NCBI GenBank assembly: GCA_028286245.1
Contig: JAQBRY010000002.1
Location: 206,779 to 270,778 of the forward strand
DNA from: Candidatus Saccharimonadota bacterium
GTDB lineage: Bacteria; Patescibacteriota; Saccharimonadia; Saccharimonadales; UBA4665
Direction of reading: 5' to 3'
DNA length: 64,000 bases
Part shown: one piece after another, positions 1 to 64,000 of the stretch
How positions within the stretch are numbered: position 1 is the first letter of the stretch
How the letters are laid out: each line of letters begins with the position of its first letter
The notes under the pieces: model-generated
Told to the model about the DNA's origin: nothing
The model's input: the letters and a program-made list of their open reading frames with translations, nothing else
The model's database searches: none
Made by a program: the position numbers and the translations under genes

Positions 1-845
1 TTAGAGATGCCTTCGTTATACATAATGTCGAATTCAGCTTCGCGGAATGGCGGCGCAACCTTGTTCTTAACGACCTTAATGCGTGTGCGGTTACCGATGA
101 TGGTCTCGCCGGCCTTAATCTGGCCAATGCGCCGAATATCCATACGCACACTGGCGTAGAACTTGAGCGCATTACCACCAGTGGTAGTTTCCGGGTTGCC
201 GAACATAACGCCGATCTTCATACGAATCTGGTTAATAAAGATAACTGTCACGTTTGAACGATTAATCACACCGGTTAATTTACGGAGTGCCTGGCTCATC
301 AAACGAGCTTGCAGACCGGGCAGACTGTCGCCCATGTCGCCTTCAATTTCCGCCCTTGGAACTAAGGCGGCCACTGAGTCTACGACAATTACGTCCACCG
401 CGTTAGAGCGAACCAGCGTCTCGGTAATCTCAAGTGCCTGTTCGCCGTTGTCTGGCTGGCTGAGCAGTAAGTTTTCAACATCAACACCAATTCGCTTGGC
501 ATAGGAAGGATCAAGCGCGTGCTCGGCATCAATAAACGCAGCCGTACCACCGGCTCTTTGGACTTCGGCAATCACGTGCAGCGTTGCCGTTGTTTTACCG
601 GAACTTTCCGGACCGTAAATTTCGACGATACGACCCTTAGGTAGTCCGCCACCGAGTGCAATATCAAGCGAGATACTGCCCGTAGGCATGGTCTCGACAT
701 TACTATTGTGGGAATCCCCAAGTTTCATAATGGAACCCTTGCCAAATTGCTTTTCAATCTGGTCGAGTGCCAGGCCTAGGGCTTTGGATTTTCCGTCGCC
801 ACCTGAGATGTCGCCCATAGTTTTAGGTGTAGTATTTTTGGCCAT
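1..845 (-). CDS. recA: RecA recombinase, N-terminal part (runs off the window)
   Basis: RecA forms filaments on single-stranded DNA and drives strand exchange in recombination and repair. The minus-strand frame is open from the ATG at 845 to the window edge, giving about 281 codons. The Walker A motif GPESSGKTT is clear at about residues 77-85, followed by a [12 protein letters not shown] Walker B segment and the [19 protein letters not shown] loop. The C-terminal part lies outside the window. A GGAGGA Shine-Dalgarno sequence (851-856 on the opposite strand) sits just upstream of the ATG and fixes the start. The gene is divergent from the pilus operon. A TATAGT -10-like hexamer at 896-901 and an inverted repeat at 881-896 lie upstream. 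Confidence 0.97.
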
Positions 846-880
846 TGTTATCCTCCGATTATCTGTCATTTGCCACCCGT

Positions 881-896
881 TGCTAATAGTTTAGCA
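881..896. promoter_or_regulatory. Inverted repeat upstream of recA, possible operator
   Basis: TGCTAA and TTAGCA flank a four-base spacer. On the minus strand the repeat directly follows a TATAGT hexamer (896-901), so it would lie at the start of the recA transcript. It does not match the LexA boxes I know. Operator function is only a guess from symmetry and position. Confidence 0.25.
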
Positions 897-1016
897 CTAT
901 AGGGTGAAGCTCGCTGTAAGCATATTGCTAGAGCTTAAAAAGTCAGTGTTTTGTTACGTAATTTAAGTTTAAGTTAATCTTTACTGATTTACTGTAAAAT
1001 AAATTGCAGTAAATGC

Positions 1017-1045
1017 TTACGTTTTGTGCAGATAACTGATATGAT
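1017..1045 (+). promoter_or_regulatory. Probable promoter of the pilus operon
   Basis: TTACGT (1017-1022), a 17-base spacer and TATGAT (1040-1045) form a plausible sigma-70-type promoter. The transcript would have a leader of about 80 bases before pilB. That leader has short complementary segments but no riboswitch class I could recognise, and there is only a weak Shine-Dalgarno sequence. Confidence 0.45.
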
Positions 1046-1133
1046 AGGCACCAGGATGGGCGAGTTTCAAAATACAAATGTGGGTGACCGTAAAACAGTC
1101 GCAAAAAATAATACGAACAGGGTAGGCCGCTAG

Positions 1134-2939
1134 ATGCGTATACCCGATTCTCTCGTAGAAAAGTTGCTTAAAGGCACTCACAAGTTTAGCGAGGAGCAGT
1201 TCACAGCGCTCCGTGAACAAGAAGCCACCGAAAAGAAACCACTCCAAGATCTTGTAATCAAAAGTAATTTATTAAGCGAAAAAGAGCTTACTAAGCTCTA
1301 CGCCGCCGAAATTGAGGTCCCGTTTGTAGAGCTCAATGCCAAAGAGATTGACCATGATATTCTCAAGCTGCTTCCCGAGCGAATTGCCCGCCAGTATAAC
1401 GCCATAGTCTTTGCTGTTGACGAGCACGAAACCAAACTGCTCGCCATGGAAGACCCGGATGATATTCAGGCACTCAACTTCTTACAGAAGCAATTGGGAA
1501 CCAATATTAAAATCCATATCACCACGTCCAGCTTGCTTCAGGCAGCTCTTAATCTCTACCGCGGGAATATTAGCAGCGAGCTCACCAAAGTCATTGCCAG
1601 CAACCAAGACGACGAAGAAGATGACGACGTGGACGAGAGTGACCTAGCCGAAGATTCACCGGTTGCGCAAACCATCAACATTCTGATTGAGTATGGCATT
1701 CAGGCCGGTGCCAGCGATATCCACATTGAGCCCCGAGAAGACTTTGTGGTCGTACGCTACCGTATTGACGGCCTACTGCGCGAAGCCAATAAGCTGCCGC
1801 GCAAGCTACTCGGCTCTCTGGTAAGCCGTATTAAGATACTCAGCAACCTAAAAATAGATGAACACCGGGCGCCGCAAGACGGCCGCTTTAAAATCGAGGT
1901 CGGCGGTCTGGTATATGCCCTCCGCGTTTCCACCCTGCCTATCCTTGACGGCGAAAAAGTTGTGATGCGCATTCTAAACGAGTCCACCAAAGCAGCCGAC
2001 TTTACGGACCTCGGCTTTTGGGGCACCGCCCTCGCCAGCCTGCAACACGCCATCGTCCAGCCGCATGGCATGGTGCTGGTAACAGGACCGACCGGGTCCG
2101 GCAAATCAACCACGCTCTTTAGCGTACTCTCGTCACTTAACTCACCAAATGTTAACATCTCGACGGTTGAGGACCCTATTGAATACCACATCGTTGGGGC
2201 TAACCAAACGCAAGTAAATACCGTTGCTGGTATGACGTTTACTAATGGCCTGCGGGCGCTCCTCCGCCAGGATCCTAACATCATTATGGTGGGAGAGGTT
2301 CGTGACGGCGAAACCGCTGACCTTGCCGTCCAGGCTGCCCTCACCGGGCACCTGGTGTTTAGCACCCTGCACACTAATAATGCCGCTACCTGCTTGCCGC
2401 GTTTGCTCGATATGGGCGTTGAACCTTTTCTGATTGCCAGCACGGTCCGGGTAGTTGTTGCGCAACGCTTAGTTCGCCGGCTGTGCATTGACTGCCGCGA
2501 AGAGTACGCACCGGATGCCGCCACCATAAAGCACCTCGATAAGATTTTTCACCTAGAAGAAAAGGGCGGCATGGCGCATATACACGAGCTGGAAGAAAGT
2601 GCCATGAATGATTCGATTGGCAGGTCGGCAACGGGCAAAGACAGCATCACCGACCAGCCGAGTACCACGACCCAAAGTATTAGCCGACTATTTAAGGCCC
2701 ACGATAACGGCTGCGAAAAATGTAATCACAGCGGTTATAAAGGACGCATTGGCATTTACGAAGTTCTTACTAACTCGTCGACGGTACAATCAATGATTGT
2801 CGGAAACGCCACCAACGAAAGTATCGAAAAAACAGCCATCGCCGAGGGCATGCTTACCATGCAGCTTGATGGATTTATTAAAGCCCTGCGCGGCCAAACA
2901 ACCATCGAAGAGATCCTTCGCGTTACGAGCCAGGAATAA
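1134..2939 (+). CDS. pilB: Type IV pilus extension ATPase PilB
   Basis: This cytoplasmic hexameric ATPase powers pilus extension. The 601-residue protein has an N-terminal MshEN/T2SSE_N-like region (about 1-145, with LLPERIARQYNA at 79-90), an acidic linker (about 158-172), then the secretion ATPase domain. Motifs seen are ASDIHIEP (193-200), Walker A GPTGSGKST (318-326), the Asp box IEYH, Walker B region DPNIIMVGEVRD (380-391), a His box (TGHLVFSTLHTN), and a zinc-binding tetracysteine made from CIDC and CEKC. It opens the pilus operon and pilC follows after one base. In other bacteria MshEN domains can bind c-di-GMP; whether this one does cannot be read from sequence alone. Confidence 0.96.
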   Translation: MRIPDSLVEKLLKGTHKFSEEQFTALREQEATEKKPLQDLVIKSNLLSEKELTKLYAAEIEVPFVELNAKEIDHDILKLLPERIARQYNAIVFAVDEHETKLLAMEDPDDIQALNFLQKQLGTNIKIHITTSSLLQAALNLYRGNISSELTKVIASNQDDEEDDDVDESDLAEDSPVAQTINILIEYGIQAGASDIHIEPREDFVVVRYRIDGLLREANKLPRKLLGSLVSRIKILSNLKIDEHRAPQDGRFKIEVGGLVYALRVSTLPILDGEKVVMRILNESTKAADFTDLGFWGTALASLQHAIVQPHGMVLVTGPTGSGKSTTLFSVLSSLNSPNVNISTVEDPIEYHIVGANQTQVNTVAGMTFTNGLRALLRQDPNIIMVGEVRDGETADLAVQAALTGHLVFSTLHTNNAATCLPRLLDMGVEPFLIASTVRVVVAQRLVRRLCIDCREEYAPDAATIKHLDKIFHLEEKGGMAHIHELEESAMNDSIGRSATGKDSITDQPSTTTQSISRLFKAHDNGCEKCNHSGYKGRIGIYEVLTNSSTVQSMIVGNATNESIEKTAIAEGMLTMQLDGFIKALRGQTTIEEILRVTSQE

Positions 2940-2940
2940 T

Positions 2941-4221
2941 ATGCAGTTTCACTACAAAGCTACCACTCATGACGGACGAACAATCTCGGGCACGGCCGAG
3001 GCCGCCAACAAGCAGGCGCTGATTGCCCTACTACACAAGCAAGGAGTTAAACCACTACTCATCGAAGCTGGAGCCGGCAAAAAAAAGTCCGGGCTGCTCG
3101 CTCCAAGGCAAAAAGTTAAATTATCCGACCTCGTGATTTTTACGCGTCAACTATCCACCATGATAAGTGCCGGCGTACCGCTTGCCCGATCGCTGGCAGC
3201 CCTGCAAAATAATAGCGAAAATCCATACATGGGCACCGTTCTGGCGAGCATTACCAAGGACGTGGAGAGCGGCCTGCCCCTTGGCGATGCCTTTGCCAAG
3301 TTCCCACGGGTTTTTAGCGAGGTATACGTTAACATGGTCCGGGCCGGCGAAGAGGGCGGTATTATCGATGAGATCCTTAAGCGCCTCGCAACCCAGGTTG
3401 AGCAAGACGCCAGTATCCGCAAAAAGATTAAGAGCGCCATGGCCTATCCAATCGTTATTTTGAGCATCACGGTTGTCGCTTTCTTTGGCATCATGCTCCT
3501 AATTATTCCCAAAATCGGCAAAATTCTGCTCGACCTCGGCGGTCCCGGCGCTAAACTGCCGGTATACACGCAAGTGCTCTTAAAGATTAGTAATTACTGT
3601 GTCAGTAACAGTCTGTTACATGCTATCCCCGTCCTCGGTTCCATTCCACTCATATCTAAGCTGCCTAACCTACTCGTTATTGGCGGCATTTTGGCATTTG
3701 GGAGCATATACCTCATGCGCTACATCAGAACTGATGCCGGCAAGTACAAGTTCCATGCTTTACTCTTAAAGACCCCGATTGTTAAAGTTGTTATTACCAA
3801 GATAGCCATCGCCCGCTTTTCTCGCACCTTTGCCTCGCTCATGGGTGCCGGTGTCAGTGTGCTCGATGCCCTTGAGGTAACCGGTGCAGCAATCGGCAAT
3901 AAAGTTATCGAGGCCGAGCTGAAAGCTGCCGCCGTCGAAGTTAAAAATGGTAAACCACTCAGTGATCCAATTAGTCGTAGCCAACATTTTCCCCCTATTG
4001 TGGCCCAGATGCTGCTAGTAGGCGAAGAGACAGGCCAAATTGACACCGTGCTCGTTAAAATCGCTGATTTCTACGAAGAAGAGGTAGCTGTGCTTATTGA
4101 CGGGCTGGCAGCTATTATCGAACCTATCATGATTGTTGGCCTAGGGGCTGCCGTGGGACTGATTGCAGCCAGCGTGATGGGCCCTATTGCCAACCTCAGC
4201 AAAAACATCGGTAACACTTAG
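2941..4221 (+). CDS. pilC: Type IV pilus inner-membrane platform protein PilC
   Basis: PilC is the membrane platform on which PilB acts to insert pilin subunits. The 426-residue protein holds two T2SSF repeats (about 65-190 and 270-395), each with the usual ARSLAAL or RFSRTFASL start and GEEGG/GEETG motifs. Membrane segments lie at about 168-192, 240-260 and 390-413. I chose the ATG at 2941, one base after the pilB stop. The frame is open further upstream inside pilB, but PilC proteins begin with the MQFHYKATTHDG-type sequence seen here. Translational coupling to pilB is likely. Confidence 0.95.
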   Translation: MQFHYKATTHDGRTISGTAEAANKQALIALLHKQGVKPLLIEAGAGKKKSGLLAPRQKVKLSDLVIFTRQLSTMISAGVPLARSLAALQNNSENPYMGTVLASITKDVESGLPLGDAFAKFPRVFSEVYVNMVRAGEEGGIIDEILKRLATQVEQDASIRKKIKSAMAYPIVILSITVVAFFGIMLLIIPKIGKILLDLGGPGAKLPVYTQVLLKISNYCVSNSLLHAIPVLGSIPLISKLPNLLVIGGILAFGSIYLMRYIRTDAGKYKFHALLLKTPIVKVVITKIAIARFSRTFASLMGAGVSVLDALEVTGAAIGNKVIEAELKAAAVEVKNGKPLSDPISRSQHFPPIVAQMLLVGEETGQIDTVLVKIADFYEEEVAVLIDGLAAIIEPIMIVGLGAAVGLIAASVMGPIANLSKNIGNT

Positions 4222-4268
4222 CCCGTCGCAAGAAAACGCCTAAAGCGTCGTATAATTTCACAACATGC

Positions 4269-4296
4269 TTGCTTTGATTACACTTATGGTTATAAT
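4269..4296 (+). promoter_or_regulatory. Promoter of the major pilin gene
   Basis: TTGCTT (4269-4274), a 16-base spacer and a perfect TATAAT (4291-4296) form a strong sigma-70-type promoter in the pilC-pilin gap. The pilin can therefore be transcribed separately from pilBC, as expected for an abundant subunit. Confidence 0.7.
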
Positions 4297-4309
4297 CATA
4301 GCCAGATAC

Positions 4310-4340
4310 TTGAAATAGCTATTGCAGCTGTCTATTTCAA
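4310..4340 (+). other. Stem-loop in the pilin mRNA leader
   Basis: TTGAAATAG (4310-4318) and CTATTTCAA (4332-4340) are perfect 9-base complements around a 13-base loop. The hairpin falls close to the predicted 5' end of the pilin transcript and 24 bases before its AAGGAGG ribosome binding site. It lacks a T-tract, so it is not a terminator. A 5' stabilising hairpin is the simplest reading. Confidence 0.5.
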
Positions 4341-4380
4341 TGATCAATCAAAATAATTAAATCAAGGAGGGTGGGTCCTT

Positions 4381-4875
4381 ATGATCTCACTTAATAAGAA
4401 ACACGGAAAACGACAGAGTGGTTTCACCATTGTGGAACTCTTAATCGTCATCGTAGTTATTGGTATCTTGGCAGCAATTGTCATCACCACCTACGCTGGC
4501 ATCCAGTCTAAGGGACGCAACACTAAGCGAACCACAGACATTGTAGCCATTCAATCAAAGCTCGAAGCGTACTACGCTGAGAACGGTAACTATCCTTCGC
4601 TCACACAGATGAACGATACGACATGGTTAGCCGCTAACATGAAGGGCCTCGACACTGCCGCTCTCTACGATCCATCGGCCGCAAGCAAAACTGCTGCGAA
4701 CCCGCTTGTGACGTCACCAGCAGCTAAGGTCTACGCCTACGCACCGGTTACTAGCGCAACACCTGGAGCGAGCTGTGAAGCAGACGCCACTACGTGTGCA
4801 GCCTACACTTTGACAGCTACCTATGAAGGTAGTGTTAGTGGTAGCACAACCGACGTTAAGCATAACCTCAACTAG
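4381..4875 (+). CDS. pilA: Type IV major pilin (prepilin)
   Basis: The 164-residue prepilin has a basic leader ending in QSG, a predicted prepilin peptidase cut after Gly14, then FTIVELLIVIVVIGILAAI with the conserved Glu at mature position 5. The rest of the N-terminal helix and a short globular domain follow. Cys132 and Cys139 probably form the C-terminal disulfide loop. A strong AAGGAGG site (4364-4370), its own promoter and a strong terminator mark it as a highly expressed monocistronic unit inside the operon. The symbol is by role; the family is named variously. Confidence 0.93.
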   Translation: MISLNKKHGKRQSGFTIVELLIVIVVIGILAAIVITTYAGIQSKGRNTKRTTDIVAIQSKLEAYYAENGNYPSLTQMNDTTWLAANMKGLDTAALYDPSAASKTAANPLVTSPAAKVYAYAPVTSATPGASCEADATTCAAYTLTATYEGSVSGSTTDVKHNLN

Positions 4876-4892
4876 GTATAGTCTTACATCGT

Positions 4893-4920
4893 AAAAAGCC
4901 CCGGTTCGCCGGGGCTTTTT
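4893..4920 (+). terminator. Strong intrinsic terminator after the pilin
   Basis: AAAAAGCCCCGG, a TTCG tetraloop and CCGGGGCTTTTT form a perfect 12-base stem with a flanking U-tract. It separates pilin expression from pilM-O. Confidence 0.93.
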
Positions 4921-4993
4921 AGTGGATGAGAAGCATAGTAATTTTAAGCATAAGTTTGATATACTATACGGTAAAGCCCTGAGGGTGGGCAGT

Positions 4994-6085
4994 ATGAACA
5001 AAAGCACAAAAATATCGCATTTCTTCCGGGATAAACCGCTGTTTGGACTCGACATTGGTCCGAGCTCACTTAAAGTTATGCAAGTTAACAAGCCCACCAG
5101 TGGCAATGGCAAGGGGCTACCGGAGGTCATGGGCTACGGATTTACTAGCTTTGACCGCGCCGCCATCGAAGACGGTGTGGTAGTACAACCGGAAATTATT
5201 GCCAAGGCGGCCAAGGAACTCTTTGAACATCACCTGATTGGCGATATTACTACCAAGCGCGTTGCGATCGCCATTCCTGCCTATCGGACCTTTACTCGCT
5301 CCCTAGACCTGCCCAAACTCAAAGCCAGTGAGTTGGAAGCTGCTGTTAAACTCGAGGCTGAGCAATATATTTCGGCGCCGCTAGAAGATCTCTACCTCGA
5401 TTACGAAATTATTAAGCAAGGCAGTGATCAGCAACAGCTCTTTACGGTTGCCGTCCCAAAAACCATTGTTGACTCATATTTGGAGTTAGCCCAAGTGTTG
5501 GGGTTAGAAGCAGTACTCATTGAGCCAACGCTGAGCTCATCCGGCAGATTATTTTCGCTCGACGAACAGAGTGATGTTGCTACGGCTATTATTGACTTTG
5601 GCTCCCGCTCAGCCGATATCAGTATTTACGATCATCACGTGCTCTTTACCGGTACCGTCCAAGCCGGCGGCGAAATATTCACTAACATCATTAAAGAAAA
5701 GCTCGGCGTCACTCTTCCAGAAGCCGGACTCATCAAAACTAAGTACGGTCTAGGTGCCAGCAAAAAGCAAAAGGAAATTCAAACGGCTCTGGAGCCAACC
5801 CTGCAGGGACTGGTCAAAGAGATCCGCCGCATGATGCGCTACTACGAAGACCGCTATGGCTCCGAGCGCCCTATCCAGCAAATTGTAACGCTTGGCGGTG
5901 GTGCCAACATGCCCGGCCTCAGCGAATATCTCACCGATACGCTGCGCCTGGCCGTGCGGCACATCAATCCATGGCAGTATATTGGTTATAAGGGTCTCCA
6001 GCCTCCGAGCGAAGCCGACAAGCCTATGTATGCTACCGTGGCCGGCCTAAGCCTGACCGATCCAAAGCAGGTATTTCGCATATGA
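4994..6085 (+). CDS. pilM: Type IV pilus assembly ATPase-fold protein PilM
   Basis: PilM is an actin-like cytoplasmic protein that binds the N-terminus of PilN. The 363-residue protein shows the ATP-binding phosphate loop FGLDIGPSSLKVMQV near its N-terminus, a second phosphate motif (AIIDFGSRSADISIY), and the adenosine motif TLGGGANMPGL. The frame is open from 4922, but I chose the ATG at 4994. The longer form would start inside the terminator trailer and add 24 residues unlike PilM, whereas 4994 has a GAGGG site upstream. A TATACT hexamer at 4960-4965 could start its transcript. Confidence 0.92.
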   Translation: MNKSTKISHFFRDKPLFGLDIGPSSLKVMQVNKPTSGNGKGLPEVMGYGFTSFDRAAIEDGVVVQPEIIAKAAKELFEHHLIGDITTKRVAIAIPAYRTFTRSLDLPKLKASELEAAVKLEAEQYISAPLEDLYLDYEIIKQGSDQQQLFTVAVPKTIVDSYLELAQVLGLEAVLIEPTLSSSGRLFSLDEQSDVATAIIDFGSRSADISIYDHHVLFTGTVQAGGEIFTNIIKEKLGVTLPEAGLIKTKYGLGASKKQKEIQTALEPTLQGLVKEIRRMMRYYEDRYGSERPIQQIVTLGGGANMPGLSEYLTDTLRLAVRHINPWQYIGYKGLQPPSEADKPMYATVAGLSLTDPKQVFRI

Positions 6086-6675
6086 TTAATTTACTCCCTC
6101 CCGAGATCAAAACCAGCTACAGCTACGCTCGGCGTAATCTCCAATTACGCGGTTGGATTATTGCCCTATTTGCAGTGCTGATAGGCGTTGGCCTTCTGGG
6201 AACCTACGGACTGCTCAATATGCAGTCCTCTATCAAATCGAACCAGCACCAGGTTACCGTCGTGCAAGGACAATTAGAAGCCGAAAATTTAATCGAAACC
6301 GAGCAGCAAGTCAAAGAAGTCAGTGGCAGCCTGCGCCTGGCCGCCCAGGTTATTTCTAAAGAAGTACTATTTTCCAAGCTCATTACCCAGATTGGTAGCG
6401 CTATGCCAAGCGGCGCAATTTTATCCAGCCTCAACATCAACCAAACCAGCGGCGGACTGGACCTGAGCGCCAAAGCCACCGATTACCAAACCGCCTCGCA
6501 GGTACAGGTGAATCTGGCCAGCTCAAAGAGTAATATTTTTGCTAAAGCCGACATTGTCAGCATTGATTGCGGAGTGGCCGACAGTAATGTCAATAATTAC
6601 CCCTGCACCGTTATTCTGCGAACCCTATTTAATGATAATAATCAGTTCCTGTTTATTAATCAGGGAGCTAAGTAA
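6082..6675 (+). CDS. pilN: Type IV pilus assembly protein PilN
   Basis: PilN is a bitopic inner-membrane protein of the PilMNO alignment complex. The 197-residue protein begins MINLLPPEIK, the conserved PilN N-terminus that docks into PilM, and has one membrane segment at about 24-46 followed by a coiled coil and a periplasmic-type ferredoxin-like domain. Its ATG overlaps the pilM stop by four bases and its stop overlaps the next start by one, so the genes are translationally coupled. Confidence 0.9.
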   Translation: MINLLPPEIKTSYSYARRNLQLRGWIIALFAVLIGVGLLGTYGLLNMQSSIKSNQHQVTVVQGQLEAENLIETEQQVKEVSGSLRLAAQVISKEVLFSKLITQIGSAMPSGAILSSLNINQTSGGLDLSAKATDYQTASQVQVNLASSKSNIFAKADIVSIDCGVADSNVNNYPCTVILRTLFNDNNQFLFINQGAK

Positions 6676-7331
6676 TGAATCCTAAAAAAGTATACCTCCT
6701 AATGATTGCGGCCATCTTGGCGCTGGTGATTGCTATTGGCGGTGGAGCGTACGGTGTTCGCAATCTTTTACAGGCAAAATCGACTGAGCTTGTGCAACTT
6801 AAAGCAAAACTGGTTTCCTACAATGACCAGCAAGTTGCCCTGCAACGAGCCAAGAAAGACATCACCCAGTACACGGAGCTGTACAATATATCTAAAGTCG
6901 TCGTACCGGAAAATAAAAATCAGGCCGAAACGGTGCGGCAAATAGTTAAGCTGGCCGGTGATAATTCGGTAACGCTCGGTTCAATCACCTTCCCCTCGTC
7001 CACCTTGGGCACCCTACCCGGCGCAGCCGGAGCCGCTGCTGCGGCTGGCACCACCAGCCTAACGCAGAAAGCTCCCAAAAGCAGCACCGGAGCCGCCTCG
7101 CTTTCACAGCTCACACCCGTTGTAGGCAGTCCTGGCGTATACGTATTACAGATAACCGTCACCGGATCAACCCAGCAGCCAGCAACCTACCCACAGCTCA
7201 TTAGCTTTTTATCCGCCCTCGAACGCAACCGTCTCACGGCCGAAGTTACCAACATAAACATTTTGCCCAGTGCCAGCAGCACCAGCAAGTTTTCGTTTAC
7301 GTTATCATTAAATAGCTATATAAAACCATGA
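6675..7331 (+). CDS. pilO: Type IV pilus assembly protein PilO
   Basis: The 218-residue protein has an N-terminal membrane helix (about 6-24), a coiled coil and a C-terminal alpha/beta domain with the PQLISFLSALERNRLTAEV segment typical of PilO. A Gly/Ala/Ser-rich linker lies at about 108-140. It follows pilN with a one-base overlap and overlaps the next gene by four. Together with PilM and PilN it would form the inner-membrane alignment complex. Confidence 0.88.
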   Translation: MNPKKVYLLMIAAILALVIAIGGGAYGVRNLLQAKSTELVQLKAKLVSYNDQQVALQRAKKDITQYTELYNISKVVVPENKNQAETVRQIVKLAGDNSVTLGSITFPSSTLGTLPGAAGAAAAAGTTSLTQKAPKSSTGAASLSQLTPVVGSPGVYVLQITVTGSTQQPATYPQLISFLSALERNRLTAEVTNINILPSASSTSKFSFTLSLNSYIKP

Positions 7332-7636
7332 AGAAACCATCAACCGACAAGCCTGACCTTACAAAAATACTTGGTGAAGTTCTTGCCAAAGTAAGTCGTT
7401 TCCGGCTACTTATTTTTATAGCCCTGGTGTGCATTGTGTACGGCTACATACTATTTACTATTACTAGCCTTAGTAATGCGCAGCCTACCGATACAATGGT
7501 AAGTGCCCAAAAATCCCCCATTACGTCAGCGCGGGTCGATAAAAAGGTTATTAGCCAACTGCGCCAGCTACAAGATAACAGCGTAAGCGTGCAAGAGCTC
7601 TTTAACCAAGCCCGTGATAATCCCTTCCAGGAATAG
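7328..7636 (+). CDS. Small membrane protein at the end of the pilus operon
   Basis: This 102-residue protein has a basic cytoplasmic N-terminus, one membrane segment (about 26-47) and a short hydrophilic tail. Its ATG overlaps the pilO stop by four bases, so it is very likely co-translated with the pilus complex. It occupies the place of PilP in other bacteria but has no lipobox and no visible PilP domain. In a cell without an outer membrane a secretin partner is not expected, so it may be a PilMNO accessory subunit. Confidence 0.8.
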   Translation: MKKPSTDKPDLTKILGEVLAKVSRFRLLIFIALVCIVYGYILFTITSLSNAQPTDTMVSAQKSPITSARVDKKVISQLRQLQDNSVSVQELFNQARDNPFQE

Positions 7637-7639
7637 CAC

Positions 7640-8395
7640 CTAACCTTCTACAGGACGGCCGTTTTTAAAGGCTTCTACAGCGTTATTTAACAGCTCAATT
7701 TGCTTCCTTGGATTGGCCGTGTAGTTAAAACGATAGGTCGTCTCGTCACCCTGCGTCGATAAACGGATCATGCCGTAATTAAGCATGTGTGGTAGGATAC
7801 CATCTTGGGTGTAACTGGCATCTTCGACGTTCTCTAAGCTAACGGTCTGCTCACGTTTAGAAAACAGGCTGGTCTGCACATTCTGAATAACACTCTCATT
7901 GGTCAAATAAAAGGTGTTTGAGCGGTAAACATAGGTACCCACAAAGCCACCAATTAAGCTAGCCGCACCGACCAACAACAGCGGTATAGTTATGAGCGGC
8001 AGGGAGCCGGAAGCTTCCTTATTAAGTTGATTATAGCTATCCCCTGGATTGGTTACAAAAAATACTATAAAGGCCAGCAGAGCGACAATAATTAAGCCAA
8101 CGATTCCCCAAATTTGGATCAGACCAATAGGGTGGCGCTTGGCTTCGCTGATAATATATTCGCCGTTACTAATATTAAGCTTGGGGTACTTCTGCCGTGA
8201 CTCTTCGCAGCGCTGTTGCACTTCTGGGCTTACCGGCACAGCAGCCGGATTCGAGGGCCGGGCTACATAGACAACCTGGGGCCGAACTGGCGCAGCTGCT
8301 TGTTCCGGTTGGGGATATCGATAATTTGGATCAGGCTGCGCAGCATCATTGGCGGGAGCGTTGGGGTTTGTATTGGTAGGATCGTTTGGTTGCAT
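7640..8395 (-). CDS. Membrane protein with a bacterial PH domain
   Basis: The 251-residue protein has a disordered Pro/Asn/Gln-rich N-terminus (about 1-55), two membrane segments (91-114 and 132-156) and a C-terminal PH-like domain (about 158-243) with the FYLTNESVI and SLENVEDASYTQDGI patterns of the bPH_2 family. The function of this family is poorly known. The gene is convergent with the pilus operon, with a gap of only three bases. A TATAAT hexamer (8402-8407, minus) lies six bases before the ATG, so the transcript is probably leaderless. That promoter sits over the 3' end of ruvB. Confidence 0.82.
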   Translation of the reverse strand: MQPNDPTNTNPNAPANDAAQPDPNYRYPQPEQAAAPVRPQVVYVARPSNPAAVPVSPEVQQRCEESRQKYPKLNISNGEYIISEAKRHPIGLIQIWGIVGLIIVALLAFIVFFVTNPGDSYNQLNKEASGSLPLITIPLLLVGAASLIGGFVGTYVYRSNTFYLTNESVIQNVQTSLFSKREQTVSLENVEDASYTQDGILPHMLNYGMIRLSTQGDETTYRFNYTANPRKQIELLNNAVEAFKNGRPVEG

Positions 8396-8402
8396 GGCTT
8401 AA

Positions 8403-9428
8403 TTATAGCAAGGAATTGAGATCACGGGGCGCAGTCTTGCCTAAATGCTTATAGGCCTTGCTGGTAACCTTGCGCCCGCGGGGTGTGCGCTCTAGTAAAC
8501 CGATTTGCATCAGATACGGTTCAATAAAATCTTCGATGGTCAGCCGCTCCTCTGCCGTCAGCGCCGCCAGTGTTTCTACACCTACCGGGCCGCCATTATA
8601 GTTTTCAATTATTGCTAAAAGCAGTAACCTGTCAGCCGGGTCGAGTCCGAGTTCGTCAATTTCAAGCAGTCGCAGGGCTTGGGCGCTAATAGTAGTGTCG
8701 ATAATCCCGTCGCCGTTAACGTCGGCAAAGTCGCGAACCCGCTTAAGCAAGCGGTTGGCAATTCGGGGTGTTAGCCGTGCCCTGGTTGCAAGCTCACGGG
8801 CAGCGTCACTATTAATTTTGACGTTTAAGATGCCGGCAGCTCGTTCAATAATCTCCTGGACCTGAGTGGGGGTATAAAATTCCAGGCGATGGATGTGCCC
8901 AAAGCGATCACGCAGCGGGCCTGCCAAAGCACCGGCGCGCGTGGTGGCACCAATAATTGTGAACTTGGGCAGATCTAGCCGCAGGCTGCGGGCACTCGGG
9001 CCCTTGCCAAGCATAATGTCGAGCTTAAAATCCTCCATGGCGCTGTAGAGCACCTCTTCGACGGTACGATTGAGCCGGTGGATTTCATCTATAAATAAGA
9101 CGTCGCCATCTTGAAGGTTGGTGAGCAAGCTGGCTAGATCGCCCGCGCGCTCGATGGCCGGTCCACTCGTAATACGAATCTGGGCCGACATTTCATTGGC
9201 AATTACACTCGCCATAGTCGTTTTGCCGAGTCCAGGTGGGCCATAGAGTAATATATGGTCGAGCGGCTCTTCACGCTGTTTGGCAGCAGCAATTGCCAGC
9301 TGTAAGTTTTGTTTTAAGCGATCCTGGCCAGTGTAGCTGGCAAAATCACGCGGCCTAAGCGTAACTTCAAGTTCCACTTCCTGCAGGTCGGCGTCATCTG
9401 GCCCCGTGTTTACGATACGATCAATCAT
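8403..9428 (-). CDS. ruvB: Holliday junction branch-migration ATPase RuvB
   Basis: RuvB is the hexameric AAA+ motor that drives Holliday junction branch migration with RuvA. The 341-residue protein has Walker [10 protein letters not shown] (63-71), Walker B with DEIH (114-117), sensor 1 GATTRAG, the arginine-finger motif PLRDRFG, and a C-terminal winged helix. Length is normal. A TATAAT hexamer lies eight bases upstream of the ATG, with 81 bases separating it from ruvA. Confidence 0.97.
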
Positions 9429-9509
9429 TACATAACATTATAGCCTATACCGCCAAAATGCTTACGTTGTAATCTATAATTACAAATCCGGCTCGTGTTG
9501 CAACTGCTG

Positions 9510-10091
9510 CTACTGACCGCTTAAAGCTTTTTTGATCCTGTCGGCCGTCGGCAGCTCAGGATCAACGTTCTGCAAGGCCTTGGCAGCATCCTGGGCGCTG
9601 TAGCCGAGCGACACTAGTGCTTCCACGGCTTCGTCCTGCAACAGCAGTCCTTCGCCCTGTAGCATCCCCGTAGACTGGAGGTCTACGCCCGTTAGGCCAA
9701 CCTTATCTTTGAGCTCCACCACAATCCGTTCGGCAACTTTTTTACCGACGCCATTTGCTTGCTGTATAAATTTGACGTCGCCGCCGGCAATAGCAATCCG
9801 CACGTCGCTGCCGGATCCAATACTTAACACGTTAAGCGCCATTTTAGGGCCTACCCCATTTACATCAAGTAGCTGCTCGAACAGCATCTGGGTATCACGG
9901 GCCACAAAGCCGAATAAGTCATGCGACTGTTCACGAATATGCTCGTAAATATACAGTTTAGTCTGGTCACCGCTATGCAAGCGGCCAAAATCTTCATTAC
10001 TTACATATACCCCATACCCAACGCCGGCTACGTCGAGCACCACGGTGGCGCCTATCTTTTCACTTACTGTTCCGCGGAGTGTGGCAATCAT
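9510..10091 (-). CDS. ruvA: Holliday junction DNA-binding protein RuvA
   Basis: The 193-residue protein has the N-terminal OB fold (MIATLRGTVSEK...), two helix-hairpin-helix segments (LLDVNGVGPKMALNVL and QQANGVGKKVAERIVVELKDK) and a C-terminal UBA-like domain (ALVSLGYSAQDAAKAL) that contacts RuvB. It lies seven bases downstream of ruvC. A GATAAT hexamer occurs six bases before its ATG, but co-transcription with ruvC is more likely. Confidence 0.96.
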   Translation of the reverse strand: MIATLRGTVSEKIGATVVLDVAGVGYGVYVSNEDFGRLHSGDQTKLYIYEHIREQSHDLFGFVARDTQMLFEQLLDVNGVGPKMALNVLSIGSGSDVRIAIAGGDVKFIQQANGVGKKVAERIVVELKDKVGLTGVDLQSTGMLQGEGLLLQDEAVEALVSLGYSAQDAAKALQNVDPELPTADRIKKALSGQ

Positions 10092-10098
10092 CTGACCA

Positions 10099-10569
10099 TT
10101 ATCGCATAGTCATGCTGTGGGTGATAGCGGCAGCCAGCGCATCGGCGGCGTCATCGGGCCGCGGGATCTCTTTAAGTTGCAGCAACACCTTTACCATTTC
10201 CTGCATTTGTTTCTTGTCGGCACCGCCGTAACCGGTAATGGCCTGCTTAATTTGCATGGGGGTATACTCGGCAATGGTCATTTGATTTTGCATGCCGCAC
10301 AATAGCACTACACCGCGGGCCTGCGCCACTGTCATGGCGGTGGTAACGTTACGAGCAAAAAATAAACGTTCTACCGACATTATTTCTGGTTTATTCTGGG
10401 CAATTATATCGGTTAATTCTTCATAAATTGTTAGCAGCCTTACGGCATCATCTTCTTTGACTGGGGTGCGAATAACGCCGGCGTCTACCAGCGTCATCTT
10501 GCCGCGCGTTACGTCAATTACACCAAAACCCAGTATGCCGGTACCCGGATCGATGCCGATAATTCTCAT
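10099..10569 (-). CDS. ruvC: Holliday junction resolvase RuvC
   Basis: RuvC cuts Holliday junctions symmetrically. The 156-residue protein keeps the four acidic active-site positions of the family: Asp7 (GIDPGTG), Glu67 (SVERLFF), Asp140 and Asp143 (PDDAADALA). Its ATG overlaps the upstream Nudix gene's stop by four bases, indicating translational coupling. It completes a ruvC-ruvA-ruvB set on one strand. Confidence 0.96.
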   Translation of the reverse strand: MRIIGIDPGTGILGFGVIDVTRGKMTLVDAGVIRTPVKEDDAVRLLTIYEELTDIIAQNKPEIMSVERLFFARNVTTAMTVAQARGVVLLCGMQNQMTIAEYTPMQIKQAITGYGGADKKQMQEMVKVLLQLKEIPRPDDAADALAAAITHSMTMR

Positions 10570-10967
10570 AGCTGCTCGGCCCTAGTTATAGCCTCGATTA
10601 TCCAGTCGTCGCGCATGCCCCTATTAGCCTGTAATTCCTGAATAGCTGCAAAACTAAACCACTTGATGGCGATAATTTCTCCCAGCGGCGGCAGGAGTTT
10701 GCCGCCGGTAATTTTTCCTAAAAAGGCATTATACTTGCGGCCCCGATACGGATTTTCAAATGTAAACAGTGGCTCATCGTCATCAATAACAATCTTCAGG
10801 CCGGTTTCTTCCAGCGTTTCGCGGATGGCTGTTTGCTTGAGTGTTTCGCCGTCATCCTGCCAACCGGCCGGGATGTTCCACATGCCACGAACTTTTTCTT
10901 GATACTCTTGCACTAAAAGGTACTCACCCTGTTCGTTTCGCAAAATCGCACCGGCAATAGTGACCAT
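10566..10967 (-). CDS. Nudix hydrolase
   Basis: The 133-residue protein contains a complete Nudix box, G-x5-E-x7-RETLEETGL, starting in the GWQDDGE segment at about residue 36. Nudix enzymes hydrolyse nucleoside diphosphates linked to another group; the exact substrate cannot be told from this sequence. It lies between yebC and ruvC with one base or a four-base overlap on either side, so it belongs to the recombination operon. A nucleotide-pool cleaning role would suit that position, but this is inference. Confidence 0.88.
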   Translation of the reverse strand: MVTIAGAILRNEQGEYLLVQEYQEKVRGMWNIPAGWQDDGETLKQTAIRETLEETGLKIVIDDDEPLFTFENPYRGRKYNAFLGKITGGKLLPPLGEIIAIKWFSFAAIQELQANRGMRDDWIIEAITRAEQL

Positions 10968-10968
10968 G

Positions 10969-11694
10969 CTAGGCCAAAAATTCTTCGGGAATATCGAAGT
11001 TAACGTGCGTATTAGAAACTTCGTCTATTTCATCAAGGGCGTCCATGAGCCGCATAATTTTACCGGCAGTTGCCTCGTCCGTTACCTCAATGGTGGTGTT
11101 TGGCACATACGTCAGCTCGGCTTCTAAAATTTCCTGCCCGCTGTCCTTAAGCCCGTCACGGACTTTGGCGAGTTCCTTAGGGTCGGTATATATAACCGAC
11201 TCGCCGTCCTCGTCCTGCACGTCTTCTGCTCCGGCCTCCAGCGCGGCCATCATGAGGTCATCGCCGCCACCCTTAACGCGTATGAGACCCTTGTGATCAA
11301 ACTGAAAGGCCACGGCGCCCTTTTCGGCAATGTTGCCGCCGTGCTTGCTAAAAGCCAGCCGAACCTGCGGATAGGTTCGGTTGATATTATCGGTAGCCGT
11401 TTCTACTAAGATTGCCACGCCGCCGGGCCCATAGCCTTCGTACAAAATTTCTTGCAGCTGCGCCGCGTCCTTATCTTTTACACGGTCGATCGCGCGTTGA
11501 ATGTTTGCCGATGGCATGTTAGCGGTCTTGGCCTTATCAATCGCTAAGCGCAGTGAAAAATTAGTGTCGGGATCGGTGCCGGAACGCGCCGCCATGGCAA
11601 TTGCCATACCGATTTTTGTAAAAGTTGCGCCACGGGCCGCATCCTTGGCACCCTTTTCGCGTTTGATAGTTGACCATTTAGAGTGTCCGCTCAT
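10969..11694 (-). CDS. yebC: YebC/PmpR family regulatory protein
   Basis: The 241-residue protein starts MSGHSKWSTIKREKGAKDAARG, the family signature, and shows NMPSANIQRAID and YEGYGPGGVAILVE downstream. The family includes transcription regulators and, more recently described, factors that help ribosomes through difficult sequences. A GAAAGGAT site precedes the ATG, which overlaps the comEC stop by four bases. YebC next to ruvC is a common bacterial arrangement. Confidence 0.95.
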   Translation of the reverse strand: MSGHSKWSTIKREKGAKDAARGATFTKIGMAIAMAARSGTDPDTNFSLRLAIDKAKTANMPSANIQRAIDRVKDKDAAQLQEILYEGYGPGGVAILVETATDNINRTYPQVRLAFSKHGGNIAEKGAVAFQFDHKGLIRVKGGGDDLMMAALEAGAEDVQDEDGESVIYTDPKELAKVRDGLKDSGQEILEAELTYVPNTTIEVTDEATAGKIMRLMDALDEIDEVSNTHVNFDIPEEFLA

Positions 11695-13190
11695 AGTATT
11701 CGTATCCTTTCTGCACGCGCCGACGATGATGGCGATAATTGTGAGTAATTCTTATCTGTTATTGTACCAGCTTTTTGCCTGGCTTTAAAACTCATAAACA
11801 CCACCCAGGCCGTGATGACGGCATATATTTGCCACATAGTCCTCGTAGACAGGTATACATTCTGGTGAAATATATGGGGGATCTTGCTGAGTAGCTCCGC
11901 GGTATCCAGCATGTAGGTCAGAAGTAGTACCGCCGGCCAGCTGAACCAGCCCGACAGCGCCGACATGAGCATACCGGCCAGCCCAGCCAAAAGTCCCGCC
12001 AGCATGGCAAATGGAATAAAGGCTACAATTAACACATTAGCTACTAACCCTATGACGGTCATTTGTCCAAAGGTATGCAGCAAATACGGCAGCGTGGAAA
12101 TCTCGGCACAAATACTCTCGAGGGCAATGGCCACCACCGTCGACTGTTCGAGGCGCGGTGGCAAACGTTCAGCCAGCAAGGGCGAAATAATCATCACGCC
12201 GCCAAAGGCCAGGAATGACAGGTACCAGCCAGCATCGGTCCAAATAAAAAATGGATTAACCATGGCGGTAATAGCCGCGGCAAACAGTATGAGTAGCAGC
12301 GGCTTAAACTCCCGGCCATAGTAGGCCGCCAGCAAACTTAGTCCACTCACAATGGCCGCCCGGACTATTGACGCGCTCATGCCGGTTATAAGCAAAAACA
12401 GCACAATCAAGCAAAATGATAAGCCCAGCGAGAGCCGCTTAGACCAGCTGCCGAGCAACCGCTTACTGGCGCGCAACATTATTGTCATGTTGTAACCGGA
12501 TACGGCAATAATATGCGTCAGCCCTACCATCAGCAGCGTCTGCTTAATGTCGGCCGGCAGCGTGCTTCGTTGTCCGGTTAAAAGCCCCAGTGCAAACGAA
12601 TTGAGCGGCTCCGGCAAAGCCGTTTGCACACCGGCGACAAATTTACGCCGGAAGGCCCCAACATATGACGGGTGATGTTCAATGAGCGTCACCTGCGCAT
12701 ACGGCATCCTAGCCTGAGCCGCACCGAGCGTCGATTTGAGTTTGCCTTCGAGCAGCAATTCATCACCCTGAAAGATAGCGTTTTCACCAAAGCCGGTAGC
12801 CTGAATTTTGCCGGTGAGCTGCTGACCGCTCAATGTAGTGACGTCAGCCGCGTCAAAGCCAAGTTGTTGGTAATCGTTGTAACTGGCATCGGTAGAAGCG
12901 CGCACGATTAACGATAGTTGTTTGCCATAAAGCGTCTGATATTCCATGCGCTTTGCTTCGTATACATTGCCGCGCCAGAGCCCCAGACCAACCCCGGCCG
13001 CAATCACGAGCACTAGTGTAAGTAACGATTTAGAACGGGCCACTGCAATCATAGTGACGCCCACTACCAACAATGTTCCGAACTCAAACGCCCGGAAATG
13101 AGGCGCCAGCGCCACACCCACCACCATGCCCGCCATCAAAATGGTCAGCAGCGTCGTTTGACGATATCGATACCCAAATAATTGCTTCAT
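11691..13190 (-). CDS. comEC: ComEC/Rec2-type DNA uptake channel without nuclease domain
   Basis: ComEC carries single-stranded DNA across the inner membrane during natural transformation. The 499-residue protein has an N-terminal OB-like region, then the multi-helix Competence domain with LTHIIAVSGYNMTIML. The C-terminal metallo-beta-lactamase domain present in full-length ComEC (typically 700-800 residues) is absent: the protein ends soon after the last membrane helices. I chose the ATG at 13190; the frame is open to a TTG at 13217, but neither site has a strong ribosome binding site. With pilus genes nearby it points to DNA uptake ability. Confidence 0.88.
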   Translation of the reverse strand: MKQLFGYRYRQTTLLTILMAGMVVGVALAPHFRAFEFGTLLVVGVTMIAVARSKSLLTLVLVIAAGVGLGLWRGNVYEAKRMEYQTLYGKQLSLIVRASTDASYNDYQQLGFDAADVTTLSGQQLTGKIQATGFGENAIFQGDELLLEGKLKSTLGAAQARMPYAQVTLIEHHPSYVGAFRRKFVAGVQTALPEPLNSFALGLLTGQRSTLPADIKQTLLMVGLTHIIAVSGYNMTIMLRASKRLLGSWSKRLSLGLSFCLIVLFLLITGMSASIVRAAIVSGLSLLAAYYGREFKPLLLILFAAAITAMVNPFFIWTDAGWYLSFLAFGGVMIISPLLAERLPPRLEQSTVVAIALESICAEISTLPYLLHTFGQMTVIGLVANVLIVAFIPFAMLAGLLAGLAGMLMSALSGWFSWPAVLLLTYMLDTAELLSKIPHIFHQNVYLSTRTMWQIYAVITAWVVFMSFKARQKAGTITDKNYSQLSPSSSARAERIRIL

Positions 13191-13296
13191 TGCCTGCGAG
13201 CATACCACTCCAAGCAATGCCTAGACCAAACAATCCACCAAAAGTTAAGAACTAATTAAGTTCCGTACAAAATGTAAGGGCAGCTATGGCTACGTT

Positions 13297-13746
13297 TTAC
13301 CAACTGCGTGCCAGCGCAACAGTTTGTTCCATTAACCCGAGATTGCGCACAATCGATTTTTCATAGTCACCCATAGCTTCGGGTTCGACTGCTGCTGCGC
13401 GTGCAATTTGTGCATCGTTAATACTCTCAACAGGTAGCTCTTGACCCTTATAAAAAATAGTGATATCTACACCTCGTTTTACGGGCATACCGACAGTAGC
13501 TTCTCGGTCAACTACAAAGAATTCTAATCGTATAGTTGTACCATTAGGAAAAACTGTAAATCGAAATTCGTCATTAACATCGAGCCCGCCCCTAAGATAC
13601 TTTAGCTCCCTCACGTTTGTCCACAAGGCCTCAAAGCGGTCGCTGAGCGGCAAATCCGTCTCGGCTACCTCTGGCTCATGCGCTTGCATCCGAGCGTCAA
13701 TCTCCGCCAGCTCACTACCGAACATCTCAATATTCTTTTGATCCAT
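13297..13746 (-). CDS. Hypothetical protein
   Basis: A 149-residue soluble, acidic protein that I do not recognise. It starts MDQKNIEMFGSELAEID and contains no membrane segment or obvious catalytic motif. The start at 13746 is fixed by an AAGGAG site four bases upstream; nine more codons upstream are open but lie before that site. The middle is predicted beta-rich (EFRFTVFPNGTTIRLEFFVVDREATV). Confidence 0.65.
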   Translation of the reverse strand: MDQKNIEMFGSELAEIDARMQAHEPEVAETDLPLSDRFEALWTNVRELKYLRGGLDVNDEFRFTVFPNGTTIRLEFFVVDREATVGMPVKRGVDITIFYKGQELPVESINDAQIARAAAVEPEAMGDYEKSIVRNLGLMEQTVALARSW

Positions 13747-13802
13747 ATAACTCCTTAGGATGGTATTACACACCTAAATTGTTACTTTTGCAAGCCAAGC
13801 TA

Positions 13803-14288
13803 TCAAATATGGTTAACGTGTCGGCGAGCGGCGGTAGAAAAACCGGCGATCACGAAGCCACTGCCCGCGATTACGGCTATCGTAATTACCGTCATAGCCA
13901 ATGGATAGGCATGAAAATACGAGGGCACGCGGCGCGTTGGAACCGAAATAACGCCAATCAGCGCGCCAAGTAGGCCAAAATAGCTGCCGAGCATAAAGCC
14001 TTTGTGTGATTTGATGTTACCGCGCCGTGCAAAATAAATGCCCAGACTAATGCTAATAATCGTCCAGATTGCCAGGCCGTGCAAAAATATGCCAATCCCG
14101 CTTTTGTAATCTCCAATAAAAAGGCCGGTAATCGAAATAAACAGCATCAGACCTGCCCAGGTTCGCCCGACTGCTTTATGGAGGCGATCGCCCCGAACCA
14201 TCCGTACTGCGTTAAAGGTACCGAGGACTATTGCCGTCACCGCAACAATTGCATGCAGCGTGATTACTAGTGTCCAAGGCTTAAGCAT
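13803..14288 (-). CDS. DUF2306-like membrane protein
   Basis: The 161-residue protein has four predicted membrane helices with short conserved polar turns (RLHKAVGRTWAGLM and NIKSHKGFMLGSYFGL). This pattern, with its conserved His and Arg residues at membrane borders, resembles the DUF2306 family, whose function is unknown. TATACT (14295-14300, minus) lies exactly six bases before the ATG, suggesting a leaderless transcript. Confidence 0.7.
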   Translation of the reverse strand: MLKPWTLVITLHAIVAVTAIVLGTFNAVRMVRGDRLHKAVGRTWAGLMLFISITGLFIGDYKSGIGIFLHGLAIWTIISISLGIYFARRGNIKSHKGFMLGSYFGLLGALIGVISVPTRRVPSYFHAYPLAMTVITIAVIAGSGFVIAGFSTAARRHVNHI

Positions 14289-14354
14289 AGGGCAAGTATA
14301 GCAGGATGGCAGCTTTTACCAAGAAGGTATACCGTCACTTGTTGATGGCTCACA

Positions 14355-14915
14355 CTACAAATTATTGTTAATAATAAAGTCGGCGATTTGTTCCGGGTGG
14401 TACTTTTGCTGGTATGCCACGTCATTTTGTGCCCACATATTCCACTTGTCTGCGTTCTCATTGCCAGCGTCACGCGCCTTGCCTCTCGCCTTGGCTATTT
14501 CAACAGGCGTATCCACCCATATTTTATACTCATAATAGTGCGCTATATCGGGATGATAGGAAGATATGCCCTCCACGATTAAGTAATCGACAGGCGGCAC
14601 AATTTTGGGCTCACTTAACAAGTTTGTTTCCCAAATAAGTTCTTGATAGGCAACTTGCTTCTGCCGGGTAGCGGGAAGCAGCACTTGTAGCTCAAGTCGC
14701 TTACGATCAAAAGCACCTTTATCCCAGGACGGTTCCGTAAGCTTTTCTTTGACAATAAAATCATCAATATTTACTACGTAGGCACTGCCTAACTCATCGG
14801 CTAGCTTCATAGCGAGCGTAGTCTTGCCTGAGCCACCGTAACCTTCGATAGCAATTAAGGTGGGCTTTTTACTCCCTTTTATTTTGATGGACTGCGCAAT
14901 TTGAGCAACTGTCAT
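14355..14915 (-). CDS. P-loop kinase of the uridine kinase type
   Basis: The 186-residue protein has Walker A GYGGSGKTT at 25-33, a following DDFI motif (51-54) as in uridine kinase and related small-molecule kinases, and EGISSYHPDIAHYYEYKIWVDT as the Walker B-like strand. The substrate is unknown; uridine kinase-like or a related nucleoside/sugar kinase is the best description. Its start overlaps by four bases the stop of a 48-codon reading frame upstream, so the two are probably coupled. Confidence 0.78.
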   Translation of the reverse strand: MTVAQIAQSIKIKGSKKPTLIAIEGYGGSGKTTLAMKLADELGSAYVVNIDDFIVKEKLTEPSWDKGAFDRKRLELQVLLPATRQKQVAYQELIWETNLLSEPKIVPPVDYLIVEGISSYHPDIAHYYEYKIWVDTPVEIAKARGKARDAGNENADKWNMWAQNDVAYQQKYHPEQIADFIINNNL

Positions 14916-15058
14916 GCTGTCGATCCTTCCTTAATTAACAACTCGTTGGTCCTATCACTGTTTTTGCTGCCCATAAAAAGCTTTTCAATCCCGTACCAGA
15001 ACACCAAGCCGGTCAGGAAATTGCTGATATACAGTTTGTGTATTCTTGTTATTTTCAT
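14912..15058 (-). pseudogene. 48-codon reading frame resembling the first helix of an MFS transporter
   Basis: The frame runs from ATG at 15058 to a TGA that overlaps the next gene's ATG by four bases. It encodes one membrane segment, YISNFLTGLVFWYGIEKLF, which looks like the start of an MFS transporter. After that it changes to an unrelated hydrophilic tail (GSKNSDRTNELLIKEGSTA). It may be a gene remnant kept as a short membrane peptide or leader. There is no good ribosome binding site. No other feature is visible in this 263-base gap. Confidence 0.45.
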
Positions 15059-15178
15059 CTGAAGATATTGTACAACCAGCGAAGCTAAATCAAGCGGCGA
15101 TAGTTCGTTCCCGACCGGTTCCGGTCAAACAAGCCCTTCACTGTCTAAAAATCTATCACTGATACCATGTGTGTTTTC

Positions 15179-15820
15179 TTAGCCGACAAATGACTGGGAA
15201 TCGCCATCAATAACGATAGCCTGGCCATCTTTGAGTGCTACAAATGGAATGTGGTTTTCTATGTAATAATCAACTGTCTTGTCCACGTCGGCCGATTCTG
15301 GATGGTCCGACTTATAATGAGGCGCTACGCAATATGGCAGCACGCCAAGGCAATCCCAAATAATTTCGGCGTCATACCCATCCGGGATAATGTCCGGCGG
15401 GTCAACCAGCTCGATACCATGCAGATGAGGTTGGAGAATATCAATACCAGCGCTATACCCTCCGTACACAACCTTTTCACTTTGCAGCAACTCTACAAAG
15501 AAAGTGTCAGCTCCACTTTGTCGAAAAGCTCTACGCAGAACAAATATATTGCCCCCTCGCATCCAGATTAAATCATAGTTTAAAAGCTCAGATTTTAGCT
15601 CTTCGGTTTTGCCAAAATAGTTCCTCAAATCAATTTCTGTAGGTTCGAGGCCAATGCCTCGTAAACGCTCCACTTCTTCGGCAAGTCTGGTTGCTCGTTC
15701 TGCCGGATCCAAGAAGTCTGTAGCGTTAACAATAAGTGCGGTTCGACTCTTACCGTTAAGCATAGTAAGCAAAGCTTCGGGCTTGTTACCCAGTCTAAAC
15801 GAGGATAGGTATAATTTCAT
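15179..15820 (-). CDS. Peptidase S51 (dipeptidase E-like) family protein
   Basis: The 213-residue protein has the class-I-glutaminase-like fold of peptidase family S51. The nucleophile elbow GGYSAG puts the catalytic Ser at residue 123, and IWMRGGNIFVLRRAF (85-99) matches the conserved GG-N-T/F-L segment. A nearby His (APHYKSDHPES) could complete the site. Family members cleave Asp-X dipeptides or isoaspartyl/cyanophycin-type bonds. TATAAT (15827-15832, minus) is six bases before the ATG, so it is probably leaderless. This is the first of two S51 proteins in the window. Confidence 0.85.
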   Translation of the reverse strand: MKLYLSSFRLGNKPEALLTMLNGKSRTALIVNATDFLDPAERATRLAEEVERLRGIGLEPTEIDLRNYFGKTEELKSELLNYDLIWMRGGNIFVLRRAFRQSGADTFFVELLQSEKVVYGGYSAGIDILQPHLHGIELVDPPDIIPDGYDAEIIWDCLGVLPYCVAPHYKSDHPESADVDKTVDYYIENHIPFVALKDGQAIVIDGDSQSFVG

Positions 15821-15834
15821 GTTTTGATTATACC

Positions 15835-17844
15835 TTAAACCTTGTGGTCCTGAACTAGGAGTCTGGCGCGCATTTCCTGGAAGCGTTTTTGGTCTGAGGC
15901 TGCTTTTGCTTCGGCAGATGGCTGCTTGTTAGCGTGAACTGATCGAGCTTCAACCTTGCCGCTAACAATGTTTACTACCGGAATTACGATGGGGCTGCGG
16001 CCTGTCTGGTCGAATAGGAAATGCGTTATAAAGTCGCGCATTTCCTGTTTGAACCTGTCCAGGTCAACACGTTTGAAGCGTTGCTGAACGGCTCGACGCA
16101 ACTCGGATCTAAACAGACTCACAAGCTCCTCGGAGTCGCGCATAGCTATAAAGCCGCGGCTGATGATGTCCGGGCTAGAGAGTAGCTGCCCGGTCTTTTT
16201 ATCGACAGTGAGTATCACGGCTAAAATACCTTCTTCGCTTAGCATTAAGCGGTCTTTGACGACAATGCCGTTAACAATGCTCCCGGTTTGGTCTACCAGC
16301 AGGCTGCCGTGCGGCATTTGGCCGCCTTGCTCTACTGCTTCCGCGGTAAAGTACAAGCTGTCGCCGTTATCAGGCAGCAGGGTGTTCTTTCGAGGTATGT
16401 TTTCCTGTATGCCGAGCTCAGCGTGATATTTGCGCCGTAGTGCGCCGCCGTGTACGGGAATAAAGAATTTAGGACGAGTCAGCTGAATCATTTCACGGAG
16501 CTCGTCACGCTTGGCATGACCGGAAACGTGCAGTGGCCCACAGCCATCAAGCTCATGGGTTGGGTGGCGGTACAAATGCACGCCGAGCTTGCTAAGCTTG
16601 TTGCCAATCGCATCATAGCGTACTTCGTTGCCCGGAATTGGCGATGAGCTGACTACAACAGTATCACCCTGATGCAGCTTTATACTTTTATGTTCACCGT
16701 CGCTCATTCGTTGCAGAGCGGCGTTCGGCTCGCCCTGCCCGCCCGTACACATAACCAGCAGCTTATCGTCTGCGATTGTGGACGCCTGCGTGATGGGCAC
16801 AATCGTACCTTTTGGCACTTTTAAAACGCCCTGACGAACGGCAATATCGGCGTAACTTAACATGCCGCGGCCATCGAGTACTACGTTACGGCCAGCGGCG
16901 ACGGCGGCATTTATTATCATCTGTGCACGGTTCATATTGCTGGAAAAAGCCGCCACAAAAATACGGCCTTCGGCTTTATCTATGATGTCATAAAAACTCT
17001 GTTGCAAAGTGCTTTCCGTGGGCACGCGGCCGGGTGCGTCCGCATAGCTGCTGTCACTTAAAAGCAACAGTACGCCCTGCTCCCCTAATTGTTTCAGGCG
17101 AGCAGTATCGGTCGGCCGATGGTCGAGCGGTTCAGGATCCAGACGGAAATCACCGGTGGCAATAATCCTGCCAACTGGCGTGCTGATGCAAATGGCTGCC
17201 GCATCGGGCAGCGAGTGCGTTACGCGAATAAATTCAATCTGAAATATGCCTACTTTTTGCTGGTAGTGGCTTTCCAGATCTGCAATCACTAGTTCGGGTT
17301 TAAAGCCGGCGTGTTCTTTTGGTTCGTCATCTGCAAAAGATTTTTCGATGACACCGATAGTGTAGCGCGAGCCATAAATTGGCGCCGGAAACTTTGGCAC
17401 AATGTGCTTTAATCCGCCAATGTGGTCGAGGTGCCCGTGCGTAATAACGTAGGCACGTATTTTGTGCTTTATCGCTTCCAAATAAGCTGTGTTATTTATT
17501 TCGTAATTAACGCCCGGTAGATCAACTCCTAAGTTGTTACCGCAATCTAGAATGATTGCTTGGTCTCCATATTCAATGACGGCCATGTTCTTTTCGCCGA
17601 CGTCCTCGAGGCCGCCCAGGAATGTTACTTTGAGCTTTTCGGCTTCGTTGGTTATGACATTAGCACGACTGCGAATCTTTTGACTGGCGTCGGCGTGCAG
17701 CCCGATAACTTTATTAGCGTCATCAACGTTACGTCGTTGTGCCCTAATGGCGGCACCCCGAGTTTTTGCGGAAACGCCCGAAGTTTTTAACGGCGGCGTT
17801 ACATTACTGCCGCTCACGCGGTGTGGTTTATTGTTTTGATTCAT
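15835..17844 (-). CDS. rnj: Ribonuclease J
   Basis: RNase J is a metallo-beta-lactamase/beta-CASP nuclease with endo- and 5'-3' exonuclease activity, central to mRNA decay and rRNA maturation. The 669-residue protein has the metal motif HGHLDH (136-141), further metal ligands in THSLPDAAAI and ATGDFRLD, the beta-CASP region, and the HVSGHAKRDEL motif near residue 470. A roughly 70-residue Lys/Arg-rich N-terminal extension precedes the catalytic domain. An AAGGA site supports the ATG at 17844. The promoter lies about 160 bases upstream, leaving a long leader. Confidence 0.95.
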   Translation of the reverse strand: MNQNNKPHRVSGSNVTPPLKTSGVSAKTRGAAIRAQRRNVDDANKVIGLHADASQKIRSRANVITNEAEKLKVTFLGGLEDVGEKNMAVIEYGDQAIILDCGNNLGVDLPGVNYEINNTAYLEAIKHKIRAYVITHGHLDHIGGLKHIVPKFPAPIYGSRYTIGVIEKSFADDEPKEHAGFKPELVIADLESHYQQKVGIFQIEFIRVTHSLPDAAAICISTPVGRIIATGDFRLDPEPLDHRPTDTARLKQLGEQGVLLLLSDSSYADAPGRVPTESTLQQSFYDIIDKAEGRIFVAAFSSNMNRAQMIINAAVAAGRNVVLDGRGMLSYADIAVRQGVLKVPKGTIVPITQASTIADDKLLVMCTGGQGEPNAALQRMSDGEHKSIKLHQGDTVVVSSSPIPGNEVRYDAIGNKLSKLGVHLYRHPTHELDGCGPLHVSGHAKRDELREMIQLTRPKFFIPVHGGALRRKYHAELGIQENIPRKNTLLPDNGDSLYFTAEAVEQGGQMPHGSLLVDQTGSIVNGIVVKDRLMLSEEGILAVILTVDKKTGQLLSSPDIISRGFIAMRDSEELVSLFRSELRRAVQQRFKRVDLDRFKQEMRDFITHFLFDQTGRSPIVIPVVNIVSGKVEARSVHANKQPSAEAKAASDQKRFQEMRARLLVQDHKV

Positions 17845-17900
17845 ATTTTTTCCTTAATTGTTTTATTATTTCTAAATCTGGTTTTCCGACTGCCATACAT
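17841..17900 (-). CDS. Possible 19-residue upstream reading frame in the RNase J leader
   Basis: ATG at 17900 opens a very basic 19-residue frame (MYGSRKTRFRNNKTIKEKI) whose TGA overlaps the rnj ATG in the sequence ATATGA. Its position suggests possible translational coupling, but it has no good ribosome binding site and could be chance. Confidence 0.25.
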   Translation of the reverse strand: MYGSRKTRFRNNKTIKEKI

Positions 17901-18006
17901 GGGCAGCAAATGATAAAAAGAGTTCGCGAGCGAAAACGATGTATTTTGGTGGTTTCCAGAGGGAATACCGATGTAGATGCTAAAGAGAATACCTTAGTTA
18001 ACTGCT

Positions 18007-18035
18007 ATTGTAGCAAATATACCCGCTTATGTCAA
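18007..18035 (-). promoter_or_regulatory. Strong promoter of RNase J
   Basis: On the minus strand TTGACA (18030-18035), a 17-base spacer and TACAAT (18007-18012) form a near-consensus promoter. Initiation near 18000 leaves a leader of about 155 bases, enough for post-transcriptional control of rnj. The leader contains a TTCGC/GCGAA inverted repeat near 17920-17931. Confidence 0.75.
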
Positions 18036-18084
18036 TAGTATTGTCATTACGATGTCAGTTCGACACTGGCTCGATTCGATTAGC

Positions 18085-18990
18085 TCAAAGTTCGTTGGCC
18101 CACTCAAGGACAGCTGAAATATTGTGAGCAAATTCCGGAGTCATAGTAAAGCTGGTGTTGTGGTGTTGGTTTGGGTCCGTTAAGAGCTCGTCAGTAAAAC
18201 CGATACATCTTCGATATATCAGCGTTTTTATCTGAAGCGCATGAGCCTCACCTGACTGTCCGCTAAGGTTCCAAAATGTATCGACAAAATCTAGTGCCTT
18301 ATCACCATCTCCTTCTATAAACCATATTTTAGTAGCCACGTTTATAACGTCAGCAAAGCGTGGGGCAAGCATTTCGGCGTTCTCAAAGTCAAAAATTGCC
18401 AGTGATTCACCATTGACCATTACGTGAGCAGGCGTGAGATCGGCATTCACAAAACATGTTTTTAGCTGAGGGCTATTTACTACGTAAAAATCACTGGCTT
18501 GCTTTAGGTTGGGTTTTAAAAATTCTAAACCGAATGCATCCAGTAAGCTATGTCTTCCAATCATTTCTGCTATTCTAACCTGCTGGCCGTCGAGGGCTTG
18601 CTTTGGAATGCTCATCCGAACATCATTAAAACTTATGCCCACTTTGTTATCACAAAATGCCATAATACTCGCCAGTTTGTCGTAATATATTTTGTCGTTT
18701 TGACCATCCATTAGCTCGCGCATTGGCCGACCTTCTAGAAAGCTTATGAGCATCCAATCAGTATGTGATTCTAGGACAGACGCAGTACTGAACGGACAAT
18801 CCTTGTCCTCTGTCATCAAGCCGTACACTTGATAGGCTTCTAACTCTTGTTGAAGGTTCAAAGTCATTTCCGGTGTTTTAGCACGCTTTAATACTGCGGT
18901 GATCCCATCGTAAGCTACGGACTGAACTAAGAATCGTTCAGATTCTTGAAGCACATCTACAACTTGAAACTTTTCTGGCTGCGTATCCAT
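18085..18990 (-). CDS. Aminoglycoside phosphotransferase/choline kinase-like protein
   Basis: The 301-residue protein has the APH-type kinase pattern: a Lys in the N-lobe (VLKRA, about 35), the catalytic-loop-like NADLTPAHVMV (182-192), and the metal-binding DFENA (201-205). In the catalytic loop the usual HGD is NAD, and the later conserved Asn is replaced by His-Val, so activity needs care. Family members phosphorylate small molecules. TATTAT (18997-19002, minus) is six bases before the ATG, which suggests a leaderless transcript. Confidence 0.7.
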   Translation of the reverse strand: MDTQPEKFQVVDVLQESERFLVQSVAYDGITAVLKRAKTPEMTLNLQQELEAYQVYGLMTEDKDCPFSTASVLESHTDWMLISFLEGRPMRELMDGQNDKIYYDKLASIMAFCDNKVGISFNDVRMSIPKQALDGQQVRIAEMIGRHSLLDAFGLEFLKPNLKQASDFYVVNSPQLKTCFVNADLTPAHVMVNGESLAIFDFENAEMLAPRFADVINVATKIWFIEGDGDKALDFVDTFWNLSGQSGEAHALQIKTLIYRRCIGFTDELLTDPNQHHNTSFTMTPEFAHNISAVLEWANEL

Positions 18991-19043
18991 ACCTTAATAA
19001 TACCAAAACTAGCCACACGTAATCTTACTGATATAGTTACAGT

Positions 19044-19607
19044 ATGAAGATATTCGACCACCACAGTAAACCGAGCCGATTGCACAAACTGCTCATCATG
19101 GTTGGTCTTATTTTCCTAGTAGGGATCGGGGTGATCTTAGGTCGCGGAATCTGGCGCAGCAATATATTGCCGGCCTATACTGACTTCCAGCATAAAAGCG
19201 ATTTAGAAGCCACCCATACTGCCGCGGCCCGTACCGTTAACGAGGCGCTTAAACCGCTTGGGCTGAATGTGGGTAATAGAAAAAGCGTAGCCACCTGCAG
19301 CTTAGACATCGCAAATGTTTGGCGGACTTCGATCTATTGTTCTAGTGCAGACAGCCAGGGGGTTCCGCGCACAATATCACCGCTGCCCAGTGCGACTGAC
19401 CCCTTAGTTAAACAGGTGCAGGCGTCGATGGAACGTGATGGATGGCAGGGCGGCTGGGACGTGCCAATATGGCAATTAATTTCCTTTAATAAAAGCGCCA
19501 ATGGATTTAACTGCGTCTTGCAATTATGGATTGATACATACCAAACTGTAACTCCACGATTATTCTGTTCTCAGACCTACCACTACCTAGGCGATCCGTA
19601 TAAGTAA
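19044..19607 (+). CDS. Membrane-anchored hypothetical protein
   Basis: The 187-residue protein has one N-terminal membrane helix (about 14-34) and an external domain with four Cys (CSLDIANVWRTSIYC and, later, two more in FNCVLQLW and RLFCSQTYHY), suggesting two disulfides. I do not recognise the family. TATAGT (19032-19037) is exactly six bases before the ATG. It is divergent from the APH-like gene, with both start signals packed in 53 bases. Confidence 0.7.
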   Translation: MKIFDHHSKPSRLHKLLIMVGLIFLVGIGVILGRGIWRSNILPAYTDFQHKSDLEATHTAAARTVNEALKPLGLNVGNRKSVATCSLDIANVWRTSIYCSSADSQGVPRTISPLPSATDPLVKQVQASMERDGWQGGWDVPIWQLISFNKSANGFNCVLQLWIDTYQTVTPRLFCSQTYHYLGDPYK

Positions 19608-19622
19608 CCCTGGTAACCGTTC

Positions 19623-20567
19623 TTAGTTATTAGCTATATAGTGCTCAACAGCTCGTCGGGTTGGTAAGGTGTCTTGTGAGATTTTTAGGGCAGCAGTCGC
19701 ACAGGCGAACTTTATACTGTCAAACACGCTCTTGCCTTCACTCTGAGCGGCAATAAAACCAGCATCAAAGCTGTCACCGGCACCCACGGTGTGAATTGGT
19801 TGCACATTAAAGGCGGGCACTTTCACTACCGCGTTGTCTACAATTGCCACAGCTCCATTGTTGCCGTCTTTCACTACCGTCATACCCGTGGCTGTGCGCG
19901 CTAGCAGTTGCAAGCCTTCTTCTATCGATGAAACTTGCCAAAGTTCCTGAAGTTCTACCGTACTCGGGAGGTAGTAGTCAACAGATTGTGCAAGTCGTTT
20001 AACGGTTTCAATTTCATCGGCGGTAACGCCACTATTAAGCCGCCCGTGGTCCAGGACGGTTTTTACGCCTTTGTCTTTTGCGGCTGCTACCAGTTCCGTA
20101 AATGCAGGCAAAAGTGACTTCAACTTAAAGCAACCACCAATAAAGAGGTACGAACTTGTATTTAGCAGCTCCTCGACCTTAGCTTGAACCTCTGGTGCAC
20201 TCAGTGATTGGTTAGCATTACCAGCAACAGCCATGATTGACTTGCCATCGCTGTTTACCAGGTTCATGCTGATGTTTGTTTTGACTTCTGACTCGACGAT
20301 AAGCGCGGGCGTAACGCCAGCAGCTTCAAGCAAATCACTAAATACCTGCCCCATTTTATCTTCACCAACTTTACCAATAAAAGTTGTAGGGATTTCCAGA
20401 GCACTACAGAGCCTCACGAAGTTAGGAGCTGAACCACCAGCCTCAAACAGATAGTCGCCCCCTACTATCTCTGTCTCTGGTTGTAAGCCTGTGTTGTCGA
20501 ACGGAAAGTCAGGACAGTTAATGTCTACATACGCACCGCCGATTGCCAGTAGTTCTGAATTACTCAT
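19623..20567 (-). CDS. PfkB-family carbohydrate/nucleoside kinase
   Basis: The 314-residue protein has the PfkB hallmarks: an N-terminal GGAYVDI start, the GGSAPNFVR substrate/lid segment, and the C-terminal HTVGAGDSFDAGFIA signature with the catalytic Asp. Ribokinase-, fructokinase- or adenosine kinase-type substrates are possible. I chose the ATG at 20567, which has TAAAAT seven bases upstream and begins at the conserved first strand; twelve more open codons upstream begin with TTG. Confidence 0.88.
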   Translation of the reverse strand: MSNSELLAIGGAYVDINCPDFPFDNTGLQPETEIVGGDYLFEAGGSAPNFVRLCSALEIPTTFIGKVGEDKMGQVFSDLLEAAGVTPALIVESEVKTNISMNLVNSDGKSIMAVAGNANQSLSAPEVQAKVEELLNTSSYLFIGGCFKLKSLLPAFTELVAAAKDKGVKTVLDHGRLNSGVTADEIETVKRLAQSVDYYLPSTVELQELWQVSSIEEGLQLLARTATGMTVVKDGNNGAVAIVDNAVVKVPAFNVQPIHTVGAGDSFDAGFIAAQSEGKSVFDSIKFACATAALKISQDTLPTRRAVEHYIANN

Positions 20568-20657
20568 ATTATTTATTTTACCATAATTACTTTGATTAAT
20601 CAATCTGTGGAAATCACTTCACTCTATAGATAAACCTTAGATCAATAAGTACTTTGT

Positions 20658-21245
20658 CTATTTAATCCCATGCATTTGACGTAATGCATCTGCAACTTTT
20701 TGCCACTGCTTATCCTTCATACGTTCTGTAGATTGTTCTTTAGGAGTACCGTTAAAAAGTTTTCCGAAATTGAGTAGCTCCAGATCAGTAGGAAGTTCTA
20801 TGCCTAAAGCATTCAATATAATATGTCCTGATAATACTGATATCTCCTCTATACCTACCGTGATCAATTTTCTTTTTGCTTCTTCGGGTATCCTCGATGA
20901 GGGTATCCCTTGATGACTGCCGCCTATGCAAGTATCGTAGAGATAATTTTTGCCACCAAACTGCCGTACTTCAAGTTGCTTAGTCTGAACGTCGCCCACT
21001 AGTCCTTCAGTAAGCGAAACACCAAGATGATATTCAGAATAGAATCCATCGGCAGCTTGCTCTTGTATTCTAGCAAGTTGTTCCTGATAAGTGCTTCCAT
21101 ACTTAAGATCATCTTCATACGTCGTTTCGGCATTTCCTACAAATACGTAATCTTCCTCCAATTGATAATCTCCGCCTTCACGAAGGACGTACATATGAGG
21201 CGCATAATCAATACTGGTCGAACTTCCACCGTCAATACTTGGCAT
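20658..21245 (-). CDS. Hypothetical protein
   Basis: A 195-residue soluble protein that I do not recognise. It has an acidic, Tyr-rich N-terminal half and a YDTCIGGSHQGIPSSRIPEEAK segment that could be an active-site loop. The ATG at 21245 was chosen because a near-perfect promoter places the transcript start on it. The gene is more AT-rich than its neighbours, and a copy of a tRNA-Lys end lies 41 bases upstream of its start. Confidence 0.6.
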   Translation of the reverse strand: MPSIDGGSSTSIDYAPHMYVLREGGDYQLEEDYVFVGNAETTYEDDLKYGSTYQEQLARIQEQAADGFYSEYHLGVSLTEGLVGDVQTKQLEVRQFGGKNYLYDTCIGGSHQGIPSSRIPEEAKRKLITVGIEEISVLSGHIILNALGIELPTDLELLNFGKLFNGTPKEQSTERMKDKQWQKVADALRQMHGIK

Positions 21246-21251
21246 AAAAAT

Positions 21252-21280
21252 ATAATACCACAAATAGGCAATACTTGCAA
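21252..21280 (-). promoter_or_regulatory. Promoter giving a leaderless transcript
   Basis: On the minus strand TTGCAA (21275-21280), a 17-base spacer and TATTAT (21252-21257) are followed by six bases and the ATG at 21245. Transcription would start on or next to the start codon. Confidence 0.7.
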
Positions 21281-21285
21281 CATGT

Positions 21286-21300
21286 AGGGTCCAGTGGGAC
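21286..21300. repeat. Duplicate of the tRNA-Lys 3' end
   Basis: Fifteen bases (AGGGTCCAGTGGGAC) are identical to 21423-21437, the end of the tRNA-Lys gene. Integration at tRNA genes leaves such short direct repeats. The intervening 120 bases hold two small hairpins (21302-21321 and 21321-21334) and the tRNA terminator, but no gene. Confidence 0.55.
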
Positions 21301-21382
21301 AGCGCACGTTAATCTGTGCGCCGAGTGTACTCGGGCAACAGACTAACGACCGAACCCGTTCATTAATCCCGCAGAACTCACC

Positions 21383-21420
21383 AAATTAAAATACCTATCT
21401 TTCGATAGGTATTTTAATTT
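21383..21420 (-). terminator. Perfect 17-base hairpin terminator of tRNA-Lys
   Basis: Two 17-base arms (21383-21399 and 21404-21420) are perfect complements around a four-base loop, with AT-rich outer ends that supply the U-tract. The hairpin starts at the A of the encoded CCA end of the tRNA, so terminator and tRNA are fused. Confidence 0.85.
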
Positions 21421-21423
21421 GGA

Positions 21424-21496
21424 GGGTCCAGTGGGACTCGAACCCACGACACCCTGCTTAAAAGGCAGGTGCTCTAACCGGCTGAGCTATGGACCC
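21424..21496 (-). tRNA. tRNA-Lys (anticodon TTT)
   Basis: The cloverleaf is complete: acceptor GGGTCCA/TGGACCC, D arm GCTC...GAGC, anticodon stem CCTGC/GCAGG with loop CTTTTAA, and T arm GTGGG TTCGAGT CCCAC. CCA is encoded (21422-21420). The discriminator would be T, unusual for tRNA-Lys. Confidence 0.95.
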
Positions 21497-21566
21497 GTAT
21501 GTTGTTAAAAAGTTAAATTAACTCCTTACATTATCCGTATTGTGGGCAAAAAGTCAATGCTCGGCT

Positions 21567-22082
21567 TTATTCGTGGTGGCCGTGGTGCTTCTCTAAACTG
21601 CCACTTTTTGGGCGTTGCAGCCATAACACTAGCAAACATACTAGCGCGCTGGTGCCCACAATCAAATCCTGGGCCATTTGAGCCTGTTTCCACAGCGGAG
21701 AGCTCACAATATCGTGTGACAGGCCAGAGGCCAGCAGCGGCACCACCAAGAGGCTTCCCAGCAAGCCAACGCCGGCAGCCGGCAGTACGTTCAAAATAAG
21801 CCGAGCACCCTTAACGGTACGAATCATAAATATTGCCGTTAGTACGGTAGGCAGGAGCAGTAGAATAACCTTTATTAAATTATTCCCCGGTGCCACCGTT
21901 TGGGTAGCGTGCGAAGATCCGAACATATCCATAAACCACTTAGCGTCGTCACTGACGTATTGCACCAGCACATTACCAAGGCACAGGCTCAGAAAAACAA
22001 GCGCTGCGTTGATGCGAAGCACCATCAGGAGCACGATTGGCACTAGTACAATTGCAGCAAGAATAATGTTCGGCGTCACCAC
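21567..22082 (-). CDS. Multi-pass membrane protein next to the ATP-grasp genes
   Basis: The 171-residue protein has about five hydrophobic helices and a His-rich C-terminal end (EKHHGHHE). I do not recognise it. Start codons are GTG; TATAGT lies six bases before the second GTG (22079). It follows the 439-residue ATP-grasp gene after 37 bases on the same strand, so it may belong to the same functional group. Family assignment is not possible by eye. Confidence 0.65.
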   Translation of the reverse strand: MVTPNIILAAIVLVPIVLLMVLRINAALVFLSLCLGNVLVQYVSDDAKWFMDMFGSSHATQTVAPGNNLIKVILLLLPTVLTAIFMIRTVKGARLILNVLPAAGVGLLGSLLVVPLLASGLSHDIVSSPLWKQAQMAQDLIVGTSALVCLLVLWLQRPKSGSLEKHHGHHE

Positions 22083-22119
22083 ACCACTATACCATGAGCG
22101 GTATGGCTAGAATACAGGC

Positions 22120-23439
22120 TTAAGCTTTGACTTGGGGACGAGCTGGGCGCTTAACATTAATCTGAACGGTTTGTTCCAGACGGCGAATGTCGGCTAGCAA
22201 ATTGGAGCGGCTTTTATTAAACAAAACTATGTCAAACACCGGATCGGCGCCGTTACGCGCAAAGTCGCACATGTCACCTGGGCGTTTTTTAATTTCGATT
22301 CGTTTAAATGAAGCCAATTTACGAACTTTGTTTACGCCGTCAATATTGATGAGTTTACCCTTTTTGCGTGAGTAAAATTGCATTACGGCCGTGTAGCCAA
22401 GGACGCGCTTGGACATAACGGGCATTTTAGGAATCCGGATGAGGATGTCGTTCTGGCTATGATCCATACCGTATGATAATTCGTACATTTCGTGCCTAAA
22501 GCCGCCAATGCGGGGGCCCAGCTCAATGATCTTCCAGCCGTCTTCGGTTTTCATCAGCTCAATGTGGCAGGTGGTACTGCGCAGGTTAAGGGCTTTAATT
22601 GCCTTTTCGGCAACGTGCTTGGCAGCCTCAATCTTGTGCTCTTTTAGATTAACGGGCGTAATGCGCAGGTAGCCAAAAAAGTCCTCAAAGCCTACCGAGC
22701 GCCCGGTACGAACATGCACCAGCGGCATGTGGTACATAACGCCGCGTTGGTTCACGTAGGTATCTATCGAGTACATGGTGCCTTCCATAAACTCTTCTAC
22801 CAGTATCTGCGGTTCGCCGCGGCCCTTCTTCTTTTTGTAAATCTGATCAATTTTTTTAACAGTATTCTGCAGGTAGCTTTCCAGCTCTTCGCGGTAAAAA
22901 CACAGGCTCACCAGCAGGCTGGCAGCCAGGCCGGCGGGCTTAATAATTAATGGAAAGCCAATGTGCTTTTCGATGCGGTCCAAGGTTTCCTGGGAAGCAT
23001 CATGAATCACCAGGAACTTAGGTGAGATTGATTTGTCATAATTGCGCAGCAGTTGGCGCATTCTAATCTTGTCGGTGGTCCAGTCGAGTGATAATTCGGT
23101 TGGCGTATTAATGTAGGGGACGTGCGGGATCACCTTGCGGAGCATCGGGATGTTCTTTTCGGCCCGGCAGGTGACTGCCAGCAGGTGCTGTTGGTAGGGT
23201 GCCAGTGCCCGCTGAATTTGGATATGAGAAGTAAAGTCACACTGGATGTAGATGACTTCGGGGTCTGTTACCGCTAAATTACTGCCCGCACTTGGGTCAG
23301 TTACATCTAAGAGCACTACAGCTGTTAGCTTTTTATCAAAGCGCTTGCTCATTTTTTGCAGGGCGGCATGCTGCGGCGCAAGGTATGAGCCAACAAACAG
23401 AACTATATTACGGTCGTGATTATTTTCAAAAGTTGTCAT
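22120..23439 (-). CDS. ATP-grasp ligase, amino-acid-ligase-like
   Basis: ATP-grasp enzymes join a carboxylate to an amine or thiol through an acyl phosphate. The 439-residue protein has an N-terminal Rossmann-like domain (about 10-110), the ATP-binding strand GFPLIIKPAG (161-170), the VEEFMEG hinge segment (214-220), and HIELMKTEDGWKIIELGPRIGG (292-313) carrying the metal-binding Glu. The order and the ELGPRIGG end resemble L-amino acid ligases and biotin-carboxylase-type ATP-grasp proteins. A C-terminal region of about 90 residues follows. The substrate is unknown. Confidence 0.85.
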   Translation of the reverse strand: MTTFENNHDRNIVLFVGSYLAPQHAALQKMSKRFDKKLTAVVLLDVTDPSAGSNLAVTDPEVIYIQCDFTSHIQIQRALAPYQQHLLAVTCRAEKNIPMLRKVIPHVPYINTPTELSLDWTTDKIRMRQLLRNYDKSISPKFLVIHDASQETLDRIEKHIGFPLIIKPAGLAASLLVSLCFYREELESYLQNTVKKIDQIYKKKKGRGEPQILVEEFMEGTMYSIDTYVNQRGVMYHMPLVHVRTGRSVGFEDFFGYLRITPVNLKEHKIEAAKHVAEKAIKALNLRSTTCHIELMKTEDGWKIIELGPRIGGFRHEMYELSYGMDHSQNDILIRIPKMPVMSKRVLGYTAVMQFYSRKKGKLINIDGVNKVRKLASFKRIEIKKRPGDMCDFARNGADPVFDIVLFNKSRSNLLADIRRLEQTVQINVKRPARPQVKA

Positions 23440-23560
23440 TTGGTATATCTAATACTACTATCCAGTGCGAGGCAACAGTATTTTTTACCCTCACTTGATA
23501 GTTCGGTTATAGTAACATTTTGATCTGTTAATGTCAATAGTCCCTATGCCTTTTTTTGAA

Positions 23561-24562
23561 CTAGACTGTTTCGAGATAATCAAACAGATCCGCTATTACG
23601 GGCTGGATGCTGCCTTCGGTGGGGGTTTCGTGGATGTAGAGCGCAGGAGCCTTATTGACCTCTGTAATCATTGGGTCAAGTTGCTGGGCGGTAGCATCCA
23701 GTGTAGGAAGTCCCTGAAGTAAAAAATCTACTCCGCACACTGGCAGCTGCATGGCCTTGGCAGCTTTTTCCGAGAGCCCAATCAAAAAGTCGGGCATATC
23801 AGCCGTAACATCGATAGTCTCACCGCCGGTACCGACGTTGGCAGTACCGACTGCCTGGTACCACTCGCCTTCAGCCGGTACAGAGCGTAAGCGATCACCA
23901 AGAAAACGTTCGGCGGCGATCATATCAATCATATTAAGTTCCTTGGCATAGTTGAGCCCTCGGCGTGGGTCGGTGTTTGCGACTGCAATAAGTTCGGCTA
24001 CAGTTGAATGGCCATCGCCTTGAATTCGAGCGGGGCGCCGGATTAACGCTGCCACAACTTTGTAGTTAATGCAGAGTACACGGATATCAACTCGGTGCTG
24101 AAGGTACTCTTGTGCTAGCACGACACCCGAATACTGGCGAGCTGCCGCTAGGGCTTCCTGCAATTGTTCGTCGTCACGAATGCCGGTAGTAATACCCTGG
24201 CCGTGGCTGCCATTTGAAGGCTTTACAACGCCCTGCTTGCCCTGATTAAATAGTTTTTGGACAAACTCCTGCCCAGTCTCACCTTTTCTTACTAATTCGG
24301 AGGGAATAATCGGCAGATTTTGTTCGGCTAATTTAATATTAGTGACGTATTTGTCGTCTGCCATGTGCGACGCAACATACGACGTTGTGTCCGGGGCCGA
24401 ACCGAACATTTCGATCACTTTGCTATCGGGTCTAATGAGGCGCATATGAGCACTGCCGGGCCTATACAAAAAAGCTTGCCAGCCTCGGCCGAGTGCCTCC
24501 TCGGCTATCATGCGCAGCGTCATGCGCAGGTTTTCTACGCCGTAGTCGGCTACATCAATCAT
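23561..24562 (-). CDS. ATP-grasp ligase resembling the cyanophycin synthetase/GshF ATP-grasp domain
   Basis: The 333-residue protein has KPSNGSHGQGI (114-124), ALIRRPARIQGDGHSTVAEL (172-191), ANTDPRRGL, GTANVGTGGETIDVT (239-253), GVDF (277-280) and the metal site TEVNKAPALYIHETPTEGS (300-318). This order is that of the ATP-grasp part of cyanophycin synthetase and bifunctional glutathione synthetase GshF, but no Mur ligase or GshA part is attached. I chose the ATG at 24562, which overlaps the stop of the preceding ATP-grasp gene by eight bases; a GTG at 24619 is possible. Confidence 0.87.
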   Translation of the reverse strand: MIDVADYGVENLRMTLRMIAEEALGRGWQAFLYRPGSAHMRLIRPDSKVIEMFGSAPDTTSYVASHMADDKYVTNIKLAEQNLPIIPSELVRKGETGQEFVQKLFNQGKQGVVKPSNGSHGQGITTGIRDDEQLQEALAAARQYSGVVLAQEYLQHRVDIRVLCINYKVVAALIRRPARIQGDGHSTVAELIAVANTDPRRGLNYAKELNMIDMIAAERFLGDRLRSVPAEGEWYQAVGTANVGTGGETIDVTADMPDFLIGLSEKAAKAMQLPVCGVDFLLQGLPTLDATAQQLDPMITEVNKAPALYIHETPTEGSIQPVIADLFDYLETV

Positions 24563-25469
24563 GCGCAATTCGACTTTCGATGTAGGTGTTAAGGGCTGCC
24601 ATTTTATGGTCAATGGCACTGCCGGTGCTCATTTGCGGCATGTTGTTTGCCTCTAGAAAGTAGTGTTTTTGCGTAGTCAGGTCAATGATCATGTCAACGC
24701 CGGTAACTTCGCGGCGTAGCAGCTTGGCCATTAGCACCGCTTCGCTGAGCATTACTGGGTCTAAGTCTTCTACCGGCACTACGTTAGCACTGCCGCCCTG
24801 AGACGTATTATTCAGGTGCGAGCCTTCAACAGCCTGTCGATGCAGCGCCAGCTTTACTTCGTTACCCATGACTATTAGGCGGTAGTCGCCGTCGTTGGCT
24901 ACAAAATCCTGCAAAACAAACGGCTTATCGAGCTGAGCCGCTAGCACTGTCTGCAACTCCTCGCGAGATTTGATAAGGTAATTGTCACGTCCCCGTGAGG
25001 CCATGACGGCCTTAACGATGCAAGGCATAGCCACAAGGTCGGACTTGGCGAGCAGATGCTGGCCGTTAATAGAAAATACAAAGGCAGTACTAGAAACACC
25101 GTTTAAAGCGGCTAGCACGTACTGGCTCAGCTTGGTACGAGAACGGATATGCAGTGCTTCCGAATTCATGACTGGAATGTTGTAGTGCTGAGCGTAATAC
25201 GCCACGGCCATAGCGGTATCTTCGTGAATTTTTTCTTGGAACCAGGCCAATAAGAATACACCGTCATAATCTCTTAAATCGGTGTTAGATATAGGGTCTT
25301 CTAACCGTAATTCATTGCCATCGTAGCTAAAAACTAAGTCGTCTAAAAAAGCAGCGTGATAATCAATGGTCGGATTGAGTTTCTGCATCGCCGTTTGCAT
25401 AGAGGCTGCAGTGTCGTACTGTGTACGACTATCAACACGGGATAAAAATAATACTCTTTTTGAACTCAT
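24555..25469 (-). CDS. ATP-grasp ligase, RimK-like
   Basis: The 304-residue protein has a pre-ATP-grasp Rossmann domain (about 1-105), the ATP-binding strand PCIVKAVMASRGRDNYLI (149-166), VLQDFVANDGDYRLIVMG (185-202), NNTSQGGSANVV (220-231) and the metal site YFLEANNMPQMSTG (270-283). The NDGDYR...NTSQGG pattern is that of RimK-type amino acid ligases. It is first in the minus-strand series of three ATP-grasp genes and overlaps the next by eight bases. I chose the ATG at 25469 over a TTG three codons upstream. Confidence 0.87.
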   Translation of the reverse strand: MSSKRVLFLSRVDSRTQYDTAASMQTAMQKLNPTIDYHAAFLDDLVFSYDGNELRLEDPISNTDLRDYDGVFLLAWFQEKIHEDTAMAVAYYAQHYNIPVMNSEALHIRSRTKLSQYVLAALNGVSSTAFVFSINGQHLLAKSDLVAMPCIVKAVMASRGRDNYLIKSREELQTVLAAQLDKPFVLQDFVANDGDYRLIVMGNEVKLALHRQAVEGSHLNNTSQGGSANVVPVEDLDPVMLSEAVLMAKLLRREVTGVDMIIDLTTQKHYFLEANNMPQMSTGSAIDHKMAALNTYIESRIAHD

Positions 25470-25526
25470 ACTCGTCAAGGCCCCCGCAGTTGCTTATTTG
25501 GTTATTTTATGCTATTATATAGGAAT

Positions 25527-26291
25527 ATGCGTGTCGTGTCAATCGGTGGTGGTAATAAAGCGCCCATACTTGAAGAAGCCGTACAGCGGCATGAAGTTCA
25601 GAAGGTATTAATAGTGCCCAGTGCCTGCTCAACGCCGCAAAGCTATGCCCGAAAAGTACCGGCCACCATGCAGCTCTTTAGCGAGCAGCTTGGGGTCCCC
25701 GAAGTAAGTATTCTTCACCATTTCAATCAAGCGCCGACGCCTACCCAAATTGAGCACGAGATCGCCACCAGTGGGCTCATCTACGTTATAGGCGGCCACA
25801 CGCCAACGCTTTTAAAGAACATAGCAGCTCATGGTACCGGCCAGGCAATTCGGCGGGCAACCAAAGATAACCAGGTCGTACTAGCCGGCGCCAGCGCCGG
25901 TGCCGTACTGCCTTTTCAAAAAGCAATGATAAATCCCGCCACCCAGCCCGCTAAGCAAGCCTGGGAGTACCAGTTTGTTGACGGCCTCGCCCTTATTCCG
26001 GCAGCCGCGACTGCCCACGCCAATCAGCAAGACCCTCACCCGGATAATGGCCCAAACAAACTAGCTCGGGGGAACTGGTTCTTTCAAAACCTCGGCGAGC
26101 TAGCTCTTCCGGGCATCGCCATCGACAATCACGCCGCCTTAGTTATCGATGGACATACTGCGACTATCAGCCGCTCAGATCCGGACGCGCAGATTCATCT
26201 TTGGAATCCGGCCAACGTCGAGAATAACCCTCTGACGCTTGCGGATCCTGAAAATTTACTTGCCTTCTGGCAGTCATTACCACTTAAATAG
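25527..26291 (+). CDS. Peptidase S51 / cyanophycinase-like protein
   Basis: The 254-residue protein has the cyanophycinase-type S51 layout: MRVVSIGGGNKAPILEEA at the start, YVIGGHTPTLL (86-96) and the nucleophile elbow GASAGA with Ser123. Cyanophycinases cut beta-Asp-Arg dipeptides from cyanophycin; other S51 members cut different aspartyl bonds. It is divergent from three ATP-grasp ligases, only 57 bases away. I chose the ATG at 25527, which has a TATTATAT hexamer region six to eight bases upstream; the frame is open six codons further. Confidence 0.88.
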   Translation: MRVVSIGGGNKAPILEEAVQRHEVQKVLIVPSACSTPQSYARKVPATMQLFSEQLGVPEVSILHHFNQAPTPTQIEHEIATSGLIYVIGGHTPTLLKNIAAHGTGQAIRRATKDNQVVLAGASAGAVLPFQKAMINPATQPAKQAWEYQFVDGLALIPAAATAHANQQDPHPDNGPNKLARGNWFFQNLGELALPGIAIDNHAALVIDGHTATISRSDPDAQIHLWNPANVENNPLTLADPENLLAFWQSLPLK

Positions 26292-26307
26292 TAATCCATA
26301 TCAGCGC

Positions 26308-26424
26308 CTACTGTTGAGCGTGCATCACGCGAGTAAAAGCAAAGTAAATAACCGCAGCCACTACCGCTAAAACTGAGAGTAACAGCGGTATAAAGCCATG
26401 CTCATTTAGCTTGTGCTTCTTCAT
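26308..26424 (-). CDS. 38-residue single-helix membrane protein
   Basis: The frame starts at ATG 26424 and ends at TAG 26308. It encodes a short basic head (MKKHKLNEHG), one membrane helix (FIPLLLSVLAVVAAVIYFAF) and a short tail. TATTAT followed by exactly six bases (TAGGTA) precedes the ATG, the same arrangement as many other genes here. It fills the otherwise empty gap between the S51 and GGDEF genes. Confidence 0.65.
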   Translation of the reverse strand: MKKHKLNEHGFIPLLLSVLAVVAAVIYFAFTRVMHAQQ

Positions 26425-26507
26425 TACCTAATAATAGCAAATTTTTTTATTTCCAGGCAGTGGTCACGTATTGCAAAACTCACTAAAATATGTAATAATC
26501 CACATAT

Positions 26508-27290
26508 ATGTCCGAGCAAACACCGTCGTTACAAGCCTCTGCAGAGGGTGTCCCACCTATGGGCACCGAATTCGAAGCAGCTTCAGGACCAAGCAGCCTA
26601 GAGCAACGATTAGCAGAACTTACTCGAGAGCTTGCCCAAGAAAGGCTGGCTCGCGAGCAACTACAGCTCGAAAATGGCAACCTGCGTGCCGACAAACAAG
26701 GGCTCCTCGAAGCCGCATACGAGAAGGATGTAAGAATTGCTGACCTAGAAGAAGAAATTATCCATGATGACCTTACAGGGCTCTACACGCGCAAATTTAT
26801 AGAACTCAGTGCCGAACAGCTCATAGCCCGGCAGGTGCGCCATGGAATGCGGCGACGTGGTGACGTGGCGGCGACACGGGAAGTTGCTTCCGGTCCGCAC
26901 AGCTTAGTAGCCCTCGATATTGACCACTTTAAGCTAATTAACGATACCTACGGACATGGTTTTGGCAACGAAGTCCTGCGCCTAGTTGGCATACTCATGC
27001 GCGAAAAATTTCATCGCGCTACGGATGTAGCCGCTAGAATTGGTGGCGAAGAGTTCGCCATCTTACTGCCCGATATGTCATCCCAAGCCGCGGAAGCAAT
27101 AGTAAACGACTTCCGTGCCATAGTATACGAGGATGCTCAATCAAAGGGCATTACATTAACATTTAGTGGCGGCATTGTTACGCTGGACGACAAAACGTTT
27201 AAAGACAGCTTGGCGCGTGCCGACAAAGCGCTGTACGAGGCCAAGGAGGATGGCCGTGACAAGGTCTACATCGTTCCTTCGGCTAACTAA
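26508..27290 (+). CDS. Diguanylate cyclase (GGDEF domain)
   Basis: This enzyme would make c-di-GMP from two GTP. The 260-residue protein has an N-terminal coiled coil (about 28-85) and a GGDEF domain (about 86-256) with the substrate segment LDIDHFKLINDTYGH and an intact GGEEF (179-183). The inhibitory RxxD site is also present at 170-173, five residues before GGEEF. There is no membrane segment or recognisable sensor, so the coiled coil may control dimerisation. TTGCAA (26471-26476) and TAATAA (26493-26498) form a promoter, and there is no ribosome binding site. Its stop codon interlocks with that of dnaJ. Confidence 0.93.
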   Translation: MSEQTPSLQASAEGVPPMGTEFEAASGPSSLEQRLAELTRELAQERLAREQLQLENGNLRADKQGLLEAAYEKDVRIADLEEEIIHDDLTGLYTRKFIELSAEQLIARQVRHGMRRRGDVAATREVASGPHSLVALDIDHFKLINDTYGHGFGNEVLRLVGILMREKFHRATDVAARIGGEEFAILLPDMSSQAAEAIVNDFRAIVYEDAQSKGITLTFSGGIVTLDDKTFKDSLARADKALYEAKEDGRDKVYIVPSAN

Positions 27291-28381
27291 CTCCAGAATT
27301 TGTGCTTGGTACCAGTGGCCGCAAATTGCTCGAGAAGCTCTTGCTGCTGCTTAGTAAGCTTGGTTGGCGTATCGACAATAATGGTAATAATGTGAGCTCC
27401 GCGGCCGCTGCCACGCAGATGCGGCACGCCGTGTCCACTCAGCTTAAAGTCGCTACCACCCTGGGTGCCGGCTGGAATCTTCATGCGAACCGGGCCATCA
27501 ACGGTGGCAACTTCTATTTCCGTGCCGAGTGCGGCCTCCGCCATGTTGATGTGTTCACTGCTAAGAATTAAATCGCCCTCACGAGTGAATTTTTTGTGGG
27601 GCTTAACGCGGACGTTTACGTACAAATCACCCTTTGGGCCATTGGCTACCGCTTCGCCGTGTTCACGCAGGCGGATAGTTGCCGCATCATCAATACCGGC
27701 CGGAATTTTTAGACTTACCGTCTGCTTTTTGTGCTGGGTGCCCTTGCCGTTACATACGCTACAGGCTTTTTCGGGAACCTTACCGCGGCCGTGGCAGGTC
27801 GGACAGACAGCAGCCTGCTGGATGTTACCAAAGATTGTCCGGGCTACGGTAACTACTTGACCGGAGCCCTTACAAGTAGCGCAGGTCTTGAGTTCGTAAC
27901 CCGGTTCGACAGTTGAACCTTTACAGTGCTCACAAGTATCGTCTAAGTTAAGAATAATTTCGGTTTCGGTACCAAAGATAGCATCTTCAAAGCTGATATC
28001 AATCCGGGCTTCAACGTCGCGACCACGGGCTTGCCGCTGTTGGCCGCCACCACCGCCATTGCCACCGCCAAAAAAGCTGCCAAAAATGTCACCGAGGCCG
28101 AGGTCACCAAAGTCAAAGTTGATGTTTTGGCCTTGGCCAAAACCATCATAGCCACCGCCACCATTGCCACCAACACCGGCATGACCAAACTGGTCATAGC
28201 GCTGCTTTTTAGACGGATCTTTAAGCACTTCGTAAGCTTCGTTGAGCTCCTTAAACTTGGCTTCGTCACCACCACGATCGGGGTGGTGCTCAATAGCCGC
28301 CTTGCGGAAGGCCTTTTTGATTTCATCGGGGCTGGCGTCTTTGCCAATTCCTAAAATTTCGTAATAATCACGCTTTGCCAT
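27287..28381 (-). CDS. dnaJ: Chaperone DnaJ
   Basis: DnaJ stimulates the ATPase of DnaK and delivers unfolded clients. The 364-residue protein has the J domain with the HPD motif (about 33-35), a Gly/Phe-rich linker (about 70-118), four zinc-binding CxxCxGx repeats (CEHCKGS, CATCKGSG, CPTCHGRG, CSVCNGKG) and the C-terminal client-binding domains. It lies 126 bases downstream of dnaK on the same strand. That gap contains complementary segments GGTCG (28438-28442) and CGACC (28478-28482), a possible mRNA hairpin. Confidence 0.96.
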   Translation of the reverse strand: MAKRDYYEILGIGKDASPDEIKKAFRKAAIEHHPDRGGDEAKFKELNEAYEVLKDPSKKQRYDQFGHAGVGGNGGGGYDGFGQGQNINFDFGDLGLGDIFGSFFGGGNGGGGGQQRQARGRDVEARIDISFEDAIFGTETEIILNLDDTCEHCKGSTVEPGYELKTCATCKGSGQVVTVARTIFGNIQQAAVCPTCHGRGKVPEKACSVCNGKGTQHKKQTVSLKIPAGIDDAATIRLREHGEAVANGPKGDLYVNVRVKPHKKFTREGDLILSSEHINMAEAALGTEIEVATVDGPVRMKIPAGTQGGSDFKLSGHGVPHLRGSGRGAHIITIIVDTPTKLTKQQQELLEQFAATGTKHKFWS

Positions 28382-28507
28382 AGTTATATTCTATCAGTTA
28401 GTTTGTTTGCACTTAGCTAAAAACGATTAACGAGATTGGTCGCCCAACGCTGCCGTATGTGGGCTTAAGCAATTGGACGACCTTTCTCATCGTATATTTA
28501 GAAAGTA

Positions 28508-30427
28508 TTATTTCTTGTCTTCGGCTTCTTTGTCGTCAACGACTTCGCCCTCGATCGGCTCTTCGCCATCAGCTTTAGCTTCGGTGTCATCACCCTCGCT
28601 ACTGGTTTCAGATTCGTGGTTTTCGTACATCTTGGCACCGATTGGCATTAACTTATCGTTTAAGTCGGAGGCAGCTTTTTCTAGCTCATCCTTGTTGGCG
28701 TCTTCTTTGGCAACGACTTTCTTGGCTTCCTCAACGGCTTCGTTGAGCGTCTTCATGTCTTCTTCGCCAATTTGGTCTTTGTTGTCTTTGGCCATCTTTT
28801 CGGCCTGGTAAATGGTGCTATCGAGCAAGTTGCGGGCTTCTACGGCGTCCTTGCGGGCCTTGTCTTCGTCGGCGTGTGATTCGGCTTCTTTAGCCATCTT
28901 TTCGACTTCGGTTTTATCGAGGTTGCCAGAGCCGCTAATAGTAATGCTCTGCTCTTTACCAGAGCCCTTGTCCTTGGCAGTGACGTTCAAAATACCATTG
29001 GCGTCAATGTTAAAGGTCACTTCAATTTGCGGCACGCCGCGTGGTGCAGATGGGATGCCATCGAGCACAAAACGGCCGAGACTCTTGTTGCCATCAATCA
29101 TTTCGCGCTCACCCTGCCCTACGTGGATTTCCACTTGGGGCTGGTTGTCGGCGGCGGTCGAAAAGACTTCTGATTTGCTGGTAGGAATGGTAGTGTTGCG
29201 CTCGATGAGCTTGGTCATGACACCGCCCATAGTCTCAATACCGAGGCTTAGTGGTGTTACGTCGAGCAGCAGGACGTCTTTGACATCTCCCTGGAGTACA
29301 CCGCCTTGGATAGCGGCGCCAATGGCTACAACTTCGTCGGGGTTTACCCCCTTCATTGGGTCTTTGCCGAAGATGTTCTTAACCTTTTCGACGACTGCCG
29401 GCATGCGGGTCATTCCACCTACAAGCACGATGGCGTCGATGTCGCTGGCCTTGAGGCCGGCGTCTTTAAGGGCTTTTTCACATGGGTCAGCGGTCTTATT
29501 AATTAAGTCGCCTACCAGTTGTTCAAGCTTGGCGCGGGTAAGGTTGTGCTCAAAGTGCTTAGGGCCATCAGCGTCAGCAGTTAAGAATGGCAGGTTGATA
29601 TTTACTTCCTGGGCACTACTAAGTTCGATCTTGGCCTTTTCAGCTTCGTCACGCAGGCGCTGCATAGCTGCCTTGTCGTCACGAATGTCGATACCATGTT
29701 CTTTTTTGAACTCGTCCGCAAAGTAGTTAATGATTACTCGGTCAAAGTCGGCACCACCAAGGTGCGTGTCGCCATTGGTGCTTTTTACTTCAAAGACACC
29801 GTCACCAAGTTCCAGAATAGAAACGTCAAAGGTACCACCACCAAGGTCATAGACAGCAATCTTTTCGTCGGATTTATCAGCCTTATCAAGCCCGTATGCC
29901 AAAGCGGCTGCAGTCGGCTCGTTGATAATACGCTTTACTTCAAGGCCGGCAATTTTACCGGCATCTTTGGTAGCTTGGCGCTGTGAGTCGTCAAAGTAAG
30001 CTGGTACCGTAATGACAGCTTCGGTTACCTTGTCGCCCAAAAAAGCTTCGGCGTCGCTCTTGAGCTTGCTAAGGATCATGGCGCTAATTTCTTCTGGGCT
30101 ATACTCTTTGTCGCCCATTTTTACGCGAACCGCATTGCCACTCTTAATAATTTCGTAGCCCATGAGCTTAAGGTCACGTTGAACTTCTTCGTCGTTAAAG
30201 TTGCGGCCAATCAGGCGCTTAACTTCGTAGATGGTATTCTTGCTGTTAGTCACCTGTTGGCGGCGAGCAACCTGGCCTACCAAACGCTCTTTGTTTTTGT
30301 TGACGGCAACAACCGACGGCGTAGTGCGGTTGCCTTCTGAGTTTGCAATAATTTCCGGTTTACCGGATTGCATTACCGCCATTGCCGAGTTGGTAGTACC
30401 CAGGTCGATTCCAATAATTTTAGCCAT
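28508..30427 (-). CDS. dnaK: Chaperone DnaK (Hsp70)
   Basis: The 639-residue protein starts [19 protein letters not shown], has the phosphate 2 motif [14 protein letters not shown] and adenosine motif [12 protein letters not shown], the [11 protein letters not shown] linker, a beta-sandwich client domain and an acidic C-terminal tail ending [20 protein letters not shown] ribosome binding site precedes the ATG. It is expressed from a near-consensus promoter overlapped by a CIRCE operator, so it is expected to be repressed by HrcA and induced by heat. Confidence 0.97.
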
Positions 30428-30513
30428 GTTATTCCTCCATGTCAGTTATGTTACGTTTGCTTAGATAAGAGCTGGAGTCACGAATAGATATAAGGGTGTG
30501 AAACCATACCTAA

Positions 30514-30551
30514 ATTGTAGAAAATTAGCACTCAGGTGTCAAGAGTGCTAA
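30514..30551 (-). promoter_or_regulatory. CIRCE operator and promoter of dnaK
   Basis: TTAGCACTC-N9-GAGTGCTAA (30525-30551) is a perfect CIRCE element, the HrcA binding site. On the minus strand the -35 TTGACA (30537-30542) lies inside the nine-base spacer, followed by 17 bases and -10 TACAAT (30514-30519). HrcA bound here would directly cover the -35 region. Confidence 0.95.
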
Positions 30552-30585
30552 TGTTGTATTACATACAATTTGCGTCATTCGCGTG

Positions 30586-31083
30586 CTATTTAGTTGTAAC
30601 CCGCACCATGGCATGGCGGATAACATCGTCTCCGAGCTTGTAACCGGATTGTAATTCTTCGGAAACAACTTCTTCGCTGCCTTCGCCTTCTTCCATACTG
30701 ACGGCTTCGTGATACTTAGGATCAAAGGGTTGATCAACGGTGGCAATACGCTCGACTCCCATGTCGCCCAGTGTTTTTTCGAACTGCTTAACGACGCCTT
30801 GAATGCCTTTAATATAATCGTGCTCAGCAAGATCCTCCGGCACATGCTTGAGGGCTCGCTCAAAGTTATCAATAACCGGTAATAAGTCACTAATTACTGA
30901 TGAGCGAATACGGTTGCGGAGCCCCGCCATCTCTTCGTTGTGACGGCGGCGTAAGTTCATGGCGTCGGCACGCTCATGCTGTAAGGCGCTGGTTAGGTCA
31001 TCGATTTTTTGCTGCCAGTCATTTTGTTCCTGTGGCTCATCAGGAGTAGTATCATCAATGATTTTGTCGTTTGCTTTTGTCAT
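30586..31083 (-). CDS. grpE: Nucleotide exchange factor GrpE
   Basis: GrpE releases ADP from DnaK. The 165-residue protein has an acidic head, a long N-terminal coiled coil (about 20-70), the LLPVIDNFERAL dimerisation segment, and the beta domain with FDPKYHEAVSMEEGEG and the terminal GYKLGDDVIRHAMVRV. An AGGAG ribosome binding site precedes the ATG. It lies between hrcA and dnaK on the same strand, 21 bases after hrcA. Confidence 0.95.
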   Translation of the reverse strand: MTKANDKIIDDTTPDEPQEQNDWQQKIDDLTSALQHERADAMNLRRRHNEEMAGLRNRIRSSVISDLLPVIDNFERALKHVPEDLAEHDYIKGIQGVVKQFEKTLGDMGVERIATVDQPFDPKYHEAVSMEEGEGSEEVVSEELQSGYKLGDDVIRHAMVRVTTK

Positions 31084-31104
31084 AGTATTCTCCTGTTTAT
31101 CATG

Positions 31105-31815
31105 TTATCGGTTGGCGTAGAGTACTTCTTCTAGTTCTTCGCCGGCGCGGGCTACCAAGGACATGACCTCGCGGTAGCTTTGTCGAGTAGGGCCAAGCGT
31201 ACCGATGTAGCTATGGTCCGAAAAAGGACTCCGGAAGCGACAGATCACCAGCGTACAACCGGCGCTCCGCCCAATAGGGTTTTCTTCGCCAATATAAACG
31301 CTGAGCGGTTCGTTTGGCGCGGCTTCGCGCAGCCATGGTTCCAGATTGTCTAGTAATTGTGCAACCTGGCGAACTTGTCCCGTCTGGATAAATTCCGGTT
31401 GACCAAAAAGATTGCTCAGCCCGCTCATATACAGCTGGTTCCCGATTGTTGCCATCCCTAAATTATGCGTCAGCTCTACCAGCGTCTCAACGGCATTACG
31501 GATCATCCGTTCCGGTGCACCGGCGCCCTGCACTCGCGTTGCTAACGCCTTTTCGGCTCGCCCGGCGGGCAATGTCTGATCGATTTCCTGCATGTTATTA
31601 ACATAAAAACGATAGCCCTTATCTGTCGGAACACGGCCGGCGCTGGTATGGGGCTGAGAAATAAATCCCATTCGCTCAAGCTCAACCATATCGGCCCGGA
31701 CGGTAGCCGATGACACATTAAATAATTTGGCAAGCAGGCTAGAGCCGACCGGGCTGGCGACTTCGGCATACTGCTCTACAATGGCACTGAGAATAAGTTG
31801 TTGACGCTCTGTCAT
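31105..31815 (-). CDS. hrcA: Heat-inducible transcription repressor HrcA
   Basis: The 236-residue protein has the N-terminal winged helix with VSSATVRADMVELERMGFISQPHTSAGRVPTDKGY, the HrcA signature, and a C-terminal GAF-like domain with SYIGTLGPTRQSYREVMSLV. At 236 residues it is much shorter than typical HrcA proteins of about 340, so part of the inserted dimerisation domain seems missing. It heads the hrcA-grpE unit, with its own CIRCE operator upstream, giving autoregulation. Confidence 0.93.
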   Translation of the reverse strand: MTERQQLILSAIVEQYAEVASPVGSSLLAKLFNVSSATVRADMVELERMGFISQPHTSAGRVPTDKGYRFYVNNMQEIDQTLPAGRAEKALATRVQGAGAPERMIRNAVETLVELTHNLGMATIGNQLYMSGLSNLFGQPEFIQTGQVRQVAQLLDNLEPWLREAAPNEPLSVYIGEENPIGRSAGCTLVICRFRSPFSDHSYIGTLGPTRQSYREVMSLVARAGEELEEVLYANR

Positions 31816-31845
31816 AGTGAATTATTACTTGGGTTAATCGCCCTA

Positions 31846-31884
31846 ATTATAGAGCTTTTAGCACTCTATAGTCAAGAGTGCTAA
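31846..31884 (-). promoter_or_regulatory. CIRCE operator and promoter of hrcA-grpE
   Basis: TTAGCACTC-N9-GAGTGCTAA (31858-31884) is a second perfect CIRCE. On the minus strand TTGACT (31870-31875) lies in its spacer, with TATAAT at 31846-31851 after 18 bases, repeating the layout upstream of dnaK. Confidence 0.93.
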
Positions 31885-31889
31885 GTTAT

Positions 31890-32633
31890 CTAGAGAGAGT
31901 TTACAAGTAACCGGGTGCTGATAAGAAGTTGCTCGGCGAGTTCGCGGGCATTTTGTTGGTAGACCTCGTCGGCGATATCGAGCTTGGCTATCTGGTTTAT
32001 TTTTTCGGCGGCATGGGCTATTGTATCGTTTATAACGAACTGATAGTAGTCATGGGCCAGTGCTGCTTCAAACTCTGTAACGGCACTCTGCATGCGGCGT
32101 TTGTATTCACCGGCCTCCATGTTGCCGCGGTGCTTGATGCGGCGTTGCCACTCGTCAAAACTTGGTGGCAGCACAAACAGTAATAACGTGTCTGGCTTGA
32201 GTCTTATCACGTTGTCGGCACCGGCAATCTCGGCGTCTGTCAGGGCAATCTTACCGGCAGCGGTAGCTTTTTGCAGCTCACGGACGCTTATACCGGAAAC
32301 CTGCTGGTCATGAATAATTGCCGCCTCCAGATACTTGCCTTCACGGATATCTGCAAGCACCTCTTCTTCGCTGCGAAACCAGTACTCAACACCATTTTGC
32401 TCAGGTATACCGTCATTGATACGCATTTTTCGAGTAGTGTCAGAAACAATAAAGTAGTAGTCACCGGTACGTTGCAAATGACGAATGATGGTATTTCGAC
32501 CGCAGGAGGTAGGCGCAATCAGCAATACGAGTTCTGTTTGCGAGAGTGTCCGCAGTGCACTACTAGACAGTTCGTAACCATCAAGTGCCGTTTTAAATTC
32601 TTTAATATAGTCTAGATGGTTAATTTGCGGCAT
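31890..32633 (-). CDS. Guanylate-kinase-like protein with an altered P-loop
   Basis: The 247-residue protein follows the guanylate kinase plan: the SDTTRKMR motif (64-71, matching S-x-TTR-x-x-R), GVEYWFRSEEE (81-91, like GxDYxFVS), and an acidic helix. But the Walker A loop reads APTSCGRNT (40-48) instead of GxxGxGKS/T, replacing the catalytic Lys by Asn or shifting it to Arg. It may be a binding or regulatory domain rather than an active kinase. TATAAT lies five bases before the ATG. Confidence 0.72.
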   Translation of the reverse strand: MPQINHLDYIKEFKTALDGYELSSSALRTLSQTELVLLIAPTSCGRNTIIRHLQRTGDYYFIVSDTTRKMRINDGIPEQNGVEYWFRSEEEVLADIREGKYLEAAIIHDQQVSGISVRELQKATAAGKIALTDAEIAGADNVIRLKPDTLLLFVLPPSFDEWQRRIKHRGNMEAGEYKRRMQSAVTEFEAALAHDYYQFVINDTIAHAAEKINQIAKLDIADEVYQQNARELAEQLLISTRLLVNSL

Positions 32634-32663
32634 ATCCCATTATAGCAAGAATAGCGCCCTACG

Positions 32664-33830
32664 TTAGTAGCGAAGTGTTGCCAAGGCCAGACTGCCATTA
32701 CGCGGCATGCGCGACTCATCAACGTTAATAATTTGGCCGCCGGCATTCCAGACTGCCATGGCCGCCATTTGGACGACCTGGTTAATTTTTTGACTGGCCT
32801 GGAACGTGAGCATGGTTACTTGTTCGGCACTATCGCGAACCGTATCGGCCGTACGCCTGGTAACGCTAATAAGCAGGCTTTCGACGCGACCAGTTTCGGC
32901 CGCATCTTGGATGGCCGGTAATTTGGTAGCGACGTGGTCGGGCATGGTACCTTGGATGCGTTCGTACGATGACAGTGCCTTGTCGTGCATCGCTTCGATA
33001 AGCTCGCCATTAATAATTTTAAGAGCTTGTGGTAAAAGTTCACGGCTTGAGACATCACTAAAATTACCATGCAGCATACCCTGTAGGATGGTGGGGTAGT
33101 GACTTTTGCTGCGGTATTCGGACAGATCTTTCTCGGTACCTGCCAAAATTAAGGGCAGGCGCTTATTGGCATGCTTACAAATAATGCCATCTATCATACG
33201 CCAAAACTGATGACGGTCATCCTCGATCGGACTTTTAGCGCCGCCACGGCCGTTGTAGCCACCTGAGGCGCCTGATGACGAGCGTTGCTGCTCACTTTTT
33301 TGATTGTTTTCATCAATATTTAAGCCAGCCTCAATGGTTTGCGGTAGCATAATCCCGGATGGCTCCAGGCCATACATACTGCCTTTTAAAAGCATTGGAT
33401 CGTGCTGGGCAAGCGACAAAACATAGTACTCTTTGGCGTCTTGAAGCAGGCCAAAAATGGGAGCCAAATGGTAACAGTCGCTTATGGCTACATACTCCTC
33501 AGTATCGATGGGCAAATAAAACATTTCTATCCGGGTGTTGTCGCCTATTACTAAAAGTCCCCTCGAAAGATTCTGCCAAAAAGTGGCGTCTTCTATCATT
33601 TCGTCTAGTTGCTCGCGCAGTAGTGTCTGTAGTGGCGTGGTAATTGGATATTGCTCCAATAGTCTAATAGCTTCGCCAAATAAGTTACGCGTGCGGATTT
33701 GGTCTTCGTTCATGGCCGCCGACGCTGCATCAAAGTGAGTAGGAATGTAGATGCTAATGGCCATGCCCTTTGGCATTTTGGTGGTTATTTTGTTAATACG
33801 ATCTTTTGTAAGGTTCATTGGCTGTTTCAA
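32664..33830 (-). CDS. Bacterial archaeo-eRF1-type (BaeRF) family protein
   Basis: The 388-residue protein resembles the BaeRF families, bacterial relatives of archaeal peptide release factor domains: MAISIYIPTHFDAA near the start, a central domain preceding LPLILAGTEKDLSEYR, and a C-terminal L7Ae-like part ending NAGGQIINVDESRMPRNGSLALATLRY. A disordered Gly/Ser linker sits near residue 180. Their role is thought to be linked to ribosomes but is not established. The start is a TTG at 33830, fixed by an AAGGAG site (33838-33843, minus) seven bases upstream; the next ATG (33818) is too far from it. Confidence 0.75.
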   Translation of the reverse strand: MKQPMNLTKDRINKITTKMPKGMAISIYIPTHFDAASAAMNEDQIRTRNLFGEAIRLLEQYPITTPLQTLLREQLDEMIEDATFWQNLSRGLLVIGDNTRIEMFYLPIDTEEYVAISDCYHLAPIFGLLQDAKEYYVLSLAQHDPMLLKGSMYGLEPSGIMLPQTIEAGLNIDENNQKSEQQRSSSGASGGYNGRGGAKSPIEDDRHQFWRMIDGIICKHANKRLPLILAGTEKDLSEYRSKSHYPTILQGMLHGNFSDVSSRELLPQALKIINGELIEAMHDKALSSYERIQGTMPDHVATKLPAIQDAAETGRVESLLISVTRRTADTVRDSAEQVTMLTFQASQKINQVVQMAAMAVWNAGGQIINVDESRMPRNGSLALATLRY

Positions 33831-33929
33831 ATCAATTCTCCTTGTTTAGCACTAGTAAGTATGAGCGCAGCGTTAGACCGGCGCGGTTAGTTATCTCACA
33901 GCCTAGAGGTTGCATGCTATGATGCTTAC

Positions 33930-34418
33930 ATGAGGAGGAAACCAGCACCTGACTTTGATCTACCCGATCAAGATGGTCATCCGCGTAGCCTAAAGAGCTA
34001 TCGTGGCCGCTGGGTCGTTCTATTCTTTTACCCTTATGACAAATCCCTAAATTGCATCCGCCAAAGCTGCAACTTTCGTGACGAGTACCGCACAATTGCA
34101 CAGTTTGGTAATGCCGAAGTTATTGGTATAAACCGTGGCAGCGTTAATAACCATAAAAACTTTACCGAAAAGTACAATCTCCCCTTCCCAATACTCAGTG
34201 ATATGGGCCATAAAATTACTTCGCTTTACGGTGCCTGGCGAAGCAACAGCGCTAAAGTATACGATCGACCGTTCGGTACTCGCCGTAACACCTATTTAAT
34301 TGATCCCGACGGTAACATTGCCAAGGAATTTTTGAGTATAGACCCCAAGACTCACGTCGAAGAAGTGATTAGCGCACTACAATCGCTACAATCATCGGCG
34401 AGTACTAAGACGGCCTAG
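33930..34418 (+). CDS. Peroxiredoxin (BCP/AhpC-TSA type)
   Basis: Peroxiredoxins reduce peroxides with a peroxidatic Cys. The 162-residue thioredoxin-fold protein has YPYDKSLNC(42)IRQSC(47)NFRDEY, placing the peroxidatic Cys at 42 and a resolving Cys at 47 as in BCP. The usual Thr of the PxxxTxxC motif is Ser here. Start at 33930 follows TATGAT (33918-33923) by six bases, so it is likely leaderless. Its stop interlocks with that of the convergent neighbour. Confidence 0.92.
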   Translation: MRRKPAPDFDLPDQDGHPRSLKSYRGRWVVLFFYPYDKSLNCIRQSCNFRDEYRTIAQFGNAEVIGINRGSVNNHKNFTEKYNLPFPILSDMGHKITSLYGAWRSNSAKVYDRPFGTRRNTYLIDPDGNIAKEFLSIDPKTHVEEVISALQSLQSSASTKTA

Positions 34419-35032
34419 GACAATAATTTACTTCTAAGTGTGATGATCCGCAGGAGCATAACATGGATGTGCAAACCAAAGATCATAACAGCCGCTGCCA
34501 GCAACGAGTACAGGATCTTATCGCTCAGTAATATCGCATTAAAGCTCACCTGAAAAGCAGCAAGTGTATACGGAATAATGATGACGATAAATAACTTTAT
34601 ATAAAAGGCCCAGGCAACAACAGCTACTGTTCGGATAACCAGGCGCATAATAGCATCGTTTACCAGTGCCTGGCGGCTACTGTGCACATAGCCCATTTGC
34701 TCTCGTAAGTCTTCGGCGTTCGAAAAAATTGCAGAAACGTGGATGGCCGAACTATACACTACAAATCCCACTGACGCCCAAAAAAACAGGAGGGGTAAAT
34801 TACTGATAAGGGTATTTTGCGCCAAGCTGTCGGTAACTCGCTGAATACTACTAGAAGTTGAGCTGCCTAGTAAGCTCACGCCGCCCTGAAAGTCCGTATT
34901 ACTATTTATGACCTTGGAAAGATAGGCGCCAGCCCCCATAATGACAGTAATAATTGCCGCTACTGTCAGCTCCAGCCACGAGGGAAGAATTGTCTGACCA
35001 ATGCGTTCTAAATTTCTGTCTTGATTTTTCAT
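34415..35032 (-). CDS. Hypothetical four-helix membrane protein
   Basis: The 205-residue protein has four predicted membrane helices (about 20-42, 78-100, 128-152 and 170-195) and a Ser/Thr-rich external loop between the first two. I do not recognise it. It is convergent with the peroxiredoxin gene, and the two TAG stop codons overlap in the palindrome CTAG. Confidence 0.65.
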   Translation of the reverse strand: MKNQDRNLERIGQTILPSWLELTVAAIITVIMGAGAYLSKVINSNTDFQGGVSLLGSSTSSSIQRVTDSLAQNTLISNLPLLFFWASVGFVVYSSAIHVSAIFSNAEDLREQMGYVHSSRQALVNDAIMRLVIRTVAVVAWAFYIKLFIVIIIPYTLAAFQVSFNAILLSDKILYSLLAAAVMIFGLHIHVMLLRIITLRSKLLS

Positions 35033-35203
35033 AGGCTAATAACCCTACTATATCTTATTTTTATAAACTGTCTACGCTTGGCGTTCTTTCCTATGTAAAA
35101 CTTAAAGTAAACTGAAATAAATTGACATAAGCATTATGACGGCGTATATATTGGGGTAGTTATTTAAAAATAAAAACCACAACATCAAAAAGGATCATTA
35201 CTT

Positions 35204-36370
35204 ATGAAAAGGTTCTCCCCCTTACACCAAAAAGGCTTTACGCACGTTATTGCCCTCGTCGTTATCGTACTGATTGCAGCCATTGGTGGCACCTACTACC
35301 TAGTGGCCAGCCACGCGGATAGCGCTACTACCAACGGCTACATTGTTTATCAAAAGGCGCTCCCTAATAATGCCCCCTTACAAACGTTCTTTACACTTCC
35401 CACCGGTGGTAAACAGCTCAGCTCAACTACTTCGAATTTTCCATGGCTGAACAGTAACATGCAGTACTCGCCCGATGGTGCAAAGATGTCCTATATAGAA
35501 CAAAATGGCACGGGCAGCTCATTCTTATACGTGCAAAAGAGCAGTGGTACCGCTAGGGTACAGTTACCGAGTCACTATTACAGCCCTTTCAGTCTCGCAC
35601 CATGGTCAAAAGACGGTCAGTGGCTCGCCGTAGAACTTACTACTAGCGTCCATACGTACCCGTACACGTTAGCTATTATGCATCCTGATGGAACGGCATT
35701 TAAGACCATCCCGAACAGCTCTGACTCGTATGCCGATTACGAACACGCTAGTTGGTCGCCGGACGGCCAAAGACTATTCTATGCTCGACATGATGGCTAC
35801 AACCAGCTCTGTAGTATATCAATTACAGGTACAGGGAAAACTTGCAAAACGTTCACTCTCCCTTGCACCCTTGATTGGGCACTCGTTTCCCCGGACGGTA
35901 CTAGTGTTATGCTTAAGGGCTCATCGCCAGTGGTCAATAATTATAGCAGCAGCTGTCTATACACGGCCAAAACCGATGGCACTGGCTTAACCGTAGTTAA
36001 TAAGAGTTCAGCATTCCATATATACCAAGCAGCTTGGTCTCCAGACGGCAAAGCTATTGCCTATGGGTATTCTATGGCCGCCAATGGGCAAGCAAGCACC
36101 GATAATGGACTTAACGTTTACACGCTCTCCACAAAGTCCACTTCTAAAATAGTAAGCGCAGTCAGTGTGGGAAGCCTCACTTTAGGCTGGATGCCAGTAA
36201 AAGCTGGGGCTATCACCGCCAATCTGCCGACCGACGTTCTCTCCCAGCTTAGTATTCCTAAGTCTGCGATACGTCAAACTATTCCAACACCTACTCCGGC
36301 ACCCACACCGGCTCCTACTACTACGCCTAAGTCTGCGATACGTCAAACTATTCCAACACCCGCACCTTAG
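35204..36370 (+). CDS. Membrane-anchored beta-propeller (TolB/WD40-like) protein
   Basis: The 388-residue protein has one N-terminal membrane helix (about 14-34) and an external propeller built from repeats with the PDG motif (YSPDGAKMSYIEQ, WSKDGQWLAVE, WSPDGQRLFYAR, VSPDGTSVML, WSPDGKAIAYGY). Such propellers are usually scaffolds for binding. The C-terminus holds a Pro/Thr tail with the unit PKSAIRQTIPTP twice. A weak AAAGGAT site precedes the ATG. A substrate or partner cannot be named. Confidence 0.8.
   Translation: MKRFSPLHQKGFTHVIALVVIVLIAAIGGTYYLVASHADSATTNGYIVYQKALPNNAPLQTFFTLPTGGKQLSSTTSNFPWLNSNMQYSPDGAKMSYIEQNGTGSSFLYVQKSSGTARVQLPSHYYSPFSLAPWSKDGQWLAVELTTSVHTYPYTLAIMHPDGTAFKTIPNSSDSYADYEHASWSPDGQRLFYARHDGYNQLCSISITGTGKTCKTFTLPCTLDWALVSPDGTSVMLKGSSPVVNNYSSSCLYTAKTDGTGLTVVNKSSAFHIYQAAWSPDGKAIAYGYSMAANGQASTDNGLNVYTLSTKSTSKIVSAVSVGSLTLGWMPVKAGAITANLPTDVLSQLSIPKSAIRQTIPTPTPAPTPAPTTTPKSAIRQTIPTPAP
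36257..36360 (+). repeat. 35-bp direct repeat inside the propeller gene
   Basis: Bases 36257-36291 and 36326-36360 are identical, with a 69-base period. They duplicate 23 codons of the Pro/Thr-rich tail in frame, so the copy number could vary by slippage or recombination. Confidence 0.9.
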
Positions 36371-36411
36371 CCTCGAACGGACTGGCACTCTAGCCGTAAG
36401 GCTACTAACCG

Positions 36412-38205
36412 CTAGTCGCGTTTGAGGAGGACGGTAAAGGCTTCGGAGGGGATATCAACCTTGCCGAAGCGCTTCAACCGCTTCTTGCCTTTAGCTTGCT
36501 TAGCCAAGACCTTCTTTTTACGAGAGACGTCACCGCCATATAAACCGGTAGTGACGTCTTTTCTGTAGGCGCTAATGTCTTCGCGGGCTATAAAGCGCCC
36601 GCCTATGGCGGCCTGCAGGGCAATCTGGAAGTTGTGGCGCGGAATAACCTCTTTGAGCTTACTTACAATGTCACGGCCGAGGCGGTCGGACTCACTGCGG
36701 TGGACCATAATCGACAGCGCGTCCACTCGCTCACTAGCTACATAAAAATCAACTTTTACTAAATCTTCGGCACGGTAGTCGTCGAGCTCATAGTTAAACG
36801 AACCGTAGCCGCTGGTGATACTTTTGAGTTGGTCGTAAAAATCGGTCAAGAGATTAGCGAGTGGCGCCTCAAAGCTGACGACAGCCCGTTGGTCCACGTA
36901 GCTCAAGTTATTTTGCAGGCCGCGCTTAGACGATATAAGTTGAATTACCGGGCCAACGTACTCGCGCGGCACCACGATTTCGCCTTTAATCCAGGGCTCC
37001 ATAATTTTTTCAATTTGAGCCGGGTCGGGCAAGTCCGCGGCGCTTTTAATATCGAGTTCTTCACCGTTCGTGAGGATGATGTGGTAATCAGTCGATGGGT
37101 TGGTTACAACCAAGTCCAAGTTATATTCGCGCTCCAGTCTCTCGCGGACAATATCCATGTGGAGTAGCCCCAAAAAGCCGATACGGACCCCAAAGCCAAG
37201 CACCGGTGAATTTTCTAGCGAAAATTGCAGGGCAGAGTCACTTAAGCTTAGTTTTTCGATGGCATCTTTGAGTTCCTGGTAAAACTCATTGGACTCCGGG
37301 AAAAAGCCGGCGTACACAAACGGTTGCACGTTACGATAACCGGGTAAGGGCTCCGTGGCAGGATTAGCGCTCAGCGTCACTGTGTCACCGACTTTAGCCT
37401 GCCGGGTGCTCTTAAGGTTAGTAACGATGTAGCCGATCTCACCGCTCTCTAGGCTCTTACCGGGAGTCATATCGGGCTTAAGGGCGCCGACTTCCAGGGC
37501 GATACCGGGGGCGCCGGTAGCGAACATTTTAATTTGAGCCGCCTTAGCAATGGCGCCGTCAAAAACGCGCACGTATAAAATAACGCCGCGGTAATCGTCG
37601 TAGTAGCTATCAAATATAAGCGCCCGGGTTTCCTTTTGAGCCTGCAGCGACCGGGGAGCGACATCCGGTGAAGGAATATCGCTGATTACTCGGGTTAGCA
37701 CAGTCTCGATGCCGATGCCGGTTTTGGCAGAAATCTGCAAAATATCTTCGAATTTGCAGCCGAGCAGGCTCACAATTTCCGCACCAACGCGCTCAACATC
37801 GGCTGCCGGTAAATCAATCTTATTCATGACAGGGATGATCGTTAAATTGGCGGCAATCGCCAGATACACATTGGCAAGGGTTTGAGCTTGGATACCCTGG
37901 CTGGCATCAACCACGAGTAGCGCACCCTCGCAGGCTTCGAGGCTGCGCGAAACTTCATAACTAAAATCCACATGTCCGGGCGTATCAATAAGATTTAGCT
38001 CATAGCCCTGATACTCCATCCGTACGGGAGCCAGCTTGATGGTAATACCTTTTTCGCGCTCCAGATCCATACGGTCCAGCAACTGAGCCTTCATGTCACG
38101 CTTGAGTACTGTACCGGTCAGCTCTAGCAAACGGTCGGCAAGCGTCGACTTACCGTGGTCGATATGCGCGATAATACAAAAATTCCTGATCTGTGACTGC
38201 TCCAT
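36412..38205 (-). CDS. lepA: Translation elongation factor 4 (LepA)
   Basis: LepA is a ribosomal GTPase related to EF-G. The 597-residue protein has G1 AHIDHGKST, G2/G3 with DTPGHVDF, G4 NKID, domains II and III, and the LepA-specific C-terminal domain ending with the Lys-rich RKKKVLAKQAKGKKRLKR segment. Length matches the family. It begins MEQSQIRNFCIIAHIDHGKS. The 41-base gap after its stop holds a small TAGCC/GGCTA hairpin (36393-36406). Confidence 0.97.
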   Translation of the reverse strand: MEQSQIRNFCIIAHIDHGKSTLADRLLELTGTVLKRDMKAQLLDRMDLEREKGITIKLAPVRMEYQGYELNLIDTPGHVDFSYEVSRSLEACEGALLVVDASQGIQAQTLANVYLAIAANLTIIPVMNKIDLPAADVERVGAEIVSLLGCKFEDILQISAKTGIGIETVLTRVISDIPSPDVAPRSLQAQKETRALIFDSYYDDYRGVILYVRVFDGAIAKAAQIKMFATGAPGIALEVGALKPDMTPGKSLESGEIGYIVTNLKSTRQAKVGDTVTLSANPATEPLPGYRNVQPFVYAGFFPESNEFYQELKDAIEKLSLSDSALQFSLENSPVLGFGVRIGFLGLLHMDIVRERLEREYNLDLVVTNPSTDYHIILTNGEELDIKSAADLPDPAQIEKIMEPWIKGEIVVPREYVGPVIQLISSKRGLQNNLSYVDQRAVVSFEAPLANLLTDFYDQLKSITSGYGSFNYELDDYRAEDLVKVDFYVASERVDALSIMVHRSESDRLGRDIVSKLKEVIPRHNFQIALQAAIGGRFIAREDISAYRKDVTTGLYGGDVSRKKKVLAKQAKGKKRLKRFGKVDIPSEAFTVLLKRD

Positions 38206-38234
38206 AGACTCCTCATTATAACAGAGGTGGAGAT

Positions 38235-38531
38235 TTACTGGCGATAATCAGATTTTTTGGACACCAGACTGTAGTGCCGCTGCAGGTAGAGCAGCGTCCG
38301 AATAACGTCCTCGAGTTCACCCGGCAGTTGGTCGTTAGCACCAAAATGATTGTGCACGTACTGGTCGAGGGCGGTGGCAAGCATAATATGACAATCCTGA
38401 GAGGCCACGAGGGCGTCTATTGCCATATCGCGGCCGGACTGTTCAATGTCATGCAGTACACTGTCCAACGTAGTGTCATGATGGTTAGTGACAATGTCGT
38501 TACTGTTAAGGTCAAAATGTGGATCAGTCAT
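38235..38531 (-). CDS. Hypothetical protein coupled to radC
   Basis: A 98-residue, mainly helical soluble protein that I do not recognise. It starts eight bases inside the end of radC, so it is probably coupled to it. Its middle (DMAIDALVASQDCHIMLATALDQYVHNHF) is amphipathic and could form a helical bundle or dimer. Confidence 0.6.
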   Translation of the reverse strand: MTDPHFDLNSNDIVTNHHDTTLDSVLHDIEQSGRDMAIDALVASQDCHIMLATALDQYVHNHFGANDQLPGELEDVIRTLLYLQRHYSLVSKKSDYRQ

Positions 38532-39276
38532 GTTTTATAAACTCCATAACACTTACGTATTTGTTACTAGTAATTATTAAATGATCGAGCAGCTCAATGC
38601 CCAACAAATCTCCGGCGGCGAGCAACTGCTCGGTTACTTGCAAGTCTGCCAAGGTTGGCTCTAGTCGGCCCGAGGGGTGATTGTGGGCAATAATAATAGC
38701 CACGGCACCTCGTTCTATAGCCGGCTGGAAAACCTCTCTTGGGTGAACAATATTGGAAGTAAGGCTACCAATGGAGATAACTTCGTCGTGCACTAACTGG
38801 TAGCGGCTATTGAGATAGAGTCCGCGCAGCTGCTCTTTGTTGCCTCGCCCCATATCTTTTAGGTAACTGTACGCCTGCTTGGCATTGCGTACCTGCACCG
38901 GACGTCCTGATTGACTGGCGTAAAAGCGACGCCCGAGCTCAAGGCTAGCCACCACCTGGCAGGCTTTAATGAGCGGGATATTGGCCACCTCAGCAAGCTT
39001 TTGAGGGTCCTGCTCATTACTAATGGCCTTTTCGCCATACTCTTTGAGCGTTCGTTTAGCCATACTGAGTACTTCTTCTTTTTTGGTACCCACGCCCCAC
39101 ACTACGGCAATAAGTTCCGTTAGGCTTAAATTCTGGGCGCCAACTTCCAGTAGCTTTTCGCGCGGTCGTTCATCGTCGGGTAAATCTTTAACACGTAAAA
39201 CGTATTGGTCTTCTAGCTCATTCAGAATAATGTCATTGTCTTTAACGCGGTAATCACTTGGTGGTTGTTTAAGCAT
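38524..39276 (-). CDS. radC: RadC/JAB-domain DNA repair-like protein
   Basis: The 250-residue protein has an N-terminal UPF0758-type helix-hairpin-helix region (PREKLLEVGAQNLSLTELIAV) and a C-terminal JAB domain with the zinc motif HNHPSG followed by a conserved Asp eight residues on (PTLAD). The biological role of RadC remains unclear despite its name. TATACT (39283-39288, minus) is six bases before the ATG, so the transcript is likely leaderless. Confidence 0.92.
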   Translation of the reverse strand: MLKQPPSDYRVKDNDIILNELEDQYVLRVKDLPDDERPREKLLEVGAQNLSLTELIAVVWGVGTKKEEVLSMAKRTLKEYGEKAISNEQDPQKLAEVANIPLIKACQVVASLELGRRFYASQSGRPVQVRNAKQAYSYLKDMGRGNKEQLRGLYLNSRYQLVHDEVISIGSLTSNIVHPREVFQPAIERGAVAIIIAHNHPSGRLEPTLADLQVTEQLLAAGDLLGIELLDHLIITSNKYVSVMEFIKHD

Positions 39277-39356
39277 GGTTATAGTATAGCTAAAGAAATT
39301 TGACAGCCATAAGATTTATTGAATATTTAAGATTTTTTTAATAATTAGTAAATAAT

Positions 39357-40955
39357 TTACTGCATGTTGATCTTGAGCGGATTAAATGCCAAGCGCCGCA
39401 GGCGCTTGAAGAACGGCTGTACTTCTTCTAAACCAAACAGCGATGACAGCAAAATGTGCGTTCCAAACGTCACCGCCGTAATCAGCGCCAGCTTAAGTAC
39501 AAGAGTGATAGCACCGTCACTGACGGTAAGCGGATAAAACGACACCGCCAGGCCACCGGTAATAACGCTAAATCCGGAAACAGACAAAATGCGCCAGAGA
39601 CCGCTAATGAATGTTTTATCGAGCAACTTACGGTCACGCGTTAACATTACTGACCACAGCAAGAATACTTCTACGGCTGCAACCACCGATTGGGCAATTG
39701 CTAACCCGTTTAATCCGTAGGAGTCTGGCCTCGACAGCCGGTAGGCCAGGAAAACGTTCAGGGCGATGGCAAAAATAGACACGTACAGGGGCGTTTTGGT
39801 GTCTTTTTGCGCGTAAAACCAGCGTGAAACCAGGGAGTAAATAATTCGGAAGAATATAGCTACCGTCAAAAAGCCAAATATTTCTGCAATTTGGTTGTTG
39901 GCATTAAAGAAGATCAAGCGAGCCAAGTACCCCCGGGCAAAGAAACAAACAATTACCAGCGGTGCACTTATCCAGACCATTACGCGTAGGATCTGTAAAA
40001 AGTCCTTGCGGAAGAGGTCGGGCCGCCCCTGACTCAGCCGTTGGTTAAGGCGAGGGAAGGCCGCCGTGGAGATTGCCGTACCAATCAGCAGTATCGGTGC
40101 GGTGCTCAGCGTAAAGGCGTTGGCGTAGTACGAGATGGCGCCGCGGCCAATCGAACTGGCAATATGTGTTTCGACAATGTTGCTCATCTGATCCATTCCT
40201 TGGTCAATTGAACGGGCTGGCAAGTTGCGCAGCACCAATCGGAAATCCGGGTTATGCCAGTTAATACTCGGCCGGTAGCGGAAGTTAAGCCGGAAGTTAC
40301 CGGCAAAAACTATGGCCAGCTGTAAAATGGCACCAAATGCCGCTCCAATGCCTAGGCCAACCAGGCCGATATTATTTTCGAATATGTAGATACTCAAAAT
40401 AATCGAAAGGTTATAAAACAGTGGCGCAATGGCAAAAAAGAAAAATCTTCCCATGGTTTGCTGCACGCTGGTAAGAATACCCGAAATAGTGAACAGTAAC
40501 GGGTTAAACGATATGATTCGCATAATATTAGCCGCATGATTGAGCTGTTCCGGCGACAGGTTTGGCGCAACAATATGATCTATGAGCTGCTTGGCAAACA
40601 CAAACATAATAACGCCAACAATCGCCATTAGTATGGCTAAGAGGTTTAATAACGAGGTAGAAAGCTCCCAAACACCCTTACGATCATTCTTATGCAGGTG
40701 ATCGGAAAGCACCGGCATAAAGGCCACACCCAGGGCACCGGCAGCAATGGTAAAGAAGAAAAAGTCCGGGATGCTAAAGGCCGCAAAGTAGGCGTCGGTG
40801 CTATTAGGGCCTACGGCTGGGAACTTACCGTTTATAAGGGTTACGCGCAAAAATCCCAGCGCTTGGCTAAACAGCGAAATAACAATCAGCAGGACAGCAG
40901 CACTACCAACGTTGATTCGTCGTTTATTGGGCGTTTCGGGGATTTGTGGATTCAT
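39357..40955 (-). CDS. murJ: Lipid II flippase MurJ (MviN)
   Basis: MurJ moves the peptidoglycan precursor lipid II across the membrane. The 532-residue protein has about 14 membrane helices with the usual FFSQALGFLRVTLINGKF start, ARSIDQGMDQMSNIVETHIAS and the RIIYSLVSRWFYAQKDTKTPLYVS segment typical of the MviN family. A short basic tail ends the protein. It shows that the organism keeps cell-wall synthesis. Confidence 0.93.
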   Translation of the reverse strand: MNPQIPETPNKRRINVGSAAVLLIVISLFSQALGFLRVTLINGKFPAVGPNSTDAYFAAFSIPDFFFFTIAAGALGVAFMPVLSDHLHKNDRKGVWELSTSLLNLLAILMAIVGVIMFVFAKQLIDHIVAPNLSPEQLNHAANIMRIISFNPLLFTISGILTSVQQTMGRFFFFAIAPLFYNLSIILSIYIFENNIGLVGLGIGAAFGAILQLAIVFAGNFRLNFRYRPSINWHNPDFRLVLRNLPARSIDQGMDQMSNIVETHIASSIGRGAISYYANAFTLSTAPILLIGTAISTAAFPRLNQRLSQGRPDLFRKDFLQILRVMVWISAPLVIVCFFARGYLARLIFFNANNQIAEIFGFLTVAIFFRIIYSLVSRWFYAQKDTKTPLYVSIFAIALNVFLAYRLSRPDSYGLNGLAIAQSVVAAVEVFLLWSVMLTRDRKLLDKTFISGLWRILSVSGFSVITGGLAVSFYPLTVSDGAITLVLKLALITAVTFGTHILLSSLFGLEEVQPFFKRLRRLAFNPLKINMQ

Positions 40956-41045
40956 GAATGCTTCATACTTTTGCTCAGTACAGTATAGTGCAGCCCGCTG
41001 CCATATAACAGGGCTAGTGCAATAAATGCAGCAAAAGTGCGCCTG

Positions 41046-42926
41046 CTAGTACAGTGCGGCCGAAGAAGGGAGCTTAGCACCCTTGAGAACCTCGAGGACT
41101 TCGGCAGCATCAACGGTCTCTTTTTCTAACAAGCGGTCCTTAAGGGCTTCCAGCTTGTCGAGATTAGCCTTAATGACAGCGCGGGCTCGAGAAGCGGCTT
41201 CCGTAATGAGGGCTTCGACTTCTTGGTCAATAACCTTGGCAGTATCTTCTGAATAATCTTTGTCGTGCACCAATCGGTCGAGCATCATGCCATCATCAAC
41301 CCTAAAGACTTGATCGCGGAGCTTGGTGCCCATACCTTGGTTAATTATCATGTCACGAGCCAGCTCTGCAGACTTTTGCAAATCACTGCCGGCACCAGTG
41401 GTTATACGGTCAGTGCCAAGAATTACTTCTTCGGCAACGCGGCCAGCTAGGCCACGGGCCAACACATCCTTGTACTCAATAAGCGATACGTACACCCTGT
41501 CTTCGGGTGGAATAAACCAGGTAACACCACCGGTACCGCCACGAGGAATAATGGTCACCTTGTGTACCGGGTCACTGTCAGGCAAGACATGGCCAACCAG
41601 GGCGTGGCCAGCCTCATGGTAGGCGGTAGTCATTTTGTCGGATTCGGTCATCACCTTGCTCTTGCGCTCCGGTCCAATAGCAACGCGCTCAAAGGCTTCG
41701 GTAACATCGTGTTGGCTAATTTCGGTGTGACCGTTACGGGCGGCAATAATGGCCGATTCGTTGGCAATATTGGCCAGGTCGGCACCGGACGAACCAGCCG
41801 CCTTAGCAGCCAGTGAATCAAGGTCCACGCTCTTGGCAACAGGCTTCTTTTCGAAGTGAACTTTTAGGATTTTCTCGCGGTCTTGGCGATCAGGCAGCCC
41901 AATGTTTACGCGTCGGTCAAAACGACCGGGACGCAGCAGTGCGGCGTCAAGCACATCGGCACGGTTAGTAGCAGCCAGCACAATAACGTTCTGGCCTTGT
42001 TCAAAGCCATCCATTTCTACCAGGATTTGGTTAAGCGTTTGCTCACGTTCGTCGTGACCGCCGCCCATACCGGATCCGCGCTTGCGGCCAACGGCGTCGA
42101 TTTCGTCTACAAAGATAATACAAGGCGCGTTCTTTTTGGCCTTGGCAAACAAGTCGCGAACGCGTGAGGCACCAACGCCCACAAACATTTCCACAAACTC
42201 GGAACCAGAAATACTAAAGAATGGCACATTAGCTTCGCCGGCAACAGCCCGGGCCAGCATAGTCTTACCGGTACCGGGAGGACCTACTAGCAGCACACCC
42301 TTAGGGATGCGGGCGCCCATGCCGGAGAACTTTTTAGGGAATTTAAGGAATTCCACCACTTCTTCGAGGTCTTGCTTGGCTTCTTCACTGCCGGCAATAT
42401 TTTTAAACATTACTTTGTCTTTTTCGTTGCCGTACAGTCGAGCTTTGCTCTTACCAAAGCTAAGCGCTTGGTTGCCCTGGCCCTGAGCGCTGCGGAGCAT
42501 AAAGTAGAGGAAACCGCCGATAACAACAATAGGAATGATGGTCTGAGCCACACCAAGCCAGGTAGAATTACCATCGGTGACAGGCGAGGCGGACAGTTCA
42601 AACTTAGACGAGTCAAAGCCTTGGTCCTTTAGGGTAGCGTTTGGCTCAAGATAGGCCTTGAGTGTTGGCTGATTCTGACCCTTTTTAGTAATCTGAAGTT
42701 CGTTGCCCTTACTGATGGCAATCTTTTTATATTCGCTCTTGTTAGCTTGCTGAACAGCGGTAGAAACCGGGATCTCCTTGAGCGTGCTCGGTTGGCTGGT
42801 AGCCGCAAAGACAATAAGCCCAATTAAGATGATAATGGCAATAAAACCGGCATTTTTCATGTTTCGGTTCTTACCAGTAGCTGGTTTTCGATTCGGTCGG
42901 TTGGAACGGGCTGATTTCTTATCCAT
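41046..42926 (-). CDS. ftsH: ATP-dependent zinc metalloprotease FtsH
   Basis: FtsH is a membrane AAA+ protease for membrane and regulatory proteins. The 626-residue protein has two membrane helices (about 26-42 and 124-142) around a short external domain, Walker A GPPGTGKT, Walker [12 protein letters not shown], the SRH ([20 protein letters not shown]) and the zinc site HEAGH. The N-terminal 25 residues are very basic. TATAAT lies eight bases upstream of the ATG. The normal length and motifs suggest an active enzyme. Confidence 0.97.
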
Positions 42927-42960
42927 AGGCTATTATTATAGCCGTTGAATTTAGTTTTTG

Positions 42961-43857
42961 CTAGCGCTCAATGCGCTTGAGTGCTAAGAAATGTCTACTA
43001 ATGGCCAGCTCAAAGCCATTCTTTAGGGGAGCCGCTGAACCATTACGCTGAACTTTTGCCGCAATTACCGCCCGCTCAAGCGTGTGAGATTCAAACGCCC
43101 AAAGCCCTTGCAGCCGCAACCACTGAGCCATAAGCTCCATAGCCTCGGCATGATTGGTCTGCCTAAACCAGGCTCGCTCTAGGCCATCCGGCGTAGTATG
43201 TGCAGCTAGTTCAGCTTCGAGCGCAGCGTCTAGTTCCTGATTTGTCTCGCGAAGCCGAGTGATAATAGCCATAAAGGTTTGGCGGTCCGGCGCACTAAAA
43301 CGCGGCACGACGCTTTGCCGTAAATAATTCCGCAAATATTTAGGGTCGCTATTGGTGCTGTCTTCGCGCCATTCCAGACCGGCCTCGCGGGCGTATTCCA
43401 AAATTTTTTGCTTAGGCACTGCTAATAGTGGCCGCCGGCGCGTGACGGTACTCCCAAGCGAGGTAAGGCCGCGTCGTCCAGTCCCCCGTACAAGGTTGAT
43501 AATTGCCGTCTCGAGCGCATCGTCCTCGTGATGCGCCGTCAGGACGGCAGTAGCCTGATGTGCCTCGCGAACCGATTCCAAGAATTTCCAGCGAGCCGCG
43601 CGCGCCAGCGCCTCACTAGCGCCGGCGCCAAGTTGCGCGCTTTCCGAGGCATACGGCAGGCTGTACTTGGCTGCCAGGGCTTGCACCAGTTCCCTGTCCT
43701 GCCCCGAATCATCCCGAATACCATGATCAAAGTGGGCCACAATCAGCTGCAAATCCGGTTTTTTTGAGAGCAAATGCAGCAAAACCACCGAGTCAACACC
43801 GCCGCTGACCGCCACCACGTAGGTGCCAGGGGCTGCAGAAATTTCAATTTTGGCCAT
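42961..43857 (-). CDS. tilS: tRNA(Ile)-lysidine synthase TilS
   Basis: TilS converts C34 of the CAT-anticodon tRNA-Ile to lysidine so that it reads AUA. The 298-residue protein has the PP-loop SGGVDS (18-23), the FDHGIRDDS segment, TAHHEDDALET and GTGRRGLTSL. It lacks most of the C-terminal domains of larger TilS proteins, as is common for short forms. Its presence implies a CAT tRNA of the Ile type, to which the tRNA gene at 46700 may correspond. Confidence 0.93.
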   Translation of the reverse strand: MAKIEISAAPGTYVVAVSGGVDSVVLLHLLSKKPDLQLIVAHFDHGIRDDSGQDRELVQALAAKYSLPYASESAQLGAGASEALARAARWKFLESVREAHQATAVLTAHHEDDALETAIINLVRGTGRRGLTSLGSTVTRRRPLLAVPKQKILEYAREAGLEWREDSTNSDPKYLRNYLRQSVVPRFSAPDRQTFMAIITRLRETNQELDAALEAELAAHTTPDGLERAWFRQTNHAEAMELMAQWLRLQGLWAFESHTLERAVIAAKVQRNGSAAPLKNGFELAISRHFLALKRIER

Positions 43858-43876
43858 ACCTTAGCCTACTACACGC

Positions 43877-44629
43877 TTAAAATTGCTCAATAGTGGCCGG
43901 CATAAAGCCGATATTATCGAGTAATTTCCGTTGCTCGTTGAGCTTTTTTTCATGCTTTTCCTGCACCGAGGCAACAACATTTACTTGCGTAAGCTCCGAA
44001 AACTTCTCGAGCGTAAGCCGGAGCGTAGCTATTTCCTGCTCATTTTTACGTAGCAATTCATCAATGGTTGCTTGGATAGCAGCTTTCCGATTAGTCATCT
44101 GGAGGACTGTTCTATCCACAATCCCAGTGCTTAGTAAGCTGCCGACCAGTCGTGCAACTGGCACCGGATCAATACCTTCAAGGGACTGCGTTATTACGCC
44201 CTGCCCATCTCTGCGACGTAGTTTAGCGGTCATAGCGATGTCACTAACATCCAGGCGCAGCAGCCGGCGATTACTACGATCGCGCTTGTCACTAATCAGT
44301 ACCTGCCAGCCGTATAATTTTTCGTCTTGTCGTTGCCCGTCGTACGCTAGTGTTATGCTCCCCGGGCGGCGAAGGCCTCGCCGCTCAACGATAGCGCCGT
44401 ACTCAACTGCCTCAGTAATAGCTTCTACTGGGCAAAAGCCTAGGCTAGGAATGGATTCGTCTCCGATCCCTTCTTGGAGTATCACACCGGATGCGCTACT
44501 AAACAGCTCAGCATGCTTACTATGGATAATCCCCGAAACGGCGTGCACTGTAGAAGTAAACCGTTCGCCGTACGCAGTCGCACTATCAAATTCAGATAAT
44601 TGTGCCGCAACAGTTTCTTGTAGGCTCAT
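43877..44629 (-). CDS. Hypothetical coiled-coil protein
   Basis: A 250-residue protein with an N-terminal mixed domain and a C-terminal coiled coil (about 185-240, rich in Glu and Lys). I do not recognise it. I placed the start at ATG 44629. The frame is open to 44869, but that part overlaps the divergent phosphatase gene, and a TTGCGG-17-TATACT promoter (44641-44669, minus) sits just upstream of 44629. Confidence 0.65.
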   Translation of the reverse strand: MSLQETVAAQLSEFDSATAYGERFTSTVHAVSGIIHSKHAELFSSASGVILQEGIGDESIPSLGFCPVEAITEAVEYGAIVERRGLRRPGSITLAYDGQRQDEKLYGWQVLISDKRDRSNRRLLRLDVSDIAMTAKLRRRDGQGVITQSLEGIDPVPVARLVGSLLSTGIVDRTVLQMTNRKAAIQATIDELLRKNEQEIATLRLTLEKFSELTQVNVVASVQEKHEKKLNEQRKLLDNIGFMPATIEQF

Positions 44630-44640
44630 AATTATGTTGT

Positions 44641-44680
44641 AGTATAGTCTTTTTAGCTTTTGGCCGCAAATCATTATAAT
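44641..44680. promoter_or_regulatory. Divergent promoters
   Basis: Minus strand: TTGCGG (44664-44669), 17 bases, TATACT (44641-44646) for the coiled-coil gene. Plus strand: TATAAT (44675-44680), six bases before the ATG of the histidine phosphatase. The minus -35 and the plus -10 lie only five bases apart. Confidence 0.65.
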
Positions 44681-44686
44681 TAGGAC

Positions 44687-45199
44687 ATGCAGCACTTGTA
44701 CTTTGTACGCCACGGGCTTAGTGTCATGAACAAACAGGGCATATTTTCGGGGCGCACCGAGACACCGCTGGCTCCTGAGGGCCTGGCCCAAGCAAAGGCA
44801 GCCGGATTGGAGCTCAAGGACGTTGGCGTGGACTGTATAGTTAGCTCGCCCATGAAGCGGGCCCGCCACACCGCCCAGATAATTGCGGACGAAATCGGCT
44901 ACAATAAAGATAAGATTATCCTTAATGATTTATTCATGGAGCGGGCCTTTGGCCCTCTAGAAGGCACGCCGTATAGCAAACATTTGCAGATGGAAGATAT
45001 CGAGGGGGTAGAGCCCGGTGAAGAGCTATTGGCACGCGCTAAAGCCGGCATAGAATTTTTGCAAACCTTACCCTACAACACTATTGTGGTTACCAGCCAC
45101 GGCGCCATCGGCCGTGCCATGCGCCACCTGTTGCACCCGGATATTCCCTTTCACGGCTCCGAAAGCTTTAATAACGCCGAAGTAATTAAGCTCTTATAA
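44687..45199 (+). CDS. Histidine phosphatase (phosphoglycerate mutase-like)
   Basis: The 170-residue protein has the FVRHGLS motif (5-11) with the phosphate-accepting His8, the second conserved VTSHGAIGRAM with its His, and ERAFGPLEG. The family removes phosphate from many small molecules or proteins, so the substrate cannot be named. It begins a plus-strand run with the HAM1-like gene one base downstream. Its transcript is probably leaderless. Confidence 0.88.
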   Translation: MQHLYFVRHGLSVMNKQGIFSGRTETPLAPEGLAQAKAAGLELKDVGVDCIVSSPMKRARHTAQIIADEIGYNKDKIILNDLFMERAFGPLEGTPYSKHLQMEDIEGVEPGEELLARAKAGIEFLQTLPYNTIVVTSHGAIGRAMRHLLHPDIPFHGSESFNNAEVIKLL

Positions 45200-45200
45200 T

Positions 45201-45767
45201 ATGGCTGATTTTGTATTTGTTACCAGTAATGATTTAAAAGTTTTGGCGGCCCAGCAAGCCTGTGACCAGTACGGCATAACGTTTGACAGAAAAGATCTGG
45301 ACATTAGCGAACTGCAGTCCGATAGCGGCGAAGAAATAGCCCGGGGCAAAGCCGAACAGGCCTACGCCGAGCTCGGCGTGCCCGTTGCCATTACCGACGA
45401 CAGCTGGATAATCCCTGGTCTTAATGGCTTCCCCGGCCCCTACATGAAACATGTTAATAAATGGCTAAGTGTGGACGATTATTTAAACCTGACCCGCAAC
45501 TTAGAAGATCGTCGCATTATCCTCAGAAGCATCATCGTCTATCAGGACGAGCATGGGCAGCAGGTATTTAGCACCGACATAGCCGGCCTGCTCATGAAAG
45601 AACCTCGAGGCAAATCGGACATTAAGCACTTTATGATTACCTCATTTGATGGTGGCGTGAACAGCGCCGCCGAGACCCTAGCGCCGGGCTACTCGCCGCT
45701 CAAAGACCTACGCACCAGCTGGGACGATCTATGCGAATGGCTGCAGGCCAGCCAAGTAGCTGCCTAG
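45201..45767 (+). CDS. HAM1/RdgB-like nucleoside triphosphate pyrophosphatase
   Basis: The 188-residue protein begins ADFVFVTSNDLKVLAAQQ, like the T-x-N-x-x-K start of the ITPase/Ham1 family, and has PVAITDDSWIIPGLNGFPGPYMKHV, matching the DDSGL...GFPG-x-Y region. Such enzymes hydrolyse non-canonical purine NTPs such as ITP and XTP. Here the usual ADSGL motif is TDDSW and SARFAG-like residues differ, so substrate choice may be altered. It follows the phosphatase gene by one base. Confidence 0.85.
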   Translation: MADFVFVTSNDLKVLAAQQACDQYGITFDRKDLDISELQSDSGEEIARGKAEQAYAELGVPVAITDDSWIIPGLNGFPGPYMKHVNKWLSVDDYLNLTRNLEDRRIILRSIIVYQDEHGQQVFSTDIAGLLMKEPRGKSDIKHFMITSFDGGVNSAAETLAPGYSPLKDLRTSWDDLCEWLQASQVAA

Positions 45768-45810
45768 CCTACCGGCTGCTATACTTAAGCAGTATTTATA
45801 AACAAAAATC

Positions 45811-46572
45811 ATGCTCGTAGAAATATTATTATTCTTTGTTGGCATCGTGGTTGGTGCCATGAATGCCATTGCCGGCGGCGGCATGCTGCTGGGCTTTCCC
45901 ATACTCTTAGCCGTGGGCGTGCCACCATTAATTGCTAACGCCACGTCAAATATTGTAGTACTACCCGGTCAGCTCACGTCCGCCTTTGGCTATCGCCGCT
46001 ACCTGCGAAAAGTTCCGCCTATTTATTTGTGGCTGATACTTCCCTGCGCCGTCGGCGGCGGTATTGGCGCCCTGATACTGCGTAACACCCCGGCAGCAAA
46101 TTTTGAACAGCTGGTACCCGGCTTAATTTTATTTGCCGTCATACTGTTTGCCTTTCAGCCCCTGCTCCACTTTCATTTGCACAAGCAACTGCGCAGCCGG
46201 GTAAATAAAATTGGACCGTTGTTTTACATTGGACTGGCGCTGCTGCCGCTCGGTATTTACGGCGGCTATTTTGGTGCCGGTTTTGGCTTTGTGATGCTGG
46301 CCTTTTTAGGTTTTAGCAAGCTGCAGGACGTGCACCAAATGAACGCCCTCAAAAACCTAGCGGCGGCCTCCATGGCCATCGTAACCATTGCCATACTATT
46401 TAGCGGTAACCTGATTGATTGGCACCACGGTCTCGCCATGGCGGCCGGCAATATGGCCGGCGGCTACCTGGGCGCCGTCTTTGCCCAAAAGATTTCATCA
46501 CACGCCATTCGATTTGTAGTCATTGCCATTGGGCTCATCACCGCCATCGGACTTTTTATCCATACGTACTAG
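45811..46572 (+). CDS. TauE/SafE-family membrane transporter
   Basis: The 253-residue protein has about eight hydrophobic helices and the family features GAMNAIAGGGMLLGFPILLAVGV, NATSNIVVLPGQ near the start, and a second repeat with GIYGGYFGAGFGFVMLAF. Members are thought to export sulfite, sulfonates or related anions. The substrate here is unknown. There is no ribosome binding site close to the ATG. Confidence 0.88.
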   Translation: MLVEILLFFVGIVVGAMNAIAGGGMLLGFPILLAVGVPPLIANATSNIVVLPGQLTSAFGYRRYLRKVPPIYLWLILPCAVGGGIGALILRNTPAANFEQLVPGLILFAVILFAFQPLLHFHLHKQLRSRVNKIGPLFYIGLALLPLGIYGGYFGAGFGFVMLAFLGFSKLQDVHQMNALKNLAAASMAIVTIAILFSGNLIDWHHGLAMAAGNMAGGYLGAVFAQKISSHAIRFVVIAIGLITAIGLFIHTY

Positions 46573-46699
46573 TCGTGGTTGCAGCTCGCAAAACTACGCC
46601 CGGCATCTGGCTATCAGATGTAAAACATGCTATATTAAGCCCTGCCTTAGGCAACAAATTGCACCCGCAAACCCAGGTTTGCCCGAGCAATTGAATTAA

Positions 46700-46776
46700 G
46701 GCGGCATAGCTCAGCTGGTTAGAGCGTCGGACTCATAAGCCGAAGGTCACTGGTTCAAGTCCAGTTGCCGCTACCA
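46700..46776 (+). tRNA. tRNA with anticodon CAT (Met or lysidine-modified Ile)
   Basis: Acceptor GGCGGCA/TGCCGCT, D arm GCTC/GAGC, anticodon loop CTCATAA, T arm ACTGG TTCAAGT CCAGT, discriminator A and encoded CCA are all present. The anticodon stem TCGGA/GCCGA has an A-G mismatch at its inner end. From sequence alone I cannot decide between elongator Met and Ile2; tilS at 42961 shows that the latter must exist in the genome. The 127 bases before it hold a TATATT hexamer (46631-46636) and a GCAAAC/GTTTGC hairpin. Confidence 0.93.
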
Positions 46777-46787
46777 AAGTAGTATTT

Positions 46788-46812
46788 TTAGCGTCTTCGG
46801 ACGCTAATTTTT
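46788..46812 (+). terminator. Terminator after the CAT tRNA
   Basis: TTAGCGTC, a TTCG tetraloop and GACGCTAA are followed by five T. It ends the tRNA transcript. The following 148 bases before the next gene show no other feature. Confidence 0.85.
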
Positions 46813-46987
46813 GTATTAAGAGATATGATTTGTTAAGTGTGGCAGTTCTAACGAACCTTTTCTAACACTGGTTTTATCTCACCCATCTTTGTACATAAAG
46901 TATATATTCGCTGACCAGTTTCCAAAAACGTAACTTTCACATCTGTAACTATTCATCGCAGTGGTACTTCTCTGTTATTATTTAACT

Positions 46988-47455
46988 GTGGTAGAACCAA
47001 ATTCCAACGCAAAGGCTGTCATTGAAAACATCAGTTATATTACTGTAGCTACTGTTGATGAGAGCGGCCAGCCCTGGAATACGCCACTGGCAGTGTTTCG
47101 TTTTGATGGTGACTACTGCATGTACTGGGCTTCTTGGTCTGATAATCAGCATTCCCAAAACATACGAACTAATGGCAAGGCATTTATTGTCATATATGAC
47201 AGTACCCCTGCCAGCGATAAACCGACAACAGGGGTGTACATACAAGCAGAAGCTAGTGAATTAAAAGACGAGCAAGAAGTAATGCAGGCGGCGCTCGTTT
47301 TCAAAGATAACACCTATAATCCCTCTGACGGCAAAGAATATTTGGGCGATAAGCCACGCCGAATTTATAAAGCCGTTCCACAACACATTTGGACAAATGA
47401 TGACAGCGAGGTCAATGGTGACTTCATTGATGTTCGTAAAGGAGCAGAAGCATGA
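46988..47455 (+). CDS. Pyridoxamine 5'-phosphate oxidase-like protein
   Basis: The 155-residue protein has the split beta-barrel pattern of the flavin-binding PNPOx-like superfamily: ISYITVATVDESGQPWNTPLAVFRFDGDYCMYWAS, then a long acidic C-terminal half. Such proteins bind FMN, F420 or heme. I took the GTG at 46988, with TATTAT six bases upstream; a longer start at 46961 is possible. It opens a three-gene operon in the candidate island. Confidence 0.78.
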   Translation: MVEPNSNAKAVIENISYITVATVDESGQPWNTPLAVFRFDGDYCMYWASWSDNQHSQNIRTNGKAFIVIYDSTPASDKPTTGVYIQAEASELKDEQEVMQAALVFKDNTYNPSDGKEYLGDKPRRIYKAVPQHIWTNDDSEVNGDFIDVRKGAEA

Positions 47456-47964
47456 AACTTATTTGGAGCCCAGCCATTACCTTAGATGGGAATATCGCTA
47501 AAGCTGACGGTAACTCGGACTGGCCTACCGGAACTGATGGTAATCAATTCCATGAACTTATACAAAAATGTGGCTGCGTAATTGTTGGCAAGAATACCTA
47601 TAACCAATACAAGGGGGAGGTTTTCCCAGTCGAGGGTGCAATAACGTTTGTATGGACACATAGCCCAGAAGACAGTGAAAAGAACGAGGGCGTAGAGTAT
47701 ATTTCTGGTAATCCAAAACAGGTGCTAGAAGCAGTTGCAAGAAAGGGCTATGACGAATGCGTCTTGGCTGGTGGTTCAGCAACGAATGACGCTTTCGTAA
47801 GCGCCGGTCTTGTTGATGAGATATCGGCCACAATATACCCTCTATTATTTGGCACTGGCATGCGACTTCTTTCAGGTAATGACATAGACATACAACTAGA
47901 GTTCATAAGCTCTACTAATATTGGTGATGGGGTCATTCGTAATAGGTATAAGGTAATCAAGTAA
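47452..47964 (+). CDS. Dihydrofolate reductase / RibD C-terminal-like protein
   Basis: The 170-residue protein has the RibD_C/DHFR-like fold: LIWSPAITLDGNIAKADGNSDWPTG at the start, VIVGKNTYNQY, and the C-terminal VLAGGSATNDAFVSAGLVDEISATIYPLLFGTG. NADPH-dependent reductases of this group act on pteridine or riboflavin intermediates or unknown substrates. It overlaps the genes on either side by four and one bases, so the three are translationally coupled. Confidence 0.88.
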   Translation: MKLIWSPAITLDGNIAKADGNSDWPTGTDGNQFHELIQKCGCVIVGKNTYNQYKGEVFPVEGAITFVWTHSPEDSEKNEGVEYISGNPKQVLEAVARKGYDECVLAGGSATNDAFVSAGLVDEISATIYPLLFGTGMRLLSGNDIDIQLEFISSTNIGDGVIRNRYKVIK

Positions 47965-48542
47965 TGATTGAAGTAACTGATAAAATCCACCGTATTCTAG
48001 CGCCCCGGTTAGTCGTCACAATCGGCACAAAAGACAAGGACGGCCGTCAAAACATCATTCCAATCAACAACATCACCTCAATCAGCACTGAGCCGAGCAT
48101 GGTCATTATTGCCGTGTATAAACCTTGGATCACGGCCGAAAACCTAAAGACAGCTAAAGCTTTTACCGTTTCAGTGCCGCACCGGGAGCAGCTTGAGCTT
48201 ATTTGGAAGCTTGGTCAGAAGTACTCTGGCTACAATTCCGGTAAAGATAAGATTGATGAGTTTGCGGACAACTTAGACTTAGACTTTTCAGAGCATGGTC
48301 CAGTTATTAAAGACGCACTAGGCTGGGTAGAATACGAGATTATTGATTTACCTAAAGATGTTGGCGGTAATCACTTAATGGTCATCGGGCAACACAGCAA
48401 GGCTAAGGTAAATGAAAAGTACTATAACCAAGACATAAACCCACTTGGCAACCCTAAGCCTTTCATGCAATGGGAACGCAATAACTTTGCCGAAGCGTCA
48501 GATATTTTCAGTATAGATTATTTTAGAGACCCAGGTTTTTAG
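47964..48542 (+). CDS. Flavin reductase-like, FMN-binding split-barrel protein
   Basis: The 192-residue protein resembles flavin reductase-like domains: RLVVTIGTKDKDGRQNIIPINNITSISTEPSMVIIAVY, then NLKTAKAFTVSVPHREQLEL and GWVEYEIIDL. Such proteins bind FMN and often reduce it with NAD(P)H. As the third gene of the unit it may supply reduced flavin to its partners. It ends before a hairpin terminator at 48704. Confidence 0.82.
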   Translation: MIEVTDKIHRILAPRLVVTIGTKDKDGRQNIIPINNITSISTEPSMVIIAVYKPWITAENLKTAKAFTVSVPHREQLELIWKLGQKYSGYNSGKDKIDEFADNLDLDFSEHGPVIKDALGWVEYEIIDLPKDVGGNHLMVIGQHSKAKVNEKYYNQDINPLGNPKPFMQWERNNFAEASDIFSIDYFRDPGF

Positions 48543-48703
48543 CCCCCGTATGGGCTTCTAGCCTATCTAGTTCCACACTACTATCCTAGTAGCTAACAGC
48601 GCTGAAAGTATTGGTGGCTTTGACAATCTCATACATAGCTATCAGTTCTCCTTTGATTTCGTTCCATTTCGTCAACGCCGCTGCTACCAAGGCATGATTT
48701 AAG

Positions 48704-48725
48704 TCGCCTTACGAGGCGATTTTTT
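48704..48725 (+). terminator. Terminator of the flavin-enzyme operon
   Basis: TCGCCT, loop TACG and AGGCGA are followed by a run of T. It separates the operon from the convergent Ntn hydrolase gene. The rest of 48543-48735 shows no gene. Confidence 0.75.
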
Positions 48726-48735
48726 CTTTGCAACT

Positions 48736-49332
48736 TTACAGACTAATTATACCGTTAGAGGTTATGAGTTTGACGGTAATGTTATTGTTCACATGGGCTG
48801 TAAACGCTTTAGCTGTCTCTGATATTGCTCGTTTTGCCAACTGAATAACTTCAGCGGTATCCTTTAAGCTGTCTTTACCAACCACCTCATCGAATATCTC
48901 ATATGCAATTTTAGTATATCCGCCATGAATATATGCTTTGTCCGAACTTCTTGGAATATAACCCGTATTGGACATGAATGCGTTTATTTGTTGATTACCA
49001 TCCTTATCAATCCCAGCCAAAATAATTCCTATAAATTGCACACCTGGAGGAAGAAACATATACTCTTCGCTTAAATAATTTTGTAGTTTTTCAATTGAAG
49101 ATTCATAGTCGATTGTACCGTTTAATGATTCAGCGAAACCTTCCAGAAACGTGTGATAATCTTCCAATCCGTCACCGTAGGGTAAAATACTGCACTTTTC
49201 GTAATTATATATTTTCTGAGCGTTTTCAATCGTTTCTGTTGCTCGATTGAGTCCAGGATAGCTACGACTTGCTTTCCCGTCAGATGCTATCACAATCCCA
49301 TCTTTACTTTTACAGGCAATTACTAAAGTCAT
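48736..49332 (-). CDS. Proteasome-like Ntn hydrolase
   Basis: The 198-residue protein begins MTLVIACKSKDGIVIASDGKASR. After Met removal, Thr1 would be the nucleophile and the Asp of ASDGK falls at position 17, exactly as in proteasome beta and HslV subunits; a Lys in NAQKIYNYEK aligns with proteasomal Lys33. No HslU, ARC or other proteasome ATPase is seen nearby. It is AT-rich compared with neighbours and lies inside the candidate tRNA-flanked island. It could be a self-assembling peptidase like Anbu or HslV, but that is inference. Confidence 0.75.
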   Translation of the reverse strand: MTLVIACKSKDGIVIASDGKASRSYPGLNRATETIENAQKIYNYEKCSILPYGDGLEDYHTFLEGFAESLNGTIDYESSIEKLQNYLSEEYMFLPPGVQFIGIILAGIDKDGNQQINAFMSNTGYIPRSSDKAYIHGGYTKIAYEIFDEVVGKDSLKDTAEVIQLAKRAISETAKAFTAHVNNNITVKLITSNGIISL

Positions 49333-49377
49333 CGTTTAATTATAAGCCATGCAGTTTGTGTTTGAATAACAAGAAGC

Positions 49378-49421
49378 CTCATAAGCCTGGGGTCAGTGGT
49401 TCAAGTCCACTTGTCGCTACC
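49378..49421 (+). repeat. 3' half of a CAT tRNA, probable attachment-site copy
   Basis: From the anticodon loop to CC this segment matches 38 of 44 bases of the tRNA at 46732-46775. Two of the changes are compensatory (T arm ACTGG/CCAGT becomes AGTGG/CCACT), so it derives from a functional tRNA 3' half. No 5' half precedes it. Such a fragment is the usual mark of integration at a tRNA gene. Confidence 0.75.
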
Positions 49422-49457
49422 TTTTGATATTTTTAAAAAAGTTGTTATAATATTGTT

Positions 49458-49997
49458 ATGAAAGAGTGTAGCCGAGTTTACGAGAGAATTGCAACAGGTG
49501 AGTTGCACTCTTGGCTCGTGTACAAGAATCTTGAGCATGGCGTCATGGCCCTGCTCGACGCTATGCCCGTTGCCGAGGGGCACATAACAGTTGCCACTCT
49601 GGCCTGCGCACCTTCCACGGACGAAATCAAATCCCCTGTTTTGTACAACAAAATGATGACCGTAGCCAAATTTGCCGGTAGAGTACTCTCCGAGGTTTAC
49701 CCAGACGCACCCTATATTAGTGCACTTACGGCAAGTAACCAAATCCGGCACCCTCACAGCCACAGAGCGCAAGCGGACGAGGACGCTAATTGGGCCAAGC
49801 GATTCGCAAAGTTGGAAGCCTGGCCCCGCCTGCAACTGAGTCCTGGCTTCATGGATCATATCCAGGGTCAGCTAACTAGTTCGGGTGCCGTACAGGAGCT
49901 GTGGCAAGCCTGCGACGCTGAAGTAATAGCCTTAGGCGCCCCTGATACCGAAACAGTCCAAGCAATCCAACAGCTCGGCATACTCCTACCTCAATAG
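49458..49997 (+). CDS. HIT-family protein
   Basis: The 179-residue protein shows the HIT fold: ALLDAMPVAEGHITVATLA, then the His triad HPHSHRA (98-104) with three alternating His. HIT proteins hydrolyse or transfer nucleotides. The C-terminal 70 residues are not recognisable. TTGATA (49424-49429) and TATAAT (49446-49451) form a promoter six bases before the ATG, directly after the tRNA fragment. Confidence 0.8.
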   Translation: MKECSRVYERIATGELHSWLVYKNLEHGVMALLDAMPVAEGHITVATLACAPSTDEIKSPVLYNKMMTVAKFAGRVLSEVYPDAPYISALTASNQIRHPHSHRAQADEDANWAKRFAKLEAWPRLQLSPGFMDHIQGQLTSSGAVQELWQACDAEVIALGAPDTETVQAIQQLGILLPQ

Positions 49998-50054
49998 AAT
50001 TCTATACGTTTCAGTATATTTGTACTTTTGTAAACATTTTTATATAATACTACT

Positions 50055-50510
50055 ATGAATTACGAATTTGGCAGAAGGTTTGATGCTCCAAGACAACCGA
50101 TACGAGATAAAGATGCGGTAATTCCCGGTCAGTGGCTCTGGCCCCACTATACTAATCCTGCCTTCGATAGCGGCGTAAGTGTCTACCTCCACCCTGCTCA
50201 TGAAACTACTACGGCACATGGCTTAGCCGTAGTTGATGGTGCAACATATCTGTATAGCGACCGGCTGCCTGTCGACTATGACAAGCTCCATCAAGCTGGC
50301 GAACAAGTGGCACGCGAACTTGGAACAAATGAGTCAGCCCATTACTTTGAAGCTATGCTCCAACGAGCAATGGAAGACCCAGAGCTTCAACTCGTACATT
50401 TGATAACAGGTGTTAATCGAGGTAATGGTTTTCCATACCATGTTTACGGAATCATGCACGATCCAGTTCTTGCAGCTCCTGCGCCTACTAAAATCCCCGA
50501 ATTAGGGTAA
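50055..50510 (+). CDS. Hypothetical protein
   Basis: A 151-residue soluble protein that I do not recognise. It has several conserved-looking aromatic and His residues (GQWLWPHYTNPAF, YLHPAHETTTAHG, AHYFEAML). TATAAT (50043-50048) lies exactly six bases before the ATG, so it is likely leaderless. Confidence 0.62.
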   Translation: MNYEFGRRFDAPRQPIRDKDAVIPGQWLWPHYTNPAFDSGVSVYLHPAHETTTAHGLAVVDGATYLYSDRLPVDYDKLHQAGEQVARELGTNESAHYFEAMLQRAMEDPELQLVHLITGVNRGNGFPYHVYGIMHDPVLAAPAPTKIPELG

Positions 50511-50533
50511 TTCCGGCAGCCTGCCACTGGTGT

Positions 50534-50539
50534 TATAAT
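50534..50539 (+). promoter_or_regulatory. -10 element ahead of the structured leader
   Basis: A perfect TATAAT right after the preceding stop codon. Transcription would start near 50546, inside the 5' arm of the long stem. Only a weak -35 (TTCCGG) is seen. Confidence 0.55.
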
Positions 50540-50542
50540 ACC

Positions 50543-50617
50543 GGGGATGCGATGACCGAGAATAGGTGGTAGTCCGGAAGGGCTGCAACGGTAGGATTAT
50601 GTCTACCTCGCATCTCC
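50543..50617 (+). ncRNA. Structured leader RNA, three-way junction (class unknown)
   Basis: A 10-base-pair closing stem (50543-50552 with 50608-50617, one G-U) encloses two hairpins. The first is a 7-base-pair stem (50569-50575 with 50580-50586) capped by the GNRA loop GGAA. The second is GGTAG (50590-50594) with CTACC (50603-50607) and a short loop. It ends seven bases before the start codon of the next gene. A GNRA loop beside a junction is typical of folded regulatory RNAs. I could not match it to a riboswitch class. Confidence 0.55.
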
Positions 50618-50624
50618 AACAATT

Positions 50625-51602
50625 ATGACAGCCCAAAATTACATCCAGTCGAAGCTTGATGATCTCCGAACTCCACTCGGCCTTGAAAAGATTGCCGACG
50701 ACGCACTGGTTGCAGAAGCCATTTTTAAAGCGATCACTTCTAAAAAATTCCGTAAATATAGTCTTAGCCCCGAACAGTCCGATCATATCAAGTCTTCGAT
50801 AGCCTTAAATATACAGAATAAAGAGCCCATAAAAGCAACGCTCGTTTTTGGCGGCTACAAGCTATGGCGGCTAGAGGAAACCCCGGAAGTTGACTGGGCG
50901 GAACTATTCTCACTTATGTATTACACGAACTGGGTTAAGCCGATTTGCGAAATCTACGAACCCGGCATCTGGTTCGACTTCTTTTCTGACGACGTTATTG
51001 TGCCAAAGATGAATAATGTATCCCCGGATGATACAAAAATCTATCAAGATAGCTTCAAAAAGCTCTTAGTTTTCCTGAAGGCTTATCAACCAGAGAATCT
51101 CAACATGACGCTCAACCGCGTTGGCGATCAATACGAAAGCTATCAAGCCTTCGAAACAGATCTAGAAGATCAAATGAAAACACTCGCCGCAAATCTTGAG
51201 GGTGGTTTGCCTGTTCTGAACGATGTAGCGCGCGCAACGCTGGACTTAAACGTTCGCACAACGCCAGAACAACTAGCCGACCCGCTGTGGCACGAAAAAG
51301 TCCAGCTGATGCATGACGGCTACGCCCAAGTGAAAGGACGGCGCCCATATTATCGACAGCCCGATAAATTTAATATTATGACCACGCCCCTAAACGGAAT
51401 GCTCGCCGTAGGTACAACTAAAGATACCATTATGAAATTTTGGATTGGCGCCGGCGTACTAAAGCCTCGTGACGACACTTTCAGGCAAATAATCTTCTCG
51501 CCAAATCAGCTTGAGCGTTCGCAGTTTGAACTACAGCCAATCTCGATTGTCGGCTTGAGCAGCAAGAATTTTAGCAAGGTCAGAGTACTTAAAGAAATTT
51601 AA
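50625..51602 (+). CDS. Possible isocyanide synthase (PvcA/Dit1)-like protein
   Basis: A 325-residue soluble protein. Its first half resembles the PvcA/Dit1 family pattern in order: ATLVFGGYK, a helix with WAELFSLMYYTN, then EIYEPGIWFDFFSDDVIV and VSPDDTKIYQDSFKKLL, compared with the YxPGaxxxixSDGxvFxDl and YxxxLxxL of that family. The usual SDGR is SDDV. PvcA-type enzymes make isonitriles from amino acids. The similarity is weak and by eye, so the function is unproven. It is the only gene behind the structured leader RNA and has no Shine-Dalgarno sequence. Confidence 0.4.
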   Translation: MTAQNYIQSKLDDLRTPLGLEKIADDALVAEAIFKAITSKKFRKYSLSPEQSDHIKSSIALNIQNKEPIKATLVFGGYKLWRLEETPEVDWAELFSLMYYTNWVKPICEIYEPGIWFDFFSDDVIVPKMNNVSPDDTKIYQDSFKKLLVFLKAYQPENLNMTLNRVGDQYESYQAFETDLEDQMKTLAANLEGGLPVLNDVARATLDLNVRTTPEQLADPLWHEKVQLMHDGYAQVKGRRPYYRQPDKFNIMTTPLNGMLAVGTTKDTIMKFWIGAGVLKPRDDTFRQIIFSPNQLERSQFELQPISIVGLSSKNFSKVRVLKEI

Positions 51603-51690
51603 AGCCGGCAAGCCATTAGGCGTACCTCTTATCCTGTTTTTTGCTACACTGTCGATAGAATTATAGTAATAGTAAATAGTTAGGACGGGT

Positions 51691-51909
51691 ATGTTTCACT
51701 TGCACTTTTATCACTGGCTTATGAATTTTTTAGGCGTCAATAACGGCGAGAACGCCTTTGCCACGCACATGTACAACTTTTGGTCAGGCTTTGGCGGCAA
51801 CATCAGCGTGCTGGCGCTCGGTGGCGCCGTATTCGGTATCTACCGGCACAGCCTAAAGCGCTTCTACGTAAACCCACTGCATCTTGGTCATAAAAACGAC
51901 AAAAAGTAG
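51691..51909 (+). CDS. Small membrane protein
   Basis: A 72-residue protein with a His/Trp-rich N-terminus (MFHLHFYHWLMNFLG), one clear membrane helix (about 32-52) and a basic C-terminal tail. An AGGACGG sequence precedes the ATG. I do not recognise the family; a holin-like form is possible but there are no phage genes nearby. Confidence 0.6.
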   Translation: MFHLHFYHWLMNFLGVNNGENAFATHMYNFWSGFGGNISVLALGGAVFGIYRHSLKRFYVNPLHLGHKNDKK

Positions 51910-51959
51910 ACACGCTTGAGCTCCTCCGGCTTTGCTATAATTATGTAAAAGGAGATGCC

Positions 51960-52397
51960 ATGGAAAACGCCAAAGATTACAATGCCATTGTAACGGTAGT
52001 TGTCGCTGCTCCCGTTAACAAAGTTTGGGATGCAATAACCAAGCCCGAACTTATAAAGCAGTACATGCACGGCACCAATACCGAGACCGACTGGGCCGTA
52101 GGCAGCCCTGTTAGCTGGAGCGGCGAATGGAACGGCAAAGCTTACACCGATAAGGGCCTTGTGCTACAAAATGAGTTTCAGAAATTACTAAGTTATACTC
52201 ACTGGAGCCCGATGGGCGGCAGCGAAGACGCGCCCGAAAACTATCACGTCGTAACCATAGAACTCACTGAGCAGAACGGCTCCACCCAGCTCACCCTAAC
52301 TCAAAGCAATAACCCAAGCCAAGAAGCCGCCGACCAAATGGCCAGCAACGCCTGGGGCCCCATGCTACAAGCCCTCAAAACCATAGCCGAAAACTAA
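51960..52397 (+). CDS. SRPBCC / AHSA1-type ligand-binding protein
   Basis: The 145-residue protein has the START-like domain pattern of the AHSA1 family: VTVVVAAPVNKVWDAITKPELIKQYM at the start, WSGEWNGKAYTDKGLVL in the middle, and a long C-terminal helix (AADQMASNAWGPMLQALKTIAE). These proteins bind hydrophobic ligands or act as co-chaperone-like modules. An AAGGAG site precedes the ATG. It shares a one-base stop/start overlap with the following hydrolase. Confidence 0.85.
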   Translation: MENAKDYNAIVTVVVAAPVNKVWDAITKPELIKQYMHGTNTETDWAVGSPVSWSGEWNGKAYTDKGLVLQNEFQKLLSYTHWSPMGGSEDAPENYHVVTIELTEQNGSTQLTLTQSNNPSQEAADQMASNAWGPMLQALKTIAEN

Positions 52398-52981
52398 TGG
52401 CTAAGCCTACAAAGACCGTCCTACTTGTCCCAGGCTTTCAAGAAGACCTAACCACCCACAATTACCGAGCGACTATATCCGCCATTGAGGGCAAGGGCTA
52501 TAAAGTCGTTTTTGTTCCTATTAGCTGGAAACGCACCACTCTCGACGACTGGGTAGCCCAGCTCAACGCCGTATACCAAAAACATGAACCGCAGGACACC
52601 ATACTTGCCGGTTTTTCTTACGGATCGATGGTCGCCTTTACCGCGGCCAGCCAACGGCTGCCCGTGGAGCTGTGGCTGTTTTCCCTGTCGCCCTATTTTG
52701 CTGAAGACATACCACTTCTAAAACAGGTGTGGCTGCGTAATATCGGCAAGAGGCGGCAAGAAAGCTTTGCAAGAGTATCGTTTAACAAACTTGCTGCTGC
52801 AATTACCTGCAAAACGCTCCTGTTTATTGGCGAACTGGAAGCCGCAAAATATCCGCTCATTAATAGCCGCTCCCAGCAAGCACACAAGCTCCTACCATCC
52901 TCGAAGTTGATTCGCATTCCATCGTGCGATCACGACGTAACCTCAAAACCATATGTCCAGGTAATTCAGCAAACAGTCTAA
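52397..52981 (+). CDS. Alpha/beta hydrolase
   Basis: The 194-residue protein has a compact alpha/beta hydrolase core: VLLVPGFQEDLTTH (oxyanion region), the nucleophile elbow GFSYGS with Ser74, and a late His (IPSCDHDV). The acid residue may be the Glu in FIGELEAAK. Substrate is unknown. Its ATG overlaps the stop of the AHSA1-like gene by one base, so the two are coupled. Confidence 0.82.
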   Translation: MAKPTKTVLLVPGFQEDLTTHNYRATISAIEGKGYKVVFVPISWKRTTLDDWVAQLNAVYQKHEPQDTILAGFSYGSMVAFTAASQRLPVELWLFSLSPYFAEDIPLLKQVWLRNIGKRRQESFARVSFNKLAAAITCKTLLFIGELEAAKYPLINSRSQQAHKLLPSSKLIRIPSCDHDVTSKPYVQVIQQTV

Positions 52982-52987
52982 ATCTTT

Positions 52988-53107
52988 CTAGCGAGGGGAT
53001 GAGTCTTTAAACTTTTCGATGGCCTGTTGCTCGCGTTCCTGGATGTAGCGCTCCAGCATTTTTATTTGGCCTTGGTTCAGCTCGGGAAAGTCTTGTGATA
53101 ATTGCAT
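52988..53107 (-). CDS. 39-residue hypothetical peptide
   Basis: The frame from ATG 53107 to TAG 52988 encodes a hydrophilic, helix-prone peptide (MQLSQDFPELNQGQIKMLER and a Glu/Gln/Lys-rich end). A strong AAAGGAG site five bases upstream supports translation. Nothing else is visible in this 193-base gap. Confidence 0.6.
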   Translation of the reverse strand: MQLSQDFPELNQGQIKMLERYIQEREQQAIEKFKDSSPR

Positions 53108-53222
53108 GCTATCTCCTTTAGAATACTCAATCTAATATACCTTTCCTGGGTGCTCCCGACTGTAGAATTTCTTATTGTGCCAACAGATTGCTAAATACCA
53201 TGCCAAGTTCTATGATGGGCGC

Positions 53223-53759
53223 ATGAACTCAGACGAAATTGTTACTATTGTAGATGCCTCCGGCGCTACGTTGCGGCAGGCTCTAAAAACCGAGACGCAT
53301 AAGCACGGCTGGCTGCACAAAACGGTTATTGGCTGCCTGCGCTACGGTGACGATTGGGTGTTTGTGCGCCAAGCTGCCGACAGACAAGACGCCGGGCTAT
53401 TAGTGTTGCCTGTTGGCGGCCATGTCATGGCTGGCGAATCAGACGTACAAGGGCTGCTGCGCGAAGCTGAGGAGGAAATTGGCACCCGTAATATTACCTA
53501 CAAATACGTAGGCCAAGCCCGATTTCATCGTCAAGTTATCGGCCGTGACGAAAACCATCTGTTTATAGTCTACGAAATAACCACCGACGACCCAATTGTG
53601 CTTAATCATGAAGCAGTCGCCTTGCAGCGCTTTACCGACGATGAGCTTAGGCAAGCCTTGGTGGATCGGCCTAAAATTTTTGGTGAGGGCTTTTACTTTG
53701 TATTCGAGAAATTCTACCCGGATTACCTTCCGGCAAGCTGGGCTAATCGCTGGGATTAA
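53223..53759 (+). CDS. Nudix hydrolase, IPP isomerase-like subgroup
   Basis: The 178-residue protein has a perfect Nudix box, G-HVMAG-E-SDVQGLL-REAEEEIGT, and the IVDASGATLRQALKTETHKHGWLHKTV start that recalls isopentenyl-diphosphate isomerase-like Nudix proteins. The ATG at 53223 is supported by TTGCTA (53188-53193), 17 bases, TATGAT (53211-53216) and six bases, making a leaderless transcript. The frame is open 16 codons further upstream, but these precede the predicted transcript. Confidence 0.88.
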   Translation: MNSDEIVTIVDASGATLRQALKTETHKHGWLHKTVIGCLRYGDDWVFVRQAADRQDAGLLVLPVGGHVMAGESDVQGLLREAEEEIGTRNITYKYVGQARFHRQVIGRDENHLFIVYEITTDDPIVLNHEAVALQRFTDDELRQALVDRPKIFGEGFYFVFEKFYPDYLPASWANRWD

Positions 53760-53787
53760 AGCATAAGCATTAGTGTATGCTAACTAT

Positions 53788-54108
53788 ATGTCTAAAAATC
53801 ATCCGTTGGTAAACCGGCCGTGGTCAGAGCGTAATAATAAACTCTACGACGCCTGGAGCCTCATTCATCTGGCAACCGGCATCCTGCTAGGCTGGGTACT
53901 TTCACCTGTGGTCGCCCTACTCATTATGATCCTGTGGGAGCCTTTAGAAATCCTGGTCCTGTCGCCACTCTTTGCCCGGATCGACATCGACTTTGGCTTT
54001 GAAACCCTCAAAAATTCCCTATCGGACATAGTAATTGATATCGTTGCCGTTACCATCGGCTACTACCTACTGACGCACTTTGCGCAGCCACCGTTCCACC
54101 TCTTTTAG
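53788..54108 (+). CDS. Small membrane protein
   Basis: A 106-residue protein with two or three hydrophobic helices (about 24-52 and 80-98) and a conserved-looking RNNKLYDAWSLIHLATGILLGW start. I do not recognise the family. TATGCT lies six bases before the ATG at 53788; five more open codons upstream start with GTG. Confidence 0.62.
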   Translation: MSKNHPLVNRPWSERNNKLYDAWSLIHLATGILLGWVLSPVVALLIMILWEPLEILVLSPLFARIDIDFGFETLKNSLSDIVIDIVAVTIGYYLLTHFAQPPFHLF

Positions 54109-54173
54109 CCACCGCCTTTGTATTATGCTTATGCCTATTGCTAAATTCATAATTTCGTGCTATAATTATGCTT

Positions 54174-54867
54174 ATGAAAATAACACTTATGGATCTGCCA
54201 ACTACCGTAACACCTGAACAAGTCCAGCCAATAGAACACACATTTACTCCTGCTAACATCGCAACGGGCCTCCGCCCTATTCTTGCGGCAGAAGTTGCTC
54301 GTCGGCTAATCGTTGGTGAAACCGGCGCTACTAAAGTAATGGCCCTCGTTATGATTAGTGATAAAGAAGGCGACCTTGCCCGCGGTGTCGATAAGCTTAA
54401 AGAAGGCGATCCTGACGCTCCATTTACAAAGCTACTCAACAAAATTCTCCCTGGCCCCGGTTGGGGCGTTACCGAAAAGGGTAAAGTTGGGGACCCCGTT
54501 GCCGATAGCCTAGCCATGGCCGAAATCTCTGCTGGCGCACTCAAAGGACCACGGGTGAGCTTCCTGGGCAAATTAGCGGTTGGTATTGTATTGGGTGCAG
54601 AAACCGTTAAAACGGGTTGGTTTGCACGTGCCAGTAAAAAGCACAAGGAAGCTACTGGCGAACAGCTGGTACTCCCAGTAAGCTCGGCTGGTAAAAAAAT
54701 CTACCGCGCTCAAGTTCGCTGCTATCGGTGGTGCCGTACTTACTAACGACTTAGAGCCAGGTCGCGCACGTAATGTAGCCGGTGCAACAGCCGTAGTTTC
54801 TGCAGTCGGTGGCGTAATCTTCAGCGAAATAGGCCGTAGCGGCTACAAAAAACTGCTTAAAAAGTAG
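54174..54867 (+). pseudogene. CDP-alcohol phosphatidyltransferase-like gene with a frameshift at A7
   Basis: The protein starts MKITLMDLPTTVT and has NIATGLRPILAAEVAR, SDKEGDLAR and GKVGDPVADSLA, the spaced elements of the CDP-alcohol phosphatidyltransferase signature, though the first two Asp are Ser and Glu. At a run of seven A (54692-54698) the frame breaks: the zero frame stops at 54746, while the +1 frame continues with clear coding sense (LKFAAIGGAVLTNDLEP to SGYKKLLKK) to TAG at 54865. One A fewer restores about 230 codons. This may be a real mutation, slippage, or a sequencing error in the homopolymer. Confidence 0.65.
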
Positions 54868-54910
54868 TACGCCGAACGCTAAACCGTATCAATACGTCCG
54901 TACAGGGGTG

Positions 54911-54937
54911 AAAATGCTTGACAATGTCAAGCATTTT
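54911..54937. promoter_or_regulatory. 27-bp perfect palindrome, probable operator of the MFS gene
   Basis: AAAATGCTTGACA (54911-54923), one A, TGTCAAGCATTTT (54925-54937). It contains TTGACA (54918-54923), which could be the -35 of the MFS gene promoter. With a one-base centre it cannot form a good RNA hairpin, so a dimeric repressor site is the likely meaning. Confidence 0.7.
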
Positions 54938-54980
54938 ACCGTAGGGTAGGGGTAATAGTATATTCAAAAGAGGATGTGAT

Positions 54981-56414
54981 ATGCCCAAAAAAGCCGTTAA
55001 TAAGACAACCATACTGATCCTGCTAGCGTTGGCTCAGTTTATGGTGATACTGGACAGCTCAATCGTGAACGTGGCAATACCCGCCATTAACCGCGAGCTG
55101 CACTTTAGCCCAGAAAACTTGCAGTGGATTGTGACGGCCTACACGCTGACCTTTGGCGGCTTCCTGCTGCTTGGTGGCCGCGCCGCCGACCTATTCGGTC
55201 GCCGACGGATGTTCACCTTTGGCCTGATTGCCTTTACCTCAGCTTCCTTTATTGGCGGCCTCAGCCAGAACAGCGGTATGCTGGTTGCCCTGAGGGCTAT
55301 CCAGGGATTGTCGGCAGCCTTTATGTCACCGGCAGCGCTGTCAATTGTTATTAACACCTTTAAACAGGGCAAGGAACGCAACCGCGCACTGGGCGTTTGG
55401 GGTGGCGTCGCGGCCGGTGGTGCCGCAGCAGGACTACTGTTTGGCGGTGTGCTCACTGAGTACCTTGGCTGGCGTTGGGACTTCTTTGTAAACGTGCCCA
55501 TCGGCCTAGCCGTCATCTTTTTTGTGCAAAGAATTATTCCCGAAAGTAAGGCTGATATGGAACACCAGCACTTGGACCTGCCCGGTGCGGTCCTAGCGAC
55601 CTCGGGACTAATGATTCTGGTATACGCCCTCGTTAAAGCGCCTGAAAAGGGATGGGGCAGTAGTAGCACCATTTTGTTGTTACTGAGTAGTGTTGTCTTG
55701 CTGGCTGGCTTTATATTCAATGAAACTCGGTCTAAGCAACCGCTAGTGCCGCTATCAATCTTTAAGCTGCGCAACTTGAGCGCCGCCAACTTGGTACAGC
55801 TGCCAATAACCGCCGGCATGCTTTCAATGTTCTTCTTCCTTTCGCTGTACGTCCAAACCGTCATGCACTATTCGCCGGTTCGTTCAGGACTAGCATTCTT
55901 ACCGGTGACTGTGGTGATTGGCATTTCGTCGGCCATAGTTTCGATACTGGTTGGCAAGATTGGCTACAAAATTCCGATGACGATTGCGCCGCTATTTATT
56001 ACGGGCGGGCTACTAATTTTTAGCCGCCTGCCAGTACACGGTACCTACCTGGGCAACGTACTACCCGGACTGATTGTGATGGCGCTAGGCCTCGGCTTTT
56101 CGTTTGTTTCGATTACCATTGCCGCTACGTCCGGCGTGTCCAAGCATCAGTCAGGCCTGGCCTCCGGTATTCTTAACACCTCGCAGCAAATTGGTGGCGC
56201 GCTGGGCCTTGCCATCTTGTCTGGTGTATTTGCAGCCTCTATCAAGTCCTCTACAATCGCCGGCAGCCATGGTGCAGTCGCACAAGTAGCTGGCTACCAC
56301 GACGCCTTTATGGTTGCCTCATTCTTTACACTGGCCGCCTCAATAATCGCCGCCGTTGGTGTTAAACATGTTAGGGGCGAACACCTGGACGCCGAACCAG
56401 CTCCTGCTGTTTAA
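54981..56414 (+). CDS. MFS drug exporter, DHA2 (EmrB/QacA) type
   Basis: The 477-residue protein has about 14 membrane helices and the motifs of 14-helix drug/proton antiporters: MVILDSSIVNVAIPAI in helix 1, GGRAADLFGRRRMF (motif A) after helix 2, LGWRWDFFVNVPIG (motif C region). It would export small toxic molecules. An AGAGGATGT stretch precedes the ATG. A palindromic operator lies upstream, so expression is probably inducible by a regulator outside or elsewhere in the genome. Confidence 0.92.
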   Translation: MPKKAVNKTTILILLALAQFMVILDSSIVNVAIPAINRELHFSPENLQWIVTAYTLTFGGFLLLGGRAADLFGRRRMFTFGLIAFTSASFIGGLSQNSGMLVALRAIQGLSAAFMSPAALSIVINTFKQGKERNRALGVWGGVAAGGAAAGLLFGGVLTEYLGWRWDFFVNVPIGLAVIFFVQRIIPESKADMEHQHLDLPGAVLATSGLMILVYALVKAPEKGWGSSSTILLLLSSVVLLAGFIFNETRSKQPLVPLSIFKLRNLSAANLVQLPITAGMLSMFFFLSLYVQTVMHYSPVRSGLAFLPVTVVIGISSAIVSILVGKIGYKIPMTIAPLFITGGLLIFSRLPVHGTYLGNVLPGLIVMALGLGFSFVSITIAATSGVSKHQSGLASGILNTSQQIGGALGLAILSGVFAASIKSSTIAGSHGAVAQVAGYHDAFMVASFFTLAASIIAAVGVKHVRGEHLDAEPAPAV

Positions 56415-56450
56415 GCTGCGCTCAGCGCAAGCCATAGTATAGTAATAGTA

Positions 56451-57053
56451 GTGAAAAAACCTAAGCTCGTTTTAGCGACGGTCCTGCCGTACTTACTGAT
56501 TGCCATTGGCATTATTGGATTAATTGCCGCCTTTGTAATTACCGACGAAAAAATTAAAATCCTGCAAGACCCCAATTATAAGCCGAGCTGTAGTTTAAAC
56601 CCGGTGATTAGTTGCGGGTCGGTCATGCAATCCAAACAAGCCAGCTTTTTTGGGTTTCCTAACTCGTTTATAGGTTTGGCGGCTTTCCCGATGGTTGCCA
56701 CGGTTGGTATTGCAATGCTAGCTGGCGCCACCTTTAAACGCTGGTTTTGGCTCTGCCTAAATCTGGGCACGCTGCTCGGCGTAGTATTTGTGCACTATCT
56801 GTTCTTTCAGAGCGTCTACCGGATTCACGCATTGTGCCCGTACTGCATTGCCGTTTGGATTGTGACAATAACGAGCTTTATATACGTCACTCTGTACAAC
56901 CTGCAGACCGGTGTCATTACGGTGAAGGGTCGCCTTAAAAAGCAGGTGAGTTTTATACAAAGACACCATGGTGATATTTTAGCCGTTTGGTTGCTGCTTA
57001 TTTTTGGCCTGATTTTGCACCATTTTTGGTACTACTTTAGCACGCTGCTTTAA
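56451..57053 (+). CDS. Vitamin K epoxide reductase (VKOR) family protein
   Basis: VKOR proteins re-oxidise disulfide-forming enzymes through quinones. The 200-residue protein has four or five membrane helices, loop cysteines Cys47 and Cys55 (SCSLNPVISCGSVM) and the active CPYC (129-132). No thioredoxin domain is attached, unlike many bacterial VKORs, so a separate partner is needed. The start is a GTG seven bases after TATAGT. Its stop interlocks with that of the next, convergent gene. Confidence 0.92.
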   Translation: MKKPKLVLATVLPYLLIAIGIIGLIAAFVITDEKIKILQDPNYKPSCSLNPVISCGSVMQSKQASFFGFPNSFIGLAAFPMVATVGIAMLAGATFKRWFWLCLNLGTLLGVVFVHYLFFQSVYRIHALCPYCIAVWIVTITSFIYVTLYNLQTGVITVKGRLKKQVSFIQRHHGDILAVWLLLIFGLILHHFWYYFSTLL

Positions 57054-57412
57054 TTGTTTTTGGCGTACGCTAGGGCAGCAACAATTACGCTGGCGACCTG
57101 GTCTTTTTTGAGCGTATCGCCCGCAAAATAATTAAGTGAGCGATGTTCTTTGGATTCTAATCCGCCGTTAAATAATGGTGCTTGATCGGTTAGAAAGGCA
57201 CCCTTAAAAAAGTTGAACTTTACGTGATCTTTAAAGGCGCTAAAAGCACACACGACTTTTCCTTGGAGCGTCCAGACACCGACACCCCATTTAAAGTCTT
57301 CGCTCAGCTCGGGTGCGGTGTTGTTAACAAGCTCGCGGATTTGAGTCATGAGCTCACCGCGCCAATCGGCTAGGCTAGCAATTTGCTCATCAATTTTTTG
57401 TGAGGGATTCAT
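57050..57412 (-). CDS. DUF1801-family protein
   Basis: The 120-residue protein has the DUF1801 pattern: a helical start (QIASLADWRGELMTQIRELV), PELSEDFKWGVGVWTLQGKVVCAFSAFKDHVKFNFFKGAF, then a Lys-rich end. The fold is related to YdhG; the function is unknown. It is convergent with VKOR, with both TAA stops overlapping in TTAA. Confidence 0.85.
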   Translation of the reverse strand: MNPSQKIDEQIASLADWRGELMTQIRELVNNTAPELSEDFKWGVGVWTLQGKVVCAFSAFKDHVKFNFFKGAFLTDQAPLFNGGLESKEHRSLNYFAGDTLKKDQVASVIVAALAYAKNN

Positions 57413-57429
57413 GCAGTTAGTATACGCTA

Positions 57430-58833
57430 CTAGGCGGCGAGGCGTTGCAGCGTGAGGCTGGCTAGCCAGCGGCTGCGCCAGTCGCTACTGTCATCATCCG
57501 GCTGCAGGGAAAAGTCAGCTTCGTCCAAAGTTTCACGGGTACCCTTATCGGTAAGCTGTTCCTGCAGCGGTTGCTGACGCGTGCTAATGCTCTGCAAAAT
57601 GTCCTTAACAAAGATTTGCTTGGCTTTTTCGTCCGGTTCGGAGCTCAGCTGTAGCAGTGATTCGCACCATTCGGCTACAAAGGCTTGAATGGCATGCGCT
57701 TCGCGGCCATCCATTTCGTTTAGCTCTGCAAGGTCAGACAGTCTATCGACGGCAAGCGTGAGGTTCCCCATAAGTCGAGTAATCATTTCGCGCTGTTCGG
57801 TGGGCGGGTCCTGCAAAAATACTTCAACACTATCTGGCAGGCAGGCTACTATTAGCTCGCTGGCGCTAGCCTCTGGCCTCATAGCGATAGTTTCTTGCGT
57901 TATAGACGGCGCCGGCGTTCTAACCTCCTGCTCTGATTCGGTCTGGAGCACCTCTATGGGAGCGTCCGTAAATAGCGGCGAAATAACTTCGGTTGCGGGT
58001 AATTCTTGTACTACCGCGGCTGCGTTGTGGGGGGCCTCTTCCACGAGTGTAAGCGTCGGGGATTCGGCAAAGATTGGCGGTGGTGTTGTAATTCCTACCT
58101 CAAGGGCAGGGGACTCAACTCTCTCAGCTGGGGGAGCGACAACCTTGAGCAACCTCTTAGCCGGTTGTGGTCGCTTAACGTCAGGGATTTTAAGAATTTG
58201 CGGTACAAACACACGTTCGATTGGAACCGGCGTTACTACCTGTTCAGATGGCGTTTCGATGAGCTGGGCCTGTTCGACTCGTTGTAACTGCTCGTTGCTC
58301 ACCATCGCTCTGGTCATTTCTGACTCTGGCTTAGTCGGCGTTTCGATGACTGTTTTTTGAAGTGCTGGCGTAGCATGTAGCTCGGCGTTCGGCATTAACA
58401 AGTCTAGTGGTGGTACTGACTGCTCCACAGGACGTGTAGTAGGTTCTAGAGCGGGTTTTAGCACTTGCTCAGCTTGAGCTTTCGTTGCACCCGGTACAGC
58501 ACTCTGTTTCTCTGTGGCTGGTTTCTGGCTGATAATTTCGGCCTTTTTATTTGGTATCTCGGCTACAGACTTAGTCGATTCTTCCGGCCGATAGTGAGCA
58601 TATTCGTCTGGTAGTTCTACACCATTCATGAGTATGATTTTGGCCAAGAATCGGTCGTTGGCCTCTGGTGATCGCTGCTCGGGCGGTATAGGGCACAGAC
58701 CACACCCGAGGTCAGTAAGCGTGCCAGTTATGCCCTTTATATTGAATATTTGAGCGCCGTAATAATCGGCTAAACTTTTTTGGGCCTCCATTTCTGCCGA
58801 AGCTACCAATGCTACTGGGAAGTCTTCTGGCAT
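57430..58833 (-). CDS. Large Pro/Glu/Thr-rich protein, unknown
   Basis: The 467-residue protein has a folded N-terminal part (about 1-80, with GCGLCPIPPEQRSPEANDRFLAKI), a long disordered middle rich in Pro, Glu, Thr and Val (about 85-320) and a helical C-terminal part with many Leu. There is no membrane segment or signal peptide. I do not recognise the family. It follows the 115-residue gene after two bases and shares with it the PPEQR/LPEDR-type motif near FLAKI or MTLIP. Confidence 0.62.
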   Translation of the reverse strand: MPEDFPVALVASAEMEAQKSLADYYGAQIFNIKGITGTLTDLGCGLCPIPPEQRSPEANDRFLAKIILMNGVELPDEYAHYRPEESTKSVAEIPNKKAEIISQKPATEKQSAVPGATKAQAEQVLKPALEPTTRPVEQSVPPLDLLMPNAELHATPALQKTVIETPTKPESEMTRAMVSNEQLQRVEQAQLIETPSEQVVTPVPIERVFVPQILKIPDVKRPQPAKRLLKVVAPPAERVESPALEVGITTPPPIFAESPTLTLVEEAPHNAAAVVQELPATEVISPLFTDAPIEVLQTESEQEVRTPAPSITQETIAMRPEASASELIVACLPDSVEVFLQDPPTEQREMITRLMGNLTLAVDRLSDLAELNEMDGREAHAIQAFVAEWCESLLQLSSEPDEKAKQIFVKDILQSISTRQQPLQEQLTDKGTRETLDEADFSLQPDDDSSDWRSRWLASLTLQRLAA

Positions 58834-58835
58834 AA

Positions 58836-59183
58836 CTACGTTTCTTTCTGTTCCAGCTGCTTTGGCTGCTCGGGCTGTTTTGGAATGAGTGTCATCCAGC
58901 GGTCTTCAGGCAGCAACGCTGACGCGCCAGCCGTTTGGGCTAAGTATCGCAGACGCACCACCGGGTCTACGCGATCTGTAGGGTCCACCGGACAAAACAT
59001 GGCTTCGGCTGCCACTAATTTATTAAGCGTAAGCGTCATAGTACCTTTTTGCACGACCTTATCGCCATATTGCGCCAAAAAATCAGCTTCCGTGGGTAGC
59101 ATTTCTAGCAGTACCGCCGCTTCTAGCGCCGCAACCTGCTCCGCAGTCACTAGCGCTTCTGGCTGTTTGTTTTCACCTATCAT
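58836..59183 (-). CDS. Hypothetical protein
   Basis: A 115-residue protein with an acidic helical start, the segment FCPVDPTDRVDPVVRLRYLAQTAG with one Cys, and a C-terminal tail of Pro/Gln/Glu repeats (PKQPEQPKQLEQ). It precedes the 467-residue gene by two bases and is probably co-transcribed with it. Not recognised. Confidence 0.6.
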   Translation of the reverse strand: MIGENKQPEALVTAEQVAALEAAVLLEMLPTEADFLAQYGDKVVQKGTMTLTLNKLVAAEAMFCPVDPTDRVDPVVRLRYLAQTAGASALLPEDRWMTLIPKQPEQPKQLEQKET

Positions 59184-59243
59184 TACTATAATTATACCTT
59201 AAGCGTCATTAATTGATAGGCTGCCTGTAGTACACTGTAAGCA

Positions 59244-59885
59244 GTGGCTCAAAAGATTATTACATTTTTAAAACGACCGGCCGTCCTGCTTATTGCCGGC
59301 ATCCTCATTGGCGTCCTCGCCGTACTTATAATCCGGTTTGCGACCTACTCACCCAATAACGAGCACACCCATTACCATGCCAATTTTGCCGTCTTTATTA
59401 ATGGCCAGCGCGAGGAGTTTAAGGCTGCCCGCTACTACCAGGAAGTCTCTATATGTGCCACCGGTAAAGGCATCACCATCCCGCAGCAACGTGCCCACAT
59501 GCACGACAATATTAACTCAGCCATCCATGTGCACGACCATGCTGTTACCTGGGGACAGTTCTTCGAAAACCTTGGCTGGTACATTGGTCCTGACTTTATA
59601 GAGAAAGACGACGGCACCATGTACCGCGAAGATGCTACTAATAAACTGCACCTCATCATTGACGGCCAGGATTACACCGGTATTACAACGCTTACCAACA
59701 CCGTCATTAAAGATCAGAGCCGGGTACTAATCAGCTTTGGCAACATTGATGCCACAACACTTACTACAGAGTTTAAAGCCGTACCCAGCACGGCCAAGCA
59801 TCTCGACGAAACCCCGGACCCAGCCTCCTGCTCCGGTAGCGAAGAGACAGTCACTACAACCGACCGGCTAAAACACCTCTTTTAA
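59244..59885 (+). CDS. Membrane-anchored, histidine-rich external protein
   Basis: The 213-residue protein has one N-terminal membrane helix (about 13-34) and an external domain with dense His motifs (EHTHYHANFAVF, HMHDNINSAIHVHDHAVTW) that could bind a metal such as copper or zinc. Two Cys (SICATG and ASCSGS) may pair. The start is a GTG seven bases after TACACT. It lies near VKOR, a disulfide-forming enzyme, but I cannot assign the family. Its stop interlocks with the marR stop. Confidence 0.72.
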   Translation: MAQKIITFLKRPAVLLIAGILIGVLAVLIIRFATYSPNNEHTHYHANFAVFINGQREEFKAARYYQEVSICATGKGITIPQQRAHMHDNINSAIHVHDHAVTWGQFFENLGWYIGPDFIEKDDGTMYREDATNKLHLIIDGQDYTGITTLTNTVIKDQSRVLISFGNIDATTLTTEFKAVPSTAKHLDETPDPASCSGSEETVTTTDRLKHLF

Positions 59886-60340
59886 TCACTAAGAGAATAC
59901 TTGGCAAAGTGTTCGAGCGTTTTATAATAACCCTCAAGTTGACGCTTGCTAGCCGTCTGCTCAAAAACAGCTGACTGCTTGGCTAGCTCCTGCTCTATTT
60001 GCTCTACTACCGCTTTGCCGCGACTTGTTAGTAACACCGGTTTGACCCGCCGATCACTTACACCACGCTCATAGCTTAGTAGTCCGGCCTGAGCGTGTGC
60101 TTTTACAAGGCGCGTAATCAGTGGCAGCTCCACCCGGACGTACTCAGCAATATCTGTCATCCGCTGGCCCGCATCGTGACGGTGGAGTGATTCTAACAGG
60201 AGCCAGTCGGTTGCTGTCATGCCAAAGTCGGCGAGTACGGCATAGTATAAGGCTTGCAGGCGGCGCAACGTCAGCAATTGCAGTGTTGCCACTGAGTGTT
60301 CTGGGCTGGCTTTGATTCCCTTGTCCACCGGCTTGTTCAT
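59882..60340 (-). CDS. MarR-family transcription regulator
   Basis: The 152-residue protein has a winged helix with WLLLESLHRHDAGQRMTDIAEYVRVELPLITRLVKAHAQAGLLSYERGVSDRRVKPVLLTSRGKAVV, the MarR pattern with the DRR wing, and a long C-terminal helix. It probably acts as a dimer. TATAAT (60348-60353, minus) and the palindrome upstream suggest self-repression. The signal and target genes are unknown. Confidence 0.92.
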   Translation of the reverse strand: MNKPVDKGIKASPEHSVATLQLLTLRRLQALYYAVLADFGMTATDWLLLESLHRHDAGQRMTDIAEYVRVELPLITRLVKAHAQAGLLSYERGVSDRRVKPVLLTSRGKAVVEQIEQELAKQSAVFEQTASKRQLEGYYKTLEHFAKYSLSD

Positions 60341-60363
60341 AACTATGATTATACACCAAAAAG

Positions 60364-60396
60364 AAACCGAGTTAAGTATAATACTTAACTCGGTTT
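60364..60396. promoter_or_regulatory. 33-bp perfect palindrome, probable MarR operator
   Basis: AAACCGAGTTAAGTAT (60364-60379), central A, ATACTTAACTCGGTTT (60381-60396). It covers the -35 position of the marR promoter. MarR proteins commonly bind such symmetrical sites and repress themselves. Confidence 0.78.
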
Positions 60397-60451
60397 ACTA
60401 GTATTGTTTATCCACAGAAGCGCTAGTTATACACTGGCACCCCTGATGATA

Positions 60452-60541
60452 TTACAATTTCTTGAGTAATCGATCGATACGGAGCAAGCCCAGGTTAGAG
60501 GTACTTGCCAGCTCGAAAATTAGTCCGTTGGCTGATTTCAT
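60452..60541 (-). CDS. 29-residue peptide behind a strong promoter
   Basis: The frame from ATG 60541 to TAA 60452 encodes MKSANGLIFELASTSNLGLL followed by RIDRLLKKL, with an amphipathic, basic C-terminal end. AAAGGA lies about ten bases before the ATG, and a near-consensus promoter lies 60 bases further up. The rest of the 60397-60713 gap shows no other gene. A short functional or leader peptide is possible; no family is recognised. Confidence 0.5.
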   Translation of the reverse strand: MKSANGLIFELASTSNLGLLRIDRLLKKL

Positions 60542-60602
60542 GTATATAATTTCCTTTATTATTTATTTTTGTAATGTTTGTTTGTGATCACTAACAGTAC
60601 TT

Positions 60603-60630
60603 ATTATACATATTATTGATTATTTGTCAA
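60603..60630 (-). promoter_or_regulatory. Strong promoter in the 317-bp gap
   Basis: On the minus strand TTGACA (60625-60630), 16 bases and TATAAT (60603-60608). It reads toward the 29-residue peptide and marR with a leader of about 55 bases. Confidence 0.75.
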
Positions 60631-60713
60631 TTATAACGGCTGGGCGTGTATTTGTTTCTGATCTGTTGTGCTAATAATAGCTGGCTTGCTAAGGAGTAAC
60701 AAGCAAGTAATGA

Positions 60714-61064
60714 CTAGTTCGTTGTGTTTTTTGCCGCCTTGTTGCCAGACCTGAACGTACTAACAAAAAGTATGACAGCAGTAATAAAAAGTAACACCGA
60801 TAGAGCGCCTAAGCCGGCATTGGTGTGCTTAACAGGCGCCTGCGCAGTTGAGGCAGCACTTGTGGAGGCGATAGTAGTAGCCGGCAATGGGCGGGATGTG
60901 AGCGGCACACTGTTGCCGGTAACGGGCGTAGCGTTGAGGGCGTTAGTATCAGTACCCGGCTGAACGGCGCTGTTACTGCTGCCGAGCGCTGAGGTATCAG
61001 TACTTGACTGGGGAGTTTGGGTCGTTGATTGCGTGCCTGATGACTTGCCAGTTGATAAATCCAT
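60714..61064 (-). CDS. Ser/Thr-rich surface protein with C-terminal membrane anchor
   Basis: The 116-residue protein is almost entirely Ser, Thr, Ala, Asn and Pro (a likely unfolded or glycosylated stalk) up to about residue 80, then one membrane helix (LGALSVLLFITAVILFVSTF) and a short basic tail. No signal peptide is visible, so it may be a tail-anchored protein. I chose ATG 61064, with TATACT (61071-61076, minus) six bases upstream. It lies downstream of the pilin-like genes. Confidence 0.65.
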   Translation of the reverse strand: MDLSTGKSSGTQSTTQTPQSSTDTSALGSSNSAVQPGTDTNALNATPVTGNSVPLTSRPLPATTIASTSAASTAQAPVKHTNAGLGALSVLLFITAVILFVSTFRSGNKAAKNTTN

Positions 61065-61103
61065 ATCGTTAGTATAGAGCATGACCCCTGACAATAAAAG
61101 CCG

Positions 61104-62654
61104 CTACGGCTTGGTGAGGACTTCCCGCCAAGATAGGAAGTTATAGCCGGCGGTGATCGGATAGCTTGGTGGCGGACTATACTTAAGATTGTAATCGTAC
61201 TGCGTAACGTTAGTAACGGGGCCTGAAACATAGCCGGTACCGGATACAAGCGCTGCGTCGCCGCACTGACTGCTGCCGTCGAGCCAACTCCAGGTCCACG
61301 TTTGGCGGGTTGCAACCGAGCCGTAAAAGATCAACCGCTGATTACTGTTAGCCCAGCCCCGCGTGCAGCGGTTTGAGTCTGAGCGGTAAACACCGGGGTA
61401 CCAAACTTCGCCCGATTGAGTAAGAACGGCCGCATCAACCTCAAAGTCAAAGCTTCCTGTCCGGGGCAGCCCATACGGCGCCATAATCACCGCATCTTGG
61501 GCCACTAGACCAATGGCGTCGGTACCGTTTTTGGTGCTGTAGAGCATTTGGTCGGCAATCACTATGTTGGCATAGGTACTAGAGCTAGAGCTCGATAGAC
61601 GTCCGGCTGCAACCGTGACGCGACCCTTAAAGTTAGGATTTGTTCGAACCCACACATTATCTTCGGCATATATAACGCCTGCCGCCGGGATGGCGATATT
61701 GGTTGCTACCGACTGCAGGGTGAGAGCAGTGCTGTAGTTGGTGGCCAGATCATTTTCGGCATTAACATAGGACAGGTCATAGGTGCCGTTGGCATTGAGT
61801 TGTATAAGATAGCCTTTAGTGAGATTGAAGGTGGTACTGCGTTGCGGCAAGTACGTGTTGGTTCGGGTTGACGGCACCTGCGTGCAGGCATTGGCTTGGC
61901 CAGCAATTGCCGAGGTTGCAGCATAGGCAGCCAACGCCACCTTTTTGATGGTACACAAGCTGTTTGATACTTGATTAAAGTCAATCGATGTCACCGGGTA
62001 CACCCAGTCGCTCTTGGTGCGGCTGGCGCAGTCGACGGGGGTGGTGACGCTAGTATTACACCAAACGCCGTTCTTGGAGCTGCCATCACCACCGTAGGCT
62101 GTAGACGGCACGTAGGTGGTACTGGCACTACTGGCAGTTGAGGTATTAGTACCATCCATGCGAATACCCTGATTAGAGTGCACCGGGCCATCAGCTGTTT
62201 CTGTGCTGCCAAACCATAAAGAAGAATCAGAAACCACGCCGTAGCTGGCAAACGACGGTGACCCGATCTGGGCCTGCACCGTTCGCTTTATCTTGGTGCC
62301 GGCAGCTTGGCCAATTGAGCGGACCGTAACAACCGTTGATCCGGTAGTAGGAGCTTTGACCCAAAGGGTATAGGTGCCGCTGATGCTGCCGTTCTTATCG
62401 ATGTAATTGTGCGTGTAAGGTCCGTACCCTAAGGCAGCATCGGGTGTAGCCGGAGTGGTCAGGCCATCTTTATAATCGGTGGAATTGTGGTTTAAATGCC
62501 ATAGGTAGTAATTAAGACCGGCTTCGGCAATATTAAATGCCTGCTGGCTGTCAACCGATCGGCCGACGACGGATAAATTGGTAAGAACAACTTCAATACC
62601 GGCCCCGGCAAAAATAGCAAAAGCAATAATAACGGATAATAGGGCGGGCATCAT
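61104..62654 (-). CDS. PilX-like pilus assembly / surface protein
   Basis: The 516-residue protein starts with a hydrophobic helix (MMPALLSVIIAFAIFAGAGIEVVLTNL), then VDSQQAFNIAEAGLNYYLWHLN, the pattern of PilX/PilX-like minor pilins (QAxxxAEAAL). No prepilin leader is present, so the N-terminus may be processed differently. The rest is an external domain rich in Ser/Thr/Tyr with six or more Cys (CTIKKV, ACTQVP, RCTRGW, SQCGDA). A GGAG site lies eight bases upstream. It follows a pseudopilin gene and was probably transcribed with it. Confidence 0.75.
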   Translation of the reverse strand: MMPALLSVIIAFAIFAGAGIEVVLTNLSVVGRSVDSQQAFNIAEAGLNYYLWHLNHNSTDYKDGLTTPATPDAALGYGPYTHNYIDKNGSISGTYTLWVKAPTTGSTVVTVRSIGQAAGTKIKRTVQAQIGSPSFASYGVVSDSSLWFGSTETADGPVHSNQGIRMDGTNTSTASSASTTYVPSTAYGGDGSSKNGVWCNTSVTTPVDCASRTKSDWVYPVTSIDFNQVSNSLCTIKKVALAAYAATSAIAGQANACTQVPSTRTNTYLPQRSTTFNLTKGYLIQLNANGTYDLSYVNAENDLATNYSTALTLQSVATNIAIPAAGVIYAEDNVWVRTNPNFKGRVTVAAGRLSSSSSSTYANIVIADQMLYSTKNGTDAIGLVAQDAVIMAPYGLPRTGSFDFEVDAAVLTQSGEVWYPGVYRSDSNRCTRGWANSNQRLIFYGSVATRQTWTWSWLDGSSQCGDAALVSGTGYVSGPVTNVTQYDYNLKYSPPPSYPITAGYNFLSWREVLTKP

Positions 62655-62670
62655 ACCAGTAACTCCATAA

Positions 62671-63279
62671 TCATAAGTTTACCTTTCGGTTGCGCAGACT
62701 GACCTTAACGTCCAGCTCCTGGCCCTTGGTTGTTTGCGCAGTATCAGCAATTAAATTAACTTGGATATCAACAATGGTGTGCTGATCAGTCACCGGTAGT
62801 GCGAGCAGATTGCCGCCGGCATTAAAGTATTGGAAAAGCGTAGTGCCGGCTTTTTTATTGTAGTTTTCTACCACGGTATACGTTTCTTTAGAGGCCGTAA
62901 TGACGGTTCCGGTTGGTGGGTTTGCCGTCATGGGCGTAACTTCGACTATAATTGCCCGCTTAGTGGCATCGTAGTAGTAGTGCACCAGCGAGGTGAAGGT
63001 ATCGCCCGGCGAAAAGTAGGCATAGGCAACAATGTCATCGCCGTTGGCCGAAACAATATCGGTTAAGCCTCGCAGCACGTTGGCAATCCGCTCCGATTGG
63101 GTAGCAATTTGCGTAAAGTTTGTGCCATCACGCTGGTAATCCGTGTAGGCTCGCAAGTAATTATTAAAGAACACGCCAAAGGCGGCAAAGAATACACCCA
63201 TGACCACCATGACGATCACAAGTTCCACCAGGCTGAACCCAGCCTGCAGACTACCTCTTGGGCTACGGGCTAACAACAA
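62671..63279 (-). CDS. Type IV pseudopilin (minor pilin)
   Basis: The 202-residue protein has a leader MLLARSPRGSLQAG, a predicted prepilin peptidase cut after Gly14, then FSLVELVIVMVVMGVFFAAF with the Glu at mature position 5. The remainder is a beta-rich domain without Cys. It overlaps the end of the upstream gene by 17 bases and precedes the PilX-like gene. Minor pilins prime pilus assembly or carry tip functions. Confidence 0.9.
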   Translation of the reverse strand: MLLARSPRGSLQAGFSLVELVIVMVVMGVFFAAFGVFFNNYLRAYTDYQRDGTNFTQIATQSERIANVLRGLTDIVSANGDDIVAYAYFSPGDTFTSLVHYYYDATKRAIIVEVTPMTANPPTGTVITASKETYTVVENYNKKAGTTLFQYFNAGGNLLALPVTDQHTIVDIQVNLIADTAQTTKGQELDVKVSLRNRKVNL

Positions 63280-64000
63280 AACCTCCCAGGGGTGGCCCCG
63301 CCGGTAAGCTTAGGGTGTAGCTGCCAACTTTAATAATCATCTGCGTGTTCCCCGCTACCGCTCCCGTTAAATTTACCTTACAGCTCAGTGAAATACCCGA
63401 TGATGCGCCGGTACACGACGCCACGTAGGTGGTAGCACCCTGCACAAACGATACAGCAGTTGAGCAACTGCTAGCTGTGCTGCTGCAGGGCAAATTAGTG
63501 CCGCTAACCGTAAAGGTAACATTATTAATAGTGCCGCCCGTCAGGCTGGCATCGTAGGGAGTCATGCTACTAATGCGCGGAAAGCTGGCATTGGACGTTA
63601 GCATAAGCCGAACTTTCTGCAGGTAGGCGGTACCACTGTAATCAAAGGTTGTTGACGGCGGGTTTGCAGGGTCGTAGGAGGGCACGGCAATAGGGTTAAA
63701 AGGGTTAGTGCCACCGTATGGCAAAGCCGCCGCCAAATAGTACGTAGTGCCGCCAACGCTACAGCTGGTAGCCCCAGCATCACCACAAAATTTGTAACTG
63801 CCCGGCACAAGGTTATTGAGCACCGCCAGCCCACTGGCATTAGAAACCGGACGAGTATCAGAGGGCGTTAAAGTATCGTAGTAGTAGGTGGTATCAACAG
63901 TGCCGGTGTATTTTTTATAGCCGCCCTTTACATACACCTTGGCGTTGGTGAGTGGAGCCCCGCTCGTATCGGTGGTTTCTATTATAAGACTATTCTGACC
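63263..64000 (-). CDS. Large surface protein, C-terminal part (runs off the window)
   Basis: The frame is open to the window edge, giving 246 codons here. The visible part has a carboxypeptidase-regulatory-like segment (IIETTDTSGAPLTNAKVYVK, then GLAVLNNLVPGSYKFCGD), and an IPT/TIG-like immunoglobulin segment (PRISSMTPYDASLTGGTINN). Cys pairs (FCGDAGATSC, CSSTASSC) suggest disulfides. The start and any pilin signal are outside the window. It heads the minor pilin locus and may be a tip adhesin. Confidence 0.75.
   Translation of the reverse strand, partial: GQNSLIIETTDTSGAPLTNAKVYVKGGYKKYTGTVDTTYYYDTLTPSDTRPVSNASGLAVLNNLVPGSYKFCGDAGATSCSVGGTTYYLAAALPYGGTNPFNPIAVPSYDPANPPSTTFDYSGTAYLQKVRLMLTSNASFPRISSMTPYDASLTGGTINNVTFTVSGTNLPCSSTASSCSTAVSFVQGATTYVASCTGASSGISLSCKVNLTGAVAGNTQMIIKVGSYTLSLPAGPPLGGFVVSP

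Follow-up and report, generated by a model that had tools for sequence, protein, structure and literature searches.

The DNA analysed here, called the window, is a 64,000-nucleotide stretch on contig C2 of a 1.13-Mb Saccharibacterial draft genome (G000). Three distinct ATP-grasp genes lie in series on its minus strand: gene A (24555 to 25469), encoding a RimK-like ligase of 304 amino acids that lacks the RimK N-domain PF18030; gene B (23561 to 24562), encoding a stand-alone ligase of the CphA G-domain type with 333 amino acids; and gene C (22120 to 23439), encoding an ATP-grasp protein of the L-amino-acid-ligase type with 439 amino acids. Genes A and B overlap by 8 bases, and downstream of C on the same strand is gene M (21567 to 22082), which codes for a small hydrophobic protein and is conserved at the end of the island. 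An S51-family peptidase of 254 amino acids is encoded head-to-head with A on the plus strand (25527 to 26291), the two ATG codons being 57 bases apart. The starts, the overlap, the divergent S51 gene with its GASAGA motif and the downstream membrane protein are as the initial annotation described them, and its span, 21567 to 26291, has the genes right. That span omits, however, the other side of the same island, where a GGDEF protein of 260 amino acids (PF00990; 26508 to 27290, plus strand) is followed by dnaJ (27287 to 28381, minus strand), a fixed anchor to which relatives have a 65 to 81% identical homologue in the equivalent position. Gene calls were mechanical, and many of the compared genomes are drafts.

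A sigma-70-type promoter match, TTGACA-17-TATAAT (25514 to 25542, minus strand), precedes A-B with 12 of 12 consensus positions and overlaps the start of the S51 gene, inside which its -35 box sits. Before C there is a promoter-like TTGACA-17-TACTAT (23509 to 23537, minus strand; 10 of 12 positions, with a TG before the -10 box). Both are consensus matches only, and the region holds 16 promoter-like sites, compared to 7.0 +/- 2.8 in shuffled sequence.

Gene A matches PF08443 with an E value of 1.2e-16, and its best PDB match is RimK (4.7e-9). B matches PF08443 as well (9e-11), and the two are the only proteins of the window genome to do so. The top NCBIfam model for B is cyanophycin synthetase (3.6e-54), matched below cut-off and over the G-domain part only (200 to 470 of 862), and its PDB match to CphA (3.5e-32) is likewise to the G domain only. 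Models of GshF and N-acetylglutaminylglutamine synthetase also match B below cut-off, GshF less well than the CphA G domain. For C, PF13535 is found with an E value of 4.3e-20 and LAL_C2 (PF18603) with 8.3e-7, marginally over cut-off, and the closest PDB entries are the dipeptide ligases BL00235 and BacD; C is thus a putative L-amino-acid ligase, as it carries the ATP-grasp_4 plus LAL_C2 domain combination. M has no family match in Pfam or NCBIfam, and syntenic homologues of it are found in most relatives. For all four enzymes (A, B, C, and S51), scores stay below every curated NCBIfam equivalog cut-off. PADLOC gave no match that would mark a defence system, and in PHROG A and B only weakly resembled a RimK-like protein, so that a phage gene was likewise set aside.

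The ATP- and metal-binding positions are invariant among relatives both in A (K113, K153, R197, R211, D259, E273, and N275) and in B (K71, K114, R161, R175, D279, E301, and N303), and for this reason A and B look like working ligases. Intact sites had been named by the initial annotation as one check of its proposal, and these are not degraded. In the S51 protein (PF03575, E value 2.5e-23, 83 bits), the nucleophile Ser123 is present within GASAGA, the family motif being GxSAG, and His164 is kept in six of seven homologues. Its profile matches are to peptidase E and cyanophycinase, and an AlphaFold model of moderate quality (pLDDT 65) fits the dipeptidase E and cyanophycinase (CphB) folds about equally. 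The predicted structure of A (pLDDT 54) was too poor for use.

To place the locus among its relatives, 93 genomes of the host family were searched with A, B, C, and S51, and about 80 neighbourhoods were read. The stretch between dnaK-dnaJ, often together with an opposite-strand GGDEF gene, and M proves to be a fixed site across the family. Where the dnaJ-M interval lies whole on one contig, which we term a complete site (n = 70), there is always at least one ligase (70 of 70), and a RimB (PF05618) and RimK pair is present at 63. A hydrolase is found at 68 of the 70, or at 67 under a stricter count by family or HMM; one protein, X469 of genome G018, was scored as a hydrolase by its HELRH motif alone. 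The contents of the island otherwise vary, with A at 38, B at 10, and C at 8 complete sites. B and C coincide more often than expected, C being present at 7 of 10 sites with B versus 1 of 60 without it (Fisher p 8e-7, a guide only, given the non-independence of related genomes). Further sites carry MATCAP metallopeptidases (PF08014), additional ATP-grasp families, or a lone Mur ligase best matched by the model of the CphA Mur domain. Where A is found without RimB, another peptidase is usual: S51 in the window genome, G068, and FW300, MATCAP in G075, and an HExxH protein in G018. The ligases of G014 (A and C), RYN_406 (L100; a RimK-like gene, B, and C), G015, and G071 have no recognised hydrolase beside them at the site. 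Pfam gave no support to by-eye readings of GGCT-like (G015, X352) and formylglutamate-amidohydrolase-like (G022, G072) proteins, and these were therefore not counted as hydrolases. All such counts are of homologues within one family, which are not statistically independent.

The window genes thus occupy the same dnaJ-M interval as a Saccharibacterial RimB-RimK island. PF05618 RimB is found in 73 of the 93 family members. It has no match anywhere in the window genome, nor in G068 or G088, and a canonical RimK (PF18030 plus PF08443) is also absent from the window genome, B lacking PF18030 as A does. A itself is tied to RimB, being fused to it in 27 relatives, with RimB N-terminal in 25 and C-terminal in 2; RimK is fused to RimB in a further 6 proteins. 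As ligase and protease are fused in both orders, ligase A and protease RimB very likely share a substrate. With PF05618 missing from the window genome and PF08443 found only in A and B, S51 is left as the sole candidate eraser there. Strict replacement of RimB by S51 holds in family f1 and is contradicted by f2, whose loci L253 to L255 carry S51 alongside RimB-RimK; S51 is therefore not a strict substitute. RimK is known to make Glu tails, which RimB cuts while also stimulating RimK (PMC11957791). We also considered S6 as the substrate: were it modified by RimK in these bacteria, its acidic end might be relaxed where RimB-RimK has been lost. S6 tails are acidic overall, and an acidic last residue is present in 39 of 68 genomes with RimB versus 10 of 19 without (87 genomes; Fisher p 0.80), an absence of association that gives S6 no support and does not amount to its exclusion. 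Among the papers searched, none mentions Saccharibacteria together with RimK, and those that name both ATP-grasp and cyanophycinase do not report such a pairing in title or abstract.

Where relatives have RimK/RimB, the window genome carries a rare version of the island, with a CphA-type ligase and S51. The full set of enzyme genes (A, B, C, and S51) is clustered in three other genomes, G068, FW300 bin 23 (L104), and G232, spanning at least two families, as G232 is from another family than the window genome; the grouping is thus beyond coincidence, and the gene-set conservation that the initial annotation proposed as a check is borne out. Partial sets are also found: G233 has A, C, and S51 without B; G151 has S51, C, and MATCAP; and G088 and G238 have a more divergent S51 with B, C, and another ATP-grasp. 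At each of the eight island loci, S51 stands head-to-head with whichever gene begins the ligase run, and 36 to 78 bases separate the two (starts taken from the longest ORF for all but the window locus). The partner is A in five, B in two, and MATCAP in one, and the five with A are all of the loci holding both A and S51. Twelve more distant S51 relatives sit outside such clusters; beside one of these (L321), a weakly RimK-like gene is divergent from S51, about 0.5 kb off.

Identities were also compared inside the island and at its dnaJ anchor. Window C is 71 to 74% identical to its counterparts in G068, L100, and L104, which belong to other genera and families, and 49% identical to that of G088, from the same genus. 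DnaJ, in contrast, tracks taxonomy, with 81% identity to G088, 75% to G068, and 65 to 66% to L100 and L104. From this discrepancy, the contents of the island seem to move horizontally while its anchors stay fixed.

The GGDEF gene at the island is the sole PF00990 match in the window genome, and in nine further family members the only GGDEF copy is likewise located there. A search of 31 relatives turned up no EAL protein, and c-di-GMP signalling is therefore incomplete or different. As RimK of Pseudomonas fluorescens binds c-di-GMP (PMC4741518), the GGDEF protein may, by analogy, regulate the island system.

To judge what B might do, it was mapped by alignment onto TeCphA1, with residue roles taken from PMC9427784. 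Eight TeCphA1 residues are kept in B: Lys220 (K71), Lys261 (K114), His267 (H120), Arg309 (R161), Arg323 (R175), Asn394 (N242), Asp431 (D279), and Glu450 (E301). Ser396 is replaced by G244. The two residues of CphA recognition are also changed, Glu215, which reads the primer, to H66 and Arg458, which grips the alpha-carboxylate of Asp, to Y309 (PMC9427784), so that primer and Asp recognition as in CphA is not preserved. The P-loop His of B is CphA-like rather than GshF-like, whereas at the positions of Glu215 and Arg458 B departs from CphA, as GshF does. This combination suggests that B probably activates a C-terminal carboxyl like CphA, without reading cyanophycin. Asp is a possible choice for the residue added, and the loss of Arg458 leaves it not assured.

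The reading we favour, with confidence evenly poised, is that A, B, C, M, and S51 make up a writer-eraser system that puts amino acids on and takes them off, in the manner of rim (RimK/RimB) and rlo. A and B would activate with ATP the C-terminal carboxyl of an acceptor chain, presumably the end of a protein or peptide, and would then add an amino acid to it. C, of dipeptide-ligase type, would supply or add a further unit, and S51, head-to-head with A, would take off what A and B had added. M could serve as a membrane anchor for the system or for what it makes, and control could come from the GGDEF protein, perhaps through c-di-GMP. Known S51 enzymes favour Asp, and with B being of CphA type, it is plausible that the residue added is Asp rather than Glu. 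A bolder and distinctly tentative extension is reversible tagging of a protein with a tail that contains Asp, written by the CphA-type and RimK-like ligases and erased by S51, which would mirror the Glu tagging of RimK/RimB, in an island slot that swaps unrelated ligases and erasers (RimB, S51, MATCAP, and perhaps others) horizontally.

The initial annotation had proposed a make-and-break system as the best candidate for an undescribed one. Gene context supports the make-and-break part well, through the occurrence of ligases with a hydrolase at 68 of the 70 sites, the A-RimB fusions, and the head-to-head placing of S51 and A wherever both occur. Its view of an isolated, undescribed system is not sustained, as the site is the rim-type island of Saccharibacteria, and comparable pairings of ligase and protease (RimK/RimB, RloC/RloA) are already known. 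A survey of amidoligase neighbourhoods by Iyer et al. in 2009 reportedly also predicted, on comparative grounds, that ATP-grasp ligases pair with peptidases. Judged by sequence, the product may be a free peptide, a protein tail or a wall part, the types that the initial annotation listed.

These products are the basis of other readings of the locus. In one, which we consider rather unlikely, the ligases would tailor the wall or surface by adding amino acids to peptidoglycan precursors or an envelope polymer, with S51 trimming them and M acting at the membrane. Wall cross-bridges in some bacteria are made by ATP-grasp ligases, M is kept at the site, and the window genome encodes MurC to MurF and so can make peptidoglycan precursors; the rlo system, which acts with a membrane protein, also affects cell shape (PMC12239564). 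However, none of the island genes is recognised as a wall gene, and the strongest links are to RimB and RimK. A somewhat less likely reading is that of a non-ribosomal free short peptide or osmolyte begun by C, extended by B and A, and recycled by S51. While it would suit the likeness of C to BL00235 and BacD and the sub-threshold matches of B to GshF and N-acetylglutaminylglutamine synthetase models, C is optional, with 8 of the 70 sites holding it, and most occurrences of A lack C; A is often joined in one protein to a protease whose known role is the removal of protein tails.

It appears improbable that the product is a storage polymer resembling cyanophycin, for which B would be a split CphA and S51 the cyanophycinase, although the CphA G domain is the best match of B and, in relative G081, a separate CphA Mur domain adjoins a B relative. 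The absence of a CphA-type Mur ligase, stated in the initial annotation for the locus, holds for the whole window genome, whose five Mur-type ligases are MurC, MurD, MurE, MurF, and FolC, and makes cyanophycin unlikely. Of the CphA N, G, and Mur domains, the genome has the G type only, B lacking the N domain, and the replacement of Glu215 and Arg458 also argues against this polymer. In addition, S51 scores 31.8 bits against the cyanophycinase model TIGR02069, far under its cut-off of 126.6. The several adjacent ATP-grasp genes could also recall a RiPP cluster of graspetide type, in which such enzymes cross-link a precursor peptide, but we regard this as highly improbable, as the S51-A-B-C run leaves no room for a conserved precursor gene, its longest gap being 122 bases (L104) and 121 in the window.

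Small Saccharibacterial genomes have little biosynthesis, yet nearly all members of the family keep ligases and a cutter at one site. This near-universal retention, together with exchange among unrelated enzyme families, argues that reversible amino-acid addition is important to these organisms. The island also names concrete enzymes with which to search for the substrate, and it puts S51 and MATCAP enzymes, the latter tubulin-carboxypeptidase-like, into the genomic slot that RimB also occupies.

Among characterised systems, the writer-eraser reading is best set against three. The rim system of Pseudomonas (RimABK) is alike in joining a ligase and a hydrolase near a c-di-GMP-related gene; Saccharibacterial relatives hold RimB-RimK in the very island of the window, and A is RimK-like and has RimB-fused homologues in those 27 relatives. 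It differs in that the window has A, the CphA-type B, the LAL-type C, and S51 in place of RimB and canonical RimK, and a GGDEF protein rather than the EAL protein RimA. The rlo system of P. aeruginosa, in which the defects from loss of the RloA-type protease are rescued by mutations in the ATP-grasp RloC or the membrane protein RloB (PMC12239564), likewise groups a protease, an ATP-grasp ligase, and a membrane protein at a single locus. Its protease is of a different family from S51, and M, having no family match, shows no detected link with the inactive transglutaminase 7TM protein. CphA1/CphB shares with the window the homology of B to the CphA G domain, including the catalytic His and Arg, and the membership of S51 in the CphB/PepE family, whereas the window has neither N nor Mur domain, altered primer- and Asp-alpha-carboxylate-binding residues in B, and an S51 peptidase that falls under the cyanophycinase cut-off.

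The genome carries a single GGDEF gene (window 26508-27290; motif GGEEF), which lies inside the island, the stretch between dnaK-dnaJ and the small hydrophobic protein M. The sole GGDEF gene is also located in the island for nine other members of the family, and no EAL protein was found among 31 relatives. Just past M, a tRNA-like sequence (window 21429-21496, minus strand) is apparently a tRNA-Lys, as judged by eye, and a 201-aa ORF adjoining the island (window 20658-21263) has zero matches in Pfam or NCBIfam.

Among relatives, the RimK-like ATP-grasp ligase A is fused to the protease RimB in both domain orders, in separate genomes (L115:7116-8438 and L116:8213-9619). MATCAP-type metallopeptidases of the tubulin tyrosine carboxypeptidase family (PF08014) also occur in RimK islands of Saccharibacteria, at L116:9630-10940, L118:9112-10299, and L255:7704-8912. 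Island proteins at L140:6586-7548, L180:2723-3724, and L113:8281-9339 were read by eye as N-formylglutamate-amidohydrolase-like and gamma-glutamylcyclotransferase-like (AYGSN); Pfam returned no match for them.

Cyanophycin-synthetase-like genes occur in split form, with a free CphA Mur domain, at L114:9609-11944, L122:5547-6836, and L187. In L114, a relative of B, the ATP-grasp ligase of the CphA G-domain type, immediately adjoins the free Mur domain.
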